Below are positions 1-64,000 of a stretch of DNA of 64,000 nucleotides, piece by piece. The position numbers and the translations under genes are program-made. Source of the DNA: an uncultured Acetatifactor sp. (lineage in GTDB: Bacteria > Bacillota > Clostridia > Lachnospirales > Lachnospiraceae). Under the pieces are notes generated by a model that searched no databases, had not been told where the DNA came from, and saw nothing but the letters and a program-made list of their open reading frames with translations. Numbering within the stretch: the stretch's first letter is position 1; each line of letters opens with the position of its first letter. The stretch covers positions 1 through 64,000 of the forward strand of contig CANRIP010000002.1 in assembly GCA_947630715.1 (NCBI GenBank), in the 5' to 3' direction.

Positions 1-24
1 GTCATCCGTTTGGAATTGGGTTAG
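1..24 (+). CDS. C-terminal tail of an upstream gene (partial)
   Basis: The first seven codons read V-I-R-L-E-L-G and stop at TAG (22-24). This is probably the end of a gene that begins outside the window, 30 bp before the PP2C phosphatase. Nothing can be said about its function from so short a tail. Confidence 0.3.
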   Translation, partial: VIRLELG

Positions 25-54
25 GCGCAGTCAGGCACAGGATGGAACAGGTAA

Positions 55-792
55 ATGGAAATCAAATTGACTTTTGATGTGTATGAATATACAAATTGCG
101 GCGGAAGGGATTACAACGAGGACGCCACCGGCCACCGGGTGAAAGGGAACAACGGTATTTTTCTGGTGGCGGACGGCCTTGGCGGCCATCAGTATGGAGA
201 GCTTGCGTCCGCTTGTGTGAGAGATACCTTGCTTCAGGGCTTTGAGAGCGGTTTTGAGGGGGATCCCGGGGAATGGCTGAAGGAGAAGCTTTCGGCGGCC
301 AATCGGAATATCCTTGCGCTTCAGGCGGAGAAAAACGCTGTTTTAAAAAGTACGGCGGTGGTTCTGACCGTGCGGGAGGGAAGGGGCCTATGGGCGAATG
401 TGGGAGACTCGCGTCTCTACTATCTCCATGACAGCAAAATATGGGCCTATACCAATGACCATTCCGTGGCATACAAAAAATACAGAGCGGGGGAAATCCC
501 CAGAGAGCAGCTTGCCACAGACGAGGATCAGTCCTGTCTGCTGCGCTCCTTAGGAAGCGAGGACAGGAACGAGCCGGAATTTTATGAAGAAAATCCCCTG
601 CTGGAGCCGGGAGACGCATTTTTGCTCTGCTCGGACGGGGTATGGGAATATCTGCAGGAGGAGGAAATCCTGATCGACCTTTTCAAAGCAAACAGCGCCA
701 GGCAATGGGCGGAGTTTCTGCTCCTGCGGCTGATCGACCGGGTCAGGGGAGATCACGACAACCTGACGGTCCTGGCTCTGATGATCCGCTAA
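55..792 (+). CDS. PP2C-family serine/threonine phosphatase
   Basis: A 245-aa metal-dependent protein phosphatase of the PP2C/Stp1 type, the usual length for single-domain bacterial members. It should remove phosphate from Ser/Thr residues in the cytoplasm, normally opposing a Hanks-type kinase. The family motifs appear in order: GGRDYNED (16-23), DGLGG (40-44, metal-binding Asp), GDSRLYY (near 117), CSDGVWEYL (near 193) and DNLTVL near the C-terminus. It has no membrane segment. The next gene is separated by a strong terminator and has its own promoter, so this gene belongs to a transcription unit arriving from the left. A partner kinase, if present, lies outside the window. Confidence 0.9.
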   Translation: MEIKLTFDVYEYTNCGGRDYNEDATGHRVKGNNGIFLVADGLGGHQYGELASACVRDTLLQGFESGFEGDPGEWLKEKLSAANRNILALQAEKNAVLKSTAVVLTVREGRGLWANVGDSRLYYLHDSKIWAYTNDHSVAYKKYRAGEIPREQLATDEDQSCLLRSLGSEDRNEPEFYEENPLLEPGDAFLLCSDGVWEYLQEEEILIDLFKANSARQWAEFLLLRLIDRVRGDHDNLTVLALMIR

Positions 793-819
793 AGAACGGC
801 CCCCCAAATGAGTTTCACA

Positions 820-863
820 CAGCCGCAGACGGTTGTTTCCTGTTCCGTCTGCGGCTGTTTTTT
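820..863 (+). terminator. Rho-independent terminator after the PP2C gene
   Basis: A perfect 13-bp stem (CAGCCGCAGACGG at 820-832, complement at 845-857) with a 12-nt loop, followed by a T run. It closes the upstream transcription unit. Confidence 0.93.
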
Positions 864-899
864 GTTTTGGCTGTTTCGCCTGTTTCCGATATATTTTCA

Positions 900-928
900 T
901 TGCAACGGCTCTTTTTTTCCGATATAAT
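900..928 (+). promoter_or_regulatory. Sigma-A promoter of the hydratase gene
   Basis: TTGCAA (900-905), a 17-bp spacer and TATAAT (923-928), placed between the upstream terminator and the hydratase start at 982. The -35 has five of six consensus bases and the -10 is perfect. Confidence 0.8.
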
Positions 929-981
929 ACTTCCTGTATGGTGTATCCTGAAAGAATGCAATGACGGAGGAGGATTTCGGT

Positions 982-3270
982 ATGATCACTTTGCAGCAGG
1001 GCGGCGCATACCTGGTAAACGGCACACAGATTGTGCCGGATGGACCGGAGGCGGCCGCGGCGATTCAATCAATGACGGGGAAGGAAATCACCCGGGAGAA
1101 GGCGGCGGAGAATACCATTGCCTACGGTATTCTGAAAAGCCACAACACTTCCGGCAATATGGAAAAACTGAAAATCCGTTTTGACAAGCTTACCAGCCAT
1201 GATATTACCTTCGTGGGGATCATCCAGACCGCAAGGGCGTCGGGGCTGCAGAAGTTTCCCATGCCCTATGTGCTGACCAACTGTCACAATTCCCTGTGCG
1301 CGGTGGGAGGCACCATCAATGAGGATGATCATATGTTTGGCCTGACCTGCGCCAAAAAGTACGGCGGCGTCTATGTGCCCCCTCATCAGGCGGTGATCCA
1401 TCAGTATGCCAGGGAGATGCTGGCGGAAGGCGGCAAAATGATCCTGGGTTCCGATTCCCACACCCGTTACGGCGCGCTGGGAACCATGGCCATGGGCGAG
1501 GGCGGGCCGGAGCTGGTGAAACAGCTTTTACATCAGACCTATGACATCAATATGCCCGGCGTGGTGGCGGTTTATCTCACGGGCAGCCCCGTTAAAGGCG
1601 TGGGCCCGCAGGACGTGGCCCTTGCCATCATCGGGGCCGTGTTCCGCAACGGTTATGTGAAGAACAAGGTGATGGAGTTTGTGGGGCCCGGGGTGGAAAA
1701 TCTGAGCGCCGATTTCCGCATCGGCGTGGACGTTATGACAACGGAAACCACCTGTCTGTCTTCCATCTGGCGAACCGATGCTCAGATCGAGGAATTTTAT
1801 GAAATTCACGGGAGAAAGAAGGATTACGCCAGGCTGGATCCCGGCCAGGTGGCTTATTATGACGGGCTGATCACGGTGGATCTCTCCCGGGTGCGGCCCA
1901 TGATCGCCATGCCCTTCCATCCCAGCAACGCTTACACCATTGAGGAGCTGAACGAAAATCTGGAGGATATTCTGGACGAGACGGAAAAAAATGCCCGGGT
2001 CAGCCTTGACGGCGCTGTGGAGCTGCATCTGAGGGATAAGGTGAAAAACGGGAAATTCATGGTGGATCAGGGCATCATAGCGGGCTGCGCTGGCGGCGGC
2101 TTTGAAAATATCTGCGCCGCCGCGGATATTCTGAAGGGGAAGTACATAGGCTCCGACGGATTTACGCTGAGCGTATACCCCGCCTCCATGCCTGTGTATA
2201 TGGAATTAATCCGAAACGGCTGCGCCGCCTCCATTTTGGAGACCGGCGCCGTCCTGAAGACCGCTTTCTGCGGCCCCTGCTTTGGCGCCGGCGATACGCC
2301 GGCCAACAACGCCTTCAGCATCCGTCATTCCACCCGCAACTTCCCCAACCGTGAGGGAAGTAAGCTGCAAAACGGCCAGATTGCCTCCGTTGCGCTGATG
2401 GACGCCCGTTCCATCGCGGCCACGGCCGCCAATCAGGGAGCGCTGACTCCCGCCACGGATTTTGACGGGGAGATCGGGAAATATCAATATCACTTTGACA
2501 GCCAAATTTACGCCAACCGGGTATTTGACTCCCATGGCGTGGCGGATCCCGATGTGGAGATTCAGCTTGGCCCCAATATCAAGGACTGGCCTGAAATGGA
2601 GGAACTGCCGGAGAATTTGGTTCTTCAGGTGGTCAGCGAGATTCACGATCCTGTCACCACCACCGATGAACTGATCCCTTCCGGGGAAACTTCCTCCTAC
2701 CGCTCCAATCCTCTGGGGCTGGCGGAGTTTACGTTAAGCCGCAAGGATCCCGGCTATGTGGCAAGGGCCAAGGAAATCCAGAAGGCGGAGAAGGAGCGGG
2801 TGCAGGGAGGACATCCCTGCCAGGCGGTGCCGGTGTTAAAACAGGTCATGGGAACCGTCCGGAAACAATATCCCCAGGCCAATCATGAGAACACCGGTTT
2901 CGGTTCCACCATATTTGCGGTAAAGCCCGGGGACGGCTCCGCCAGAGAGCAGGCCGCCTCCTGCCAGAAGGTTCTGGGCGGCTGGGCGAATATCGCCAAC
3001 GAGTATGCCACCAAGCGCTACCGCTCCAACCTGATCAACTGGGGGATGCTGCCGTTTTTGATCGATCAGGGCGAGCTGCCCTTCCGGAACCTGGATTATC
3101 TTTTCTTCCCCGGCATCAGACAGGCTGTGGAGCAGAAATCGGAGATCATCGAAGGGTATGTGGTGGGCGAAGACGGCCTGAAACAGATCCGGCTGCGTTT
3201 GGGAGACATGACGGACCAGGAGAGACAGATCATTCTGAAAGGCAGCCTGATCAATTACAACCGGGTATAA
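982..3270 (+). CDS. Aconitase-family hydratase
   Basis: A 762-aa [4Fe-4S] hydro-lyase of the aconitase superfamily, close to the group annotated simply as hydratase (YbhJ-like). The iron-sulfur ligands are visible: a Cys in [10 protein letters not shown] (near residue 260) and the CxxC pair in [15 protein letters not shown] (near 435). [21 protein letters not shown] near residue 160 is the aconitase substrate/cluster loop. Earlier in-frame start at 961 is disfavoured because an excellent GGAGGAGG (966-973) sits 8 nt before the ATG at 982. The exact substrate (citrate or another 2-hydroxy acid) cannot be told from sequence. The gene is monocistronic or co-transcribed with the SseB-like gene 39 bp downstream. 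Confidence 0.87.
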
Positions 3271-3309
3271 ATACCGGGAAAGCGTTTCCTGTCAGGGAAA
3301 GGAGTATGT

Positions 3310-3846
3310 ATGGAATTCAATCAATCGGTGGCCAATCCCATGCTGGTAGGCAGCATCGAACTGCTGCTGGAGGAGGATACGCCCGGACATCGCCAGATGT
3401 TCCTCACGGAGTTAATGAAGGCGAAGCTGCTCTCCCCGGCCATTATCAAGCCCCAGCCGCAGACGGATGCGGAGGGGAAACAGATCGTTGCGCCGGACAG
3501 CAGCATTCAGCTTGTCATGCTGCGGACGGAAAAGGGTGGCCTGTATTTTATGGGGTTTACCGACGACAAGGAGTATCAGAAGTGGGCGGAGCGAAATCAG
3601 CCCCTGCCTGGGGTGGCCCTGAAATTTGACGATTATGTGTCCGTCATGATGAAGAAGGACGCGGAGGGGAACGACTGTCCGGCGCTGGGCTTTGTCATCA
3701 ACCCCTTTGGGGTGAATATGGTGGTGCCGAAGGACACCATGGCGAAGATGATGGCGGCGAGAATGATCCACGTTGCGCCGAAGAAGGGCGCGGGCGCCGT
3801 AAAAAAACCGCCGTCCGCCGATCTGCCGAAACAGGACAGGCCGTAA
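3310..3846 (+). CDS. SseB N-terminal-domain protein
   Basis: A 178-aa soluble protein. The order LLSPAIIKPQ, then a line of hydrophobic strands (IQLVMLRTEKGGLYFMGFTD), then PALGFVINPFG matches the SseB-like N-terminal domain, which is widespread in Firmicutes and unrelated to actual type III secretion. The biochemical role of the domain is unknown. The last 25 residues are basic and proline-rich, probably disordered. The gene follows the hydratase with a GGAAAGGAG ribosome site. A SigD-type promoter begins 30 bp after its stop, so the next transcript is independently controlled. Confidence 0.72.
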   Translation: MEFNQSVANPMLVGSIELLLEEDTPGHRQMFLTELMKAKLLSPAIIKPQPQTDAEGKQIVAPDSSIQLVMLRTEKGGLYFMGFTDDKEYQKWAERNQPLPGVALKFDDYVSVMMKKDAEGNDCPALGFVINPFGVNMVVPKDTMAKMMAARMIHVAPKKGAGAVKKPPSADLPKQDRP

Positions 3847-3876
3847 AGGATTCTTCCAAAAAGAGAGGGCCCATGC

Positions 3877-3903
3877 TAAAGTAATGGAGAGAAGTGTCGA
3901 TAT
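3877..3903 (+). promoter_or_regulatory. SigD (flagellar sigma)-type promoter
   Basis: TAAA (3877-3880), a 15-bp spacer and GTCGATAT (3896-3903). The Bacillus/Clostridium SigD consensus is TAAA-N15-GCCGATAT, so only one base of the twelve differs. It reads toward the calcium-loop protein gene at 4168. A second near-perfect copy occurs upstream of the minus-strand gene that ends at 23769. That these control a flagellar or late-motility regulon is inference. Confidence 0.72.
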
Positions 3904-3961
3904 ATTTAATACAGGCGAACGGTTCGGCCAGCCGCAGCCAAGTAAAGATATGGACACCACG

Positions 3962-4011
3962 GATGGTATTTCAGGGGAAACGGATTGTCCCCGGGGGTAC
4001 CATCTTTTTTT
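3962..4011 (+). terminator. Terminator or attenuator inside the leader of the SigD-driven gene
   Basis: GATGGTA (3962-3968) pairs with TACCATC (3998-4004), and an inner GGGG/CCCC stem (3974-3977 / 3989-3992) adds length; seven T residues follow. It lies about 50 nt after the expected SigD start point and 157 nt before the start codon of the next gene, so transcription must read through it. A 21-codon frame with a strong G-rich ribosome site (4065-4130) sits between hairpin and gene. Either the SigD transcript is a short RNA, or this is an attenuated leader. No known riboswitch consensus was recognised. Confidence 0.7.
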
Positions 4012-4167
4012 CGCGTTAAGGGGGCGGGATCAGAAGGATCCGGCCCGGGCGCGGGGGGACAGGGATGGAAACTCAAAAAGTTCCGGCGTACGGCAATCGT
4101 GGCATCAGGGAGGACAAACGGTTTTCCTGAGGACGGAATGGGTGGACAGGAAGGAGAGAAAAGAGGA

Positions 4168-5247
4168 TTGAGAATTGATTCCAGCACAGTAGGAATGGAA
4201 TCCGCAAGAAATTACAAGACGTCCCGTTTTACGGCGCTGCGCTTTTCCGTCAGGGATTTCAAGGGCGCTCTGGCCCAGGGAAGAAATACCTTAAACGCGC
4301 AGATTGGCAGGGACACCAAGGATACGGAGGACACAGGGGAGGCCGGAGGATCCTCCCGCAGACCGTCCGAGGCCGTTGAGGAGTGGCGGAGCAGATTCCC
4401 TGCCCCCGGCGCAAGGCCGAACATTCGAAGCGGCCCCATGGAAACCTTCAACGCCATCAAATTCAATACCGTCAATTACATTCTGGATCTGTTTTTCGGC
4501 TATCGCAGGAGAGAGTGGGATCCCTGGAGCGGCATGGGCGCCGGCCAGATGGAACAGGTGGACGCGGTCCAGTGGACTCTGTCCCAGGAAACTTGCCTGC
4601 GGGAGTCCGAGACAACCTCCTTTTCCACCCAAGGGACGGTGCGCACCGGGGACGGCCGGGTGATTCCCTTTCAGGTCCATGTGGAAATGAGCCGTGAGTT
4701 TCAGCAGTATTATCAGGAGGAACTGCAGATGACCCAGTTTCGCCTGACGGACCCTCTGGTGATCAATCTGGACGGGGACGCGGCCGACATTTCGGATCAG
4801 ACCTTTTTCTTTGACATCGACGGAGACGGCCAAAAGGATCAGGTGAACCGGCTGGGGCCCGGCAGCGGGTTTCTGGCGCTGGATCGGAACGAGGACGGCG
4901 TGATCAACGACGGCACGGAGCTGTTCGGCACGGCAAGCGGGGACGGGTTCCGGGATCTGGCGAAGTATGACGACGACGGGGACGGCTGGATCGACGAGGA
5001 CGACGCGATTTGGTCTAAGCTGAAAATCTGGACCAAGGACGCGGACGGGAACGATGTACTGTACCGGCTGGCGGACAAAGGCGTGGGCGCGATCTGCCTG
5101 ACGAATGTGGGGACGGAGTTTACCTCCCAGTCTTCGGACGGCTCTGCAAAAGGCGTGGTGAGAAACACCGGGGTGTTCCTGTACGAGAACGGACAGGCGG
5201 GCACCGTGCAGCATGTGGATCTGGTAAACCATTCCTATTCCGCGTGA
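4168..5247 (+). CDS. Calcium-loop (EF-hand/VCBS-like) protein, SigD-controlled
   Basis: A 359-aa protein, with a TTG start chosen because AAGGAG (4151-4156) precedes it and the N-terminus then reads MRIDSSTVGMESARNYK. The N-terminal half (1-190) is polar with no signal peptide. The C-terminal half has acidic loops of the D-x-D-G-D type: DIDGDGQKDQV, LDRNEDGVINDGTELFG and YDDDGDGWIDEDD. These resemble EF-hand or repeat-in-toxin calcium sites. Similar proteins in clostridia occur near flagellar or cell-surface genes, but their job is unknown to me. The SigD-type promoter upstream supports a motility or surface link. Absence of a classical signal peptide leaves location uncertain. Confidence 0.68.
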   Translation: MRIDSSTVGMESARNYKTSRFTALRFSVRDFKGALAQGRNTLNAQIGRDTKDTEDTGEAGGSSRRPSEAVEEWRSRFPAPGARPNIRSGPMETFNAIKFNTVNYILDLFFGYRRREWDPWSGMGAGQMEQVDAVQWTLSQETCLRESETTSFSTQGTVRTGDGRVIPFQVHVEMSREFQQYYQEELQMTQFRLTDPLVINLDGDAADISDQTFFFDIDGDGQKDQVNRLGPGSGFLALDRNEDGVINDGTELFGTASGDGFRDLAKYDDDGDGWIDEDDAIWSKLKIWTKDADGNDVLYRLADKGVGAICLTNVGTEFTSQSSDGSAKGVVRNTGVFLYENGQAGTVQHVDLVNHSYSA

Positions 5248-5271
5248 TCAAAAAATTTTATGTTACAGGGA

Positions 5272-5312
5272 AAACTGCTTTGGCGCATTTTACGTCAAAG
5301 CAGTTTGTTTTT
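5272..5312 (+). terminator. Rho-independent terminator
   Basis: AAACTGCTTTG (5272-5282) pairs perfectly with CAAAGCAGTTT (5296-5306), followed by GTTTTTG. It ends the SigD-driven unit. Confidence 0.9.
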
Positions 5313-5411
5313 GTATAATTCCCTTTGATTCGGGCAAACTGGTACCGAGAAAAACATTTTATGCTTTCTTGCAACAGAAAATAATGCGCGAAAAGGAAGG
5401 GAAACCAGGGA

Positions 5412-6383
5412 ATGAGAAGAAATAGAAATGACAGTGGGAAAAAGGAACGGATCATCATGATCGCCTCGTCGGCGTTTGTGCTCACGGCGCTTACCATCAC
5501 CGGGGTATATATGCAGGCAAGGGATACCGACTCGCAGGACGACGGCTACACCATCGATTTTTCGGCGTTGGAAAACACCGTGGACAATAAGGAACAGGAA
5601 ATCCTGGAGGAAAACTCTCTGGGGAGCGTTCTGCCCCAGGAGGGGCTGATCCTGCCGGAGACGGGAAACGAAGCCGGGAATGTGGAGGATGATCTGGATT
5701 ACCCTCCTTTGGAAGCCGGTTCCGGCCTGGTGGAGATCCCCGGACTGACGGATCAGGAGGAGCCCAAGGAGGATCCGGCTCCCGCCGAGGGGTTGGAGGC
5801 TGATCCCTCCGGACAGCCCGAACAGGGGACGCAGGAGGAAACGCCCGTAACGGAAGGGGACACAACCGGCGCGGAAACGCCCGCACAGACCGCCGCACAG
5901 GAAACCGGAGCGGAGGACGGACAGACTGCCATGGGAGAAACGGTCCTGGACGACAGGCAGTTCCACTTTGCGGAAAACAGCAAGCTGATCCCTCCGCTGG
6001 CGGGGGAGCTGGTGACGATTCTTCCCTTTAACCGGGACGTCAGCGTTTATTTTCAGACGCTGGATCAGTATAAAAGAAATTACGCCATGGTTCTCTCCGC
6101 GGCGGAGGAGGAGGCCGTTACGGCCTGTGCCGACGGCAGGGTGTTGAATGTGTTCAGCAACGAGGAAATCGGCCATGCGGTCACCGTAGAGCTGGGAGAC
6201 GGTTACCAGATCACCTATGGCCAGTTAAAGGACATTCAGGTGGCTCCCGGCAGTTATGTGACGGCGGGCCAGGCCATCGGGGTGGTGGCGCCGCCCACCA
6301 GATATTATATCAAAGAGGGCAGCAATCTGTATCTTCAGTTGACCTGCAACGGTACGGCCATCGATCCGGCTCCGTTGTTTTAA
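5412..6383 (+). CDS. Membrane-anchored degenerate M23 (LytM-fold) protein, SpoIIQ-like architecture
   Basis: A 323-aa protein. Residues 15-37 form one membrane anchor; residues 45-175 are an acidic Pro/Glu/Thr-rich linker; residues 185-323 have the LytM/M23 fold. The fold is recognised from VTACADGRVLNVFSNEEIGHAVTVELGDGYQITYGQL and the closing AIDPAPLF. The zinc ligands are missing: the usual HxGxD region reads RNYAMVLSAAEEEAVTA, the YGHL motif reads YGQL, and the HLHF motif reads YLQL. It is therefore probably a structural or scaffold protein, as B. subtilis SpoIIQ is, rather than a peptidase. A SpoIIQ role is only a possibility because no spoIID neighbour is present here. Confidence 0.7.
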   Translation: MRRNRNDSGKKERIIMIASSAFVLTALTITGVYMQARDTDSQDDGYTIDFSALENTVDNKEQEILEENSLGSVLPQEGLILPETGNEAGNVEDDLDYPPLEAGSGLVEIPGLTDQEEPKEDPAPAEGLEADPSGQPEQGTQEETPVTEGDTTGAETPAQTAAQETGAEDGQTAMGETVLDDRQFHFAENSKLIPPLAGELVTILPFNRDVSVYFQTLDQYKRNYAMVLSAAEEEAVTACADGRVLNVFSNEEIGHAVTVELGDGYQITYGQLKDIQVAPGSYVTAGQAIGVVAPPTRYYIKEGSNLYLQLTCNGTAIDPAPLF

Positions 6384-6416
6384 CGATGCCTGGACGGACG
6401 CAGCGGGGGACGACGG

Positions 6417-7586
6417 ATGTATATACTGGGAGGCATTATCAAAACCATGGCGGGCGAGGATATCCAGGACGGATATCTCCACATCGTCAATGGGAAAATA
6501 GAATCGGTGGGAAGGCGGGATGAGTCTGCGGTTCATCCCGCCTCCTGCGAACGGGTGATCCGGATTCAGGACGGGATTATTATGCCGGGCATCATCGAAG
6601 CCCATTGCCACATGGGAATTACGGAGGAAAAGAAGGGGACGGAGGGGGACGACTGCAACGAAACCGTGAACCCCGTTACGCCCTGGCTGCGGGCGATCGA
6701 CGCGGTGAACACCATGGACGCCGCCTTTGGGGACGCGGTGAGAACGGGAATCACCGCCGCCATGATCGGGCCGGGCAGCTCCAATGTGGTAGGCGGCCAG
6801 TTCGCCCTGCTTAAGACAAGCGGCAGACGGGTGGACGATCTGATTATTAAGGCGCCGGCCGCCATGAAGGTGGCGTTCGGAGAAAACCCGAAGGTCAATT
6901 ATTCCGGGCAGGGGCAGAGCCCCTCCACCCGCATGGCCATTGCCGGAATGCTTCGAAAGGAGCTGTTCCGCGCAAAGCAGTACGCCGCGGACAAGGAGAA
7001 CGCTCTCCGGCAGGGACAGTATTTTCAGGAGGATTTTACGCTGGAATGCTGGCTCCCGGTGCTGCGCAGGGAGATCCCTCTAAAGGCCCATGTACACAGG
7101 GTGGACGATATTTTTACGGCCATCCGTATCGCCAGGGAATTTGACGTGAAGATGACGCTGGATCACTGCTCGGAGGGGCATCTGATCGCAAAAGAGCTGG
7201 CGGCGGAAGGTTTCCCCGCCATAGTGGGGCCGGATTTTGCCAGCCGGAACAAGATTGAGGTGCAGAATGTGGCCTTTAAGACCGCAGGGGTGTTAAACCG
7301 CGCCGGCGTGATGACCGCCGTCACCACGGACCATCCGGTTTCCCTGATTCAATCCCTGCCGCTTTGCGTAGGCATGGCGGTGAAGGCGGGGCTTCCCCTG
7401 GAGGAAGGGTACCGGGCCATGACGCTGTATGCGGCGGATATCTGCGGCGCGGCGGACAGGATGGGGAGCCTGGAGGTGGGGAAGGACGCCAATATCGCCA
7501 TTTTTGACGGCAATCCCATGGAGGTGTTTACCCGCACCTTATTTACCATCATTGACGGGGAAGTGGTCTACGAAGCCGAGAAATAA
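6417..7586 (+). CDS. Amidohydrolase
   Basis: A 389-aa metal-dependent hydrolase of the amidohydrolase superfamily (imidazolonepropionase/dihydroorotase fold). Metal ligands can be followed: HCHMG near residue 62 (the first strand HxH), the His of KAHVHRVDD near 222, the strand-6 His in DHCSEGH near 245, and the Asp of TTDHP near 302. A small beta sandwich is made by the N-terminus (GGIIKTMAGEDIQDGYLHI) and the C-terminus (DANIAIFDGNPME). It is cytoplasmic. The substrate cannot be assigned. It sits 33 bp after the M23-like gene and is probably co-transcribed. Confidence 0.85.
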   Translation: MYILGGIIKTMAGEDIQDGYLHIVNGKIESVGRRDESAVHPASCERVIRIQDGIIMPGIIEAHCHMGITEEKKGTEGDDCNETVNPVTPWLRAIDAVNTMDAAFGDAVRTGITAAMIGPGSSNVVGGQFALLKTSGRRVDDLIIKAPAAMKVAFGENPKVNYSGQGQSPSTRMAIAGMLRKELFRAKQYAADKENALRQGQYFQEDFTLECWLPVLRREIPLKAHVHRVDDIFTAIRIAREFDVKMTLDHCSEGHLIAKELAAEGFPAIVGPDFASRNKIEVQNVAFKTAGVLNRAGVMTAVTTDHPVSLIQSLPLCVGMAVKAGLPLEEGYRAMTLYAADICGAADRMGSLEVGKDANIAIFDGNPMEVFTRTLFTIIDGEVVYEAEK

Positions 7587-7587
7587 A

Positions 7588-7615
7588 TTGCTTTCCCACT
7601 CCGGTATGATATAAT
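7588..7615 (+). promoter_or_regulatory. Sigma-A promoter of the GH9-like lipoprotein gene
   Basis: TTGCTT (7588-7593), a 16-bp spacer that ends in TGA (extended -10), and TATAAT (7610-7615), beginning right at the amidohydrolase stop codon. Confidence 0.72.
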
Positions 7616-7660
7616 AGCACCATGCGGACAGGTTGGGACAGACCGTCCGGGAGGTGGCAT

Positions 7661-8950
7661 TTGAAAAAAGGATGGTATGGCAACATTCCCCTTTTGGGGT
7701 TGATTCTTTCGCTTTTGGCATGCGGCTGCGGATATCGGGCGGAGACGGAGGACGGAACGGACCCGTATGAGGATGTGACCGCCATGGAGGAAACCCCGGT
7801 GGTGGAATATGCGGTTCCCCAGATGAACGCCAACGTGCTGGCGGACCGGGAGGGCTATGCGGTTACGGAAAAGAAGAAGGCGGCGGTCAGGGGGGCAAAG
7901 CTGCCGGAGGAATTCCGGGTGATCGACGCCGAGTCCGGGGAAGTGGTCTATCAGGGGCGGATCAGCGACGTGAATCAAGGGGCGGACAAAAATTTTGAGA
8001 CGGGGTGGGCGGATTTCAGCGGCCTGACCCGGGAGGGAAATTTTTATCTGGAGTGCGACGTTATCGGCCGCTCCTATGATTTCCGGCTCAGCAGCGATTA
8101 TTACCGGGAGCTGTTTGAGGAAAACTGCCGGCTGGCGGCGGAGGAATGCGAAGACGGGACCCTTTCGGCGGCCGCGGCACTGGATGTCCTGGCGGCCGTG
8201 GAATGGTACGGGGAAATTTTCCCCGATGAAAACGCCGATCAGGAACCGGATATTTTGGAATCCCTGAAACTGTGGATCGCCCACAGGGAGGCGTCGGGGG
8301 TGGAACAGAAGGAGGAGGCGCTGTACGCGGCCATCCTGGCCAAATTCAGCTATCGCTATCAGGCGTATGACAGGGAGTACGCCACGGATTGCTTAAAGAG
8401 GGCGTCCACCGTCTTTGGCCAGATCCAGACTGCGGTCTGCAAAGATGCGGACGTTTTTCTGGCGCTGACCGAGCTGTACCGGGCCACGGGAAGGAATACA
8501 TACAAAAAACAGTTGCAGGAGTATGAGGATTTCTTTGCCCAGGACGGAGGGTTCCTTGACGAGACGGGGTACCTGTACGGCGTTATGACTTACATTGCCA
8601 CCAGGCAGCCGGTGGAGATGGAAATGTGCCAGATTTTTATGGAAAAGCTGATGGACCGGGCGGAGGAAATTTCCAACCGCTGCGAGGGTATGATCCATCC
8701 CGTGACAGGCAGGAACAACGGCCCGGAGGAATTGTTAAAGTTGTCGGTGGAGGTGTCATGCGTCAATTACGTCATGAATATTTATCAATATACCAGCATT
8801 TCAGAGGAGATGCTGCACTATCTGATGGGACAGAATCCGGAATCGGTCAATTTTTATGAGCAGACTGGGGAGCGTTCCCAATATCTGCTGCTGCTCGCGC
8901 AGCTTACCGCAAACGTGCCGGATGTGCAGCAGCCGGTTCCCGTGTCCTGA
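7661..8950 (+). CDS. GH9-like lipoprotein, probably non-catalytic
   Basis: A 429-aa lipoprotein. The TTG start at 7661 follows GGGAGGT (7649-7655), giving LKKGWYGNIPLLGLILSLLA then a lipobox ending at Cys (LACGC). Residues about 35-140 look like the Ig-like cellulase N-terminal domain (IDAESGEVVYQGRISD, FSGLTREGNFYLE). The remainder resembles the helical toroid of GH9, with a recognisable end (LHYLMGQNPES). The DAGD-type catalytic Asp motif and the C-terminal catalytic Glu motif of GH9 are not seen, and the toroid is shorter than in the family. It may bind wall or glycan rather than cut it. The assignment is by pattern only. Confidence 0.6.
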   Translation: MKKGWYGNIPLLGLILSLLACGCGYRAETEDGTDPYEDVTAMEETPVVEYAVPQMNANVLADREGYAVTEKKKAAVRGAKLPEEFRVIDAESGEVVYQGRISDVNQGADKNFETGWADFSGLTREGNFYLECDVIGRSYDFRLSSDYYRELFEENCRLAAEECEDGTLSAAAALDVLAAVEWYGEIFPDENADQEPDILESLKLWIAHREASGVEQKEEALYAAILAKFSYRYQAYDREYATDCLKRASTVFGQIQTAVCKDADVFLALTELYRATGRNTYKKQLQEYEDFFAQDGGFLDETGYLYGVMTYIATRQPVEMEMCQIFMEKLMDRAEEISNRCEGMIHPVTGRNNGPEELLKLSVEVSCVNYVMNIYQYTSISEEMLHYLMGQNPESVNFYEQTGERSQYLLLLAQLTANVPDVQQPVPVS

Positions 8951-8991
8951 ACCGGCGTCCCTCTGCGGGTGGAATCGAAAGGAGAAAGAGC

Positions 8992-10050
8992 ATGGGTGAC
9001 GCGGCGCCGCGGAAGAAGATCGTCGTATTGGCGGGGGGAAACAGCACGGAGAGGGAGGTTTCGCTCAGCTCCGGGCGCAGAATTTTTCAGGCCCTGAAAA
9101 ATCTGGGATACAGGACAGTGCTTTTGGACGTGTATCTGGGATATGAGGGGGAGATCCGGGGGCTGTTTGAGCAGGACGCGGATCTGACGGCTCAGGATGG
9201 CGCCCTCATCGGGGAGGACAGCCCGGATCCTGAGAAATGGAAGAAACTCCGCTCGGACGGGGGGAAGGAATTTTTCGGGCCCAATGTGCTGGCCCTGTGT
9301 CAAATGGCGGACTGCGTGTTCCTTGCCCTGCACGGGGAAAACGGGGAAAACGGCAAGGTACAGGCGTGTTTGGAGCTGTTTGGCGTTCCGTATACGGGAA
9401 CGGATTTTGCAAGCTCCGCCATGGCTATGGACAAGGGCATTTCCAAGGATATGTTCAGGGCGTGGGAGATCCCCACTCCCGAGGGCATACGGCTGCAAAA
9501 GGGGGAAAAGGATCCCAGGGAGATTTCCCTCCCCTGCGTGGTAAAAGCCGGCTGCCAGGGGTCCAGCGTCAGCGTCAGCATTGTGGAGCGGGAGGAAGCA
9601 TATGAACCCGCGAAACAGGAGGCGTTTCGCTACGGGGACGAGATCCTGATTGAAAGGTACATTCGGGGCAGGGAATTTTCCGTGGGCGTTTTAGAGGGGA
9701 GGGCCCTGCCGGTGATCGAGATGATTCCCCGGACCGGATTTTACGATTACAGGGCCAAGTACCAGGCGGGCAGCGCCAGGGAGGTCTGCCCGGCGCAGCT
9801 CTCCCCGGAAAAAACCGGGGAGATTCAAAGGATCGCGGAGCGGGTATTCCGGGCGCTGCGGCTGAAAAGCTATGCCCGGGTGGATTTTATGATGGATGAA
9901 CAGGAACGGTTTTTTTGTCTGGAGGCCAATACCCTGCCGGGAATGACTCCTACCTCGCTGATGCCCCAGGAGGCGCTGGCGGAAGGAATGGATTTTGAAA
10001 CCCTGTGCCGGCGGATTTTGGAGTATGCCCTCAGAACACAATCAGAATAA
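8992..10050 (+). CDS. ddl: D-alanine--D-alanine ligase
   Basis: A 352-aa ATP-grasp ligase that joins two D-alanines for the peptidoglycan stem. Key signatures are AGGNSTEREVSLSSG (binding Glu at first subsite), ALHGENGENGKVQ, SAMAMDKGISK, the YDYRAKY loop (the Tyr typical of D-Ala-D-Ala rather than D-Ala-D-Lac enzymes), and EANTLPGMTPTSLMPQ with metal-binding Glu and Asn. The GGAGAAAG ribosome site supports the ATG at 8992. murF follows after an intergenic palindromic element, so ligase and adding enzyme are encoded together. This does not by itself indicate vancomycin resistance. Confidence 0.92.
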   Translation: MGDAAPRKKIVVLAGGNSTEREVSLSSGRRIFQALKNLGYRTVLLDVYLGYEGEIRGLFEQDADLTAQDGALIGEDSPDPEKWKKLRSDGGKEFFGPNVLALCQMADCVFLALHGENGENGKVQACLELFGVPYTGTDFASSAMAMDKGISKDMFRAWEIPTPEGIRLQKGEKDPREISLPCVVKAGCQGSSVSVSIVEREEAYEPAKQEAFRYGDEILIERYIRGREFSVGVLEGRALPVIEMIPRTGFYDYRAKYQAGSAREVCPAQLSPEKTGEIQRIAERVFRALRLKSYARVDFMMDEQERFFCLEANTLPGMTPTSLMPQEALAEGMDFETLCRRILEYALRTQSE

Positions 10051-10060
10051 AGGCGGTAAA

Positions 10061-10153
10061 GATTGAAAATTAAAATTTTCAATCGCGAGATTTGTGTCCG
10101 CGCACTGCTTGACACAAACTCGTTATGCGCAAAGATCAGCGCGGAAATGAGGT
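10061..10153 (+). repeat. Palindromic intergenic element, long copy (carries a ribosome site)
   Basis: It starts with a 24-bp perfect palindrome (10061-10084; GATTGAAAATTA joined to its complement). A 41-nt insert follows (10085-10125), which is itself an inverted repeat (TTTGTGTC ... GACACAAA). It ends in a conserved tail (10126-10153) holding a GCGC..GCGC hairpin and a closing GAGGT. A second copy without the 41-nt insert is at 47611-47662. In both, GAGGT is 5-6 nt before the next ATG, so the repeat supplies the ribosome binding site of the downstream gene. Confidence 0.85.
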
Positions 10154-10158
10154 AAAAA

Positions 10159-11607
10159 ATGAAGATGGATCTGACCGTGGGAGAGATTCTTCAGGTCTGC
10201 AAAGGCAGATTGGTACCCGGGAAGGAAACGCCGGAGACGCTTTGCTCCCTCAGCGTCACCTCCGTGGCGCTGGATTCCCGGAAGGTGACGGAGGGCGGAG
10301 TGTTTCTGGCAACGCCCGGGGAGCGGGTGGACGGGCACAGCTTTGTGGCCTCCTGCTTTGCCAAGGGAGCGGCGTTAGCGATTGTAACCAAGACGCCCGA
10401 ACAACTGGAGCGGGAAACCGGCGAGCCGGCAGAGGGATGGGGAAGCTATGTGCTGGTGGAGGATTCCTTTGCGGCCCTGAGGGACATTGCGGAGTATTAC
10501 AGGCAAAAGCTGAAGGTCACGGTGGTGGGGATCACCGGCAGCAGCGGCAAGACCAGCACCAAGGAATTTGTCGCCGGGGTTTTGGGGGAGCGGTTCCGGG
10601 TGCTGAAGACGGAGGGGAACCTGAACAACGAAGTGGGAGTGCCGCTCACGCTTTTAAAGATCCGGCCGGAGCATCAGGTGGCCGTGGTGGAGATGGGGAT
10701 CAGCGATTTTGGGGAGATGCACCGTCTCAGCAAGATGGCAAAACCTGACATCTGTGTCATAACTAACATTGGACAGAGCCACCTGGATCATTTGAAATCC
10801 CGGGAGGGCATCCTGAGGGCCAAGTCCGAGATCTTTGATTTCATGTCTGAGAACGGGGAAATCTGTCTGAACGGGGAGGATGACATGCTTTTGCCCCTCA
10901 CGCGGATCAAGGGCCGGAAAACGCGGTTTTTCGGGCTGGGCTCCGCACCCGGTCAAGAGGTGGCCGCAAAGGATATTGTGAGTAAGGGCCTCTGGGGAAG
11001 CGACGCGTCCCTGTCCACGCCGGCGGGAAACTATGACATCCATGTGCCGCTGCCGGGGGTGCATATGGTGTTAAACGCGGCCGCTGCGGCCTGTGTGGCC
11101 GGGATCCTGGGCCTGACGCCCCGGGAGATTGCCTCCGGGATCGGGAAGATCACTCCTGTGGACGGACGAAACCATCTGATCCGGCTGCCGGCGTTTACCC
11201 TGATCGACGACTGTTATAACGCAAACCCGGCGTCCATGCGGGCGGCGCTGGATCTTTTGGCCCTGGCGGACACGGAGAAGACAGCCATTCTGGGCGATAT
11301 GTTCGGCCTGGGGGAAGATCAGTGCGCACAACTGCACGGACAGGTGGGGCTTTATGCGTCCCGGCTGGGGATCCAGCGGATCCTGTGCGTGGGGGATCGT
11401 TCCGGGGACATGTACCGGTCCGCCTACGCCAGCCGGCCAGACGGAAACGGCGTCTTTTATTTCCCCTCTCTGGAGGCGCTTTTGGAGGCTTTGGGAAAAG
11501 AGCGGGAAAAGTATGTGCCGGACGGCTGTACCGTGCTGGTCAAGGCCTCCCATGCCATGGAGTTTGAGAAGGCGGTGGCTTTCTTAAGACAAGCGGGTAC
11601 AGGCTGA
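10159..11607 (+). CDS. murF: UDP-MurNAc-tripeptide--D-alanyl-D-alanine ligase
   Basis: A 482-aa Mur ligase that adds the D-Ala-D-Ala dipeptide made by the upstream Ddl to the UDP-MurNAc tripeptide. Visible signatures: the N-terminal nucleotide-binding domain (VALDSRKVTEGGVFLATPG), the P-loop GITGSSGKTSTKEFV near 125, TEGNLNNEVGVPLTLL, the carbamoylated-Lys region ITNIGQSHLDHLKSREGILRAKSEIF, and DDCYNANPASMRAALD in the C-terminal domain. The length is normal. Its ribosome site lies inside the palindromic element. It ends about 110 bp before the response regulator. Confidence 0.95.
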   Translation: MKMDLTVGEILQVCKGRLVPGKETPETLCSLSVTSVALDSRKVTEGGVFLATPGERVDGHSFVASCFAKGAALAIVTKTPEQLERETGEPAEGWGSYVLVEDSFAALRDIAEYYRQKLKVTVVGITGSSGKTSTKEFVAGVLGERFRVLKTEGNLNNEVGVPLTLLKIRPEHQVAVVEMGISDFGEMHRLSKMAKPDICVITNIGQSHLDHLKSREGILRAKSEIFDFMSENGEICLNGEDDMLLPLTRIKGRKTRFFGLGSAPGQEVAAKDIVSKGLWGSDASLSTPAGNYDIHVPLPGVHMVLNAAAAACVAGILGLTPREIASGIGKITPVDGRNHLIRLPAFTLIDDCYNANPASMRAALDLLALADTEKTAILGDMFGLGEDQCAQLHGQVGLYASRLGIQRILCVGDRSGDMYRSAYASRPDGNGVFYFPSLEALLEALGKEREKYVPDGCTVLVKASHAMEFEKAVAFLRQAGTG

Positions 11608-11615
11608 GGGGCGCC

Positions 11616-11650
11616 TCTTAAGGAAGGATGACAACCTTAGGAAAATCTTA
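11616..11650 (+). promoter_or_regulatory. Putative VanR-type operator, direct repeat
   Basis: CCTTAGGAAAAT (11635-11646) fits the VanR binding motif TCGTAnGAAAnT in eight of ten defined positions. A related TCTTAAGGAA begins about 18-19 bp upstream, near two helical turns apart, as expected for an OmpR/PhoB-family dimer. A possible -10 TATGCT is at 11674-11679, with no good -35, which suits an activated promoter. Autoregulation of the downstream two-component genes is inferred. Confidence 0.42.
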
Positions 11651-11716
11651 ATTCTTTTTTGGCTGCGGAATGGTATGCTGAAGGAGGGTTAAGATTTTTT
11701 TGCGAGAGGAAGGAAC

Positions 11717-12409
11717 ATGGAAGATCGGATCTTAGTGGTGGACGATGAAAAAGAGATAGCGGATCTGGTGACGTTGTATCTGAAAAACGAAGGGTATACC
11801 GTTTACACCTGCTATGGGGGTTCGGACGCCATGCGCGTCATAGAAACCAAGCGCCTGGATCTGGCCATCCTGGACGTGATGCTGCCGGGGATCAACGGGA
11901 TGGAAATCTGCAAACGGATTCGGGAAAAGTATAATTATCCCGTGATTATGCTGACCGCCAAAGGGGAGGAGACGGATAAAATCAACGGCCTTGCCCTGGG
12001 GGCGGACGATTATATCACAAAGCCTTTTCTGCCGCTGGAGCTGGTGGCGAGAGTGAAGGCGCAGTTGCGCCGGTTTAAACGGTATAATTCCGGGCAGGCG
12101 GAGGAAGACGTCTATACGGTGTCAGGGCTGGTGCTGAACGCGAAAACCCACGAATGTTTTTTGAACGAAAAACCCTTAAATCTCACGCCCACGGAGTTTT
12201 CCATTCTGCGCATCCTCTGTTCCCGAAAGGGCCAGGTGGTCAGCGCGGAGGAATTGTTTCTGTTAATCTGGGAGGGAGAGTATTATACCAAGAACAATAA
12301 CACCATCACGGTGCATATCAGGCATTTGAGAGAAAAAATGGGGGATTCCTTTGAAAATCCCAAGTACATTAAGACGGTCTGGGGGTGCGGGTACAAAATT
12401 GAAGAATAA
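11717..12409 (+). CDS. OmpR/PhoB-family response regulator, VanR-like
   Basis: A 230-aa regulator. The receiver domain (1-120) has the acidic pair in LVVDDEKE, the phospho-acceptor Asp in LAILDVMLPG, the Thr of IMLTAKGEE and the Lys of DDYITKPF. A winged-helix DNA-binding domain follows, ending TVHIRHLREKMGDSFENPKYIKTVWGCGYKIEE. The HIRHLREK element and overall pattern resemble VanR of glycopeptide-resistance clusters. It overlaps the kinase gene. It follows ddl-murF, which suggests sensing of wall precursor state, but no vanH, vanX, vanT or vanG gene is present. Confidence 0.9.
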   Translation: MEDRILVVDDEKEIADLVTLYLKNEGYTVYTCYGGSDAMRVIETKRLDLAILDVMLPGINGMEICKRIREKYNYPVIMLTAKGEETDKINGLALGADDYITKPFLPLELVARVKAQLRRFKRYNSGQAEEDVYTVSGLVLNAKTHECFLNEKPLNLTPTEFSILRILCSRKGQVVSAEELFLLIWEGEYYTKNNNTITVHIRHLREKMGDSFENPKYIKTVWGCGYKIEE

Positions 12410-13547
12410 AAAAAATCTGTCCAGAATCGCGGTCACGGCGGCCGCGGTCCTGGGAGGGCTGTTTCTGTGCAGGATGCTGTTCCTGCTCTTTGACCGGTTT
12501 ATGAACGGATTTTTTGTGGACTGGTTTGAGGAAGTCTATATCCGGCTGGACTGGCGGACTCTGGAGGAAGGGGATACGGGATATTACACAAAGAGCATCC
12601 GCTGGGGCCCCTTAAAGGATCTGCTCTTGCAGACGTTAGTGGTCACGGTGGTGCTGTGGATTCTCTCCGTCAGGATTGTGTCCCTTCTGTACAGCTCGGT
12701 CAGAGAGCGGAAAGTGCTTCAGAAGGCGGGGGAGCTGATCGGCGATTATATGCTCCATGACAGGGAGTCGGGAGAAGTGTTTCCGCCCGAATACGCGGCC
12801 GTGGCGGCCAGAATGTCCGAGATTAAGTCGGGGATGCTGCGACAGGAGCAGCTATTGCGGGAGGAAGCGGGGCGCAAAAACGATCTGATCACCTATCTGG
12901 CCCACGATCTGAAAACGCCCCTGACCTCCGTGATCGGGTATTTAAGTCTGCTGAAGGAGGCGCCGGACATGCCCGGGGAGCAAAAGGCCCGTTATGTCAA
13001 TATCACGCTGGAAAAAGCCATGCACCTGGAACGGCTGATCAATGAATTTTTTGAAATCACCAGATACAACCTTCAGCAGATTGTGCTGGAGAAAGAGACG
13101 GTGGATCTTTCCTTCCTGCTGATCCAGCTCACAGACGAATTTTACCCCATCCTGACCGCCCACGGCAACACCGTCCGGGTGGAAAACGGGGAAGGGCTGA
13201 GCGTTTTTGGGGACGGTGAAAAGCTGGCGAGGGTCTTTAACAACATCCTGAAAAACGCCGTGGCATACAGCTATCCGGACACGGAAATCCTGATCCGGTG
13301 CAGCCGGGAACCGGACTTTCTCGTCCTGCGCTTTCAAAACCGCGGCAGAACCATTCCCCGCAGCAAACTGGACGCAATCTTTGAAAAGTTTTACAGGCTG
13401 GACGATGCGCGCAGCACAAATACCGGCGGAGCGGGGCTGGGGCTCGCCATCGCCAGGGAGATCGTGACTCTCCACGGGGGGGCCATCACGGCCTCCAGTG
13501 AAAAGGAAGTGACCACGTTCACCGTGACTCTGCCCGCCAAAGAGTGA
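12399..13547 (+). CDS. Sensor histidine kinase, VanS-like
   Basis: A 382-aa two-membrane-segment kinase. I chose the TTG at 12399, which overlaps the regulator stop and gives LKNKKNLSRIAVTAAAVLGG; a GGGGGTGCGGG stretch precedes it. Membrane segments are near residues 9-32 and 76-98, with a short external loop of about 45 residues. The phospho-acceptor His is at about 169 in HDLKTPLTSVIGYLS, an H-box identical in pattern to VanS. The ATPase domain shows NILKNAVAYSYPDTE, FEKFYRLDDARS and GAGLGLAIAREIV. Its 3' end forms the first unit of a 23-bp tandem repeat. Confidence 0.9.
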   Translation: MKNKKNLSRIAVTAAAVLGGLFLCRMLFLLFDRFMNGFFVDWFEEVYIRLDWRTLEEGDTGYYTKSIRWGPLKDLLLQTLVVTVVLWILSVRIVSLLYSSVRERKVLQKAGELIGDYMLHDRESGEVFPPEYAAVAARMSEIKSGMLRQEQLLREEAGRKNDLITYLAHDLKTPLTSVIGYLSLLKEAPDMPGEQKARYVNITLEKAMHLERLINEFFEITRYNLQQIVLEKETVDLSFLLIQLTDEFYPILTAHGNTVRVENGEGLSVFGDGEKLARVFNNILKNAVAYSYPDTEILIRCSREPDFLVLRFQNRGRTIPRSKLDAIFEKFYRLDDARSTNTGGAGLGLAIAREIVTLHGGAITASSEKEVTTFTVTLPAKE

Positions 13548-13671
13548 CCGAAAGCCCCGCAAAAGAGGGATCCCAAGCTTCGCAAAAGAGTGACCGAAAG
13601 CCCCGCAAAAGAGTGACCGAAAGCCCCGCAAAAAAGTGCTCCCAAGCCCCACCAAAGAGCCACCCCAAGAA
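13537..13671 (+). repeat. 23-bp tandem repeat spanning the end of the kinase gene
   Basis: Units at 13537, 13560, 13583, 13606, 13629 and a partial one at 13652 are spaced exactly 23 bp. The conserved core is CAAAAGAG-TGACCGAAAG-CCCCG. Units 3 and 4 are identical. Unit 1 contains the last codons and TGA stop of the sensor kinase. Slippage would alter the distance between kinase and fucosidase genes but not the kinase protein. Confidence 0.9.
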
Positions 13672-13785
13672 AAAGCTTGCGGGAAGGCACAGGATCGTAT
13701 ACCATGGAGATGACGGATGGGGGAAGGAGGATTTCCCTCAAAAACCACAGGGCGGCACATGCGCCGGAAAAGGGAGTGGCACAGG

Positions 13786-16065
13786 ATGGGAAGGATATGG
13801 TTTGATCATCCCGCGAAAACGTGGGAGGAAGGTCTACCCATAGGAAACGGCAGGCTGGGAGCGATGATTCTGGGGGGAACGGGGACGGAGCGGATCCCGT
13901 TAAATCAGGACAGCATCTGGTACGGGGGACCCGTTTGCAGAGATAACCCGGATGCCCGCGGCAATCTGGAAAAAGTCCGGGCCCTGCTTTTGGCCGGCAG
14001 CATCCCGGAGGCGGAGGAACTTCTGTGTCTGGCGTTTTCCGGCACCCCTCAGTCGCAGCGGCCTTACCAGTCCCTGGGGGATCTGGAGATTGTTTATCGG
14101 GAGCCGGAGGGCGGGCTTTTGGGGGACGCGGGAAACGCCGGGGGACAGCCCTTGAAGGAAGGGGACGGTTACTGCCGTGAGCTGGATCTGAACCGGGGGA
14201 TTGTGACGGAGGATTTCTGTGATCAAGGCAGAAAATGGAGAAAGGAATATCTATCCTCCTACCCCCACGGAGTGATTCTGATCCGCCTTCAGGCGGAGCG
14301 GGGCGGAGTCTGCCTGAACGCCAGGCTGGGAAGAAGGAGATTTTACGATCACGCCGGAAAGCTGGACGAGAGCACGATTTTTATGGACGGGTCGCTGGGG
14401 GCGGGGGGAGTGTCCTGGAAAGCGGCTCTGCGGGCATGGCAGAAGGGCGGAACCTGCCAGGTGATCGGGGAGCATCTTGTGATCCGGAATGCGGACGAGG
14501 CGGTGCTGTGCCTGGCCTGTGAAACCTCCTTTTATGAACCGGAATACGGGAGGGCCCTGACAGACCGGCTGGACCGGGCACGGAGGGACGGCTGGCAGGA
14601 GATAAAGCGCCGCCACATGGAGGATTACCAGGCCCTCTTTGGAAACGTCTCCCTGAGCCTGGGAGATGCGCGGGGGCAGGAGCCTGTGGACAAAACACTG
14701 GCCAGGGGGGCAGCGGAGGGATTTGACGGCTCCTTTGCGGAAACCTATTTTCAGTACGGCAGGTACCTTCTCATTGCGTCAAGCCGCCCTGGGAGCCTGC
14801 CGGCCAATTTGCAGGGCATCTGGAACGATTCCATGGAACCCTGCTGGGATTCCAAATACACCATCAACATTAACACGGAGATGAATTACTGGCCCGCGGA
14901 GAGCTGCGGCCTTTCGGAATGCCATCTGCCCCTGTTTGACCATCTGGAAAGAATGTGGAAAAACGGCAGGGAGACGGCCCGCCATATGTACGGATGCAGG
15001 GGCTTTGTGGCCCATCATAACACGGATCTCTGGGGCGACTGCGCCCCTCAGGATATCTATGTCCCCGCTACATACTGGGTGATGGGGGCGGCGTGGCTGT
15101 GCACCCATATCTGGACCCATTATCTTTACACGGGGGACGGGGATTTTTTAAAGAAGATGTATCCCATTCTGGAGGACGCGGTGCTGTTTTTCCATGATTT
15201 CCTGATCCCGGTGGACGGAAAACTTATGACATGCCCGTCAGTTTCTCCGGAAAACACCTATCTCCTGCCGGACGGCGTCTGCGGCTGCGTGGGTGTGGGG
15301 GCCACCGCGGACAATGAAATTCTGCGGGATCTGCTGGAGGATTACCTGAAGGCGTCCCAGGTTCTGGACAAGGACACGGAGACGGTGAGAGAGACTCGAA
15401 GCATATTGGAAAAAATCCCGGAGCTTCAGATCGGGCGTTTCGGCCAGATTATGGAGTGGAGGGAGGATTATGAGGAACGGGAACCCGGACACCGGCATAT
15501 TTCCCACTTGTACGCCCTGTACCCTTCCGGCCAGATCACTACGGACAAAACGCCAAAGCTGGCCCAAGCGGCCAGGGTCACGCTGGAGCGCAGGCTTTCC
15601 CACGGAGGCGGCCACACGGGCTGGAGCTGCGCCTGGATCGTCAACTTTTTTGCCAGGCTGGGGGACGGGGACAAGGCTTTGGAAAATCTGGAAAAGCTTT
15701 GGGCCAAGTCCACTTTCCCCAATCTCATGGACAATCATCCCATGGGAGCGGGGTATGTCTTCCAGATCGACGGGAACCTGGGCGCAGCGGCGGCGATTGC
15801 CGAGATGCTGGTGCAGAGCGACCAGGACCGGGTGAAACTTTTGCCCGCGCTGCCCGGGAAATGGAGCAAGGGAAAGGTAAAGGGCCTTCGGGTTGCAGGG
15901 GGCGCTGAAATTGCGCTTAGCTGGGAAAACGGGAAACTGACGGAATGCACGGTTGTCTCCCCCAGAGACATGGACATGGAGTTCCAGTACGGGACGGAAA
16001 CAACAAGATGCGCCCTGAAGGCCGGGAACAGCTATCGCGTCTTTGCCCCGGAACAAAAGGCTTAA
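13786..16065 (+). CDS. GH95 alpha-L-fucosidase-type glycoside hydrolase
   Basis: A 759-aa cytoplasmic glycoside hydrolase. The family is recognised from the start WFDHPAKTWEEGLPIGNGRLGAM, then RIPLNQDSIWYGGP, INTEMNYWPAESCGL (the Asn pair that activates water in GH95), HNTDLWGDCAPQD, SPENTY and GHTGWSCAW. GH95 enzymes release alpha-1,2-L-fucose (some act on L-galactose) from host or plant glycans. There is no signal peptide, so import of a fucosylated oligosaccharide is implied, but no transporter is nearby. The ATG at 13786 is chosen because AGGGAG (13771-13776) precedes it and the family motif begins immediately. Confidence 0.88.
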   Translation: MGRIWFDHPAKTWEEGLPIGNGRLGAMILGGTGTERIPLNQDSIWYGGPVCRDNPDARGNLEKVRALLLAGSIPEAEELLCLAFSGTPQSQRPYQSLGDLEIVYREPEGGLLGDAGNAGGQPLKEGDGYCRELDLNRGIVTEDFCDQGRKWRKEYLSSYPHGVILIRLQAERGGVCLNARLGRRRFYDHAGKLDESTIFMDGSLGAGGVSWKAALRAWQKGGTCQVIGEHLVIRNADEAVLCLACETSFYEPEYGRALTDRLDRARRDGWQEIKRRHMEDYQALFGNVSLSLGDARGQEPVDKTLARGAAEGFDGSFAETYFQYGRYLLIASSRPGSLPANLQGIWNDSMEPCWDSKYTININTEMNYWPAESCGLSECHLPLFDHLERMWKNGRETARHMYGCRGFVAHHNTDLWGDCAPQDIYVPATYWVMGAAWLCTHIWTHYLYTGDGDFLKKMYPILEDAVLFFHDFLIPVDGKLMTCPSVSPENTYLLPDGVCGCVGVGATADNEILRDLLEDYLKASQVLDKDTETVRETRSILEKIPELQIGRFGQIMEWREDYEEREPGHRHISHLYALYPSGQITTDKTPKLAQAARVTLERRLSHGGGHTGWSCAWIVNFFARLGDGDKALENLEKLWAKSTFPNLMDNHPMGAGYVFQIDGNLGAAAAIAEMLVQSDQDRVKLLPALPGKWSKGKVKGLRVAGGAEIALSWENGKLTECTVVSPRDMDMEFQYGTETTRCALKAGNSYRVFAPEQKA

Positions 16066-16319
16066 GCGCGGGGGGTTCGTTTCTTGATTTTGTCGCTGAT
16101 GCTTCGCAGGATCAGGCTCAGACAGATACATCCCACGCTGCTCAGAAACCCTCTCCAGAAAATAGGGCGCAGATGGGAGCTGTATTCATGCACATCGTAC
16201 ATTCCCATATCGTACAGGCGGAAGGACCAGATGATCCAGTACAGGGTGGCCGCAAACGCCAGAATCCATAGAATCACCCTCAGGATAAACAGAACCCGCA
16301 CCGCTTTCTTTTCTTTCAT
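16062..16319 (-). CDS. Small two-helix membrane protein
   Basis: An 85-aa protein with hydrophobic segments near residues 8-30 and 55-72 and a basic C-terminus (SISDKIKKRTPRA). It has a ribosome site (AGGGAG) and a promoter upstream on the minus strand. Its stop overlaps the fucosidase stop by four bases, so the genes converge. No family recognised. Confidence 0.6.
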   Translation of the reverse strand: MKEKKAVRVLFILRVILWILAFAATLYWIIWSFRLYDMGMYDVHEYSSHLRPIFWRGFLSSVGCICLSLILRSISDKIKKRTPRA

Positions 16320-16365
16320 ATTCGTTTGTCTCCCTTCCCTGTTTTGGCAGATATGGCTGATTCAG

Positions 16366-16395
16366 ATTATAACCACTTTATCACAAATGAGTCAA
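16366..16395 (-). promoter_or_regulatory. Sigma-A promoter for the small membrane protein
   Basis: On the minus strand TTGACT (16395-16390), an 18-bp spacer and TATAAT (16371-16366). The rest of the 270-bp gap up to 16590 holds short G-rich repeats of the GGGACTGCC type and no gene that I can support. Confidence 0.62.
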
Positions 16396-16590
16396 AAAAG
16401 AAAGTATCTGCCCGAGGATATGGGGGGGACTGCCCGGGGATGTGGGGGGACTGCCGGGAATACGGGGACTGCCGGGCGGCTTTCATCGAATCAATCGAAT
16501 TTCTTCAGCATTTCTTAGGAAAACGCCAATCAAAAATTAATCCTGAAAGCGCTCCTGTTGTCTATGATGAAGGCAAAGGAGGTACGGAGG

Positions 16591-17634
16591 ATGAGACAAC
16601 GGCAAAAAAAGATCCGCGGAGGAAGGAGAGGCTGGAAGGCGCTTTGCTGTTTTTATCTGGCGCTTGCGGCGTTTTGCCTGATTCTGATCTGGCGGATGGA
16701 GGCTCAGAGAGAGAAGACTCCCTTAACAGGGGGGGTTGACGGAACCTTTTTGTTTTCGGACATGCCGGTTGCGCCGGGAGAGGTGGATGTAAGCGGCATC
16801 AACAGCCGTTTCGGGATTCTGCTGGACGGGCCGACCGGCCGGATTCTGGCGGAAAAAGACGGCGGGGAGCGGATGTATCCCGCGTCCATGACAAAGCTGA
16901 TGACGGCCCTGGTGGCGGTGGAGCGCACCGAAGAATGGGATGCGGCGATCCGGATCCCGTCGGAGATTTTTTCCGCGCTGATGGTGCAGCATGCGTCCCT
17001 GGCCGGATTTGAGCCGGGGGAGACGGTGACGCCGGAGGAACTTTTGTACGGGATGCTTTTACCCTCCGGTGCGGAGTGCTGCGCCACATATGCCCTGTGG
17101 CTTGCGGGAGACGAGGACGTCTTTGTGGGCTGGATGAATGAGAAAGCCGCCGACCTGGGGATGGATCACACCCATTTTGTGAATCCCTCGGGACTGCATG
17201 ACAGGAATCATTATTCCACCCCGGAGGATATGGCCATCCTGCTGCAAGCCTGTCTTCAGGAGGAAAGGCTGAAAAACATTTTGGAAACCCAGCGGTTCCA
17301 GACGGAGCCCACTTCCCTGCACCCGGAGGGCCTGTGCTTAGAAAGCACGTTGTACCAGGCCGTCTTTGCCAGCGAAACGCTCACGGAGCAATGGGAATCC
17401 TACAAAGAGGCCGGTCTGAGCGCTCTGGGAGGGAAAACGGGCTACACTTCCCAAGCGGGTTTATGCCTGGCAAGCTTTGCCTGTATCCATGGCAGGGAAT
17501 ACATTCTGATCACGGGGGAGGCCCAGGGGGACCACACCACGGATCCCTACCATGTGGAGGACGCGTTTTCCGTCTACGGGCAGATTTTAAAACTGACCCA
17601 GCAGGAGATCACGGGGGATCAGCCCTCGGTGTAA
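16591..17634 (+). CDS. D-alanyl-D-alanine carboxypeptidase (S11 family)
   Basis: A 347-aa penicillin-binding D,D-carboxypeptidase. It has a membrane/signal segment near residues 16-34, then the catalytic SMTKLMT (SxxK), a second motif SGAE where most relatives have SGN or SAN, and KTGYTSQAG (KTG). It trims the last D-Ala from stem peptides outside the cell. AAAGGAGGT (16575-16583) fixes the ATG at 16591 against earlier in-frame codons. The missing Asn in the second motif could alter kinetics, though the rest of the site is intact. Its stop overlaps the convergent acyltransferase by 16 bp. Confidence 0.87.
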   Translation: MRQRQKKIRGGRRGWKALCCFYLALAAFCLILIWRMEAQREKTPLTGGVDGTFLFSDMPVAPGEVDVSGINSRFGILLDGPTGRILAEKDGGERMYPASMTKLMTALVAVERTEEWDAAIRIPSEIFSALMVQHASLAGFEPGETVTPEELLYGMLLPSGAECCATYALWLAGDEDVFVGWMNEKAADLGMDHTHFVNPSGLHDRNHYSTPEDMAILLQACLQEERLKNILETQRFQTEPTSLHPEGLCLESTLYQAVFASETLTEQWESYKEAGLSALGGKTGYTSQAGLCLASFACIHGREYILITGEAQGDHTTDPYHVEDAFSVYGQILKLTQQEITGDQPSV

Positions 17635-18365
17635 TATTCCTGTTTCAGCTCGAAATACCGTTTTTCCATCAGCTCCCGGATGCGGGCCCCGGCGTTTTTT
17701 CGGGCGTCCCTGTCCAGCTTGTGGATGAATACGGGGGGCTGAAACTCGATGACCACTCTGGCTTTTTTCACCTTTGGGAAATGGTCCTCGAATACGCCGG
17801 CGGAGTTTACGATCACCACAGGCAGCACGGGAACGCCGCCCTTTTCCGCGATTTTCAGGCTGCCCTCATGGAAGGGCAGGAAGGTGTCGTTTACCTTGTT
17901 CCGGGTCCCCTCCGGGAAAATGCACAGAGAGATTCCCTTCCGAACTTCATCCACGCCCTGAAGGATGGTTTTCATCCCTTCCTTGATGTTGTCCCTGTCC
18001 AGAAACAGGCAGTGGATATTCTTCATCCAAAGGTTCAGCAGGGGCCATCTGCGCATTTCCTGTTTGGCCACATATCCCGTCACATGGGGAAACAGAAAAC
18101 AGGTGAGGACAATGTCGAAATAGCTTCGGTGGTTGCCCACATAAAGCACGGCGGTGTCCTCCGGGATGTTTTCCATGCCTTTTACGATCAGCTCCGTGCC
18201 CGCCAGCCGCCGGATGCAGCGGAATCCCCAGCTTACAATGGCCTTGGAGCTTTTGTCCTTTAAGGCAGGGCTGCATTTCCCGATGATCCATTCCACCATG
18301 AGAACGGGGATCGTCAGGATCAGAAATAACAGCAGATAAATGACAATGATAATAAAACGAAACAT
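17619..18365 (-). CDS. Lysophospholipid (1-acylglycerol-3-phosphate) acyltransferase
   Basis: A 248-aa PlsC-family enzyme. It has an N-terminal membrane helix (FRFIIIVIYLLLFLILTIPV), the catalytic NHRSYFD (NHxxxxD), FLDRDNIKEG, and FPEGTRNK. It would acylate lysophosphatidic acid in membrane phospholipid synthesis. The ATG at 18365 is preceded on the minus strand by AGGAGA seven bases away, which makes it better than an in-frame codon 14 residues earlier. Confidence 0.88.
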   Translation of the reverse strand: MFRFIIIVIYLLLFLILTIPVLMVEWIIGKCSPALKDKSSKAIVSWGFRCIRRLAGTELIVKGMENIPEDTAVLYVGNHRSYFDIVLTCFLFPHVTGYVAKQEMRRWPLLNLWMKNIHCLFLDRDNIKEGMKTILQGVDEVRKGISLCIFPEGTRNKVNDTFLPFHEGSLKIAEKGGVPVLPVVIVNSAGVFEDHFPKVKKARVVIEFQPPVFIHKLDRDARKNAGARIRELMEKRYFELKQEYYTEG

Positions 18366-18473
18366 GGAACGTCTCCTATTCGCAGGTTGATCGGTACACC
18401 TGTTCATCTTATCATAAATCGGCCCCGGTGTACATAGAATAGAGCAAAAGAAAAAGGATGAAACGGCGAAACC

Positions 18474-18908
18474 TTGAAAAAAACAGAAATGAATTCTTTT
18501 GCGGAAAAGGTTCTGATGTGCGCGGCGCTGGCCTTCTGCACGTTTCTGCTTGCCAGTTGCGCTTTCTTGAGCGAGGAAACCGTCAAGCTGCGGGATCTGG
18601 AGTTTACCGTTCTCAGCGAGGAAATGGTGCCCCAGGAGCTGCTTGCGATCCTGGAGGAAAAGAAAAGCGAACCTTTTCAGTTTACTTACAGCGACAATGA
18701 ATTCCTGTACATATGCGTGGGCTACGGCGAACAGGAGACAGGCGGGTACAGTATCGCCGTCAATGAGCTGTATCTGACGGAGAGCAGTATCTGCGTGGAC
18801 ACCAGTCTGCTGGGGCCGGAAAGTGCGGACAAAAACGGAAAAACCCCGTCTTATCCCTGTATTGTGCTGAAAACGGAATATCTGGACAAAACCGTGCTGT
18901 TTGAATAA
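18474..18908 (+). CDS. PrcB-type lipoprotein
   Basis: A 144-aa lipoprotein with a hydrophobic leader ending in the lipobox LLASC. The mature part (VKLRDLEFTVLSEEMVPQELL, then FTYSDNEFLYICVGYGEQETGGYSIAVNEL) matches the PrcB C-terminal domain. In other bacteria PrcB is a protease-complex accessory protein, but for clostridial lipoproteins the role is unknown. The start is uncertain: TTG at 18474 is used, with in-frame ATG codons at 18489 and 18516 as alternatives. A strong terminator follows. Confidence 0.7.
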   Translation: MKKTEMNSFAEKVLMCAALAFCTFLLASCAFLSEETVKLRDLEFTVLSEEMVPQELLAILEEKKSEPFQFTYSDNEFLYICVGYGEQETGGYSIAVNELYLTESSICVDTSLLGPESADKNGKTPSYPCIVLKTEYLDKTVLFE

Positions 18909-18938
18909 GCCGACCGGCGCGGGAAAAGGAGCCGCAAG

Positions 18939-18967
18939 AGAGCCGCAACGCGGCTCTTTTCTTTTTC
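18939..18967 (+). terminator. Rho-independent terminator
   Basis: AGAGCCG (18939-18945) and CGGCTCT (18951-18957) with a 5-nt loop, then TTTCTTTTT. Confidence 0.85.
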
Positions 18968-19012
18968 CCCGATCCGTGGTACACTGGATAAAAGGGGATT
19001 TTGGAGGGGCTT

Positions 19013-20284
19013 ATGATACTGATTAAAAACGGGTATATGATCGATCCCAAATCCGGCAGGGATGGAAAATATGACATCCTCACCCGGGAGGACCGGATTG
19101 TAAAAATCGGCAAGAACCTGGAAACGCCAAAGGGCCGGTGCAGTGTGATAGACGCGGAGGGCCTTCTGGTGGCGCCGGGCCTGGTGGACGTGCATGTGCA
19201 TTTCAGGGATCCGGGCTTTCCCCAGAAGGAGGACATTTCCACCGGCGCTCTCGCCGCGGCGAAGGGCGGTTTTACCTCGGTGGTGATGATGGCGAATACA
19301 AAGCCGCCTGTGGACAACGAAGAAACCCTGGCTTATGTGCTGGACCGGGGGAAAAGCACGGGAATCCATGTGTATGCCTGTGCGAACGTGACCATGGGGA
19401 TGAAGGGGAAAAGCCTGACGCCTATGGCCCGGCTGGCCAAGGCTGGCGCGGCAGGGTTTTCCGATGACGGCGTTGCGGTCATGGACGAAACGCTGCTTAA
19501 GAAGGCGATGCAGGAGGCGGCGGTTCTGGACGTACCCATCAGTCTCCATGAGGAAGACCCGGCGTTGATTTCCCAGAACGGCATTCATCAGGGCGAGGCC
19601 AGCGCCGCGCTGGGGATTGAGGGCTCCCCCAGGGAGGCGGAAATCACCCTGGCGGAGAGAGATCTGAAACTGGCGCTGGAGACGGGGGCCAGCGTGAATC
19701 TTCAGCATATCAGCGCGGCGGAAACCGTGGAGCTGCTGCGAAGGGCAAAGGAAAAGGGAACCAACGTCCACGGGGAGGCGACCCCTCATCACTTTACGCT
19801 CACCCAGGAGGCCGTCCGGGAATACGGGGCCATGGCCAAAATGAATCCGCCCCTGCGGACCAGGGAGGATCGGATGGAGATCATCCGGGGTCTGGTGGAC
19901 GGCACGATTGATATCATTGCAACGGATCACGCCCCGCATACCGCCGCGGAAAAATCCCTTCCCATCACCCAGGCGCCCAGCGGGATCATTGGGCTGGAAA
20001 CGGCGCTTTCTTTGGGAATCACCCAGTTGGTGGACAAGGGGTACCTCACCATGTGCCGGCTGTTAAGGCTGATGAGCACCAATCCCGCCGCCCTGTATCA
20101 CATGGACGCCGGGTACCTGGAGGAAGGGGGGCCCGCCGATTTGATCCTGATCGACACCTACGCCTCGGTGACGCCCGGCGATTATGCGTCCAGGGCCTCC
20201 AACTCCCCGTTCACAGGGTGGAGCCTTCAGGGAAAGGTGATGCGGACCATCGCATCCGGCAGGGAGATCTACCGGGCAAAATGA
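19013..20284 (+). CDS. pyrC: Dihydroorotase
   Basis: A 423-aa zinc amidohydrolase that cyclises carbamoyl-aspartate to dihydroorotate in pyrimidine synthesis. The first metal motif is VDVHVHFRDPGF, followed by a carbamylated-Lys region, HEEDPALI, LQHISAAE, GEATPHHFTLT and IATDHAPHT. These fit class I dihydroorotases of Gram-positive bacteria. TTGGAGGGG ends a few bases before the ATG at 19013. pyrK and pyrD follow directly, so this is a partial pyrimidine operon. No pyrR, pyrB, pyrE or pyrF is in the window. Confidence 0.95.
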   Translation: MILIKNGYMIDPKSGRDGKYDILTREDRIVKIGKNLETPKGRCSVIDAEGLLVAPGLVDVHVHFRDPGFPQKEDISTGALAAAKGGFTSVVMMANTKPPVDNEETLAYVLDRGKSTGIHVYACANVTMGMKGKSLTPMARLAKAGAAGFSDDGVAVMDETLLKKAMQEAAVLDVPISLHEEDPALISQNGIHQGEASAALGIEGSPREAEITLAERDLKLALETGASVNLQHISAAETVELLRRAKEKGTNVHGEATPHHFTLTQEAVREYGAMAKMNPPLRTREDRMEIIRGLVDGTIDIIATDHAPHTAAEKSLPITQAPSGIIGLETALSLGITQLVDKGYLTMCRLLRLMSTNPAALYHMDAGYLEEGGPADLILIDTYASVTPGDYASRASNSPFTGWSLQGKVMRTIASGREIYRAK

Positions 20285-20322
20285 CGGGTACCGGAACATA
20301 CAAACGCAGGAAAGGGGATGTG

Positions 20323-21114
20323 ATGATGAAGAAACGAGTATTGGCGGAAGTGACCATCAATAAGGAGATTGCACCCGGGATCTTTGATCTGTGGATGGAA
20401 CCCACGCAGGGGCTGGAGGAAATCAATCCGGGCCAGTTTATCGGCGTCTATCTGCGCAATGAGAACCTTTTGCTGCCCCGCCCCCTCAGCATCTGCGAGG
20501 TGAACGCGGACAGATCGGCGCTGCGGCTGGTGTACCGCCGGGCAGGGGAGGGCACCCATGAGCTGTCCCGCCGCAAACCCAAGGACGGCCTGGGGTATGT
20601 TCCCATCCTGGGGCCGCTGGGAAACGGTTTCCCGCTGGAGAAGGGAGAGGGAAAGAGGGCGCTGATCATAGGGGGCGGCATCGGCATCCCGCCTCTTGTG
20701 GAGCTGTCCAAGCGGCTTAAGGCGGATCGGCAGATTGTGCTGGGATATCAGAATGGACAGACGGCCGGTTTTCTGCAAAAGGATCTGGAGCAGTTTGGAG
20801 ACGTGCATGTGGCCACGGAAGACGGCAGCATCGGGGTCTGCGGCAATGTTATGGATCTGATCCGGAAGGAAAATCTGCAGGCGGATATCATCTATGCCTG
20901 CGGGCCCATGCCGATGTTAAAGGCGGTGAAGGAGTTTGCAGGGGAAAGAGGGATACCGGCGTATATCTCCCTGGAGGAACATATGGCCTGCGGCGTGGGG
21001 GTGTGTCTGGGCTGCGTGGTGAAAACCCGGGAAGTCCATCCTCACACCAACGTGCATAACGCCAGGATCTGTACCGACGGCCCTGTGTTTGAGGCCGGTG
21101 AGGTTGAAATATAG
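20323..21114 (+). CDS. pyrK: Dihydroorotate dehydrogenase electron-transfer subunit
   Basis: A 263-aa FAD/[2Fe-2S] subunit that passes electrons from NAD-type class 1B dihydroorotate dehydrogenase. The FAD domain (RPLSICEVN), the nucleotide-binding fold (ALIIGGGIGIPPLVELSKRL), ACGPMPMLKAV and the C-terminal cluster motif HMACGVGVCLGCVV are present. Possible starts are GTG 20320, ATG 20323 and ATG 20326 after AAAGGGG (20311-20317). I use 20323. It lies 38 bp after pyrC. Confidence 0.94.
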   Translation: MMKKRVLAEVTINKEIAPGIFDLWMEPTQGLEEINPGQFIGVYLRNENLLLPRPLSICEVNADRSALRLVYRRAGEGTHELSRRKPKDGLGYVPILGPLGNGFPLEKGEGKRALIIGGGIGIPPLVELSKRLKADRQIVLGYQNGQTAGFLQKDLEQFGDVHVATEDGSIGVCGNVMDLIRKENLQADIIYACGPMPMLKAVKEFAGERGIPAYISLEEHMACGVGVCLGCVVKTREVHPHTNVHNARICTDGPVFEAGEVEI

Positions 21115-21150
21115 TGCCGTCTGCGGTAAGAGCAGAAGAAAAGAGGAGAT

Positions 21151-22059
21151 ATGAACATACAGACAACAATCGCCGGCGTAACCTTTCAAAACCCTGTTAT
21201 GACCGCATCGGGCACCTTTGGCTCCGGGATGGAGTATTCCGAGCTGATGGACATTAACAGGCTGGGAGCGGTGGTGACAAAGGGCGTGTCCAACGTTCCC
21301 TGGCCGGGCAATCCCACGCCGAGAGTGGCGGAGGTTCACGGGGGAATGTTAAACGCCATCGGGCTTCAGAATCCGGGCGTGGAGCTGTTCTTACAGCGGG
21401 ATATCCCCTTCTTAAAAAAATTTGACACCAAAATCATTGTCAATGTCTGCGGCAGAACCGTAGAGGATTATGTGGAGGTCGTGGAAAGGCTGGGGGAGGA
21501 GCCGGCCATTTCCATGCTGGAAATCAACGTTTCCTGTCCCAACGTGAAGGAGGGGGCCATCGCTTTCGGCCAGAGGGCGGAGGTTTTGTTTGGGATCACC
21601 CAGGAGCTGAAACGCCACGCCAAGCAGCCCATTATCATGAAACTGAGCCCCAACGTCACCGATATCGGAGAGATGGCAAAGGCGGCCGAAGCCGGCGGGG
21701 CGGACGCTATCTCGCTGATCAATACGATTATGGGGATGAAGATCGATATCCGCAGGCGCAAATTTGCGCTGGCGAACAAGACGGGAGGATTGAGCGGCCC
21801 GGCCATTAAGCCGGTGGCGGTGCGGATGGTCTATCAGGCGGCGCAGGCGGTGAAGATTCCCATTATCGGCATGGGCGGGATCGCCACGGGAGACGACGCC
21901 ATCGAGTTTATCTTGGCGGGGGCCAGCGCCGTGGGAATCGGCGCCATGAACTTTGCGGATCCCCGCACGGCGGAGTTTGTGCTGGACGGCATCGAGTTTT
22001 ACATGAGAAGATACGGCGTGGAAAATCTCAGCGACCTTGTGGGAGCCGTGGAGGGATAA
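21151..22059 (+). CDS. pyrD: Dihydroorotate dehydrogenase B, catalytic subunit
   Basis: A 302-aa FMN enzyme that oxidises dihydroorotate to orotate with PyrK. Seen are the N-terminal FMN region (NPVMTASGTFGSGMEY), EINVSCPNVKEG with the catalytic Cys typical of class 1, MKLSPNVTD, SLINTIMGMKID, and GMGGIATGDDAIEF for phosphate binding. AAGAGGAG sits just before the ATG. Its stop codon overlaps the possible SigE-type -35 of sipL. Confidence 0.95.
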   Translation: MNIQTTIAGVTFQNPVMTASGTFGSGMEYSELMDINRLGAVVTKGVSNVPWPGNPTPRVAEVHGGMLNAIGLQNPGVELFLQRDIPFLKKFDTKIIVNVCGRTVEDYVEVVERLGEEPAISMLEINVSCPNVKEGAIAFGQRAEVLFGITQELKRHAKQPIIMKLSPNVTDIGEMAKAAEAGGADAISLINTIMGMKIDIRRRKFALANKTGGLSGPAIKPVAVRMVYQAAQAVKIPIIGMGGIATGDDAIEFILAGASAVGIGAMNFADPRTAEFVLDGIEFYMRRYGVENLSDLVGAVEG

Positions 22060-22082
22060 AATCAGAAATACCTTCATATATA
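22056..22082 (+). promoter_or_regulatory. Possible SigE-type promoter of sipL
   Basis: ATA (22056-22058), a 16-bp spacer and CATATATA (22075-22082), similar to the mother-cell SigE pattern ATA-N16-18-CATACAAT. Only five of eight -10 bases match and the region is AT-rich, so the call is tentative. An inverted CATATATACT/AGTATATG pair follows. Confidence 0.3.
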
Positions 22083-22116
22083 TACTTATATCAGTATATG
22101 TCTGGAGGTATTTTTT

Positions 22117-23667
22117 GTGGAGCTGATGAAAAGAAACATACATATGGACCGGGTCAGAGCGGAAGCGGTGGTCCAGTTTGCCCTGGAGGACGATGTCAAT
22201 CTTCCGGAGAACAAGCCGGATGTCAGTACCCTGAATCTGGAAAAGGGGGAGCTTGCCATCGATGAAATACGTCCGGGGACGGACTGCGTTACGGTGAGAG
22301 GCAGGCTTTGCTATGTGATCCTTTATCACACGTCGGAGGAAGGAGCCAGCCTGGTGCTGCTGGAGGGGAAACTTCCCTTTGAGGAAAAGATGAATCTGCA
22401 GGGGGCAGTTCCCTCGGATACCGTTACCGTGGACGGAGAGGTGGAGGATCTGACCGTAAGCGCCATCAATTCCAGAAAGCTGAATGTACAGTCCCTGATC
22501 ACGCTGACGGCCCGGGTGGAGGAGCTGTATGACGAGGAGGCGCCTGTGGCCATCCACGGGGAGGAACAGGCCCAGTACCGGCAGATGCCTGTGAATCTGG
22601 CGCAGATCGCTATCTGTAAAAACGACATATACAGGCTGAAGGAGGAGGTTACGCTTCCCGCCAGTTATCCCAATATCTATCAGATTCTCTGGAACAATAT
22701 CTCGCTGGGGGATGTGGAGTTTAAGACCCTGGAAGAAAAGCTGACCGTCTCCGGGGACGTGCATCTGTTTCTTCTGTACGAGGGGGAGGGAGAGGATCAT
22801 CCCATCCGTTCCTTTGAGACGGCAATGCCCTTTCAGGGAGAGCTGGAGTGCCACGGCTGCAGGGAAGGGATGCTGCCGGATATCCAATGCCGCCTGGGGC
22901 AGCAGGAGCTTTCCGTGCGGCCGGATTTTGACGGGGAGGAACGAACGGTTGGGCTGGAGCTGGTGATGGATATTTCCATCCGCATTTATGAGGAAGAAAA
23001 GCTGGATATTATTTCGGACATCTATGGCGTATCCAGCGAGATCAGCACGGTGGCCCACCGTACCTGTCTGCGCAGGCTGTTAGCCCGGGTGACGGGCAAA
23101 ACCAAGGTGACGGACAGGATCCGTGTACCCGGCGGGAACGTGCTGCAGCTTTTGCACAGCGAGGGAAACGTGTCTCCGGAACGGCAGAGTACGGTGGAGA
23201 ACGGCATTCTGCTTCAGGGGGCCATGAACGTAAAAGTGCTGTATATCACAGGGGAGGATGAGGCGCCCTACGCCTGTACCCAGGCCCAGATTCCTTATCA
23301 GTACACCCTGGAGGTGCCGGACATTGCGCCGGAAGATCTGGGGAAGGTTCACGCCCAGGTGGAACAGTTGCAGGTGACCATGCTGGACGGAGAGGAAATG
23401 GATGTCAAAGCCGTGTTAAGCTTTTCTACGGTGGTATTTCAGAACATTCCCGTGGATCTGATCAGCCAGGTGACCGTTTCGGAGCTGGACAGCGCAAAGA
23501 TGAGCAGCCTTCCGGGGATGGTGGTCTATGTGGTGAAGGCAGGAGATAACCTCTGGAACATCGGGAAACAGTATTATGTGCCTGTGGAGACGCTGCGGGA
23601 GTTAAACTCCCTGGACAGCGACGAGCTGACGCCGGGCCAGAAGCTGCTGGTGGTAAAAGGGGGCTGA
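22117..23667 (+). CDS. sipL: Spore coat morphogenetic protein SipL (SPOCS/DUF3794 + LysM)
   Basis: A 516-aa protein with repeated DUF3794 (SPOCS) domains over residues 1-450. Typical turns are LPENKPDVSTLNLEKGELAI, ITLTARVEELY and LLARVTGKTKVTDRIRVPGG. A C-terminal LysM domain covers about 470-514 (VYVVKAGDNLWNIGKQYYV). In Clostridioides difficile SipL binds SpoIVA through LysM and is needed to anchor the coat on the forespore. The GTG start is supported by GGAGGT (22104-22109). The gene shows that the organism makes spores. It follows pyrD by 57 bp with no terminator between them. Confidence 0.88.
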   Translation: MELMKRNIHMDRVRAEAVVQFALEDDVNLPENKPDVSTLNLEKGELAIDEIRPGTDCVTVRGRLCYVILYHTSEEGASLVLLEGKLPFEEKMNLQGAVPSDTVTVDGEVEDLTVSAINSRKLNVQSLITLTARVEELYDEEAPVAIHGEEQAQYRQMPVNLAQIAICKNDIYRLKEEVTLPASYPNIYQILWNNISLGDVEFKTLEEKLTVSGDVHLFLLYEGEGEDHPIRSFETAMPFQGELECHGCREGMLPDIQCRLGQQELSVRPDFDGEERTVGLELVMDISIRIYEEEKLDIISDIYGVSSEISTVAHRTCLRRLLARVTGKTKVTDRIRVPGGNVLQLLHSEGNVSPERQSTVENGILLQGAMNVKVLYITGEDEAPYACTQAQIPYQYTLEVPDIAPEDLGKVHAQVEQLQVTMLDGEEMDVKAVLSFSTVVFQNIPVDLISQVTVSELDSAKMSSLPGMVVYVVKAGDNLWNIGKQYYVPVETLRELNSLDSDELTPGQKLLVVKGG

Positions 23668-23717
23668 AAACAGGCTGAAAACGGTCGGGAAAACGAACTG
23701 AAAAAGGGGAGTAAGAA

Positions 23718-23743
23718 AAGGCTGCCGCAGACGCGGCAGCCTT
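23718..23743. terminator. Bidirectional terminator between sipL and the minus-strand block
   Basis: AGGCTGCCGC and its perfect complement GCGGCAGCCT separated by a 4-nt loop. A residues precede it, so T residues follow on the minus strand; on the plus strand the T run is weak. Confidence 0.72.
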
Positions 23744-23768
23744 ACCGGTTTGTTTCAAGCTTTACCCA

Positions 23769-24428
23769 TTATTTCGTTACATCGGTTCCGTCATTTGTCT
23801 GAGCGGTTTCCTGAGCGGTGGACGCCGCCTTTTCGGCAAGCTCATCGAACTTCTTCATCACCGCGTCATAGGTGCGCTGAGAAATGTCGGGCAGAGAACC
23901 GCCCCATTTATTTTCCGCCTGGCGGTATCCCTTTTTAAAGGCTTCGCGCATTTCCTCAATCTTATCCGGATCGCCGCCGGTCAAAGCGTTGGCGAAATCG
24001 ATGATCCGGTCGGAAGTCTGCTCCACGCCCCAATAACCGTCCTCGGCAATATCCGCCTGAGCCTGCAGCTTGGTGGCGGCGTCAACGGTGTACTCGCCGG
24101 AACGCAGAAACTGCCAGATATCGTTTGCCTTGCCGTAGGCGTTGGTCTGGCCGCTCAGCATCTTTTCCACAAGACTGCGCAACTGCTGGGTGCGGGCCTC
24201 CGCATCCGCTTTCAGCTTGTTGACCAGGTTTGTGTCGGGCGTATATTTTTTGGGGGAAGAAACTGCCGCCGATTGTTCGGAGGGCTCATAAATCACGCCA
24301 TCGTTGTTGGACGTTTCGGTTTTCTGCGCCGTTTCCGCGCTTTTTGCCTGTTCCGAAACCCTAGTCTCTGCGGGCTGGCTGCTGTAAGCCGCCGGCTGTA
24401 CTGTTGTAACTCCGTTTACACTACTCAT
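23769..24428 (-). CDS. Helical protein under a SigD-type promoter, flagellar-associated in some relatives
   Basis: A 219-aa soluble protein. Residues 1-75 are Ser/Thr/Ala/Gln-rich and probably unstructured. Residues 80-215 are helical: LVNKLKADAEARTQQLRSLV, FLRSGEYTVDAATKLQAQADIAEDGYWGVEQTSDRIIDFANALTGGD. This domain pattern (similar to DUF5610 proteins) occurs in small proteins often encoded near flagellar genes; the function is unknown. The ATG at 24428 has GAAGGGTG just upstream. The near-perfect SigD box 78 bases upstream supports motility-linked expression, the same as the calcium-loop protein at 4168. Confidence 0.62.
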   Translation of the reverse strand: MSSVNGVTTVQPAAYSSQPAETRVSEQAKSAETAQKTETSNNDGVIYEPSEQSAAVSSPKKYTPDTNLVNKLKADAEARTQQLRSLVEKMLSGQTNAYGKANDIWQFLRSGEYTVDAATKLQAQADIAEDGYWGVEQTSDRIIDFANALTGGDPDKIEEMREAFKKGYRQAENKWGGSLPDISQRTYDAVMKKFDELAEKAASTAQETAQTNDGTDVTK

Positions 24429-24505
24429 AGTCACCCTTCTTTCTGGCGTTCTGCGCCTGGTTCTGCTTTTGAGAGGACGATACATCATCCGTGATGCTAT
24501 TATGT

Positions 24506-24533
24506 ATATCGGATGGAATGGTTCCAAACTTTA
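24506..24533 (-). promoter_or_regulatory. SigD-type promoter (second copy)
   Basis: On the minus strand TAAA (24533-24530), a 16-bp spacer and TCCGATAT (24513-24506), against the consensus TAAA-N15(14-16)-GCCGATAT. It lies inside the end of the DUF1934 gene and points to the helical protein at 24428. Confidence 0.72.
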
Positions 24534-24536
24534 CCG

Positions 24537-24992
24537 TTACGGAGAAATATTGCCGGAAAAGGATCGCATGTTCACCTGTATCCGGCAGCGGGCAAAGGGC
24601 TTTCCGTCCAGAGTGAGACTGTAATCCGCCGTAACCTGCATTTCCTCCGGGGCCTCGGCCGTTTTGACGGAATGGGTCTCGACGCCGAAAAACAGGACGC
24701 CGAAAGGGGTGGCGTATTCCGTCATGTGTTCCGCGCCCTCCTCCAGCACCAGCCGCAGGCAGGCCGCCCCCTTTCTGTGGTATTCCATCAGGCCGTCCCG
24801 GAATTTCAGCATGCTTTTCAGGGGGATGGGGTTTTCCGGGGGAGGGTCCTCCGGAGAGGGTTCCTCAAAAATCAGGTAATGGCTGTGGTTTTTTTGATAA
24901 TATTCCCCGGACGCCGTCAGGCTGGTTGTGGTTTTGCCGCCATCGGGATACTGCTGGACGCCGTCCAGGGTAAGATGCACCGTTTTCTTCAT
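24537..24992 (-). CDS. DUF1934 (YwiB-family) beta-barrel protein
   Basis: A 151-aa protein with a calycin-like barrel: KTVHLTLDGVQ, LTASGEYYQKNHSHYLIFEE, LKFRDGLMEYHRKG, TPFGVLFFGVETHSV and the closing VTADYSLTLDGKPFARCRIQVNM. DUF1934 members are widespread in Firmicutes and have no proven function. It lies 27 bp downstream of murI and is likely in the same operon. Confidence 0.75.
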   Translation of the reverse strand: MKKTVHLTLDGVQQYPDGGKTTTSLTASGEYYQKNHSHYLIFEEPSPEDPPPENPIPLKSMLKFRDGLMEYHRKGAACLRLVLEEGAEHMTEYATPFGVLFFGVETHSVKTAEAPEEMQVTADYSLTLDGKPFARCRIQVNMRSFSGNISP

Positions 24993-25019
24993 ACTGTTTG
25001 ACGGACTGACCGCTCCGGG

Positions 25020-25862
25020 TCAGTACTCCTCGATGTTGATGGATTTTGCGGAGAGAATGCCGTATTTGATAATGGAATTGGCAAACCGGACGAATTTCTC
25101 CGCCTTGTCACTGACAAAAAAACGGTATTGGTTGCCCCCAAGCGCCGGGGGTTCGTCGTTTAACAGATCCTTGGCCGACAGCATCTCCCTAAGCTCTCTG
25201 GCGGTTTCATAAGCCGGGTTGACCAGGGTAACGCCCGTTCCCATAATACGGCCGATGGTGGAGCGGATCAGGGGATAATGGGTGCAGCCCAGAATCAGAG
25301 TGTCAATATCGATGTCGATCAGTTCGCCCAGATACCTTCGTGCGATCTCATCCGTTACCGGATCCTCCAGGAGCCCTTCCTCCACCAGAGGAACAAGAAG
25401 GGGACAGGCCTTTCCGTAGATAGTGACGTTTTTGTTCAGCTTTTTTATGTATTCGGTATAAATCTGGCTGCCGATGGTGGCCTCCGTGGCGATCACCCCG
25501 ATACGGCCGTTGCGGGTCATTTCCGCGGCCATTTTCGCGCCGGGCTTTACCACGTCGATCACGGGGATATCCGTCTCCTGTTCCAGCGTGTCCAGGGCGT
25601 AGGCGCTGGCGGTGTTACATGCCACAACAATGGTTTTCACCTGAAAGGTGCGAAGGAACCGGACGATCTGCCGGGCGTAGCGGGTGACGGTTTCCTGGGA
25701 TTTACATCCGTAGGGAACCCGCGCAGTATCGCCGAAGTACACAATGCGTTCGTTGGGAATCTGACGCATGATTTCCCGGAACACGGTAAGACCGCCTACG
25801 CCGGAATCAAAAACGCCAATGGGAGCGTTTTTTGCCGATTGGTTATTTTGGGTCGTCTCCAT
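25020..25862 (-). CDS. murI: Glutamate racemase
   Basis: A 280-aa enzyme that supplies D-glutamate for peptidoglycan. Both catalytic cysteines are visible in VVACNTASA and LGCTHYPLI, together with FDSGVGGLTV near the N-terminus and FGDTARVPYG. GGGAGG nine bases upstream marks the ATG at 25862. The start lies inside the end of the upstream small membrane gene (overlap 20 bp), which implies translational coupling. Confidence 0.95.
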   Translation of the reverse strand: METTQNNQSAKNAPIGVFDSGVGGLTVFREIMRQIPNERIVYFGDTARVPYGCKSQETVTRYARQIVRFLRTFQVKTIVVACNTASAYALDTLEQETDIPVIDVVKPGAKMAAEMTRNGRIGVIATEATIGSQIYTEYIKKLNKNVTIYGKACPLLVPLVEEGLLEDPVTDEIARRYLGELIDIDIDTLILGCTHYPLIRSTIGRIMGTGVTLVNPAYETARELREMLSAKDLLNDEPPALGGNQYRFFVSDKAEKFVRFANSIIKYGILSAKSINIEEY

Positions 25863-26127
25863 GATAGATTGCCTCCCAAAGTGAGCTGAGATCCGTAAGA
25901 AACCTGCTGCGGAAGGTGATCTTTTCCGGACCGGCGCATAAAAGCTCCCGGTACAGAGAGCTGTCAAACTCCCATTCCCCAGATGTTTCCTCGTGGACGT
26001 CCCCGTGGCCAAACCGCACATACACGGTGTCCGGGGTCAGGGACAGTTGAGGATAGAGAAGGCCCCACCAGCCTGCGGCGGCGCATATGGTAACGCCGAT
26101 ACGGATTCCAAGCCATATTTTTTTCAT
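25843..26127 (-). CDS. Small N-terminally anchored hypothetical protein
   Basis: A 94-aa protein with one hydrophobic segment (IGVTICAAAGWWGLLYPQL) after the basic MKKIWLGIR start, then a soluble acidic tail. It overlaps the start of murI by 20 bp. No family recognised. A wall-related role is suggested only by the neighbour. Confidence 0.55.
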   Translation of the reverse strand: MKKIWLGIRIGVTICAAAGWWGLLYPQLSLTPDTVYVRFGHGDVHEETSGEWEFDSSLYRELLCAGPEKITFRSRFLTDLSSLWEAIYHGDDPK

Positions 26128-26215
26128 GCAATAACCTCTTTTCCACCCGGTTTCACCGGGATATGCAGGATTATTGCCATGGTAAATTCATTTTATTCTG
26201 CGCTGCGGAGAAAAA

Positions 26216-26899
26216 TTACTGTTTGGCCTTATCCAGCCGGATCTGGCGTATAATCGCCTTTTTTTGATTGTCGATATGGATTCTTGCCGCTTCCGCCGCG
26301 GTTTCCCGATCCTTGCGCACAAGACTCTGGTAAATGACCCGGTGTTCTTCCACCAGCCGCTGGTGCTGGCTGCTGTCCTTGATATATTCAAACCGGTAGC
26401 GGTACATTTGTTCCGAAAGATTGTTGACCAACTGGATCAGCCGCTGGTTTCCCGTAGCCTGGACAATGATGTCATGCAGGGCCACGTCCGCCTGGGCGAT
26501 TTTTTTATTGTCCCCCGTTTGGACGGACTGTTCAAAGCTGTCGCAGGCGTCCTTCAGCGCTTCCAGCCCCTCCGCCGTGATGCGCTCGCAGGCAAGCTCC
26601 GCGCAGAGCGCGTCCAGCGCCCGGCGCACCTCCAGCACATCGTTCATGCTTTTTTCCGTGATCTGCGCCACTTCCGCGCCCCGTCTGGGCTTTACGGTGA
26701 CAAGGCCTTCCCGCTCCAGCTTGCGGATTGCCTCCCGGATGGGCGTTCGGCTGACGCCGAGCCTGTCCGCCAGGTGAATCTCCATCAGACGCTCGCCCGG
26801 TTTTAATTCGCCGATCAGAATCGCTTGACGAAGGGTATTGAACACCACATCCCGCAGGGGAAGAAACTCGTTGATGTCGGACTGAAATAATTCTTGCAT
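26216..26899 (-). CDS. GntR/FCD-family transcriptional regulator
   Basis: A 227-aa repressor-type regulator. The winged helix-turn-helix is at residues 15-75 (LADRLGVSRTPIREAIRKLEREGLVTVKPRRG), followed by an all-helical FCD ligand domain (residues 85-215) with the Asp/His metal-site pattern (DVALHDIIVQATGN, EHRVIYQSL). It lies 13 bp after ispE on the same strand; ispE and a GntR regulator adjacent is a pairing often seen in clostridia. The effector is unknown. Confidence 0.88.
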   Translation of the reverse strand: MQELFQSDINEFLPLRDVVFNTLRQAILIGELKPGERLMEIHLADRLGVSRTPIREAIRKLEREGLVTVKPRRGAEVAQITEKSMNDVLEVRRALDALCAELACERITAEGLEALKDACDSFEQSVQTGDNKKIAQADVALHDIIVQATGNQRLIQLVNNLSEQMYRYRFEYIKDSSQHQRLVEEHRVIYQSLVRKDRETAAEAARIHIDNQKKAIIRQIRLDKAKQ

Positions 26900-26912
26900 G
26901 GTAGCCGCCTTT

Positions 26913-27770
26913 CTAAGTGGGCGTGGTCACAAAAAGCTCCAGGGAAGGATCCTCGTTTCTCAGTTGTTCACAGGCGAACTGCGCGGCCTGCTCCGAGAGG
27001 AAGATGCCGTATACGGTGGGGCCGCTGCCGCTCATCAGGCTGTTGACGGCTCCCAGCTCTCTGACTCTGCGCTTTAAAGCGTCTATGACGGGGTAGGAGG
27101 ATGCGGTCACAGTTTCCAGCACGTTTCCCATCCGGTCCAGGATACCCTGCAAGCTGCCGGATTCGATGGAGCGCACCATCCCGTCTATGTCGGGATGCCT
27201 GGTGATCTGAGACAGATCCAGATTTTCGTAGACAAATCTGGTGGATATGCTGATATCGGGTTTGGCTGTCAGAATATAAAAGTCGGGGGCGGGGGTCAGG
27301 GGGGTCAGACGCTCTCCGATGCCTTCCGCCAAAGCGGTCCCGCCGAGAATACAGAAGGGCACGTCGGCGCCCACGGAGGTACCCAGCTCCATCAGGCGGG
27401 ACATGGGAACGTCCAGATCGAACAGGCGGCTGATTCCTTTCATGACTGCCGCCGCGTCGGCGCTGCCGCCCGCCATGCCGGCAGCAATGGGAATGGTCTT
27501 ATGCAGATGGATGTGAACCCCTTCCGCAAGGCGGAACGTGTCCGCCATCAGCTTTGCCGCCTGAAAGGCCAGATTGTCTTCTCCGCAGGACAGATCGGGA
27601 TGATCGGAGGTCAACCGGATCCCCCCGGAGGTTTTATGCAGCGTCAGTTCGTCGCAGAGTCCGATACTCTGCATGATCATTCTCACTTCATGATAGCCGT
27701 CTGGCAGCCGTCGGATTACGTCCAGCCCCAGATTGATCTTGGCATGTGCCTTAATACGATATTCTTCCAT
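26913..27770 (-). CDS. ispE: 4-diphosphocytidyl-2-C-methyl-D-erythritol kinase
   Basis: A 285-aa GHMP kinase of the non-mevalonate (MEP) isoprenoid pathway. Seen are AHAKINLGLDVIRRLPDGYHEV at the N-terminus, the ATP loop PIAAGMAGGSADAAAV near 95, DVPFCILGGTALAEGIGE, and the closing GSGPTVYGIF. The ATG at 27770 gives the standard start; an in-frame TTG 15 codons upstream is unlikely. It shows that this organism uses the MEP pathway. Confidence 0.94.
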   Translation of the reverse strand: MEEYRIKAHAKINLGLDVIRRLPDGYHEVRMIMQSIGLCDELTLHKTSGGIRLTSDHPDLSCGEDNLAFQAAKLMADTFRLAEGVHIHLHKTIPIAAGMAGGSADAAAVMKGISRLFDLDVPMSRLMELGTSVGADVPFCILGGTALAEGIGERLTPLTPAPDFYILTAKPDISISTRFVYENLDLSQITRHPDIDGMVRSIESGSLQGILDRMGNVLETVTASSYPVIDALKRRVRELGAVNSLMSGSGPTVYGIFLSEQAAQFACEQLRNEDPSLELFVTTPT

Positions 27771-27854
27771 GTGGCTTTTACGCTCCAGTGAATCGATATT
27801 TGGCGTTTCGGGCAAAGCGCCGGCAGATTGAAGAAGGAAATGCCCGGGAACGGA

Positions 27855-28331
27855 TTATTTGATGGGCTTTGCGCCCGCCTTTTCCTGCGCCGCTTCCAGC
27901 ATTCTCCGGAAACGTCCCTTTTTCTTGGCGGGAACGGTTTCGCTTTTTCCGTGGAGCCCTCTGACCTCCAGAATATAAAGACCGCTGACCACGGCCTTGA
28001 CCTCCTTCTTGATCGGGACGGTGTCAAAAATCTTTTCATCGCAGATCAAGGACAGGATCTGGGGCCCCACCTTGGCCTTGACAATAGGCAGCTTTGATCC
28101 TCTGAGAGCTTTGGGCGTCTGGGCCACCACGGCTTGAGGAAGGCCGGCATCCCTCAGTTTCATTCTTTTTTTGTCGATGATGAGCATGGAGACGGTCTGC
28201 TTGTTGGCTTCCATTGCCTCCTGCTGCTCCGCCTGTCTTTTCTGGGCCTTTTTTCCGAGAAAGTACAGCGCCACCACAATGGCGATGATAACGATCGTGA
28301 TTACGATCAAAACGATCATCCACGGTTTCAT
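27855..28331 (-). CDS. Membrane-anchored hypothetical protein
   Basis: A 158-aa protein with an N-terminal membrane helix (MIVLIVITIVIIAIVVALYF), a charged region rich in K and Q, then a compact domain (VSMLIIDKKRMKLRDAGLPQAVVAQTPKALRGSKLPIVKAKVGPQILSLICDEKIF) and a basic tail. The pattern occurs in other Lachnospiraceae, but its role is unknown. It is transcribed toward ispE. Confidence 0.62.
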   Translation of the reverse strand: MKPWMIVLIVITIVIIAIVVALYFLGKKAQKRQAEQQEAMEANKQTVSMLIIDKKRMKLRDAGLPQAVVAQTPKALRGSKLPIVKAKVGPQILSLICDEKIFDTVPIKKEVKAVVSGLYILEVRGLHGKSETVPAKKKGRFRRMLEAAQEKAGAKPIK

Positions 28332-28437
28332 GGGCTACCTCCTGATTACGCATGCTTGCGGCCGCCGGCGTTCGGCGGCCATGACTGTATTTTATCACAG
28401 ATGCCGGCAGTTAAGCAACAGGACATTTCGGTTTCTT

Positions 28438-28466
28438 TTGCAAAATATAAGATCCTGTGTTATAAT
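28438..28466 (+). promoter_or_regulatory. Sigma-A promoter of the PPIase lipoprotein gene
   Basis: TTGCAA (28438-28443), a 17-bp spacer and TATAAT (28461-28466). The start codon is at 28784, so the 5' leader is about 310 nt and contains the 17-bp tandem repeat. Confidence 0.82.
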
Positions 28467-28543
28467 ACCTCAGTGCGGTGCCGGCTGAGGCCCTTTGGCC
28501 CCGGCGGCGCAGACAAAAGGAACCGGAGAAACAGCCGGGAACA

Positions 28544-28679
28544 GGAAGCGGAAGATAGCAGGGAACGAAAGATATCAGGGAACGAAAGATATCAGGAAAC
28601 GAAAGATATCAGGAAACGGAAGATATCAGGAAACGGAAGATATCAGGAAACGGAAGATATCAGGGAACAGCAGATTTCA
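28544..28679 (+). repeat. 17-bp purine-rich tandem repeat in a 5' leader
   Basis: Eight units of 17 bp (28544, 28561, 28578, 28595, 28612, 28629, 28646, 28663), core GGAAACGGAAGATATCA. Units 4-6 are identical or nearly so. A degenerate CAGGAAACAGAAAAC stretch continues to about 28755. The sense strand is almost pure A and G apart from the ATATCA part. Open frames through it are artefacts of the repeat. Confidence 0.92.
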
Positions 28680-28783
28680 GGAAACAGAAAACAGAAAACA
28701 GAAAACGAAAGGCATCAGGAAACAGGAAACAACGGGAAACAGCACAGGAAACAAATTTGTGCGGAAGGATTGAGGGAGATTTT

Positions 28784-29854
28784 ATGAAAAAGAAAATGAT
28801 AAGCTTGTTGGCGGCGCTGGGGCTGGTTTTGACGGCCGCGGGATGCGGGGGCAAGGAGGATCTGCCGCTTGCCCTGCTTGACGTGGAGCAGTATGTGACG
28901 CTGGGAGATTACAACAACCTTGACGTTCAGGTGGAGCCGGCGGAAGTGTCGGACGATGAAGTGGATTATTACCTGTATACCATCTACACCAGTTATCTGA
29001 CCGAGGAAACCGGCGGCATTACGGACCGGCCGGTAGCCGTGGGAGATACGGTCTGCCTTGATTATGAAGGGAAAAAGGACGGCGTGGCCTTTGACGGCGG
29101 CACGGCGCAGAACAGCTCTCTGACCATCGGCAGCGGGGCGTTCATCGACGGTTTCGAGGACGGGCTGGTTGGCGTCATGCCCGGGGAGACGGTGGATCTG
29201 AACCTTTCGTTCCCCGACCCTTACCCCAACAACCCGGATCTGGCGGGGCAGCCGGTGGTATTTACGGTGACGGTCCGTTACATCATGCCCCTTTATGAAG
29301 AAATGAATGACGAAACGGTTGCCGCCATCGCGCCCCTGGCGGGGATGGAAAACGTGTCCACCGTGGAACAGATGAGGCAGTATGTATATGACGCCCTGTT
29401 CCAGATGGTGCAGTCAAATTATGAGATCAGCCTGGAAAACGCTATTTTGGATGCCCTGATTCAGTCCTGCACCTTTGAGGAAACTCTGCCGGAGCAGCTT
29501 TTGGAGGAAAGCAGGGAAAATATTTCCCAGAATCTGGATGCGTTTGCCCAGGCATACGGCATGGACAGGGAAAGCTTTGCCGCCGCCAATTATCAGATGA
29601 CGGCGGACGAAGTGATCGAGACATACGCGCCCAACGGCGTCAAACAGAACCTGACCCTGCAAGCCATAGCCAATCAGGAGGGACTGGGCGTGGATGACGA
29701 GCTTTTGGATTCCATGCTGGAGGAAGACGCGGCGAATGCGGGCTATGAATCCGTGGAAGAATATATGGGAGAGGTTTCCCGGGAAGGATTTCGGAATTAT
29801 TATATGTCCCAAAGAGTGATCGATTTCCTCAAGGGTTTGTACCAGGGCGAGTAA
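28784..29854 (+). CDS. Trigger-factor-like peptidyl-prolyl isomerase lipoprotein
   Basis: A 356-aa lipoprotein (leader MKKKMISLLAALGLVLTAAGC). An FKBP-type isomerase domain is seen at about residues 85-165 (GDTVCLDYEGKKDGVAFDGG, GSGAFIDGFEDGLVGVMPGE). It is followed by a helical chaperone-like C-terminal domain like that of trigger factor. It probably assists folding of secreted proteins at the outer face of the membrane. GAGGGAG (28772-28778) supports the ATG at 28784. A ribosome-binding TF N-terminal domain is absent, consistent with an extracytoplasmic role. Confidence 0.83.
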   Translation: MKKKMISLLAALGLVLTAAGCGGKEDLPLALLDVEQYVTLGDYNNLDVQVEPAEVSDDEVDYYLYTIYTSYLTEETGGITDRPVAVGDTVCLDYEGKKDGVAFDGGTAQNSSLTIGSGAFIDGFEDGLVGVMPGETVDLNLSFPDPYPNNPDLAGQPVVFTVTVRYIMPLYEEMNDETVAAIAPLAGMENVSTVEQMRQYVYDALFQMVQSNYEISLENAILDALIQSCTFEETLPEQLLEESRENISQNLDAFAQAYGMDRESFAAANYQMTADEVIETYAPNGVKQNLTLQAIANQEGLGVDDELLDSMLEEDAANAGYESVEEYMGEVSREGFRNYYMSQRVIDFLKGLYQGE

Positions 29855-29905
29855 TCGCCGGGCGTTATCATCAGCAGGCCGTTTGGGCGGCGGAAAGAGG
29901 GAGAG

Positions 29906-31297
29906 ATGGAACTGACAGAGATCCGTGAGCTGTATCGGAACAAAGAATCGTATATCGGGAAGGAGGTCACGGTCGGCGGCTGGGTCAGAAACAACCGGGA
30001 TTCCAAAAATTTCGGCTTTCTGGTGATCAGCGACGGCACGTTTTTTGAACCCCTCCAGGTGGTATATGGGGACGCTCTTGCAAATTTTCAGGAGCTTTGC
30101 AGGATGAATGTGGGAGCCTCTGTGATTGTCACAGGCACCGTGGCGGACACTCCCAACGCGAAACAGCCCTTTGAGATTCAGGCGTCTCAGGTGACGGTGG
30201 AGGGGGCCTCCGGGGCGGATTACCCCCTTCAGAAAAAGCGCCATACCTTTGAATATCTGCGCACCATTCCGCATTTAAGACCCAGAACCAACACGTTTCA
30301 GGCGGTATTTCGGATCAGATCCCTGATTGCGTACGCGATCCACAGTTTCTTTATGGAGCGGGGGTTTGTCTATGTACACACGCCGCTGATCACCGGAAGC
30401 GACTGCGAGGGCGCCGGAGAGATGTTCCAGGTGACCACGCTGGATCTGGAAAATCCGCCGAGAACGGAAGACGGGAAGGTGGATTTTGGCAAGGATTTCT
30501 TTGGCAAACAGACCAATCTGACGGTGAGCGGCCAGTTGAATGTGGAGACTTACGCCTTTGCCTTTAAGAACGTATACACCTTCGGCCCCACCTTCCGGGC
30601 GGAAAATTCAAACACCACCCGGCATGCGGCGGAATTTTGGATGATCGAGCCGGAAATGGCTTTCGCGGATCTGAAGGACGACATGCTGCTGGCGGAGGGC
30701 ATGTTAAAGTATGTGATCCGCTACGTGCTGAAAAACGCGCCGGAGGAAATGGCTTTTCTGAACCAGTTTGTGGATCAGGGACTGATCGAGAGGCTGGAGC
30801 ATGTGGCCGGTTCCGATTTCGGCCATGTGACATATACGGAAGCCGTGGAAATCCTGCAAAAGAACAATGATCACTTTGATTATAAGGTATCCTGGGGGTG
30901 CGATCTTCAGACCGAGCATGAACGCTATCTCACGGAAGAAGTGTTCCGGCGTCCTGTGTTTGTGACGGATTATCCCAAGGAGATCAAGGCCTTTTATATG
31001 AAACTGAACGAGGACGGCAGAACGGTGGCGGCTATGGACTGCCTGGTGCCGGGCATCGGGGAGATCATCGGCGGCAGCCAGCGGGAGGACAGGCTGGATG
31101 TGCTGGAGCGCCGGATGGAGGAAATGGGTCTGAAAACAGAAGATTATGATTTCTATCTGGATCTTCGCCGATACGGTTCCGTCCGCCACGCGGGCTTTGG
31201 ACTGGGATTTGAGCGCTGCGTGATGTACCTGACCGGGATGGGAAATATCCGGGATGTAATCCCCTTCCCCAGAACGGTGAACAACTGCGAGCTGTAA
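29906..31297 (+). CDS. asnS: Asparaginyl-tRNA synthetase
   Basis: A 463-aa class II aminoacyl-tRNA synthetase. The OB-fold anticodon domain covers 1-110 ([24 protein letters not shown]). Class II motif 2 is [21 protein letters not shown] and motif 3 is [27 protein letters not shown]. The order and length are standard. GAGGGAGAG precedes the ATG. Confidence 0.96.
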
Positions 31298-31370
31298 GTT
31301 TTAGAAAAAATTAAGGAAAAAACAGCGTTTTTCGGATGAAAAGCCGAAAAAAGTATGATATGCTTTTTTT

Positions 31371-32624
31371 ATGAAAAAAGGGCTGAGACGAATTGTAAAC
31401 TGCATATTGGCCGTGTCCATGACGGTGGGGATTCTCCGGTGCGGGTCTGCGGAGACGCTTACGGCCAACGCTGCCACCGCCGCTGAAATCCAGGAGGAAA
31501 TCGACAGGATTCAGCGGGAGCTGGAGAAGGAATACGGCGAGATTTCCGCTCTGGAAGCGCAGCAGGACATGATTCTGGAAAAAATGGAGGACGCCAATGC
31601 CGAGCTGATCAATACCATGGTCAGCATTGACATGAAGGAGGAAGAAATCGCCGCCCGGGAGGAAGAAATCAGCGTCAAGGAAGGCGAGATCACGGAAAAG
31701 CAGAACCAGATCGTGCTGACGGCGGCAGAATACGAGGAGGCGAAGAACCGGGAGGAACAGCAGAGGCTGGATATGGCGGCCCGTACCCGGATGCTTTACG
31801 AGCAGGGCGACGTCTCCTATTTTGATCTGATGTTTGAGGGACGGGGGCTTTCCGATCTGCTCAACCGCATGGATTACATTGAAAAAATTTATGCGTACAG
31901 CAAGATGCAGTTGGATGATTTTATTGAGACAAAGAACCAGATTCAGGATCTTTGGGATCTTCTGGAACAGGAAAAGGCGGATTTGGAACAGGAAAAGGGA
32001 CTGCTGGTGGCGGAGAGGGAAAGTCTGCAGGAGGATAAAGCCGATCTGGATGCGCAAAAGGCCAGTCTGGACGCTCAGCTCAGCAAACTGAAGAAGGAAT
32101 CCGCCAATTATGATGCGCAGATCGACAAGGCAAGGCAGCAGGCCGCCGTTTCCCAGCAGCTTCTCAAACAGAATCAGGAGGAACTGAAACGGCTCCAGAC
32201 GGCGCAAACCGCCGCGTCAGGCAGCTATTCCTCCAATTATGACGCGATTATTGACAAGGCGTCGGGCAGCGATCTGGGAAAGAAAATCGCAAAATTCGCC
32301 TGTCAGCATGTGGGGAATCCCTATGTGGCAGGGGGGACAAGCCTGACCAACGGAGCGGACTGCTCCGGATTCACCTATGCGGTGTACAGCTATTTTGGCT
32401 ATAAAATTCCCCGGACGTCTTATCTTCAGCGAAGCGCCGGAACCGGCGTCAGCTATGATAACGCTCAGCCGGGTGATCTGATCTGCTATGACGGTCATGT
32501 GGCCATGTACATAGGGGGCGGACTGGTGGTACATGCCAGCAACAGCAGCCCCTATCCCCGGGGCGGCATCAAGGTCAACCAGGCTACCTACCGAACCATC
32601 CTTGCGGTGAGAAGAATTCTGTAA
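31371..32624 (+). CDS. Secreted coiled-coil NlpC/P60 peptidoglycan hydrolase
   Basis: A 417-aa wall hydrolase. A signal peptide (RRIVNCILAVSMTVGILRCGSAETLTANA) is followed by a long coiled coil (residues 35-280, AAEIQEEIDRIQRELEKEYGEIS onward) of PcsB/CwlO type. The C-terminal NlpC/P60 domain has the catalytic Cys in NGADCSGFTYAV and the His in YDGHVAMYIGGGLVVHA. It probably cleaves stem peptides during growth and may be activated through its coiled coil. Unusually, no Shine-Dalgarno sequence is seen before the ATG: the preceding bases are a T run after TATGATATGC. Confidence 0.88.
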   Translation: MKKGLRRIVNCILAVSMTVGILRCGSAETLTANAATAAEIQEEIDRIQRELEKEYGEISALEAQQDMILEKMEDANAELINTMVSIDMKEEEIAAREEEISVKEGEITEKQNQIVLTAAEYEEAKNREEQQRLDMAARTRMLYEQGDVSYFDLMFEGRGLSDLLNRMDYIEKIYAYSKMQLDDFIETKNQIQDLWDLLEQEKADLEQEKGLLVAERESLQEDKADLDAQKASLDAQLSKLKKESANYDAQIDKARQQAAVSQQLLKQNQEELKRLQTAQTAASGSYSSNYDAIIDKASGSDLGKKIAKFACQHVGNPYVAGGTSLTNGADCSGFTYAVYSYFGYKIPRTSYLQRSAGTGVSYDNAQPGDLICYDGHVAMYIGGGLVVHASNSSPYPRGGIKVNQATYRTILAVRRIL

Positions 32625-32635
32625 CCATTTCAAAA

Positions 32636-32686
32636 CCGGCGGATCAAGGCTCTTTTCCGAAAGAGGCCCGGATCCGCCGGCTTTTT
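32636..32686 (+). terminator. Rho-independent terminator
   Basis: CCGGCGGATC (32636-32645) pairs with GATCCGCCGG (32671-32680), with an inner stem of CTTT/AAAG type, followed by five T residues. Confidence 0.9.
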
Positions 32687-32719
32687 GGCTTGCAATCCTC
32701 AGCATCGAAACCGGGAACG

Positions 32720-33154
32720 TTACAGATATTGTCTCAGATCCCGGCACAACTGATCCTCAATGGAGATCAGATCTTCGCAAAGACTCTTGGACGTATCGTC
32801 CGCCGCCTTGTACTGATTCAGGTATTTGTGCAGGCTTTTAATCCCCATGTTGCAGCCGTCGGTGACCAGGTCGGCAATGGCCGCGTCGCTGTTATTCATG
32901 CTGAGTTTCATATTTGTCTTCATCCAGGACATGCTTTTGGCCATGGCGTTTGGATCCTTTTCCTCCGCATGATGGTCTATGAGCCGGGAATGGATCCGGT
33001 TCCCCAGTTCTTCATGATGCTCCCTGCTCTCCCGCAAAAGCTGCTGCATCGACCCGTCGCTGACCCTTTCCATCACCTCGTCGATGGTGGAGACAGCCAT
33101 TTTGGAGCCTGCGTCACATTCTTTCAACAGATGAATCGTATCGTTGTCCGTCAT
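32720..33154 (-). CDS. Ferritin-like-fold hypothetical protein (DUF2383-like)
   Basis: A 144-aa all-helical protein (TIHLLKECDAGSKMAVSTIDEVM, LRESREHHEELGNRIHSRLI, KSLHKYLNQY). The spacing of helices resembles DUF2383-type four-helix proteins, without a clear di-iron site. GGAGGG upstream supports the ATG at 33154. It is alone between a terminator and a long intergenic region. Confidence 0.6.
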   Translation of the reverse strand: MTDNDTIHLLKECDAGSKMAVSTIDEVMERVSDGSMQQLLRESREHHEELGNRIHSRLIDHHAEEKDPNAMAKSMSWMKTNMKLSMNNSDAAIADLVTDGCNMGIKSLHKYLNQYKAADDTSKSLCEDLISIEDQLCRDLRQYL

Positions 33155-33227
33155 ATTGAACCCTCCGTTTTTTAGTTTCATTGTGTCCCGATGGAAGGAA
33201 AATATACAAAATGGCAGCAGCCGCCGC

Positions 33228-33375
33228 CAGGGAAATCATGGTTTGTGAAAAGGAAACGCAGATTCTCGGGAAAGAAAATTATGGTTTATGAAAAAGGAAC
33301 ACGGATTTCTGGGAAGGAAATCATGGTTCGTAAAATGAAAAAACTTAAATTAATATCATGATTCGTAAAATTGAA
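33228..33375 (+). repeat. Degenerate approximately 43-bp direct repeats
   Basis: Four imperfect units begin with AAATCATGG/ATTATGG and read TTTGTGAAAAGGAAACGCA-like text, at about 33230, 33273, 33316 and 33355. Later units are increasingly degraded. They have no coding potential that I can support. Confidence 0.5.
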
Positions 33376-33416
33376 AAATGTTGATTATGATAAAACTAAA
33401 GTATCGTAAGAAACCA

Positions 33417-33445
33417 TTGAAATATTTGAATGAGCGCGTTATAAT
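33417..33445 (+). promoter_or_regulatory. Strong sigma-A promoter of a candidate small RNA
   Basis: TTGAAA (33417-33422), a 17-bp spacer and a perfect TATAAT (33440-33445), with A/T-rich sequence upstream. It is followed 75 nt later by a terminator and no start codon with a ribosome site. Confidence 0.8.
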
Positions 33446-33451
33446 GCAAAC

Positions 33452-33527
33452 ATAAAGATTCACGTTCAGAGCGGAAACACTACACTTTTACCAAAGATAA
33501 AGCTGCTCTGAATGTGGTCTTTTTTGC
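33452..33527 (+). ncRNA. Candidate small RNA with intrinsic terminator
   Basis: The expected transcript starts near 33452 and ends in the stem CACGTTCAGAGC (33461-33472) with GCTCTGAATGTG (33505-33516) followed by TCTTTTTT. The 32-nt loop has ACACTACACTTTTACC, mostly unpaired apart from a CTTT/AAAG inner helix. A strong promoter directly joined to a terminator, with no gene between, suggests a short regulatory RNA of about 75 nt. No Rfam family could be recalled. It might instead be a silencer of the EAL gene downstream. Confidence 0.55.
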
Positions 33528-33554
33528 GTCCCCAACAGTTCTGGAAGGAACTCA

Positions 33555-33583
33555 TTGACTTTCCTGGTATAAATAGGTATTAT
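33555..33583 (+). promoter_or_regulatory. Sigma-A promoter of the EAL gene
   Basis: TTGACT (33555-33560), a 17-bp spacer and TATTAT (33578-33583). The expected start point is about 33590, the first units of the 7-bp repeat, so the repeat is part of the mRNA leader. Confidence 0.68.
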
Positions 33584-33586
33584 TAA

Positions 33587-33792
33587 ATGGAAGATGGAAG
33601 ATGGAAGATGGAAGATGGAGGATAGAGGATAAAAGATAAAAGGTAAGAAATAAAAGATAAAAGGTAAGAGATAAAAGATAGAAGATAGAGGATAAAAGAT
33701 AGAAGATAAAGGATAAAAGATAGAAGATAAAGGATAAAAGATAGAAGATAGAAGATAGAAGATAGAGGATAAAGGATAGAGGACGGAAGACT
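33587..33792 (+). repeat. 7-bp purine-rich tandem repeat in the EAL leader
   Basis: About 29 units of the type GATGGAA, GATAGAA, GATAAAA or GATAGAG fill about 206 bp. The sense strand is A/G plus one T per unit. The gene start (33810) follows directly. This and the 17-bp repeat at 28544 share the same placement: a purine-rich tract immediately downstream of a sigma-A promoter. Confidence 0.9.
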
Positions 33793-33809
33793 GCGGACTG
33801 GAGAAAGCT

Positions 33810-35735
33810 ATGGGGAAAGGTATCGCTCTTGATGTTGCGGCGCTGATTGTGTTAGCGGTATTGCTGATATCGTGTATCTTGCGCAAAATGACGGCCAGTA
33901 AAGCAAACCGGATGTTTCTTCTGCTGATTTTGATGGTCGCCCTGTCTACGGTTTGTGATATTTTTTCGGTTGTGCTTGACAAAAATCAGGCTGTGGGTTC
34001 CCGTGCGCTTTATGCGGCCCATCTGGGATATCTGGCAACTCACTTCCTGACGGCTCCGCTTTACCTGCTCTTTTTTATCAGCTTGTTTGATACCTGGCAT
34101 AAACTGGAAAAGAATACCGTGATCAAGATTCTGATTTTCGCCCCTTCCCTTGTGATGCTGCTTGCCCTTGCTCTCAATTTCCGCACGGGGCTGATTTTTT
34201 CAGTGGACGGCGGTTATACCCGCGGGCCCTGGTTTGGGCTGCTGTATGTCTGCACCCTGTTCTACGTCCTGTTCGATGTCTTTTACATCGTCTGGTTTCA
34301 CAAATTGTTTTCCGTTGGAGATTTTCTGGCGATTGCCTCGGTGCTTGTCTTTGCCATCGGATCCATGGTGGTTCAGATGCTGGTGCCGGGAAATCTGGTG
34401 GAGATGTTCGGCGGCTCCGTCAGCCTGCTGATCCTGAGCGCTTTTATGCAGCGGCCGGAGGAATATGTGGACTCCTTTACGGGACTGATGAAACACAGCG
34501 CTTACGCCAGGGATATGAAACGCAATTACCTCAATGGCAAGCATGTGATCGTGATCATGCTCAATATCAGTAATTTTGCCTCCGTACAGGCCATGCTGGG
34601 ATTTGATTTCTCCATGGAGTTTTTAAAGATCGTGGCGGGAGAAATCCACGATATCAACAGGAAAACCCACGGACACGCGGATCTGTATTATCTGGATAAC
34701 GGCAGATTCCGTCTGGTCTTTTCGGGCGGCAGCAGAAAGAACGCGGAGAGGGTGGCGGAGGAATTGAACCACACGCTCAAGCAGCCCATGAATTTCAGAG
34801 GGATTGACATTACGCTGGCGCCTTTTTTGGTGATCTCCCAATGCCCGGAGGAAATGACGGATTTTAAGATGCTGATGTCGTTCGGCGCGGACTTTCATAA
34901 AAAGAACTATTATACGGGCCGTGTGATGCGGGCGGGGGAAATGTACGATAGAAATCAACTGGATATCCAGACCAATATTGACATGATTATTGAACGGGCG
35001 CTTGAAAATGACAGCTTTCAGGTGTATTATCAGCCGATCTATTCCGTGGCCCGCGGCAGATTCATTTCCGCGGAGGCGCTGATCCGGCTGTTTGATCCCC
35101 AGCACGGCTATATCTCCCCGGAGGAACTGATTTCCGCCGCGGAAAGGAGCGGAGCGATCCACAGGATCGGAGAGGTGGTCTTTGATAAGGTGTGCCAGTT
35201 TATCGCCGGCGAAGACTTTGCGAGACTGGGACTGGATTATGTGGAGGTGAACCTGTCGGTGGCGCAGATCATGGACAGCGATCTTCCGGATATTATTATT
35301 TCCACTGTCAACAAATATCAGATTCCGCCCAGCCGGATCAATCTGGAGATTACGGAGACAGCCGCCGCGTACACCCAGATGGTGATGATGGAAAACCTGG
35401 ACAAACTGACGAAGGCCGGGTTCAGTTTCTCGCTGGATGATTACGGCACCGGATATTCCAACATGAAACGGGTGATCCAGATGCCCTTAAAGCTGATTAA
35501 GCTGGACAAATCCTTTGTGGATGAGGGCAACAATCCCAAAATGTGGATTTTCCTGGAAAATACGGTCAGGATGTTGAGAGATATGAAGATGGAAATTGTG
35601 GTGGAGGGAGTGGAAACCCGGGAAATGCTGGAGGCGTTTTCCCATATGAAATGTGATTTTATTCAGGGATACTATTTTTCTGAACCGATACCGCAAAAGA
35701 ATTTCGTGGAGTTTATCGCCGGCGCCAACAAATAG
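33810..35735 (+). CDS. Membrane c-di-GMP phosphodiesterase with degenerate GGDEF and EAL domains
   Basis: A 641-aa protein. Seven hydrophobic segments span residues 1-215. A diguanylate-cyclase-like domain follows (about 225-375), with DNGRF in place of GGDEF, so no synthase activity is expected. The EAL domain (390-640) is complete: SAEALIRL near 421, NLEITE, DDYGTGYS, KLDKSF and VEGVET all carry their metal or catalytic residues. It should degrade c-di-GMP at the membrane and thus favour motility over attachment. The start is supported by GGAG eight bases upstream. Confidence 0.9.
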   Translation: MGKGIALDVAALIVLAVLLISCILRKMTASKANRMFLLLILMVALSTVCDIFSVVLDKNQAVGSRALYAAHLGYLATHFLTAPLYLLFFISLFDTWHKLEKNTVIKILIFAPSLVMLLALALNFRTGLIFSVDGGYTRGPWFGLLYVCTLFYVLFDVFYIVWFHKLFSVGDFLAIASVLVFAIGSMVVQMLVPGNLVEMFGGSVSLLILSAFMQRPEEYVDSFTGLMKHSAYARDMKRNYLNGKHVIVIMLNISNFASVQAMLGFDFSMEFLKIVAGEIHDINRKTHGHADLYYLDNGRFRLVFSGGSRKNAERVAEELNHTLKQPMNFRGIDITLAPFLVISQCPEEMTDFKMLMSFGADFHKKNYYTGRVMRAGEMYDRNQLDIQTNIDMIIERALENDSFQVYYQPIYSVARGRFISAEALIRLFDPQHGYISPEELISAAERSGAIHRIGEVVFDKVCQFIAGEDFARLGLDYVEVNLSVAQIMDSDLPDIIISTVNKYQIPPSRINLEITETAAAYTQMVMMENLDKLTKAGFSFSLDDYGTGYSNMKRVIQMPLKLIKLDKSFVDEGNNPKMWIFLENTVRMLRDMKMEIVVEGVETREMLEAFSHMKCDFIQGYYFSEPIPQKNFVEFIAGANK

Positions 35736-35825
35736 CCCAAGCGGCGCCTGACAGGCCGGCAGGGCAACGCCGGCCCTGGAAAGCCTGTATGAATTCCCGA
35801 AAAATATCAGGAGAGACTACTGGTC

Positions 35826-36761
35826 ATGAGTAAATTATCGATTGTGGTGCCTGTGTATTATAATGCCGATACGCTGGAACTTCTCTATGCGGATATGAAG
35901 GAGAAAATCCTGGACAGGCTTGGAGATTATGAAATCGTCTTTGTGGACGATGGCTCCGGAGACAATTCCTGGGAGGTTATGAACCGGATCCGCGGCAGGG
36001 ATGAAAGGGTGCGATGCGTCAAGCTTTCCAAAAACTATGGGGAACATGCCGCGCTGCTGGCAGGGTTTTCGGTCTGTACCGGGGACTGCGCCGTGACCAA
36101 GCAGGCGGATCTTCAGGAGGATTCCGCCATTATCCTGGAAATGTACGAGAGCTGGAAACGGGGCAATAAGGTTGTCCTGGCGGTGCGCAAGGAGAGAAAG
36201 GAAAACCGGGTCAAGGTATTTTTTGCCAATCTGTACTATGCTCTGGTGCGGAAAATGGTCAATAAAAATATGCCCGCCGGAGGCTGCGACTGTTACCTGA
36301 TAGACCGGAAGGTGATCGAGGTTCTGGAACGCCTGGATGAAAAGAATTCTTCGCTCACCCTTCAGGTGATGTGGGTGGGCTTTCAAACGGATATGATATA
36401 CTTTGTGCGCCAGGACAGAGAGATCGGCAAATCCCGATGGACGCTCTCCAAAAAAATAAAGCTGGCCGCCGATTCCATTTTCAGCTTTACCTATGCGCCG
36501 CTGCGGTTTATGATGGGACTGGGCATCGTGTTTGACATTGCGGCCCTGGTTCTGCTGATTTCCGTTTTGGTGGAAAAGTTTACGGTGGGAACCCCGATTC
36601 AGGGGTGGGCCTCCATCATGTGCGTGGTGCTGTTCGGTTTCGGAATGCTGATGTTGATGCTGGGTATTATAGGCGAATATATCTGGAGGGTTCTGGACGC
36701 CGCCAGAAACCGTCCGCTGTATATAATCGATGAGGTGAAAGACAGGGATTCGGAAGTATGA
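35826..36761 (+). CDS. GT2 polyprenyl-phosphate glycosyltransferase (GtrB/DPM1-like)
   Basis: A 311-aa family 2 glycosyltransferase with two C-terminal membrane helices (about residues 232-255 and 265-290), the architecture of enzymes that load a sugar on undecaprenyl phosphate. Motifs: SIVVPVYYNADTLE, VDDGSGDNSW, KQADLQED (metal-binding) and GGCDCYLIDR. The next gene overlaps by four bases (ATGA). A GC-rich hairpin (35752-35775) lies upstream. Confidence 0.87.
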   Translation: MSKLSIVVPVYYNADTLELLYADMKEKILDRLGDYEIVFVDDGSGDNSWEVMNRIRGRDERVRCVKLSKNYGEHAALLAGFSVCTGDCAVTKQADLQEDSAIILEMYESWKRGNKVVLAVRKERKENRVKVFFANLYYALVRKMVNKNMPAGGCDCYLIDRKVIEVLERLDEKNSSLTLQVMWVGFQTDMIYFVRQDREIGKSRWTLSKKIKLAADSIFSFTYAPLRFMMGLGIVFDIAALVLLISVLVEKFTVGTPIQGWASIMCVVLFGFGMLMLMLGIIGEYIWRVLDAARNRPLYIIDEVKDRDSEV

Positions 36762-38428
36762 CGGCTTTTTGGGAAAAACACAAACGGATAGGGATGCGGC
36801 TGCTCTGGGCGGCTGTGATCCTGGCGAGTATCAAGAGTATTTTTACGGATACCGGTTTTGACAACGCCTATACGGTGGCCATGTCCTACCGGCATTTAAA
36901 CGGCGACGGCATGTTCGCTCAGATGTGGGAGCCCCATCAGACATCGATTTTTTTTACGGATCTGTTTTTATGGCTCTACCATCTGGTGGTGCCTTCCTAT
37001 GCCGGGGTCATGTTTTATCTTCAGATTGTGGGGACTCTTTTTTTTGTGGGAATCGCGGTTTTGCTTTACCGGGCGTTTCGGGAGATAACCGGGGAGGTTC
37101 TATCTCAACTGGCGGCGATCTTTTTCCTGATGTTCCGGGCGAAACAGACGCCGTTTCCGGATTTTGCGAATCTTCAGATCGGGTTTTCGACGCTGCTGTT
37201 TCTGTGTCTGATCCGTTTCTTAAGCCGCCAGGATCGAAAGAGATATCTCTGCCTTGCGGCCCTGTGTCTCTGCCTGGAAATTCTGGCGTATCCCTCCTGC
37301 CTGGCGGCATATATTCCGGCGGCGGTGATCCTTTTGGGAAAAACAAGGGAACGCTGGAAAAACCTGGGGATCTTTACAGGACTGTGCGCGCTGTTTGGCG
37401 GGATTTACGGGGGATATTTCCTGATCAGGACGGGGCCGGAAAAGCTGATCCGGAATTTGCGGGGGATTTTTTATTCGGATTCCCACAGCGAGGGCATCTA
37501 TGTCAGCATCCAGAACTATTTCAGCGGCATTCTGACGGCGCTTTTATGGATCGCGGCCTGTGCGGCCCTTTCCTGGATCCTGTGCCGGATTGGGAGAAAT
37601 ATCAGGAAAACCCAGGGAAACGGATTTACCGTTTTCGGGATGCTTTTGTTTGCCACGGAATTTGTTTTCCTGTTTTTACAGAAAAAAACCGGACTGGACT
37701 GGACATGCACCTTTTATATCCTGCCCGGACTGCTGATGGCGCTGGGCGCCGCCGGGTACAAGGATATGAACGAGCGGGAGAGGGCGGTATGGCTGACAGG
37801 TATTCTTCTCGCCGCATCTTCCCTGCTTGCCACGTTCCTGCTGACGGATCTGGGGCTGATCACCATGGTGCCCTATATGGCGCTGGGGGGCGTGGTGTCC
37901 TTCCTCCCTCTGAGGCATAAAGGGAAACAGGCGGAGCTGTTTTTGTTTCTGATCTGCGCGCTGGTGACCATGCACCGGGGGCTGGTGGTGTGGGGATATG
38001 CCAATAAAGGGGGCGTCACGATGGTACAGGATGTGGAAACCATTGTCCGCTCCGGCCCGTCCGCCGGCATTGTGTGCGATTATATGACATACTATCAGAT
38101 CACCTGTGACGCGGAAGACCACAGCCGGTTTGTGGCGCCGGAGGATTCCCTGCTGCTGGTGGGAGGCTGGATCATGGACTCCATGGAATTTTTGCTGACG
38201 GATGCGGATATCAGCAACCCTTCCACCATAGACACGCCCATTTACAATGAAACCTTGCAGGATTATCTGGAATATTATCCGGAAAAGACTCCCACTGTGG
38301 TGGCGGTCAGTTGTTTTTACGGCAACATGCAGGTGCCGGAGACGTCCTGGATCATGCAGTGGGTGAACGAGCATTACGAAACTGTGGGGGACGGACGGTA
38401 TTGGCGGTATTACCGGCGCAGACAGTGA
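36758..38428 (+). CDS. Multi-pass membrane protein of the glycan locus, likely a GT-C-type transferase
   Basis: A 556-aa protein with 11 or more membrane helices and a soluble C-terminal portion of about 120 residues. The first periplasmic loop has TDTGFDNAYTVAMSYRHLNGDGMF, in the place where GT-C enzymes carry acidic catalytic residues. The start overlaps the GT2 gene, so the two are coupled: one makes a lipid-linked sugar, the other may use it. No family name recognised with certainty. Confidence 0.7.
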   Translation: MTAFWEKHKRIGMRLLWAAVILASIKSIFTDTGFDNAYTVAMSYRHLNGDGMFAQMWEPHQTSIFFTDLFLWLYHLVVPSYAGVMFYLQIVGTLFFVGIAVLLYRAFREITGEVLSQLAAIFFLMFRAKQTPFPDFANLQIGFSTLLFLCLIRFLSRQDRKRYLCLAALCLCLEILAYPSCLAAYIPAAVILLGKTRERWKNLGIFTGLCALFGGIYGGYFLIRTGPEKLIRNLRGIFYSDSHSEGIYVSIQNYFSGILTALLWIAACAALSWILCRIGRNIRKTQGNGFTVFGMLLFATEFVFLFLQKKTGLDWTCTFYILPGLLMALGAAGYKDMNERERAVWLTGILLAASSLLATFLLTDLGLITMVPYMALGGVVSFLPLRHKGKQAELFLFLICALVTMHRGLVVWGYANKGGVTMVQDVETIVRSGPSAGIVCDYMTYYQITCDAEDHSRFVAPEDSLLLVGGWIMDSMEFLLTDADISNPSTIDTPIYNETLQDYLEYYPEKTPTVVAVSCFYGNMQVPETSWIMQWVNEHYETVGDGRYWRYYRRRQ

Positions 38429-38470
38429 GAAACACGGAAAACAGGAGAAAACAACCAAAGGGGGAGCCAT

Positions 38471-38896
38471 ATGCAGTTTCAGGGACCGCAGATGCTGGAA
38501 TTTCAGGAAAAGGGAGACGAAAGGGGACATTTGATTGTCTGTGAGGGAGGCCAGGACGTGCCGTTCGACATCAAGAGGATTTTTTACATTTACGGATCCG
38601 CTCCCGGGATCGCCAGAGGACAGCATGCAAACAGAGAGACGGAATTTGTCATTATCAACGTGGCCGGCTCCAGCAAGGTAAAGGTGGAGGACGGAAAGGG
38701 AAACGAGGCTGTCTTTACGTTAAACCGGCCCAGGACCGGGGTTTATATTCCCAGGATGATCTGGAAGGAAATGTACGATTTCAGCGAGAATTCCGTGCTG
38801 TTATGCCTTGCCTCGGAGCATTACAAGCCGGATGAGTACATTCGGAATTATGAAGATTTCCTGAGAATTGTCCGGGAAGGGGATTCGGAGGTGTAA
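38471..38896 (+). CDS. FdtA/QdtA-like sugar 3,4-ketoisomerase (cupin)
   Basis: A 141-aa cupin resembling dTDP-4-keto-6-deoxyhexose 3,4-ketoisomerases. The core RGQHANRETEFVIINVAGSSKVKVEDG and the later RPRTGVYIPRMIWKEMYDFS, VLLCLASEHY are characteristic. The usual RGxHAH motif reads RGQHAN, with Asn in place of the second His. The downstream aminotransferase makes a sugar 3-amination route likely (Fuc3N or Qui3N type). GGGGGAG six bases upstream marks the ATG. Confidence 0.82.
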   Translation: MQFQGPQMLEFQEKGDERGHLIVCEGGQDVPFDIKRIFYIYGSAPGIARGQHANRETEFVIINVAGSSKVKVEDGKGNEAVFTLNRPRTGVYIPRMIWKEMYDFSENSVLLCLASEHYKPDEYIRNYEDFLRIVREGDSEV

Positions 38897-38899
38897 GGG

Positions 38900-40015
38900 A
38901 TGGAGAAATATGCCCCCCAAGGCAGGAAGGTGATGGCCAACACTCTGGACAGGGGTTTTTTTATGTACCAGAAGGAGTTTGAGGATAAAGCGCTGGAGGT
39001 GCTGCGCTCCGGCTGGTACGTCCTCGGCCGGGAAGTAAGCTCCTTTGAGGAGGAGTTTGCGGAGTATGTGGGCGGAAAATACTGCGTAGGCCTGGCAAGC
39101 GGGCTGGACGCCTTGTGGATCGCGTTCCGCATTCTGGGGATAGGCGCCGGGGACGAAGTTCTGGTACAGGCGAACACCTATATTGCCTCCGTCATGGGGA
39201 TCACGATCAACGGCGCGGTTCCGGTTTTTGTGGAGCCGGACGAATATTATCAACTGGACGCCTCGGCGCTGGAGGAAAAAATCACGGACCGGACGAAGGC
39301 GATTCTGGTGGTGCATCTGTACGGACAGGCGTCCAACATGGATGAGATTATGAGAATTGCGGAAAAATATCATCTCCGGGTGGTGGAGGACTGCGCCCAG
39401 TCCCACGGGGCGAAATTCCGGGGACAGACCACCGGCACATTCGGTGATATCGGCTGTTTTTCCTTTTATCCCTCCAAAAATCTCGGCGCTTTTGGGGACG
39501 GGGGGGCAATTATTACAAACGATGAGGGGATCGCCAGGGAAGTCAGAATTTTCCGGAATTACGGCAGTGAAAAGCGCTACTATAATAAGGTGGTGGGAGC
39601 CAACTCTCGATTGGACGAGCTGCAGGCGGGCCTTCTCAGGGTGCGTCTCAGGCATATGGATGAGCTGGAAGCGCAGAAACGGGAGATCTGTGAGAAATAT
39701 TTAAGCCGGCTGGACGGCGGAAAGTTTCTTCTTCCCCAAATCCGGGGGGGCGCTACTCATATCTGGCACCAGTTTGTGATCCGGTCCGACAGGCGGGATG
39801 AGTTGATGGGTTATCTGGAGGAAAAGGGAATCGGCACCATTATTCATTATCCCATCCCGCCCCATTTGTCGGAGGCGTACCGTTTTCTGGGGTATGGGAA
39901 GGGCTCCTTCCCCGTCACGGAAAGGTATGCGGATACCGTTCTGTCCCTACCGTTGTTTTATGGGATGGAGGAGGAAGAACAGGACTATGTGATCCATTGG
40001 ATGAATCAGTTTTAG
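38900..40015 (+). CDS. DegT/DnrJ/EryC1-family sugar aminotransferase (FdtB/QdtB-like)
   Basis: A 371-aa PLP enzyme. The Schiff-base Lys is in SFYPSKNLGAFGDGGAI near 195; VEDCAQSHGAKF and NSRLDELQAG are the other family signatures. It should transaminate the 3-keto sugar made by the neighbouring ketoisomerase, giving a 3-amino-3,6-dideoxyhexose for the surface glycan. The start lies 4 bp after the isomerase stop, with GGAGG in the previous codons. No N-acetyltransferase (FdtC) is adjacent. Confidence 0.9.
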   Translation: MEKYAPQGRKVMANTLDRGFFMYQKEFEDKALEVLRSGWYVLGREVSSFEEEFAEYVGGKYCVGLASGLDALWIAFRILGIGAGDEVLVQANTYIASVMGITINGAVPVFVEPDEYYQLDASALEEKITDRTKAILVVHLYGQASNMDEIMRIAEKYHLRVVEDCAQSHGAKFRGQTTGTFGDIGCFSFYPSKNLGAFGDGGAIITNDEGIAREVRIFRNYGSEKRYYNKVVGANSRLDELQAGLLRVRLRHMDELEAQKREICEKYLSRLDGGKFLLPQIRGGATHIWHQFVIRSDRRDELMGYLEEKGIGTIIHYPIPPHLSEAYRFLGYGKGSFPVTERYADTVLSLPLFYGMEEEEQDYVIHWMNQF

Positions 40016-40034
40016 AGAGAACGGGACGGAAGAA

Positions 40035-40499
40035 ATGAAAAAGACGGAACAGGAGCAGAAAAAGGGAATCGGGCAGTTGCTTCAGTTTATCCGGTATTGT
40101 CTGGTAGGAGCAAGCAATACGGTGGTTTCCTATGTGCTGTACGCGGCGTTTATTTTCCTTCTCAGCGGCTTTCATTGGGAACAGGATTTTATCTTCGCCA
40201 ATATCACATCGTTTACGCTCAGTATTTTGTGGGCTTTTTACTGGAATCAAAAATATGTTTTCAAGGAGGAAGAAACCGGCAGCCGAAACAAACTGAAGGC
40301 TCTGGGGAAGTGTTTTCTCGCCTACGGCTTTACAGGTTATATTATGGAGAACCTGTTATCTTATCTGTGGATCCGCAGGCTGGGCCTTTCCCGATACCTG
40401 GCGCCGTTTCTGAATCTGCCTTTTACCGTTCCCGTCAATTTTTTATTAAACAAGCTTTGGGCGTTTAAAAGCGAGCCAAACCGCAAAAGAGAGGATTGA
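40035..40499 (+). CDS. GtrA-family membrane protein
   Basis: A 154-aa protein with four membrane helices (FIRYCLVGASNTVVSYVLYA, NITSFTLSILWAFYWNQKYVF among them), typical GtrA length. GtrA proteins are thought to flip polyprenyl-linked sugars across the membrane or help the GtrB glycosyltransferase. Here it lies in the same locus as a GtrB-like GT2 enzyme. The next gene starts at its stop codon. Confidence 0.87.
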   Translation: MKKTEQEQKKGIGQLLQFIRYCLVGASNTVVSYVLYAAFIFLLSGFHWEQDFIFANITSFTLSILWAFYWNQKYVFKEEETGSRNKLKALGKCFLAYGFTGYIMENLLSYLWIRRLGLSRYLAPFLNLPFTVPVNFLLNKLWAFKSEPNRKRED

Positions 40500-40501
40500 T
40501 C

Positions 40502-42199
40502 ATGAAAGAATTATGGAAAAAAAACAAGGCCCGTTATCTCATTACGGCCCTGCATATTCTTCTCACGTTTCTGTGGGCCGGCCTGGTGCTGAAAAATGTG
40601 GGAAATATCGCCATCGGAACCAAGGCGATGGACGAAACGATCAGCAGGGAGCTGGAGAACGTTATGGCCTATGTTTTTTCCGAACTGTTCGCCATCCTTT
40701 TTGTGGTTCTGTTCTGGAAACTGGTCTTTTACCTGGCGGCCCGCAGGAAAAAAACGGATGTGGTTTTTCTGGTTTTGTTCCTGGTGGGATCGGTGGTGCT
40801 GCTGCTTGCCTGGCCCGGTATTTTCACCCAATCCATTGACAACCTGATCACTTATTCCAGCGCGGTTCGGCTGACGCCGGATTACTGGCACAACGCCTAT
40901 TCCAGCTTTGTCTATGCCGGTTGTCTGCTGTTTTTCCCGGCGGACTTTATGATTACCGTCATCCAATGGGGATTTTTTGTGTTCCTGGTGGCCTACTATT
41001 ATGAAAGGATTCAGCGGGTGGCGCCGAAATGCCGGTTTCTGGCTTTTCTGATTTTTTTCCTGCCGAATACCCTGTTGGTGATCAAGGACAGCTATCGCAT
41101 CTATCAATACGCCATTGCCATCCTGATTTATGCGGGGCTGGTGCTGTTTGACGTGATCGAGAAAAAGGAGAGGGGGCTGTGGCAGACCGTGGCCATAGCG
41201 GCGATGGGCGCGTTCCTTGCCATATGGAGAAGCGAGGGGATCCTTTTTTCCACCGCCCTATTCCTGGCTTACGTGCTCGGCGCGGGCAGCGCCTCCTGGA
41301 AGAAAAAGCTGCGGAATATCCTGCTTTTTGCGGCTTGTTTCATCCTTTTGTCCATTCCGCAGAAGGTGGGGGAAATCAAATATTACGGGCGGGACTATCA
41401 GATTGTGAATTCCTTTAAACCCTTAAGGGTTTTGCTGAACGACCCGCAGGCCTGTCTGGACTACGATACGGCCCAGGAGGATCTGGCCGCCATCGATCGG
41501 ATTCTGCCTCTTGGCATTATCAGGGAATACGGATTGGCCGGGTATCTGCGCTATAACTATAACGTCAGGGGAAACGCGGATATTAATCAGTCCCTGGCCG
41601 GGAGAGAAGAAAGCGCCGCTTATCTGTCGGCGTATTATCACATCCTGTTCCATAATCTGCCCAGCGTGGCCAAACAGGCATGGGACAATCTGTTTTACTC
41701 GACCATTGTGCGGCATGTGTTTTTCTGGCCGACAACGGTGCCGCCGGAGGAGCATATTGAGCTGGCGCCGTATGGGACGGAGCTATGGGATCAAAGTTCG
41801 GTCGATTTTAACTATAACGGCCACACGGCTTTGATTTCCGGCATCACCTCCAAGCTGCCGGTGACGGATTTCCTGGATCGGGTTCACTTAGGCTATTCAG
41901 CGGCTTTTTTACGGATCAACGGCTATTTGATTTTTTTCTTTGTAAGCTGCGCTTTCCACCTGTGTGTGTTTGTGCGGGGGCTGATCCGTCTGTTCCGGAA
42001 AAAGGATTGGGCCGCCGCCGGGTATGGGCTGGTCAGCGTTTCCATGCTGGTGGAGTACCTGGTGCTTCTGTTGGTGATGCCGGCCTCGTCCAACGTTTAT
42101 CTGCTGATATCCGATTACCTTTCCCTGGCGATCGCCTGCTGTCTGTTTGTGAGCCATTTTGCCCGGAAGACGCCCCATGGCGGCGAAACGGTTGCGTAA
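40502..42199 (+). CDS. Large multi-pass membrane protein (DUF6020-like), paralogue 1
   Basis: A 565-aa protein with about 12 membrane helices. The loop SIDNLITYSSAVRLTPDYWHNAYSSFVYAG holds acidic residues after the third helix, as in GT-C glycosyltransferases. A conserved segment KVGEIKYYGRDYQIVNSFKP and INQSLAGREESAAYLSAYYH is shared with the gene at 43649. The pair are clear paralogues. They may transfer sugars or act as polymerase/ligase on the lipid carrier, which is inference. AGAGAGG supports ATG 40502. Confidence 0.7.
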   Translation: MKELWKKNKARYLITALHILLTFLWAGLVLKNVGNIAIGTKAMDETISRELENVMAYVFSELFAILFVVLFWKLVFYLAARRKKTDVVFLVLFLVGSVVLLLAWPGIFTQSIDNLITYSSAVRLTPDYWHNAYSSFVYAGCLLFFPADFMITVIQWGFFVFLVAYYYERIQRVAPKCRFLAFLIFFLPNTLLVIKDSYRIYQYAIAILIYAGLVLFDVIEKKERGLWQTVAIAAMGAFLAIWRSEGILFSTALFLAYVLGAGSASWKKKLRNILLFAACFILLSIPQKVGEIKYYGRDYQIVNSFKPLRVLLNDPQACLDYDTAQEDLAAIDRILPLGIIREYGLAGYLRYNYNVRGNADINQSLAGREESAAYLSAYYHILFHNLPSVAKQAWDNLFYSTIVRHVFFWPTTVPPEEHIELAPYGTELWDQSSVDFNYNGHTALISGITSKLPVTDFLDRVHLGYSAAFLRINGYLIFFFVSCAFHLCVFVRGLIRLFRKKDWAAAGYGLVSVSMLVEYLVLLLVMPASSNVYLLISDYLSLAIACCLFVSHFARKTPHGGETVA

Positions 42200-42251
42200 T
42201 CACAGGATTTATGGTAATATCTTATGTATTTAGAACGGAGGCAACCAGAAG

Positions 42252-42938
42252 ATGACAGTGGGACTTTGTCTGCTTACCTGGAATGAACTGGAAGGCTGCA
42301 AGCATGATGTACCCCGGATTGACAGAAGCAGATTTGATCAGATTTACTGTATTGACGCCGGTAGCACGGATCACACCGTGGAATATCTTCAGGAGCAGGG
42401 GATTACGGTTTATCGTCAGAAGGAAAAAGGACTGAATCAGGCCTGTAAGGAGGGCGTGGATCACTGCGAATGCGACGCCATCGTGTTTTTTCACCCCAAG
42501 GGCACCATCCCGGTGGAGGATGCGTATCGGTTCCGGGCGTATTATGAACAGGGCTATGAATTTGTGGTAGGCAGCAGAATGCTGAAGGAAAGCCGCAACG
42601 AAGAAGACGGCAGATTGTTCAAACCCAGGAAATGGTTTGTGCTGGGGTTAGCGCTTGCGGCAAAGATCCTGTTTCAGAAAGAGGGCAACACGGTGTGGGA
42701 CAGTCTGCACGGATTTCGGGGCATGACGGTGGAAGCGTTCCGCAGATGCCGGATTTCGGACCGCAGCCCGTCGGTGGATATTGAGATGGTCTGCCGAAGC
42801 TACAAACTCAGGCTCAAACGCATTGAGTTCCCCACCACGGAATCCTCCAGAATTGCCGGAGGGACTCATTTTAAAGCGTTTTCCACAGGGAAAAAACTGA
42901 TCAAATACCTGTTCTGGGAAATCGGCAGAAAGGATTAA
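42252..42938 (+). CDS. GT2 family glycosyltransferase
   Basis: A 228-aa GT-A-fold enzyme: VGLCLLTWNELEG at the start, IDAGSTDHTVEYL (DxD-like region), VFFHPKGTIPVEDAYRF, FVVGSRML, and DSLHGFRGMT. It lacks membrane helices, so it acts on the cytoplasmic face. The acceptor and donor are unknown. It sits between the two large paralogous membrane protein genes. Confidence 0.85.
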   Translation: MTVGLCLLTWNELEGCKHDVPRIDRSRFDQIYCIDAGSTDHTVEYLQEQGITVYRQKEKGLNQACKEGVDHCECDAIVFFHPKGTIPVEDAYRFRAYYEQGYEFVVGSRMLKESRNEEDGRLFKPRKWFVLGLALAAKILFQKEGNTVWDSLHGFRGMTVEAFRRCRISDRSPSVDIEMVCRSYKLRLKRIEFPTTESSRIAGGTHFKAFSTGKKLIKYLFWEIGRKD

Positions 42939-42940
42939 AT

Positions 42941-43300
42941 ATGCTTGCATCTTTGAAGAAAAACAGGGTGGGGATTCTTTTCATGGTCTGCTCCAGTATC
43001 TGTGTCTGCCTGGGACAGTTGTTCTGGAAACTGTCAAAGGACCGTGGAGCGCTCTGGCTGATTCTGGGCTTTGGCCTGTACGGCATAGGGGCCCTTGCCA
43101 TGATCATCGGATATAAGTTTGGAAAGGTTTCCATTCTGCAGCCGATCCTGAGCCTGAATTACATTCTGAGTATTGTTTTGGGAGCCGTTGTACTGAACGA
43201 GACGATCACCTGGCAGAAGTGCCTGGGCGTCTTGATTATCTTTGCGGGGGTTGTGCTGATCGCAGGGGGAGACGAGGTGGAAAAGGATGCTGCCGTATAG
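42941..43300 (+). CDS. SMR/ArnE-like four-helix flippase subunit
   Basis: A 119-aa protein with four membrane helices and the SMR/EamA ending LNETITWQKCLGVLIIFAGVVLI. The first helix has GQLFWKLS and no membrane-embedded Glu of drug-exporting EmrE, which fits ArnE/ArnF-type undecaprenyl-phosphoaminosugar flippases. It overlaps the next homologous gene by 14 bp, so the two proteins probably form a heterodimer. An aminosugar made by the ketoisomerase and aminotransferase genes is a sensible cargo. Confidence 0.78.
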   Translation: MLASLKKNRVGILFMVCSSICVCLGQLFWKLSKDRGALWLILGFGLYGIGALAMIIGYKFGKVSILQPILSLNYILSIVLGAVVLNETITWQKCLGVLIIFAGVVLIAGGDEVEKDAAV

Positions 43301-43652
43301 TTTTCTCTTTCTCATGACGGTGATGGGCGCCGTGGCCAGCATGTTTTTAAAAACAGCGTCCGACTCCCTCAAGGGGGGATCGGCCGTGGAGACGGTCTGG
43401 AACCTGCTGAAATCAAAAAGCCTGTATGCGGGAGGCATTTTATACCTTCTGGCATCGATTCTGAATATTTATGTGCTGCGGTTTTTGGACTATTCCAGCG
43501 TTCTGCCGCTTTCCGCGTTTACCTATGTCTGGACCATGTTTCTGGCCAGAGCGCGGTTCGGCGAGAAACTGACCGGAAGGAAAATGGCGGGCGTACTGCT
43601 GGTGGTGCTGGGAGCGGCGCTGGTATCCGGCGGCCGCTGGGAGGGCGTATGA
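43287..43652 (+). CDS. SMR/ArnF-like flippase subunit, partner of the preceding gene
   Basis: A 121-aa four-helix protein: LFLMTVMGAVASMFLKTASDS, GGILYLLASILNIYVLRFLDYS, and the closing GEKLTGRKMAGVLLVVLGAALVSGG. It has no acidic residue in helix 1. Both ends overlap neighbours (14 bp upstream, 4 bp downstream), implying strict translational coupling in the operon. Confidence 0.78.
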   Translation: MLPYSFLFLMTVMGAVASMFLKTASDSLKGGSAVETVWNLLKSKSLYAGGILYLLASILNIYVLRFLDYSSVLPLSAFTYVWTMFLARARFGEKLTGRKMAGVLLVVLGAALVSGGRWEGV

Positions 43653-45334
43653 ACAAAATCCTGCATACCAAATGGAAATATGCGTTTCCTTTGTTTCATT
43701 TTTTTCTCTCCTTTTTTTATGAGAGGAAAATTTTCTTTTTTCAGTTGGATCGGGATATCATATACAGTATCCCCAGAAATTCCATCATCAGCGACGAGGG
43801 AGAGAGAATCCTGGGCTATGTGATTTCCAAAGCGTTTGCCTTGCTTGTGATATGCTTTCTCTGGAACCTGCTGTTTTTTCTGATGGACTCCTGGAGAAAA
43901 AATTATCTTTTGTTTCTGGGCCTTTTCCTGATCGGCAGCGTTTTTCTCCTTCTCCTTTGGCCGGAGCCCATTGTGGCCAGCCAGGATAATTTTATCACGT
44001 ATTCCTATGCCATACGGTTTTGGCCGGAATACTGGCACGGCGCTTACACAAGCTGCCTTTACGCGGCGATTCTCATGGCGGTGCCCCATCCGGTTTTCCT
44101 GACCGTCTTTCAATGGCTGTTCGGGGTTTTTGTCCTGGGATATCTTTACAACCGGATTCTGGACAGCCCGGTGTTACAGGGACGGGGCAGATATGGCCTG
44201 TTCCTGATTTTCCTGATGCCCGGCGCGTATACGCTGTTTACCAATCCGTACCGCACGGAGCTGTACGCGCTCCTGTGCCTGTTCCTGGTATCCGCCACGA
44301 TCATGGATATGGTGGATCAGAGACGCAGACCGGTGCGAAAGCTGCCGGCGGATGTCCTGCTATGCGCGTTTGTGGGGATTTGGAGGACGGAGGGGATCAT
44401 TCTGGGGGTGATTTTGTTTGCCTTACAGATCCTGTTTCTGTACCGCCTCCGCCCCAGGAAGGCGGCTCTCTGGGGTCTTGCCATGGCGGCTGCCCTGGCG
44501 ATGTTTTTTGTCCCTCAGAAACTGGGCGATATCAAGTATTACGGAAAAGATTACTCTTTTATCAACTCTCTGCCTACCCTGCGGAATATTCTGGCATCCC
44601 CGGGCGCCAATCTCTCCTATGAGGGCGCGGAGCAGGATCTGGCCGCCATAGGGGCGGTCACGCCGGTGGAAATCCTTCGCCATTACGGGATGGAAGGTTA
44701 CCGGAGGTACAACTATGCCAACGGCAGAGGCGACATCAACCAAAGCCTGGCGGACGATGAAACCGCCGCGGCGTATCTGAGGGCTTATTACCGGATCCTC
44801 GCTCGTAATTTCCCGATTTATGCCAGGACCCAGACGATCATGGTGTTAAAGGCCCTGATGATCAAACCCGCGGAATATGTGGTCGCGGACGATCAGGTGC
44901 TGACGGACGATCTGCCGCCCTGGACAATAGAGCTTTGGGGGATCGGCCAGGGGGATTTATATGCGGCAAAGGGCGCCCGGGAATGGCAGGATACCGTTCT
45001 TCACCAAAGATTTTGTGAGGGTTTCTTCAACCTGTATCAACGGATCACGAAACTGCTGCAAAAGACCTATGTATATAGTCTGATTCTGGTGTGCATTTCC
45101 TTGTATGAGGTGATTCTCTTTTTCGCCGAGGTGATCCGGAGCGTCAAGAAAAAGGACGGACGGCTGGGGCTGGCCGGTATTGCGTTTATGCTCATTGGAC
45201 AGGCTGCTGCCATCTGTCTGGTCATGCCGGCCGGAGAGCTGGTGTATCTGCACACTTATTACTATTGTTCCTTCCTGCTCTGCCTGCTTTATACCTGCTA
45301 CCGCATGCAGATCAGAAACAGGAAGGAAAAGTAA
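43649..45334 (+). CDS. Large multi-pass membrane protein (DUF6020-like), paralogue 2
   Basis: A 561-aa paralogue of the protein at 40502. Shared markers include FLIGSVFLLLLWPEPIVASQDNFITYSYAIRF, WHGAYTSCLYAA, VGIWRTEGIILGVI, KLGDIKYYGKDYSFINSLPT and the GRGDINQSLADDETAAAYLRAYY segment. About 12 helices. The overlap with the flippase gene (ATGA) places it in the same transcript. The duplication suggests two successive sugar transfers. Confidence 0.7.
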   Translation: MNKILHTKWKYAFPLFHFFLSFFYERKIFFFQLDRDIIYSIPRNSIISDEGERILGYVISKAFALLVICFLWNLLFFLMDSWRKNYLLFLGLFLIGSVFLLLLWPEPIVASQDNFITYSYAIRFWPEYWHGAYTSCLYAAILMAVPHPVFLTVFQWLFGVFVLGYLYNRILDSPVLQGRGRYGLFLIFLMPGAYTLFTNPYRTELYALLCLFLVSATIMDMVDQRRRPVRKLPADVLLCAFVGIWRTEGIILGVILFALQILFLYRLRPRKAALWGLAMAAALAMFFVPQKLGDIKYYGKDYSFINSLPTLRNILASPGANLSYEGAEQDLAAIGAVTPVEILRHYGMEGYRRYNYANGRGDINQSLADDETAAAYLRAYYRILARNFPIYARTQTIMVLKALMIKPAEYVVADDQVLTDDLPPWTIELWGIGQGDLYAAKGAREWQDTVLHQRFCEGFFNLYQRITKLLQKTYVYSLILVCISLYEVILFFAEVIRSVKKKDGRLGLAGIAFMLIGQAAAICLVMPAGELVYLHTYYYCSFLLCLLYTCYRMQIRNRKEK

Positions 45335-45344
45335 GGAGATTCCC

Positions 45345-46559
45345 ATGGAAAAGGTGGATTATCTGATTTTGGGGGCCGGGCCCGCGGGGCTGACTTTTGC
45401 GGAGCTGCTCCGGGAGAAAAAGCCGGAGGTTTCGTTTCTGGTCCTGGAAAAAGAGTCGGAACCGGGAGGATTGTGCCGCTCCAGGGATGTGGACGGTTCT
45501 CCGCTGGATACGGGGGGCGGCCATTTTCTGGACGTGAGGAGGCCGGAGGTAAACCGTTTCCTGTTTTCCTTTATGCCCCAGGAGGAGTGGAATCTTTTTG
45601 AACGGGATTCCCGGATCGATATGGGAACCTACGAAATCGGTCACCCCTTCGAGGCGAACATCTGGCAGATGCCTCAGAGGGAACAGGTGAAATTTCTGAA
45701 ATCCATTGCTGTGGCGGGGTGCAACCTGGGCGTCCCCAAGCCGGAAAAGTTTGTGGAATGGGTGGTCTGGAAACTGGGAGATCTGGTGGCGAATTCCTAT
45801 CTGCTCCCCTACAATGAAAAGATGTTCGGCACAGATCTGGAGGCGCTGGGAACCTACTGGCTGGACAAGCTTCCAAACGTTTCCTTTGAGGAAACGCTTC
45901 TGAGCTGCTTAAACAGAAAGCCCTATGGAACCCAGCCGGGACACGCCCAGTTTTATTATCCGAAACAATATGGCTACGGGGAACTTTGGAGAAGGATGGG
46001 AGACGCTCTGGGAGAGCGTATTTGGTATCAAAAGACGGTGGTGGAGTTGAATGCGCAGACCGGGACGGTCACCTGCGGGGACGGAACCGTCTGCCGGGGC
46101 TCGCGTATTATCTTTACCATTCCCTGGTGCAGCGTCCGCCGGTATGAGGGGGTAGGAGAGGATCTTGTCTCAGGGATCGGCAGGCTGCGATCCACCGGAA
46201 CAGAAATCCGCTATGTGCCGGAGAATCTGGATACGCCGGCGCACTGGATTTATGTGCCGGATCCGGAAATTTCTTATCACAGGATACTGGTTCGGAAAAA
46301 TTTCTGTCCCGGCAGCAGGGGGTACTGGGTAGAAACCAACTTAAACAGGGTCGCCGACACGGTTCAGGACGGCGTTTTCCGAAACGAATACACCTATCCC
46401 CTGAACACCGTCGAAAAGCCGGCTGTGATGGAGAAGCTTCTGGCTTATATGGGTGAGAGGCAGATTTACGGCCTTGGCAGATGGGGGGAACACCAGCACT
46501 ATAATTCGGATGCCACCGTGGAGCAGGCCATGAAACTGTTTGAACAGCTTACGGCGTAA
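45345..46559 (+). CDS. FAD/NAD(P)-binding amine-oxidase-fold protein, UDP-galactopyranose-mutase-like
   Basis: A 404-aa flavoprotein. The Rossmann GxGxxG is VDYLILGAGPAGLTFAELL at the N-terminus; EKESEPGGLCRSRDVDGSPLDTGGGHF follows. Similar proteins in glycan loci belong to the protoporphyrinogen-oxidase/UGM superfamily and have uncharacterised sugar-related activity. AAGGAG (45333-45338) sets the ATG at 45345; a longer frame upstream is antisense-like read-through of the previous gene. It is soluble. Confidence 0.75.
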   Translation: MEKVDYLILGAGPAGLTFAELLREKKPEVSFLVLEKESEPGGLCRSRDVDGSPLDTGGGHFLDVRRPEVNRFLFSFMPQEEWNLFERDSRIDMGTYEIGHPFEANIWQMPQREQVKFLKSIAVAGCNLGVPKPEKFVEWVVWKLGDLVANSYLLPYNEKMFGTDLEALGTYWLDKLPNVSFEETLLSCLNRKPYGTQPGHAQFYYPKQYGYGELWRRMGDALGERIWYQKTVVELNAQTGTVTCGDGTVCRGSRIIFTIPWCSVRRYEGVGEDLVSGIGRLRSTGTEIRYVPENLDTPAHWIYVPDPEISYHRILVRKNFCPGSRGYWVETNLNRVADTVQDGVFRNEYTYPLNTVEKPAVMEKLLAYMGERQIYGLGRWGEHQHYNSDATVEQAMKLFEQLTA

Positions 46560-46594
46560 GCCTCTGGACGCGGCAAAAAGGAAGGTTTGAGACT

Positions 46595-47623
46595 ATGTGG
46601 GAATGCGAATGCGGCAGAGAACCGCTGGATTACAGGTTGCTATGGCTCAGATTCTTAAAAAAGCTGTGGATTCTTCCCGTTGCGGTATTAGCCGGGGCCC
46701 TGCTGGTGGGGGCGGCGTATTATTACTCCCGAACAGCGGCCAGAGGGGGAAGAACGTATCAGGCGGAATCCCTGTTCTATATTGATTTTGCGGAAAACCC
46801 CCAGGGAGTGGAGTATGATTATTATAATTACTTTACCTGGGGAGAGGTGATTCATACCGATTTCTTTCTGGATCGGGTGCTGGAAGAAATGAAGGGAGAA
46901 TATTCCAGGGAAGAACTGGCCTCCTTTATCACGGCGACCGTGGATTCCGATGTGCGCTATCTCTATGTGCGTTGCAACACGCACTCGCCGGAACTTTCCG
47001 TCAAGCTGGCCGCCATTCTGGAGACAATCGTGCCCCAGTTTGCGAAGGAGCGGCAGGAAATCCAGAGTATCGAGCTGGTCAAAAGGGGGGATCATGCCAG
47101 CGACAGCTCCAAGATCAGGCTGGGGAACGCGTGTTTTCTGGGGGCCTGTCTGGGCCTGGCGTTATCTGTGCTGGGAATTTTGATTGTGCTGGTGGTGGAC
47201 ACCGGGGTTTATCTGCCCGACACGGTGGAAAAACGATATGGTCTGGTCTGCCTGGGAGCGCCTTTTTGGCCGGAATTTGAGCCCAACTGGGATTGGTATG
47301 TCAAAGACGCCGAAAAAATTGCCCTTGTCCGTGCGGATGGGGAGGATTCCCCGGAGGAAATTCTAAGCCAGGTGGGGCCGAAGGCGGCGGATCCAAGGGT
47401 CCTGCTTTGTGAAAACCCGGTGGAACGGCCGGAAGAACTTGCCAGGATCCGGGAATGTGACAGGACGATTCTTTTGCTGAGAGCCGGGCAGAAAAATCAT
47501 GAAAGGTTTACCCGGCTGCTGGAGCAGCTCGCTCGACAGGAGATTCCGGTGACCGCGGTGATTCTGACGAAAGCCGACGAAAAACTGCTTTCCGCATATT
47601 ACAGGAGAAAGATTGAAAATTAA
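46595..47623 (+). CDS. Wzz/YveK-like chain-length regulator with a P-loop-less kinase-like tail
   Basis: A 342-aa protein. Membrane helices are at about residues 25-45 and 180-205 with a periplasmic domain between (TYQAESLFYIDFAENPQGVEYD), the Wzz arrangement. Residues 220-340 resemble the Rossmann part of a BY-kinase (RYGLVCLGAPFWPEFEPN, RECDRTILLLRAGQKNHERFTRLLEQLARQEIPVTAVILTKAD) but no Walker A motif is visible. It probably sets polymer length without kinase activity of its own. The final codons K-I-E-N and the stop come from the palindromic intergenic element. Confidence 0.75.
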   Translation: MWECECGREPLDYRLLWLRFLKKLWILPVAVLAGALLVGAAYYYSRTAARGGRTYQAESLFYIDFAENPQGVEYDYYNYFTWGEVIHTDFFLDRVLEEMKGEYSREELASFITATVDSDVRYLYVRCNTHSPELSVKLAAILETIVPQFAKERQEIQSIELVKRGDHASDSSKIRLGNACFLGACLGLALSVLGILIVLVVDTGVYLPDTVEKRYGLVCLGAPFWPEFEPNWDWYVKDAEKIALVRADGEDSPEEILSQVGPKAADPRVLLCENPVERPEELARIRECDRTILLLRAGQKNHERFTRLLEQLARQEIPVTAVILTKADEKLLSAYYRRKIEN

Positions 47624-47662
47624 AATTTTCAATCTGCGCAAAGATCAGCGCGGAAATGAGGT
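47611..47662 (+). repeat. Palindromic intergenic element, short copy
   Basis: The 24-bp palindrome (47611-47634) is followed at once by the tail (47635-47662) with the GCGC..GCGC hairpin and GAGGT, identical to the copy at 10061 except that the 41-nt inner hairpin is absent. It gives the upstream gene its last residues and stop, and gives the downstream gene its ribosome site. Confidence 0.88.
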
Positions 47663-47668
47663 GTAAAT

Positions 47669-48763
47669 ATGATATTATATCTTCTGGTGACGGTGCTGAC
47701 CGTGTTATGTGCCTGTTTTGTCAGCAGCGCCGTCTCTGCAAAACCGAACAGGACCATGGCATGCGGCAGACAGGAAATGTTGAACCGCATTCTGCTGGCG
47801 GGGATTTTTCTGGTTTTATTCTCGCTTTCCGCGCTGAGAATCGGCATTGGAAACGATTATTGGACCTACCGGTACAATTTCCTGCATATTATCAGCGGGG
47901 ACACCAAAGTGTCCTATGAGATTGGTTTCAAAGCTCTGGTGATTCTTCTTCAGGGATTGTTCGGCTATGATAATTACCGCATTGTGTTTGCCTTTATGGC
48001 ATTCGCCACATGTGCGCTGTTTCTGAAGGGGCTGTACGATAATTCGGACTGGTTTGCCCTGTCGTTCTTTCTGTTTATGGCAAACGGGTTCTATTTTATG
48101 AGTTTTACCAATGTGCGTTATTATTTTGCCATCGGCGTATGTCTGTACGCCATGAAGTTCCTCTTTCAAAAAAAGACCGTACCCTTTCTTCTGTGGATCC
48201 TGTTCGGCGCATTGATTCATAAGTCCGTGTGTCTTGTGATTCCTGTGTTTTTGATTGCCTATTACTTAAAGTGGAGTAAAAAGACGGTATGGCTGATTCC
48301 CGCCTCCTGCGCGGTTCTGGCTATCGGCAAGGCGGGAGTGAGAAGGCTGGTATTTCTGTTTTATCCCTATTATGAGGGAGATTTGATCCTGGACGTGGAA
48401 TCGGTTTCCAAGGCTAACATTGCGAAATGCCTTGCCGTGCTTGTCCTTTCGCTGCTTTATTACAAAAAGGCGGTTCAGGGAAACAAAAAGGCGGAAACCC
48501 TGTTCAACCTGAATCTGTTCGCCCTGATCATATACAGCTTTGGGTATTATATCCCGGAGACGTCCCGAGTGTGTTTCTATATGGTAATCGGCCATGTGTT
48601 TCTGATTCCCATGATTTTAAAGGCTATTGACAACAGGAAACAGAAAATCTTTTTCACCGCCGCCGTACTGATCAGCTACGGTTTGTATCTGGTGGTTTTT
48701 CTGGTGAGAAGCAAAAGTCCCACCATTATGCTGTATCCTTATCTGACCTGGCTGTTTGACTGA
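47669..48763 (+). CDS. EpsG-family polysaccharide polymerase
   Basis: A 364-aa protein with about 10 membrane helices. The EpsG pattern is FSLSALRIGIGNDYWTYRYNF, YEIGFKALVILLQ, FMSFTNVRYYFAIGVCLYAMKFL and GALIHKSVCLVIPVFLI. EpsG/Wzy-like proteins polymerise lipid-linked repeat units outside the cell. It follows the chain-length regulator, as expected for a Wzx/Wzy-type locus. The ribosome site lies inside the palindromic element. Confidence 0.84.
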   Translation: MILYLLVTVLTVLCACFVSSAVSAKPNRTMACGRQEMLNRILLAGIFLVLFSLSALRIGIGNDYWTYRYNFLHIISGDTKVSYEIGFKALVILLQGLFGYDNYRIVFAFMAFATCALFLKGLYDNSDWFALSFFLFMANGFYFMSFTNVRYYFAIGVCLYAMKFLFQKKTVPFLLWILFGALIHKSVCLVIPVFLIAYYLKWSKKTVWLIPASCAVLAIGKAGVRRLVFLFYPYYEGDLILDVESVSKANIAKCLAVLVLSLLYYKKAVQGNKKAETLFNLNLFALIIYSFGYYIPETSRVCFYMVIGHVFLIPMILKAIDNRKQKIFFTAAVLISYGLYLVVFLVRSKSPTIMLYPYLTWLFD

Positions 48764-48816
48764 CGGCTTGCCGCCGGATGCGCCTGTGGGGACAGGGGAA
48801 ACTCTGCCACAGAGGG

Positions 48817-50133
48817 TTACAGCATCTCCTGAAATACGTTATATAAGGACAGACCCGAATACACATGGAGAAATAGCAAAAACCAGCCGGCGGCCACATA
48901 CGCGGCATGTCTGGCGCCGCTTTTTTGCTCCATGGTGCTGAGAATCAGACGGCAGACGCTGACTGTGAAAAATACGGTCATACCCGCCATCATGCACCAG
49001 GCGAAATTGCCCGCGTCTTTCCGTCCGCCGGATTCCGCAAGCAGAGAAAACTCCAGTACGCCCATGAGATATCCCAGCACACTGAGTTTTCCTTCCACTG
49101 TTTTCAGAAAATACCCCGGATTTGTCAGAAACATCCAGATGGGAAACAACATGCCAAGGAGAATGGAGGCAGGGACGTTTAAGGTAAAAAAGTGCCACAC
49201 CTCCAGAGGCTTTGTTATTATCACGGTAGAATCCTGCTCCCTGCCAAAGCAGAACAAAGCAATATATTCCGCCAAAAGATAAGCGAATGTGGGGAAAGCG
49301 GCCACAGCCAGCCTCCAGGCTGCGCCCCACACTTTTTTGACGGAAGGGGTCTTTTCCACCGCGCCCTGGATCAGATCCAGTAAAATCAGGATTCCTCCGG
49401 CGGGCAGCAGCATGTACAGAAAGGTGGGTTTGGCCAGGGAGCAGAAAAAGGAAAACAGGCCGAAATACAGATACAGCCTTTTGGCCTTATGAAAAAAAAT
49501 CGTCTCCTGGCCGTGGTAATTTCGGATAATGTCGATGCCTGTCATCATGACCAGCATTCCCAGTCCCTTACAGGCCATGTGCGTGGGATTGTGCAGGGGG
49601 TTGGGGCTGAACGCCCCTATATAGCCCGTGGAAAACCAACTCATGACTAACGGCCCCACAAAAGAGAGGCAGCCAGAGCCAACGGCGGAGAGAGTAAGCT
49701 GTTTCCGGCCGGTGTAAAATTGGATCAGACGGTATAAAAACCAGGTGGAAACCGCAAAGGAAAAAACGCCGAACAGGGCGTAGGTAAAGGACGCGGCTTC
49801 CCAAAGAGGCATAGAAACCCTGGACTGAAAGAACTTGACGATCAGATGCCAGAGCATATGGGGAATACGGAGCCATGCCCGCCAAAAAACCTCGGGTTTC
49901 AGGTAAAAATTCTGCGCAAATCCGGCGTGTGCCTTCATGTCCTGAAGGCCATCCGCAATGCAGAAGGCGTAAGCGATCCTGTAATACAGCACAAAGACGA
50001 ACAGCGCCAGACCTCCGCAGACAGGAAGGGATGTCTGGGCGGGAGAATCCTTTTCCTCATAGCGAAACTGAGAGGGATCCTTTCCGGCCCTCTGCAATCC
50101 ATTTCTTACTTGTTCCCAAATTTTTTTCATCAT
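48817..50133 (-). CDS. Multi-pass membrane protein of unknown function
   Basis: A 438-aa protein with 9-10 membrane helices. The loop between the first two helices (IADGLQDMKAHAGFAQNFYLKPEVFW) and the stretch FSPNPLHNPTHMACKGLGML are similar in style to GT-C proteins. It is convergent to epsG-like and divergent from the LtaS-type gene, with its own strong promoter. No family was recognised. Confidence 0.62.
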   Translation of the reverse strand: MMKKIWEQVRNGLQRAGKDPSQFRYEEKDSPAQTSLPVCGGLALFVFVLYYRIAYAFCIADGLQDMKAHAGFAQNFYLKPEVFWRAWLRIPHMLWHLIVKFFQSRVSMPLWEAASFTYALFGVFSFAVSTWFLYRLIQFYTGRKQLTLSAVGSGCLSFVGPLVMSWFSTGYIGAFSPNPLHNPTHMACKGLGMLVMMTGIDIIRNYHGQETIFFHKAKRLYLYFGLFSFFCSLAKPTFLYMLLPAGGILILLDLIQGAVEKTPSVKKVWGAAWRLAVAAFPTFAYLLAEYIALFCFGREQDSTVIITKPLEVWHFFTLNVPASILLGMLFPIWMFLTNPGYFLKTVEGKLSVLGYLMGVLEFSLLAESGGRKDAGNFAWCMMAGMTVFFTVSVCRLILSTMEQKSGARHAAYVAAGWFLLFLHVYSGLSLYNVFQEML

Positions 50134-50271
50134 ATTTCTGCAACCTGCTTATTGTGTCAAAATACAAACGGAACCGAGGGAATGGTTTTTCAACAGTTTT
50201 CCGGCTCCCGAAAACGGCGGGGCTTTTGAAGGACGCAGCCCCGGGGGACAAACGCCGGTTCTTCTATTATG

Positions 50272-50300
50272 ACTATAAAATAGTTTCCGTATTCTGTCAA
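50272..50300 (-). promoter_or_regulatory. Sigma-A promoter for the minus-strand membrane protein
   Basis: On the minus strand TTGACA (50300-50295), a 17-bp spacer and TATAGT (50277-50272). The leader is about 130 nt. Confidence 0.78.
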
Positions 50301-50346
50301 TATGGTTGAGAGGGACCCAAAGGACGGCCCTGGAACCGGGTTCGGC

Positions 50347-50375
50347 TTGACGAAAGAATGGGAAAATGCTAAGAT
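50347..50375 (+). promoter_or_regulatory. Sigma-A promoter for the LtaS-type gene
   Basis: TTGACG (50347-50352), a 17-bp spacer and TAAGAT (50370-50375). With the promoter on the other strand it explains most of the 314-bp divergent gap 50134-50447. Confidence 0.7.
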
Positions 50376-50447
50376 GTTTGCGGACATGACAGGGAAGACA
50401 GAGAGAAAAATGGGTTCGGTTTATCGAACAATGCGGAGAGGAAGACC

Positions 50448-52457
50448 ATGATGGAACACAAGGGGAAGAATGCCATTGTCAAAGGGAAAACCTATCTGAA
50501 AAATGCTTTGCAGGATGTTTGGAAGGATATTTGGAACAAAAAAATCAGGCTGGCGGCAGGCTGCGGCGTCTCGGTTCTTTTGTTTTTGCTGTCCTGGCAT
50601 TATCTGTTTGAAGGGTTTAACAAGCGGTTTGTGATGTTTACCGGACTGAGCCTGCTGACCGGGCTCTTTGTGATTTTGCCGAAACTCAAAAATCGGTATC
50701 TGGCCATAGCGTCCGTGGTCTGCTATCTGGCGGTGGTGCCGGCACGAATTTTTCTGCGGATTGAACTGCCTAACTATGATTTAAGCCGTTTGTCCCCTGG
50801 GGCCCAGACGGCGAATGTGATCATCATTCTGGCAATCTTTGGCGTTTTTCTGCTGGTGTTCCAGAGAACGGGGATTGCTTTCGCTGGGGGAAATATTTTC
50901 CTGCTGTGTCTGACGCTGATCAACCATTACTGCATCCTGTTTCGGGGAAGCGGTCTGACGTATCTGGATTTGCGCGCCACGACTACGGCCATATCGGTAT
51001 TGGGGAACTATCGTCTGACCATGAGCGGGGAACTTTGGTATACTATTTTGTATTTCTGCCTGTTTATTTCCCTGGGAAGATGGTGTGATCTGCCCTTTCA
51101 TGGGAAAAAATATCATATAGCGGTGACCGCCGTTTCCCTGTGCGGCTGTCTGCTTTTCTGGTGGTTTTGGGACCGGTCCGGCTATCTGGAAAAAAACAAT
51201 CTCCACGGTTATTACTGGAATGTAGCGGACAACGAACAGTTGAACGGCTTTTTATTGAATTTTGGAATCGGCATAAAAGAACTGCACATGGAAAAGCCGC
51301 AGGGGTATTCGCGGGCCGCTCTGGAAGAAATCGCGCAACTGGCGGAGGAAAATTATCAGGGCCCCGCGTCCGGCGATCAAAAGCCGAACATCATTTTTAT
51401 TATGAATGAATCCTGGGCGGATCTTCGGGTGCTGGGGAATCTGGAAACCACACAGGAGTATATGCCTTTTGTCAATTCTCTGACGGAATCCACGGTTAAG
51501 GGCAACACCTATGTAAAAATCTGGGGCGGGCTGACGGCCAACAGCGAATTCGAGGCGTTGACAGGCGATACCCTGGCGTTTCTGTCGCCCACAGCCATTC
51601 CCTACGAACTTCAGGTGAATCATGACATGTCTTCCATTGCCACCGTGTTAAAGGATCAGGGCTATCAGACCATGGCCATGCATCCCAGCGGCCCGGCCGC
51701 ATGGAACCGGGGAGAGGTGTACCCCTATTTTGGATTTGACGAATTTATCGACCAGGGGGAATTTCAGACGCCGTATCTGTATCTGAGGGATTTTTTGTCG
51801 GATGAGTGCAATTTTAATGAGATCATCTGGCAGTTTGAGCATAGAGATCAGGAGAAACCTTTCTTTCTCTTTGACGTGACGATTCAAAATCACGGGGATT
51901 ATTATGGTAATATGGAGATGCCTCTGGCGATTACAAAGGTGGGCGGCGTTGCGGCCGAAGATGCCGGATACCTGTATGACGCGGAAACCTACCTGAATCT
52001 GATGGTGGAGACGGATCAAGCGTTTGAATCTCTGATCCAATATTTTGAACAGGTTGACGAGCCTGTGATCGTCTGCATGTTCGGAGATCACCAGCCTCAT
52101 CTGGGAAATGATTTTTACCAGGCCATATTTGCGGACAGCGGACTGACGGAACAGGAACAGACCGAACGCAAATATATTACGCCCTATGTGATCTGGGCGA
52201 ACTATGACGTTGATTTTCCGGAATACGGGGATCTGAGCACCAATTATCTCGTCGCGGTATTGCTGGAATGCGCCGGCGTTCAGCTTCCTCCTTACTATAA
52301 ATATCTTTTGGAATTGCAGAAACAATGTCCTGTCATTTCCTATGAGACCGTGGAAGAACTGGCACAGGACAAGGGAATTCTCCAATACCGGATGCTTCAG
52401 TACAATCAACTGATGGAACCTGATTATATCAAAGATATTTTTTCCGTTTCACCGTAA
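50448..52457 (+). CDS. LTA synthase family protein (membrane sulfatase-fold phosphoglycerol transferase)
   Basis: A 669-aa protein with five N-terminal membrane helices (residues 30-235) and an extracellular sulfatase-fold domain (290-640). The nucleophile Thr is in WGGLTANSEFEALTGD near 362; metal ligands appear in MNESWADLR and FGDHQPHLGND. Such enzymes polymerise or transfer glycerol phosphate from phosphatidylglycerol onto lipoteichoic acid or other glycans. Its location next to the glycan locus suggests polymer decoration. Confidence 0.87.
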   Translation: MMEHKGKNAIVKGKTYLKNALQDVWKDIWNKKIRLAAGCGVSVLLFLLSWHYLFEGFNKRFVMFTGLSLLTGLFVILPKLKNRYLAIASVVCYLAVVPARIFLRIELPNYDLSRLSPGAQTANVIIILAIFGVFLLVFQRTGIAFAGGNIFLLCLTLINHYCILFRGSGLTYLDLRATTTAISVLGNYRLTMSGELWYTILYFCLFISLGRWCDLPFHGKKYHIAVTAVSLCGCLLFWWFWDRSGYLEKNNLHGYYWNVADNEQLNGFLLNFGIGIKELHMEKPQGYSRAALEEIAQLAEENYQGPASGDQKPNIIFIMNESWADLRVLGNLETTQEYMPFVNSLTESTVKGNTYVKIWGGLTANSEFEALTGDTLAFLSPTAIPYELQVNHDMSSIATVLKDQGYQTMAMHPSGPAAWNRGEVYPYFGFDEFIDQGEFQTPYLYLRDFLSDECNFNEIIWQFEHRDQEKPFFLFDVTIQNHGDYYGNMEMPLAITKVGGVAAEDAGYLYDAETYLNLMVETDQAFESLIQYFEQVDEPVIVCMFGDHQPHLGNDFYQAIFADSGLTEQEQTERKYITPYVIWANYDVDFPEYGDLSTNYLVAVLLECAGVQLPPYYKYLLELQKQCPVISYETVEELAQDKGILQYRMLQYNQLMEPDYIKDIFSVSP

Positions 52458-52594
52458 GAGGGGCTCCGCGCAAAGGGGGACAGGAAATCTGTGGCTGCCA
52501 CCGGGGGAGGCTTTTGGGTCGGTTTGGGAAGTCTGCCGCCTGGGGACTGCCGGGGGAGAGGTTACAGGAAGAATTTTTGACAGACGTTTTTCGC

Positions 52595-52623
52595 GCATAT
52601 CTCCTTTCCCTGTTTCATAAGAT
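52595..52623 (+). promoter_or_regulatory. SigE-type promoter upstream of the spoIIID remnant
   Basis: GCATATC (52595-52601), a 14-bp spacer and CATAAGAT (52616-52623), against the SigE consensus KMATATT-N14-15-CATACAHT. Six of seven -35 and six of eight -10 positions match. In B. subtilis spoIIID is also SigE-dependent, so the location supports the call. Confidence 0.55.
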
Positions 52624-52651
52624 GTAAAAAACATCCATAAGGGGCAATCCC

Positions 52652-52801
52652 ATGAAGGAATATATCGAGGAACGTGCCGTCAACATTGCAAATTATATTA
52701 TTGAGAGCAATGCTACGGTCCGGCAGACGGCAAAGACGTTTGGAGTGAGCAAGAGTACCGTACATATGGTTGTAACAAAATGGAACGGTTTTTGCTGCTG
52801 A
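52652..52801 (+). pseudogene. spoIIID: Truncated spoIIID (sporulation regulator) remnant
   Basis: A 49-codon frame reads MKEYIEERAVNIANYII, then TVRQTAKTFGVSKSTVHMVV, and stops after KWNGFCC. It is the N-terminal helix-turn-helix of SpoIIID, normally 80-95 aa. After VVT the register breaks: the sequence GAACGGTTTTTGCTG (ERFLL) that continues the homology is present five bases later in another frame, then homology ends. The promoter and ribosome site (AAGGGG) remain good. The organism presumably has an intact copy elsewhere, because it carries sipL. A short truncated DNA-binding product is also possible. Confidence 0.75.
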
Positions 52802-53004
52802 CGCAATTGATGGAGGTTTTGATTGCTTTTTAACCGCTGCTTTTTGGAAAAGCTTTTTGGAAAAGCATTAAAGTTGTGAAAACAGAACAGCTTATTTCCG
52901 CAATTTTGAGAAAAAATTTGACGATACAATATGGCAACAGGAAAGATTTATGAGAAAGTGAAACGGATACGCGGGAATGTTGACATACAATGTCACATTC
53001 AAAA
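52802..53004. other. Left edge of the accessory island, no gene
   Basis: About 200 bp of increasingly AT-rich sequence. It holds a tandem GCTTTTTGGAAAA pair (near 52848-52866) and an imperfect 26-bp inverted repeat (52975-53000: GAATG-T-TGACAT, 3 nt, ATGTCA-CATTC). I see no gene here. Base composition changes at about 52.8 kb, which marks where foreign sequence begins. Confidence 0.45.
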
Positions 53005-53046
53005 AAGCCAGGATACGCTCTTTTCCAGAGCCCCTGGCTTATTTTA
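53005..53046 (+). terminator. Terminator at the left island edge
   Basis: AAGCCAGG (53005-53012) and CCTGGCTT (53033-53040), with inner GCTC/GAGC, followed by ATTTT. The following 140 bp to the XRE gene hold nothing I can name. Confidence 0.72.
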
Positions 53047-53186
53047 ACGGCAGCCTTATTTTTTCATAAAAAACATGCTTTCAAGGAACATTTCTCTAAA
53101 CCCCATCTCCATATAAGTCTGCACCGGGTTCCTGCGGATATTTCGCTTATGCACCCCTCTTTCCCTGTGGGACAAATGATAGGATG

Positions 53187-53522
53187 CTAACTGTTTCCTT
53201 TTTCAAAAAAAGCAAATATAGTTCGAAGCACTTTTATTGCAAATTGTTTACGTTCTATGGGCTGATCATCAATAATCTGTTTAAATTGATCTATAATGCA
53301 AGAATCACTATCTAATACTGAATCAGACAATAAATAGTCAATGGTAACACCAAGTCTATTTGCAAGTTTAACAAGCGTGTCCAAAGTAGGACTTCTTTCG
53401 CCACGTTCAATTGCGCCCATATAAGTGTCAGAAATATCAATGTCTTCTGCTAATAAAGCTTGAGTAAGATTTAATTTTTTCCGTTCTTCACGAATCCTTT
53501 TACCTAGTTTTTTATAGTCCAT
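53187..53522 (-). CDS. XRE-family helix-turn-helix repressor
   Basis: A 111-aa regulator. The lambda-Cro/C1-type domain covers residues 1-65 (MDYKKLGKRIREERKKLNLTQALLAEDIDISDTYMGAIERGERSPTLDTLVKLANRLGV) and a short C-terminal part remains. The stacked start codons (GTG-ATG-ATG-ATG) follow AAGGTG; the last ATG (53522) has the best spacing. It is divergent from a small membrane protein gene whose promoter carries a direct repeat, so it most likely represses that unit. AT-rich codon usage marks it as part of the island. Confidence 0.85.
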   Translation of the reverse strand: MDYKKLGKRIREERKKLNLTQALLAEDIDISDTYMGAIERGERSPTLDTLVKLANRLGVTIDYLLSDSVLDSDSCIIDQFKQIIDDQPIERKQFAIKVLRTIFAFFEKGNS

Positions 53523-53573
53523 CATCATCACCTTATTAATATTTTATATGGAAATTCTTTCAGTATGAAATGC

Positions 53574-53620
53574 CTAAATGGGGTTTTGACATTGACTAAA
53601 TGGGGTTTCAATGATATAAT
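53574..53620 (+). promoter_or_regulatory. Promoter overlapped by a direct-repeat operator
   Basis: CTAAATGGGGTTT occurs twice, at 53574-53586 and 53596-53608, spaced 22 bp. A sigma-A promoter TTGACT (53592-53597), 17-bp spacer and TATAAT (53615-53620) is covered by the second repeat. This is the expected layout for repression by the divergent XRE protein. Confidence 0.65.
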
Positions 53621-53660
53621 GTTAAAAAATTTAAATTTTAATCATAATGGAGGGATAAAA

Positions 53661-53834
53661 ATGGTTGGACTTATTGTTTTCGTTTTATCTATTATTCTTA
53701 CATCTTTTATCTTAAAAATAATTAATAAAAATACGATTGGAACGCAGCGAGCTTATATTGCCAGGGCAATTGCTGTTTGGGCTATAAGTTTTGCGATCAT
53801 ATCGTATATATTCGGAAAGCTGGGGTTTTTATAA
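53661..53834 (+). CDS. Small two-helix membrane protein
   Basis: A 57-aa protein: helix one VGLIVFVLSIILTSFILKII, a short polar turn KNTIGTQRAY, and helix two AIAVWAISFAIISYIFGKL. GGAGGG (53649-53654) six bases before the ATG supports this start over an in-frame codon 32 residues upstream. It is the first gene of the XRE-controlled unit. No known toxin or holin family was recognised, though size and context would fit a membrane effector. A weak hairpin (CCAGC/GCTGG) follows the stop. Confidence 0.65.
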   Translation: MVGLIVFVLSIILTSFILKIINKNTIGTQRAYIARAIAVWAISFAIISYIFGKLGFL

Positions 53835-54111
53835 AAACCAGCTTTTTCCGGCTGGGTATTTTCAATAACCATATAGCAATAAAGAGGCAAAGTCTATCAT
53901 CAGACAGGGATCATACCAGAGAAAAATTGAAAAGTCTAGTGCCATATCTTGTTGAAATTCAAGGCAATTGCTGAAAAAAGAAATATTCAATGTTGCCCGA
54001 ATGGGTAGCAAGCTATCGATAGTTGCAATATAAAAAAGATGCTTTGCAATATGGATATGCAAAAAGGCATTTGAAGCAAATCATACGAGAATGCTGGGAA
54101 GGAAAAATGAA
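53835..54111. other. AT-rich spacer with possible degenerate coding remnants
   Basis: No intact gene. Fragments such as YKKDALQYGYAKRHLKQII appear in one frame near 54040 and are interrupted by stops; they may be a decayed gene of unknown type. The next gene has its ribosome site at 54096-54103. Confidence 0.35.
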
Positions 54112-57100
54112 ATGGTATACCAAATTTTTAATCATGAAATTCATTATGATACTGCCCGGATGAATTATTTTAAGATGATAGAATTTTATAAATCATTATA
54201 CCAAAAAGGGACTTCTGCTTTGAGGTCTGAATGGAAAAAAGCTGGGAACATAAATAATATATACAAAAATTATGAATCCGTCCTTGATGAGCAGATTGAT
54301 AATCTAGTAAATAGAAGTTATTTATATCTCAAAGATCTTGGAATTTATACTTATACGGGGAAGAATATTGGTGAAAGCAAAGATATCAAACTTGCTATCA
54401 ATGATATATACGATACTTTTGAACAACTGGTCATTATTCCATATGAAGATATAGAATTTTCAAAGGAAGAAGCTGCACAATATCGAGCGAATCGAAAAAA
54501 GAGTAGGGCAAAATACCATGGGTATGGCTGGGATATGAGTTCGAAACTTGTAAATTCGACGAAAGCCGCCGCTAAAAATGCAGTTGTAGGGCTAGGACAC
54601 TCTGCTGTGAACGCAGTAGGAAATCTTGCCAGCAGTGCAAGTGCCGCTTCCCAAAAGAATAGACTCTACAATGATTCTAGTATAGTAGATGCTTTATGCA
54701 AAAAATTAGGAGAGTTAGGCGACGAATTAGCGGAATTGTTTATATCTATTTGCGAGAATGAGTCAGATATTAGATTTAGTGTAGTTACAGAAGGGGAACT
54801 TTCCCAGGCAAAAGCGATTTCTGCTAATATTGTGGCAGGCGCGATGCCCCAAGATTCAATTTTGCAAAATGCTATAAAGAGCTTACAGATATGGCCCTAT
54901 AACAGAGAACTTCTTGAAATTATGATAAAAGAATTTGGCGATTCCAATAAAGAAGTAGAAACATTTGCTGCAGACTTCCAATTTGATATGAAAAGTTTAA
55001 AAAAGACGCTCCTGGATAGTAAGTACAAGAATGTCTTAAACCAACAATTTTCGATGGAACAGGAATTATTAGATAAGAAACAGGAAATTGCAGAATATGT
55101 TAAATGGTTAGGAATAGAAGATGAAACTTATCTTCCCAACTTACAGAAAAAGTGGGAAATGATAGATAAAAATCTCAGGACGGTAGAAGGCAAAGAATAT
55201 GCGACCCGGGAAGAAGCAAATGATGTCCGGGATGATATAAAATTGTTTGACCGGATGTTAGATTCGGTACGACTGGAAGATAAAAATTTATTAGACCCTG
55301 CAGTGTATCAAAAAACGTTTGACCAGGTAAAGGAAGCGGAATATAAAAACGTAGAATTTATAGAACATCTTTATGATCGTTTTGCTGATGAAACGAAGAA
55401 AATCGTTGAAACACAGCAAGTATATAAAAACATGACGGAAAGTGATACTTGCGATTCCATAAAGTCTATGTTTTATGAAGGCACTGTTGCTTCATATATC
55501 GGTAAACAAATTTTATTCGTAGATTATAAAACAGAATCAAAAAAGGTATACGAAGGGGGATTAAGGGGGGTTCCTTTGCTTTATGTCAACTGTAATAATT
55601 CAAGTAAATGGACAAAGGTATTTATAATTACTACACAGCAGGTTGCAGTAGCGACTCAAAGAATAAATAGAATTATGTCAATTCAAGATGTCTTTGAAAT
55701 AGAAAATATTGATAAAAAAATTTATTTAAATACAAAGACTAATAACAAAATATCACTCTTTAATATGAAGGGCTTAAATGGAGATGCGTTGGCTAGCTTT
55801 ATTACCTTAGTATCCAACATTATAAAAGCCCTGAATAAAATGGATGTTAATGTAATTGAACTCAAGCACAAAGATGCTCTTTATGCAGGAGAGGCTTTGG
55901 CATATACTGGGAATGGGCTTTTGGAAGTTAAAAATTCAAAAAGTATTATTTCTTGTATTTTAAAAGTATTTTCAATAAAAAAATTTTTTCATAAATTCAA
56001 ACAAACCTCAAACGTCTCTGTTGGGCTAGAAAATCGTCCAGATTTTCTGATCCCAGATAAGAATGCGGAATTACAGAAATTATATGATGATATAGATGAT
56101 CGGGATTTCTGTCTTATTGCACAAACAAGCGTCCGGGAAAGTAAAGCCGTTTCGTATATTGGAAAGCGGATTCGGTTTGCGGAATATAAATCAGAGAAGA
56201 AAAAGATTTTTGAAGATGGCCTGCGAGGTTTACCTCTGCTTTATATCAATTGTGATAATTCTGCAAAATGGAAAAAAATTTTTATAATTACAACTCAACA
56301 AGTGGCACTGCTAACCAAGAAGAAAAATACGATCATGGCAATCCAAGATGTTTCCGAAGTAAAATGTCAGGGGACAAAAGTGCTATTAAGGACTATTGAA
56401 AATACTGAAATCCCTCTTTGCAACATGATTGCAATGGAACAGAGCACACTGATTGATCTTGTTACCATTATAGACTGCCTTGTACAAACATTAAAAAAAG
56501 GAAACATTACTCTTGTTGAAAATAAATACGCCGGTCAATTGTATAGTGGTAATGCCTTAAGTTATAATACCCGCGAACCCTTGAAAATTAATAATTTAAG
56601 GCCTAATATACCTGGGATAGCATCCTTGGTGCTGTGTTTGATGTCCTTCATTGTTGAAATAGGAAGTGTTGCTCAAATTGTTCTTGCTTTAATAAGCGTG
56701 ATAGCCGGAATTGTGGGTTTTTTCTCTGCTCGGTGGAAAAAAATTACAGCTTTTATAGGGTGCTTATTGGGACTATTTCTTTTGCTGGGAGGTCTGGGTA
56801 CAAATATACCTTCTGATGTGTCCGATGACAATGCTCTGAGTACAGATGCTGCTATGATTTCTGACTTGTCGGATGTTGATACTCAAGATGCAGAGTCTAT
56901 CGTTTCCAGTTCAGAATCTGCACAGAGCGAACTTTTGCAAGCAGAGCCAACACAAACTCAAGATATATATACAAATATAGAGTTCCCAATTCTGGTACAG
57001 GCTTATACAGATGATTTAGATTTGTGCCCTGTCATGGTAACGGGCGAGACAGAAACGTCCTTAACTCTTGGAAGTTATGAACAGATGCTGGACAGTTGCA

Positions 57101-57609
57101 TTAATGATGGGGTAACAATGTATGCAAATCCATTAATGATAAACAGTTCAATCAGTACTGATACAAAATGGGATGCTTCACCTACGGAATGGTATGACTA
57201 TCTTTTGACATATGACCAATTTGTTTCCCTTGTCACATGGATGGCTGATCTTCATGAAATATTGGGTGAATCAGATATATATACATCTTCCTTTTCAGAA
57301 AAATATGATCGATTGGCAGGTGACTGGGTTTTTGACGATCAGAATATTTCTATCAGCATTTATTCTTATGATGTCGACATATGCGTCAGTTTCGTTGAGA
57401 TTGGTTCCATAACTGTTGCGGAAACGGCTGGGAATGTATATTATCTTGGAGAAAATGACAATTCGCTTTATGCTTTATGTGTAATGGAAAACAATGACGA
57501 AATACAGATTCGATTAGCAGACAACGGTACTTTTGAGGTTATTAGTTCTATGGATTCGAATATTAAAGTTGGTTCTGTTTTTGAGTGCTATGAGCATTAT
57601 GAATCATAA
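54112..57609 (+). CDS. Large membrane protein with two PH-like repeats and an extracytoplasmic domain
   Basis: A 1165-aa protein; ATG 54112 follows GGGAAGGA at a good distance. Residues 1-440 are cytoplasmic and helical, with a small-residue stretch (SSKLVNSTKAAAKNAVVG) near 145-190. Two homologous units follow (about 459-590 and 679-815): YIGKQILFVDYKTESKKVYE / YIGKRIRFAEYKSEKKKIFE, then LRGVPLLYVNCNNSSKW / LRGLPLLYINCDNSAKW and VFIITTQQVA / IFIITTQQVA. This resembles a bacterial PH-type fold. Two or three membrane helices lie at about 836-897, then an external C-terminus (to 1165) with low similarity to anything I know. The MORN gene follows 29 bp later. Function unknown. Confidence 0.72.
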   Translation: MVYQIFNHEIHYDTARMNYFKMIEFYKSLYQKGTSALRSEWKKAGNINNIYKNYESVLDEQIDNLVNRSYLYLKDLGIYTYTGKNIGESKDIKLAINDIYDTFEQLVIIPYEDIEFSKEEAAQYRANRKKSRAKYHGYGWDMSSKLVNSTKAAAKNAVVGLGHSAVNAVGNLASSASAASQKNRLYNDSSIVDALCKKLGELGDELAELFISICENESDIRFSVVTEGELSQAKAISANIVAGAMPQDSILQNAIKSLQIWPYNRELLEIMIKEFGDSNKEVETFAADFQFDMKSLKKTLLDSKYKNVLNQQFSMEQELLDKKQEIAEYVKWLGIEDETYLPNLQKKWEMIDKNLRTVEGKEYATREEANDVRDDIKLFDRMLDSVRLEDKNLLDPAVYQKTFDQVKEAEYKNVEFIEHLYDRFADETKKIVETQQVYKNMTESDTCDSIKSMFYEGTVASYIGKQILFVDYKTESKKVYEGGLRGVPLLYVNCNNSSKWTKVFIITTQQVAVATQRINRIMSIQDVFEIENIDKKIYLNTKTNNKISLFNMKGLNGDALASFITLVSNIIKALNKMDVNVIELKHKDALYAGEALAYTGNGLLEVKNSKSIISCILKVFSIKKFFHKFKQTSNVSVGLENRPDFLIPDKNAELQKLYDDIDDRDFCLIAQTSVRESKAVSYIGKRIRFAEYKSEKKKIFEDGLRGLPLLYINCDNSAKWKKIFIITTQQVALLTKKKNTIMAIQDVSEVKCQGTKVLLRTIENTEIPLCNMIAMEQSTLIDLVTIIDCLVQTLKKGNITLVENKYAGQLYSGNALSYNTREPLKINNLRPNIPGIASLVLCLMSFIVEIGSVAQIVLALISVIAGIVGFFSARWKKITAFIGCLLGLFLLLGGLGTNIPSDVSDDNALSTDAAMISDLSDVDTQDAESIVSSSESAQSELLQAEPTQTQDIYTNIEFPILVQAYTDDLDLCPVMVTGETETSLTLGSYEQMLDSCINDGVTMYANPLMINSSISTDTKWDASPTEWYDYLLTYDQFVSLVTWMADLHEILGESDIYTSSFSEKYDRLAGDWVFDDQNISISIYSYDVDICVSFVEIGSITVAETAGNVYYLGENDNSLYALCVMENNDEIQIRLADNGTFEVISSMDSNIKVGSVFECYEHYES

Positions 57610-57638
57610 AAAATAATAAAAGCGGGGGATTTTTAAAA

Positions 57639-58541
57639 ATGAAGAATATAATTTTAGGAATAGTAACTATATTTGCATTTTTTTCTTTTTTGGGAATCGG
57701 AAAGGAAAAACCAAGTTTTGATATCAATGAATATAACGATTATGGGATCAAATTGATAGACTTGTGCGATAAGGATAGTTATGAAGAAGATGGGAAGAAA
57801 TTGGCCGAATTAGTAAATCAATTTCTTGAAACTCCTGATCCGTGTTGCTTTATGGAAAGAAAAAACAAGCTTTTTGGAGGAATGGAATACAAACAGACGA
57901 TAGATACCACTGCGCATTATTATTATATTGGAGACATAAAGGATGGAAAACCGGATGGTCATGGTCTTTTATATTACGCGTATAACAGTAGTTTTTATAT
58001 TTATTATTTAGGAGAGTTTAAAAAAGGGGAAATTAAAGGATATGGAGTTCTTTTTCAAGAAGGTGTGAACCTGAATTATATTTCATATATGGGAGAAATT
58101 AAAAAGGAAGAAGAAGGAGAATTTGTCCCCGCGGATGGTCAACGAGTTATTCCCCACAGTTATTATGCTTATGGTGGTTTACAGGATAAATTGCTTTATG
58201 AGGATTCTGATGGGGATTCTGATGAACTGAATTTTGAGGACAATGATATAAAACAAGATTCGTTATATGGTGTATTATATCTTCCTCAATATGTCGGCGC
58301 GATTAAAAATGGAAAATATTCCGGTAAAGGAGATATGTATTCAACGGATGGAACTTTAATTTATTCTGGCTCGTTTAAGAAAAATTATTATTCGGGCAAA
58401 GGAACATTGTATTTTAAAGATGGTTCAATACAATATAAGGGTGAGTTTAAAAAAGGTAAATTTCATGGCAAAGGAACGTTATATAATCCGGACGGAACGA
58501 TCAAATATAAAGGTGAGTTTAAAAATGGAGATATAAAATAA
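57639..58541 (+). CDS. MORN-repeat protein with N-terminal membrane anchor
   Basis: A 300-aa protein with a signal or anchor segment at residues 3-20 (NIILGIVTIFAFFSFLGI). The rest is mostly MORN repeats: YYIGDIKDGKPDGHGLLYY, YLGEFKKGEIKGYGVLF, YVGAIKNGKYSGKGDMY, YSGSFKKNYYSGKGTLYF, YKGEFKKGKFHGKGTLYN, YKGEFKNGDIK. MORN repeats bind lipids or proteins, often as membrane scaffolds. It belongs with the preceding PH-repeat membrane protein, forming a likely membrane-associated pair. Confidence 0.85.
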   Translation: MKNIILGIVTIFAFFSFLGIGKEKPSFDINEYNDYGIKLIDLCDKDSYEEDGKKLAELVNQFLETPDPCCFMERKNKLFGGMEYKQTIDTTAHYYYIGDIKDGKPDGHGLLYYAYNSSFYIYYLGEFKKGEIKGYGVLFQEGVNLNYISYMGEIKKEEEGEFVPADGQRVIPHSYYAYGGLQDKLLYEDSDGDSDELNFEDNDIKQDSLYGVLYLPQYVGAIKNGKYSGKGDMYSTDGTLIYSGSFKKNYYSGKGTLYFKDGSIQYKGEFKKGKFHGKGTLYNPDGTIKYKGEFKNGDIK

Positions 58542-58981
58542 TTAACTCAACTAAAAATGCTTTACTGAGATTATGCAATTATTCTATTAATAAGGTCTTT
58601 TAGCATAATGATCAAAGTGAACCGGGATGGGATAAACAAATACTGCCATCTCGGTTCCTTTATATATTTATATCATCTTCGTGAACAAAACGAAAGTGTA
58701 ACTTATTTTGTGTAAACACAATAAATCAAGGGAAAATATTTTGATGTGTTGTTACAGACTAAACCATGGATGACAGATGCTTTGTCCCCGGGTTGTAGTG
58801 GTGAATCTTTTTGTGACATAACGAGTCCCCATTTTCTTGTGTGTTTAATAATATTTTATTAGCCTTTCCTGTTACAACTTGGTTACAGTACTTCAAGTTG
58901 AAAGAAAGTAATATATAAAAATATTGAAAATAATTTGAAGTTATGTTAATATAATAATGAAATTATAGAAGAAGTTTTGCA
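58542..58981 (+). other. Intergenic region with terminator-like hairpin and possible promoter
   Basis: Within 440 bp I see a stem GAACCGGGATGG/CCATCTCGGTTC (58619-58657) that ends the MORN unit, a near-palindrome TTATTTTGTGT..ACACAATAAAT (near 58710), and a TATAAT at about 58951 with TTGAAA/TTGAAG sequences upstream at poor spacing. The last may drive transcription into the left arm of the inverted repeat. No gene found. Confidence 0.5.
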
Positions 58982-59133
58982 GATAATTAAATGTTATCTG
59001 TTAGATTTGTAAAACATTATAAATTAAAACATTATAAATAAAGAATAATTCCTGATTATTGATGGTTGGTGGAAAAGATAGGATTATTTATTACTTCAAA
59101 GGATAATTGAGGATTATCGATAATTAGGAAATG
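58982..59133 (+). repeat. Left arm of a long inverted repeat (152 bp)
   Basis: Starts GATAATTAAATG and ends AATTAGGAAATG. Its reverse complement is found at 61782-61916, with five or so mismatches and small indels. This arm has one extra 15-bp tandem unit (AAAACATTATAAATT). It contains a perfect 12-bp palindrome ATTATCGATAAT and a related GATTATTGAT 60 bp away. It lies 44 bp before the start of the radical SAM gene. Confidence 0.93.
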
Positions 59134-59177
59134 TATGATAATTAACTATGCTACATAATTTAAAGGGTGGTAAGATT

Positions 59178-60260
59178 ATGGAATATTATATATATGTAAC
59201 AAATAAATGCAATTTAAACTGTTCTTATTGTTCTGTAATGTTGGAAAATAACAGCAGGCATTTACCAGACCAGCTATCATATAAGCTCGAAGATTTAAAA
59301 CACTTTGTCGATACTGTGCAGAGAACACGCCCAAAAGACGTAGCTCGCATTTATTTTTTTGGAGGAGAACCCACATTAGATTTTAATACTATTTATTCAA
59401 TAATTTTATTATTTAAAGAGGTCAAATCTTATAAAGTTGAATTTATTCTTCATACAAATGGTATTTTACTAAATTATTTACCAGAATATATAATAAAGTA
59501 TATCGATATCATATTTTTATCAATTAACTACGAAAAAATATATAATAGCGGCAAGATATCAGATTATTTTATTGGATTATTGCATAATATAAGTATAATA
59601 AAGAATAAAAAGCAAATTCCATTTATTGGACGCTTGACAATTTCGGAAGGCGCTAGTGTATATTCCGAATGTGCTTTGATTGGAGACTTTTTTGATTATG
59701 TATACTGGCAACTTGATAATCAAAAAAATTTAAGAGATATTATTGCATATAAAGAACAATATAAAAAAGAAATTTCGTTGCTGTTTGAATATTGGTTAAA
59801 ATTTTTTAAAGAGGGGGTAATATTAAGATATATTCCATTTTTAAGTATTGCGCAACATCTTCTTTATGAATATCCTATTCCGCAACATTTTTATTGTGGA
59901 TATGGGGATGATATGATCTATATTCAAACTGATGGTTCTTGCTATGGCTGTTGTGACGAAGTTGATTCCAAGCGACATTTTATTGGGGATATTTATAGTG
60001 GCATTGAGTTTCGTGATATGGAAATATCAAATGTTATATGTAAAAATTGTGAGGATTTGATAATATGCGGTGGACGCTGCGGAAGAATGCATAAAGATTT
60101 TGAACCAGAGCGGATAAAATATTATTGTGAAATGAATAAATTTACTTTTGAATTAGTGAGAAAACATCTTCCTGAAATAATTGAAAAGATAGGATCTTGT
60201 ACTTATTACAAGGAAATATTTTGTGATTCATTGATGGATTATACAGAACTGTTGCCATAG
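59178..60260 (+). CDS. Radical SAM enzyme with SPASM-like C-terminal cluster domain
   Basis: A 360-aa protein. The radical SAM Cys are C11, C15 and C18 in NKCNLNCSYCSV; the SAM-binding GGE motif is FFGGEPTLDF. The C-terminus has CGYGDDMIYIQTDGSCYGCC and ICKNCEDLIICGGRCGR, a Cys pattern like the SPASM/twitch auxiliary iron-sulfur domains of peptide-modifying enzymes. A substrate peptide is expected, but only a very small frame in the repeat arm is a candidate. AAGGGTGG seven bases upstream sets the ATG at 59178. Its stop lies in a perfect hairpin shared with the convergent TIR gene. Confidence 0.84.
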   Translation: MEYYIYVTNKCNLNCSYCSVMLENNSRHLPDQLSYKLEDLKHFVDTVQRTRPKDVARIYFFGGEPTLDFNTIYSIILLFKEVKSYKVEFILHTNGILLNYLPEYIIKYIDIIFLSINYEKIYNSGKISDYFIGLLHNISIIKNKKQIPFIGRLTISEGASVYSECALIGDFFDYVYWQLDNQKNLRDIIAYKEQYKKEISLLFEYWLKFFKEGVILRYIPFLSIAQHLLYEYPIPQHFYCGYGDDMIYIQTDGSCYGCCDEVDSKRHFIGDIYSGIEFRDMEISNVICKNCEDLIICGGRCGRMHKDFEPERIKYYCEMNKFTFELVRKHLPEIIEKIGSCTYYKEIFCDSLMDYTELLP

Positions 60261-60285
60261 AGTTTTTCTATGGCAACAATAAAAT
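60251..60285. terminator. Bidirectional terminator between the two convergent cassette genes
   Basis: GTTGCCATAGA (60251-60261) and TCTATGGCAAC (60267-60277), perfect 11-bp stem, 5-nt T loop. It contains the radical SAM stop codon. AATAAAATTT follows on the plus strand. Confidence 0.75.
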
Positions 60286-61746
60286 TTAATGCAACGCGTC
60301 AAAATAGTCTCGATATTCCTCATATTTATGTTTGCATAAGTTTATAAGTAATTTCCCCTTTGAGCCAAATAATCTTAATTCGGGCGGGATCAAGGTTAAA
60401 GTATACACATCTGTATTTGAAGTTGTTGAATTATGTTTTTTCATGCCCATTATTTTACATAACTTTTCGCCTTGTTTTGTAGATGCCTCAGCTAAAATTT
60501 GGCTAAAATAAATTTCTCTTTGCTGTGCAAGACCTATTACCACATCAATAACGGCATTATATAATTCAAGAAATGCATTAGTATTTTGATATTGGGGATG
60601 AATTGCAACAGATGCAACATATAAAATATATATTCCAGGTGCTTCGTATTGAACAATTGAATCAGTTGTAAATTCTTTATCCATAAAATCACCAGATAAT
60701 ATAAGATTATAGGTATCTTCCGTAATGGGCAATAGCGTAAAATAACCAACTATTTTTTTGGTTGCACAATCTCTTATTGCTATGTACGTATAATTATTGT
60801 AGTCATACCATTCAATGGCTGTTTCAACTGATGCGATTAAATCCTCTCTTAAAACTAAATAATCTATTTCATCAGTTTCTAAGAAATCATTGTGTTTCAT
60901 TTCGCCAGGGTATATAATTTCAAAATTATAATTATTAGGTAGTGTGTTGTATTTAATTGCTAAATACCAACGCATAATGGATACAAGAGCCTTGTTTATT
61001 AATATTTGAACGTCTTGGTTGGACTGTTCTCCATCTAAGTGATAAATATAGGAAAAATATTCAGAAATATTAATACTTGCTACCTTATTAATTACTGCCA
61101 ACTGACCAGCATAATCCGTTGTCTCTGTAATTTCATTTATCCCAAAGTATTTACCTATATCACATGCTATAGCTGATAATATCTTTTTTGCACAAAAAAT
61201 AAGATACGCAGGGTATTGTTCCATGATATCAAAATATTCCTTCATTTTCATGCAAACAATATCAGCTTGTATATTCTCATATGAATTTAGTTTTTTATAC
61301 AGAGAAAATAAAGTTTCTTTTATTAATAATGATTCATTTTCTTGTTTAGCTTTATTTAATGATTCTTCGAGACCTAAGATAATGGTATCGAAATTTTTAT
61401 CTTTTGCATTCAAATATTTAATATTTCCTAAAATTTGAATAAGCTGTAAATACTCTTCTGTAGCTATGTCATATATGATAGGAACTATTTTAGCTTTTTG
61501 AAATATGGAATATTGACCTGATTCAAAGTAAACCCATTTACTTTGAAAAAAATTATGAGTAACAATAAGGATAAGTATAAAAGATTTTTTTAGTCCTTCT
61601 TGCACTTCTTTATTAATGTTGTCTCCATATGAGATGTTATTTTTATCATACCATACACTAAATTGTTTTTGTTCCAGTTGATTTACCAACTCATCTACAA
61701 TTATTTCTTTGTCTAAAGACGAATGCGAAATAAAAAAATCGTACAT
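60286..61746 (-). CDS. TIR domain - GNAT acetyltransferase fusion
   Basis: A 486-aa protein. The TIR domain covers 1-130: DFFISHSSLDKEI, VWYDKNNISYGDNINKEVQEGLKKS, and SKWVYFESGQY, whose Glu75 is at the place of the catalytic Glu of TIR NADases. A helical linker of about 150 residues follows. The C-terminal part (about 290-465) has the GNAT fold: YTYIAIRDCATKKIVGYFTL, then ILYVASVAIHPQYQ and a closing strand after KIMGMKKHN. The acetyl-CoA loop usually QGxGxG/A reads QNTNAF, so CoA binding is uncertain. TIR effectors degrade NAD or signal in bacterial immunity. GGGGGAT precedes the ATG. Confidence 0.78.
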   Translation of the reverse strand: MYDFFISHSSLDKEIIVDELVNQLEQKQFSVWYDKNNISYGDNINKEVQEGLKKSFILILIVTHNFFQSKWVYFESGQYSIFQKAKIVPIIYDIATEEYLQLIQILGNIKYLNAKDKNFDTIILGLEESLNKAKQENESLLIKETLFSLYKKLNSYENIQADIVCMKMKEYFDIMEQYPAYLIFCAKKILSAIACDIGKYFGINEITETTDYAGQLAVINKVASINISEYFSYIYHLDGEQSNQDVQILINKALVSIMRWYLAIKYNTLPNNYNFEIIYPGEMKHNDFLETDEIDYLVLREDLIASVETAIEWYDYNNYTYIAIRDCATKKIVGYFTLLPITEDTYNLILSGDFMDKEFTTDSIVQYEAPGIYILYVASVAIHPQYQNTNAFLELYNAVIDVVIGLAQQREIYFSQILAEASTKQGEKLCKIMGMKKHNSTTSNTDVYTLTLIPPELRLFGSKGKLLINLCKHKYEEYRDYFDALH

Positions 61747-61781
61747 TTGCTATCCCCCATCTGTTTAAAACTGGATTAAAT

Positions 61782-61916
61782 CATTTCCTAATTATCGATA
61801 ATCCCCAAGTATCCTTTGAAGTAATAAATAATCCTATCTTTCCCCAACTATCAATAATCAGGAATTATTCTTTATTTATAATGTATTACAAATCTAACAG
61901 ATAACATTTAATTATC
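61782..61916 (-). repeat. Right arm of the long inverted repeat (135 bp)
   Basis: Reverse complement of 58982-59133 over its full length apart from the missing 15-bp unit, two one-base gaps and about four substitutions. It starts 36 bp upstream of the TIR-GNAT start codon. The two arms therefore form matching leaders for two unrelated, convergent genes. Confidence 0.93.
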
Positions 61917-61929
61917 CCTCAAATAAAAT

Positions 61930-61979
61930 AGCGGCCTGGCAGGCTGGTGTTTTCGGCTGCCGAGTGCCGCTATAAATTT
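61930..61979. terminator. GC-rich hairpin between the inverted repeat and the recombinase
   Basis: AGCGGC (61930-61935) pairs with GCCGCT (61966-61971) with an inner GGCAG/CTGCC stem. T-rich flanks exist on both sides, so it may stop transcription in either direction, including that coming from the recombinase toward the TIR gene. Confidence 0.6.
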
Positions 61980-62900
61980 TTATATATGAAAATCTTTTCT
62001 GGGGTGTTTTTCTGTTAGAATATTCCTTTGCTTTGACATAGCCACATGGGTATAGATTTCTGTAATATGAATTGAGCTGTGGCCCAGCATTTCTTGAATA
62101 TAACGTATGTCGACGTCTGCTTCCAACAGACTGGTGGCAAAGGTGTGGCGGAACATGTGAGGCGTGATATGTAATTCTATGGCGGCAAGGGCAGCATATT
62201 TGTTGATCATCCGTCTGACGCTTTGATCGGACAACGCACGGCCGTTTTGGTTTACAAAAAAGAAATTGTTATTTTGAATTTGCGGGAAAAAAGTTCTTTC
62301 ATAATCTTCCAATACATGAATAACGTCATCGTTTCCAATTTGCAGCCGGCGTTCCTTCGCTCCTTTTCCATAGATGAGAATGCTCTGTTCCTGTAAATTG
62401 ATATCTTCTTTTTTGAGAGAGCAGAGTTCGGAAATTCTGATTCCCGTAGCAAAAAGCAGTTCAATTACGGCAGCGTCCCGTAACGCGTTTTTTTGCTGGT
62501 ATGCTGTGGGCGCTTCGCTGCGTTGCCTGTATATCACTGACAAAAGTGATTCAATGGTGTGTAGGGGAATGACTCTTGGCAGGGTGATTGGTTCGCGGAA
62601 TTTTAGCTGCATTTTATTAAAGGGATTCCGCTCGATGATATCTCTGTATTCAAAATAATGAAAAAGCGCTTTGACAGAGGCAATTTTCCGTTTCACAGTC
62701 TTCGCTTTATAATGTTGATGCAAAGCAGAAACATACTGCTCTAAGATTGCCACATCGATTTGCGCCACATGGGAAACAGGGATACAGTTCACAAACTGGC
62801 TTAGATCGATTCGATACGCTTTTAATGTTTTGCGGTCAAGTCTTTTCTGATTTTGACAGTAGTCCAAATAATTGTCAATGAGTGTTGGTAAATCGTTCAT
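61980..62900 (-). CDS. Tyrosine recombinase (XerC/D-like integrase)
   Basis: A 306-aa recombinase. The SAM-like core-binding domain covers 1-95 (TLIDNYLDYCQNQKRLDRKTLKAYRIDL); the catalytic domain follows. Active-site residues are R155 (GIRISE), K182 (GKGAKERR), H248 and R251 (HMFRHT), H274 (MLGHSS) and Y283 (EIYTHV), all in place. GGAGG nine bases upstream fixes the start. It lies 64 bp from the right arm of the inverted repeat and is transcribed toward it, the usual position for the recombinase of an invertible element. It could instead integrate the whole island. Confidence 0.88.
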   Translation of the reverse strand: MNDLPTLIDNYLDYCQNQKRLDRKTLKAYRIDLSQFVNCIPVSHVAQIDVAILEQYVSALHQHYKAKTVKRKIASVKALFHYFEYRDIIERNPFNKMQLKFREPITLPRVIPLHTIESLLSVIYRQRSEAPTAYQQKNALRDAAVIELLFATGIRISELCSLKKEDINLQEQSILIYGKGAKERRLQIGNDDVIHVLEDYERTFFPQIQNNNFFFVNQNGRALSDQSVRRMINKYAALAAIELHITPHMFRHTFATSLLEADVDIRYIQEMLGHSSIHITEIYTHVAMSKQRNILTEKHPRKDFHI

Positions 62901-63202
62901 GTGTACTTTCCTCCTGAAAAAGTTGTGATGTTAGCTGCCTAACGGCCAGCTAGGGCTGACCGTTTCATTGCTTTTTTAGTGTAACAGACTTTAGGGATAT
63001 GTTATATCACTACCTTAACAGCATTCAACCGAACATAGGGATATCGTAACAGCAGGGTTATCGCCCGCGGAGAGGGTATTGTTGCTGAATGCAGCCGTAT
63101 AGGAGGGGCTGTTTGCAGAAAGAAGGATTTCGATGGATGCAAGATGGTGAGAGCAATTCAATGGATACAAGCGGTTAATAATTTGAAGTTGGTTTTCATA
63201 GA
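62901..63202. other. Recombinase control region and mobile-element junction
   Basis: A 24-bp imperfect palindrome (62941-62964: AACGG-c-CAGC ... GCTG-a-CCGTT) lies 40 bp upstream of the tyrosine recombinase and may be an operator. Two copies of TAGGGATAT followed by TAACAGCA are at about 62991 and 63034. GC content rises after 63.03 kb. No gene found; the next mobile element seems to begin here. Confidence 0.45.
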
Positions 63203-63466
63203 ATGGACAAAGACTATGAAAACAGGGAGGTGTTCTTCTCTGTGAACAGGTTTCCCAACGAAAAAAAGAGAAAGCTGCATTATGTGATACATAATCCTAA
63301 TACGGTGGAAGAAACCGCCAAGGTACTGTTGGAGATATTGATACAGGCAAATGCTGGAAAGGTGGAGAGGGGACTGCAACAATCATTAAAATCACTGGGT
63401 TTGACAGAATCCAATATACCACGCGGCAACACCATGGAATCATATAGCAGGGAGAGATCTGTATGA
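63203..63466 (+). CDS. Small protein upstream of the serine recombinase
   Basis: An 87-aa soluble protein: FSVNRFPNEKKRKLHYVIHNPNTVEETAKVLLEILIQANAGKVERGLQQSLKSLG. It overlaps the recombinase start by four bases (ATGA), so they are translationally coupled. It may be an accessory or directionality factor, but I do not recognise a family. The ribosome site is weak. Confidence 0.55.
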   Translation: MDKDYENREVFFSVNRFPNEKKRKLHYVIHNPNTVEETAKVLLEILIQANAGKVERGLQQSLKSLGLTESNIPRGNTMESYSRERSV

Positions 63467-64000
63467 ATATCGCCGCCTATTGTCGCGTTTCCACCGATAA
63501 AACCGACCAGCTCAACAGCCTGGAAACGCAAAAGCAGTTTTTTGCGGAATATACGGAACGCACGGGGGACAACCTTGTGCGTCTCTACGCCGATGAGGGC
63601 ATATCCGGCACCAAAATCAAGAACCGCAGAGAATTCCTGCGCATGATGTCCGATGCGGAGCGCGGACTGTTTGAGCTGGTAGTGGTGAAGGATATTTCCC
63701 GTTTTGCCAGAAATACGGTGGATTTGCTGCAAAATATCCGCAGACTGAAGTCGCTTGGCATTGAAACGCAGTTTTTGACCGCCAATATGACCAGCATGGG
63801 GAACAGTGAGTTTGTGCTGACGATCTTCGGCGCGCTGGCTCAGGAAGAAAGCGCCAATACATCCAAGCGAATCAAGTTCGGAAAAAAAGTGAACGCCGAA
63901 AAAGGGCGTGTCCCCAATTTTGTCTACGGCTATGACAAGACGGTTGGCGATTATTACCATCTGGCTATCAATTCCCGCGAAGCAGGGATCGTCCGGCAGA
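63463..64000 (+). CDS. Large serine recombinase, N-terminal part (continues past the window)
   Basis: The first 179 residues of a resolvase/invertase-type recombinase. The catalytic Ser is in AAYCRVSTDKTDQ near residue 10; LYADEGISGTKIKNRREFLRMM, VVVKDISRFARN (conserved Arg) and FGALAQEESANTSKRIKFG follow. The recombinase domain starts near residue 160 (GRVPNFVYGYDKT). Such proteins move Tn4451/Tn1549-related and other clostridial integrative elements. GGGAGAG precedes the ATG. The gene has GC-rich codons unlike the island to its left, so it belongs to a different element. Confidence 0.9.
   Translation, partial: MNIAAYCRVSTDKTDQLNSLETQKQFFAEYTERTGDNLVRLYADEGISGTKIKNRREFLRMMSDAERGLFELVVVKDISRFARNTVDLLQNIRRLKSLGIETQFLTANMTSMGNSEFVLTIFGALAQEESANTSKRIKFGKKVNAEKGRVPNFVYGYDKTVGDYYHLAINSREAGIVRQ

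Follow-up and report, generated by a model that had tools for sequence, protein, structure and literature searches.

Architecture of the locus

The window (the whole stretch of DNA analysed, 64,000 nucleotides of contig CANRIP010000002.1 from an uncultured Acetatifactor sp.) carries near its right end two convergent genes between inverted arms, with a tyrosine recombinase gene just outside. The features are as follows.

58924..58952, + strand: promoter-like sequence TTGAAA-17-TAATAT, beyond the left arm and directed at the radical SAM gene (shuffle p 0.037)
58982..59133, + strand: left inverted arm, 5' leader of the radical SAM gene (BLAST and complementarity comparison)
58982..58998, no strand: left core dyad GATAATTAAATGTTATC, proposed crossover site (exact 17-nt inverted match to the right core)
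59102..59118, no strand: second dyad GATAATTGAGGATTATC inside the left arm (motif scan of the genome)
59178..60260, + strand: radical SAM/SPASM protein gene (ORF readable from 59148; CxxxCxxC and 7-Cys SPASM pattern)
60286..61746, − strand: gene of a TIR domain protein with a GNAT-like C-terminal half (Pfam, homologue alignment)
61782..61916, − strand: right inverted arm, 5' leader of the TIR-GNAT gene (BLAST and complementarity comparison)
61900..61916, no strand: right core dyad, inverted copy of 58982-58998
61920..61976 (approximate), − strand: terminator-like hairpin with T-rich tail TTTATTTG (−23.1 kcal/mol, no shuffle control)
61980..62900, − strand: XerC/D-like tyrosine recombinase gene, proposed invertase (Pfam, NCBIfam, homologue comparison)

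The layout proposed in the initial annotation proved largely accurate. The inverted arms do enclose 2.65 kb, their inner ends being 2648 nt apart, and the segment holds exactly two long ORFs in convergent order (59148-60260, +; 60286-61746, −), the remaining listed ORFs between the arms being short and overlapping these two. Each arm is indeed an immediate 5' leader, stopping 44 nt (radical SAM) or 35 nt (TIR-GNAT) ahead of the start codon. These distances follow from the likely radical SAM start, ATG 59178, from which the four homologues (4/4) align at MEYY/MEYF, the starts of the window and G533 proteins having been set by hand. The recombinase is complete, as claimed, at a measured distance of 63 nt from the right arm instead of 64 bp. 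An arm identity of about 95 percent had also been put forward; it describes the three gapless pieces of the inverted match (63, 50 and 46 nt, with complementarities of 95, 92 and 96%) and not the whole arms, whose BLAST identity is 86% because they differ by 17 nt in length. Searching the genome with the arms (E ≤ 0.001) returned two matches only, the arms themselves. Since the arm, ORF, recombinase and Pfam checks all held, the leaders and terminal repeats are real, far beyond chance. Two other readings were considered. As transposon ends, the arms showed no target duplication obvious by eye and had no further copy in the genome; for an RNA element, Rfam gave nothing at E ≤ 0.1. Genes for a 1172-aa protein that matches no Pfam family and then for a MORN-repeat protein (window 54091-58541) precede the cassette on its promoter side. 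Just beyond the tyrosine recombinase, a large serine recombinase-like ORF (500 aa, identified by eye; window 63463-64000 and L166:664-2166) is possibly the trace of another mobile element.

The proposed identities of the enclosed genes are clear for the radical SAM and TIR parts and weak for the GNAT part. The radical SAM protein matches Pfam Radical_SAM (3.6e-12); its best NCBIfam matches, TIGR04084 (3.6e-43) and PapB (1.8e-19), both lie under the curated cut-off. Its CxxxCxxC and 7-Cys SPASM patterns are conserved in 4/4 homologues. The other protein matches Pfam TIR_2 (2.8e-17), and its W71 and E75, part of a WxxxE motif, are likewise conserved in 4/4 homologues. Its C-terminal half weakly resembles GNAT acetyltransferases: three of the four C-terminal halves match Acetyltransf_1 (best 2.3e-4), the window protein reaching just 0.11, and a search of solved structures for the fold of this half gave no match better than E 0.7. 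In L004 (G071:C31) a separate protein of 227 aa, related to the GNAT-like half at 33% identity, is encoded between RNase R-like and sensor-kinase-like genes (named by eye).

The recombinase matches Pfam Phage_integrase (7.4e-44). It is XerC/D-like and falls below the NCBIfam equivalog cut-offs for the housekeeping proteins, scoring 244.1 bits for XerC (335.15 needed) and 236.8 for XerD (329.6 needed). R155, K179, H248, R251, H274 and Y283, the catalytic residues of such enzymes, are invariant between the window and G533 recombinases.

The 17-bp dyad and its link to the recombinase

The outer end of each arm bears a 17-bp dyad of the pattern GATAA-N7-TTATC, and the 7-bp spacer TTAAATG is identical in both cores. 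XerC/D half-sites are ATAA and TTAT, which the dyad arms resemble. In the 2.5-Mb genome of the window this pattern occurs at three sites, all at this locus (reversed control, 0). Besides the two cores, these include the second dyad of the left arm, whose right-arm counterpart GATACTTGGGGATTATC has one arm mismatch and a different spacer; a second dyad is also present at both ends of L136 and L150, 43-44 nt inward (1 mismatch). Such second dyads are perhaps accessory recombinase sites. The dyad near the outer end is the sole element common to the arms of the first three loci (window, G302, G533), as judged by eye. A MAFFT alignment of four leaders left the dyads unaligned; they were aligned by eye first and tested afterwards by motif counts.

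These counts were made in 68 recombinase loci from 61 genomes, comprising the window, G533, 28 of 33 other places from a first recombinase search (matches in 30/295 genomes, E ≤ 1e-60) and 38 of 39 new places from a second (41/319 genomes, E ≤ 1e-95). G238, G098, G086 (partial), G132 (internal stop) and G184 (residues 17-295) were dropped from the first set and G1411 (partial) from the second, and the weaker G253 was kept. An exact dyad lies between −20 and +330 bp from the recombinase match end in 34/68 loci; none of 19 permuted control motifs does so in more than one locus (0-1 each). When spacer lengths of 3-12 were scanned in the 68 loci, 7 alone counted, save for one match at 9. In 16/68 loci an exact inverted partner follows 0.6-6 kb further on (controls, 0). 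Exact same-spacer pairs located anywhere in the loci, 0.7-7 kb apart, are inverted in 19 loci and direct in one. A 3'-side dyad is missing from 27/68 loci, even with one mismatch allowed; ten of these 27 have an exact dyad near the 5' side and 17 have neither.

In L076, L083, L088, L096, L097, L099, L133, L141, L158, L163 and L164 an exact dyad sits near the recombinase on its 5' side, and L076 has one on the 3' side as well. In L088 the 5'-side dyad is half of an exact inverted pair enclosing two convergent ORFs. L096 (G303:C37) carries three dyads upstream of the recombinase, with spacer TTAGCTA throughout and in direct order, which would predict deletion instead of inversion.

The long arms had been envisaged as the recombination sites. 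The evidence favours the dyad: the repeat of L092, L100, L139 and L157 is limited to a dyad of 17-19 bp, without common leader, so that the 17-bp element, rather than the long arm, is the likely crossover site. The same four loci bear on a static reading of the repeats, namely that two co-regulated genes have duplicated leaders and that the recombinase plays no part. Every arm is a gene's leader, as this reading would have it, and long arms recur in L128, L131 and L136. However, it has to face the loci without common leader, a dyad that accompanies the recombinase in half of the loci, and gene orientations that vary between species, and we regard it as highly implausible.

Cargo and orientation of sister cassettes

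The pair of radical SAM and TIR-GNAT genes was found in three other genomes (G302, G533 and G1334). It is rarely met in broad samples. The full-length radical SAM protein was recovered from 2/392 genomes of the order (E ≤ 1e-30) and full-length TIR-GNAT from 2/391 genomes of the class (E ≤ 1e-20), the own genome included in both. A draw from the phylum gave TIR-GNAT matches in 2/398 genomes, the own one and G968 (TIR part only). Among 99 relatives 15 matched at E ≤ 0.001, full length in the own genome alone and by single domains in the rest. Two family searches added no full-length relative, with matches in 2/40 (G533 and a TIR-only match) and 1/48 (G302). No full-length TIR-GNAT relative was detected in a viral contig collection or among four matching phage records (0/4), and none of 128 matching plasmid records covers 80% of the protein. 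For the radical SAM protein in viral contigs, one scan found nothing and another a single remote match (32%). In a genome contig collection one scan again found nothing, another giving the contig of G302 and a TIR-only match. These collection scans can miss relatives because they are built on short peptide patterns; G533 and G1334 were missed by one of them.

In G302 the convergent pair lies inside 53-nt perfect inverted arms; no close recombinase was found in this assembly, in which 73 nt of contig follow the arm. The genome of G533, which belongs to another family and is assembled as one contig, has the pair flanked by perfect arms of 48 nt and, next to them, a recombinase with 54% identity to that of the window. 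The G1334 pair (L145) came from the recombinase search, and an extra gene for a 174-aa protein without Pfam match (L145:4526-5047) stands there between the TIR-GNAT and radical SAM genes. The gene proximal to the recombinase is the TIR gene in the window and the radical SAM gene in G533, the window and L145 being oriented one way and G533 the opposite way. The comparison with relatives called for at the outset thus yields homologous pairs between inverted sites next to homologous recombinases, in both orientations. A single orientation throughout, or the same arms around other genes without a recombinase, which the initial annotation had named as evidence against inversion, was not encountered where the data allowed a test, with G302 as a partial exception.

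If one mismatch is tolerated in the dyad arms and one in their pairing, closed cassettes of 1.7-6.1 kb can be delimited at 22 loci. The enclosed genes are convergent in all 22, and 15 cassettes have exactly two ORFs of at least 75 aa. Both ends of a cassette bear the same spacer (partly by selection), and 21 different spacers occur over the 22, since L128 and L139 have one in common with different cargo. The cargo was annotated by Pfam for 30 proteins and otherwise by all-against-all homology, which also served to group the pairs; several of the hits to TPR, ATP-grasp, Mrr and STAND fall short of the Pfam cut-offs, and Pfam recognised neither the L157 genes nor one gene in each of L095, L145 and L153. 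Recurring combinations are TIR-GNAT/radical SAM (4 loci), TIR/ThsA-like (3 loci, plus L085, cut by a contig end), ATP-grasp/TPR (3 loci), SHMT-like/TPR and carbamoyltransferase/AAA-Mrr-like (2 loci each, one orientation only), ATP-grasp-radical SAM fusion/pentapeptide (2 loci, plus L077, cut), and D-Ala-ligase-like/TIR and TPR (2 loci). In about 14/22 cassettes a gene of immune type by resemblance (TIR, TPR, NTPase) stands opposite one that encodes an enzyme (radical SAM, ATP-grasp, SHMT-like, carbamoyltransferase); in 3/22 the facing genes are TIR and ThsA-like. With the recombinase as reference, both orientations occur within three of the groups: 2 to 1 for TIR-GNAT/radical SAM (window and L145 versus G533), 2 to 2 for TIR/ThsA (L090 and L094 versus L146 and L085, one cut by a contig end) and 2 to 1 for ATP-grasp/TPR (L092 and L159 versus L152). 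A stop codon interrupts the recombinase gene adjoining the ThsA-like gene in L085 (G192:C53), where the switch may therefore be locked; the last 77 residues of this recombinase alone entered the recombinase tree.

In that tree the window recombinase groups with those of L074 and L128, the latter with carbamoyltransferase-type cargo, and the recombinases of the other TIR-GNAT/radical SAM cassettes (L145, G533) are more distant. On this phylogeny, recombinase and cargo do not have one shared history. We regard the window locus as one of a family of cassettes with one recombinase family and interchangeable cargo. Such exchange could also mean that the recombinase captures two-gene cassettes in the manner of an integron, inversion being a by-product, and the spacer common to the unlike cassettes L128 and L139 would fit. 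Yet capture by excision requires direct sites, whereas same-spacer dyads are nearly always inverted, and an unsystematic look at the fetched stretches noticed no multi-cassette array. We consider integron-like capture improbable.

Predicted switching and relation to known systems

Taken together, these data make it probable that the locus is a site-specific DNA inversion switch, phase-variable in an either/or manner and belonging to a family with interchangeable cargo. The invertible cassette suspected from the first reading is thus supported by a dyad that is tied to the recombinase family and confined, in this genome, to the locus, and by a promoter-like sequence outside one end. The adjacent tyrosine recombinase would bind the dyads at the outer arm ends, and strand exchange within the identical spacer would turn the 2.9-kb segment round. 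The promoter outside on the left would then read into whichever gene occupies the left end, that is, the radical SAM gene in the sequenced state, with the roles of this gene and TIR-GNAT swapped by inversion. Arms, dyads, recombinase, conserved pairs and opposite orientations across species are given by the sequence itself, and we infer from them inversion in one clone, promoter and terminator action, either/or expression and a role in defence. The contig of the window carries one orientation, and opposite orientations across species give no date for an inversion.

A trace of ongoing inversion might be left in the assemblies. Contigs end within 300 bp of the recombinase on its 3' side in 16/68 loci and on its 5' side in 1/68, and among 13 loci with both a dyad (1 mismatch) and a contig end within 400 bp, five end 2-11 bp past the dyad. 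This pattern would fit an assembly fork caused by mixed orientations, a sign of active inversion; it is suggestive, as long repeats break assemblies too. At the contig end of L094, 37 nt of the recombinase side are repeated after the far core. They may stem from reads of the other orientation or be a true repeat, and were left out of the counts because either meaning is possible.

Promoters were assessed by a simple score against shuffles. At p ≤ 0.05, 13/43 flanks qualify where about 2 would be expected; the two flanks of a cassette never do so together, and in 9/22 cassettes no flank does. The signal of L145 falls inside the recombinase gene. Those of G533 (p 0.01) and G302 (p 0.004) face TIR-GNAT, and the other flank of G302 also reaches p 0.05. 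A simpler scan listed the window promoter as well, in a region just mildly enriched (36 promoter-like sequences versus 26.4 expected, sd 5.1), for which reason single promoters are weak evidence. The terminator-like hairpin of the window, missed by the simpler scan on this strand, stands between the recombinase and the right core. Lying behind both the recombinase and this hairpin, the TIR-GNAT gene is probably off in the sequenced orientation.

A less strict control is conceivable, in which both genes are always on, one from the outside promoter and the other by read-through from the recombinase, so that inversion swaps levels or ties one gene to the recombinase. In 6/22 cassettes the core starts 7-10 nt past the recombinase match end, too near for a terminator or a promoter of its own to fit in between; because of this closeness the recombinase-proximal gene may be in the recombinase operon, and in these six the switch may change levels instead of acting as on/off. 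The cargo also includes TIR/ThsA pairs, of which both partners are thought to be needed. Constant expression is countered by the window hairpin (−23 kcal/mol) between the recombinase and the TIR gene, and by hairpins of −13 kcal/mol or stronger after the recombinase in 7 of the 16 cassettes with room (no shuffle control), the far flanks of L146 and L162 bearing comparable ones. We judge it rather unlikely and retain either/or inversion as the preferred reading.

The phase-variable defences known so far mainly alter the specificity of restriction-modification systems or surface structures. If the proposed inversion is true, it would extend stochastic switching to TIR/NAD-type and NTPase-type immunity. 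It would also raise the testable question of why apparent partners of one system share a promoter serving one gene at a time, and the defined 17-bp site makes such switches easily findable in genomes. As a tentative and possible extension, a widespread family of flip-flop cassettes might place both members of an immune system, including Thoeris-like TIR/ThsA, under a control that lets only one be expressed at a time. Both partners would be present only briefly after a flip, so that the recombinase would set the armed fraction of the population, and cargo would be exchanged between loci. In titles and abstract openings of the papers listed by searches of the open-access literature, preprints aside, we found no description of such invertible immune-type cassettes, nor of this gene pair as a switch, in line with the initial annotation, which knew of none. 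One article states that recombinases often adjoin anti-phage genes, with a role in defence that is unknown (PMC12529663). The proposed recombination mechanism is of a known kind, and it is the cargo and the either/or layout that were not found described.

Compared with Thoeris (ThsA/ThsB), the window cassette likewise has a TIR protein. It differs in having no ThsA beside it, in the fusion of TIR to a GNAT-like half, and in the pairing with a radical SAM enzyme; ThsB models match the TIR part alone. ThsA-like proteins are encoded at four sister loci, of which three also have a TIR gene and one is truncated by its contig end. The sister cassettes L090, L094 and L146 do combine a ThsA-like SIR2-STALD protein (PADLOC ThsA 1.4e-103, 2e-84 and 1.1e-60) with a TIR protein (Pfam STALD, SIR2_2, TIR_2), as in Thoeris. 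The phage Mu G and P1 C segments share with our locus, as proposed here, an outside promoter, two opposed gene sets and an adjoining invertase. In these phages a serine invertase acts on tail-fibre genes, whereas here the neighbour is a tyrosine recombinase and the genes are of immune type or encode enzymes; the serine recombinase of the window is unrelated and further out. In pneumococcal hsdS loci, inversion reshuffles gene pieces, whereas here whole genes would swap at a promoter, and the ORF list and Pfam gave no hsdS gene in the segment. An adjacent tyrosine recombinase (CreX/PsrA) and inverted repeats are common to both (PMC7096588). The RecV switches of Clostridioides difficile, the subject of PMC5903667, also rely on inversion by a tyrosine recombinase in Firmicutes. 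There, RecV inverts regulatory switches such as the flagellar one; at our locus, by contrast, the genes would invert and the promoter-like sequence would stay in place. With these tyrosine-recombinase switches the window locus shares inverted sites with an identical spacer and a nearby recombinase endowed with the catalytic residues.
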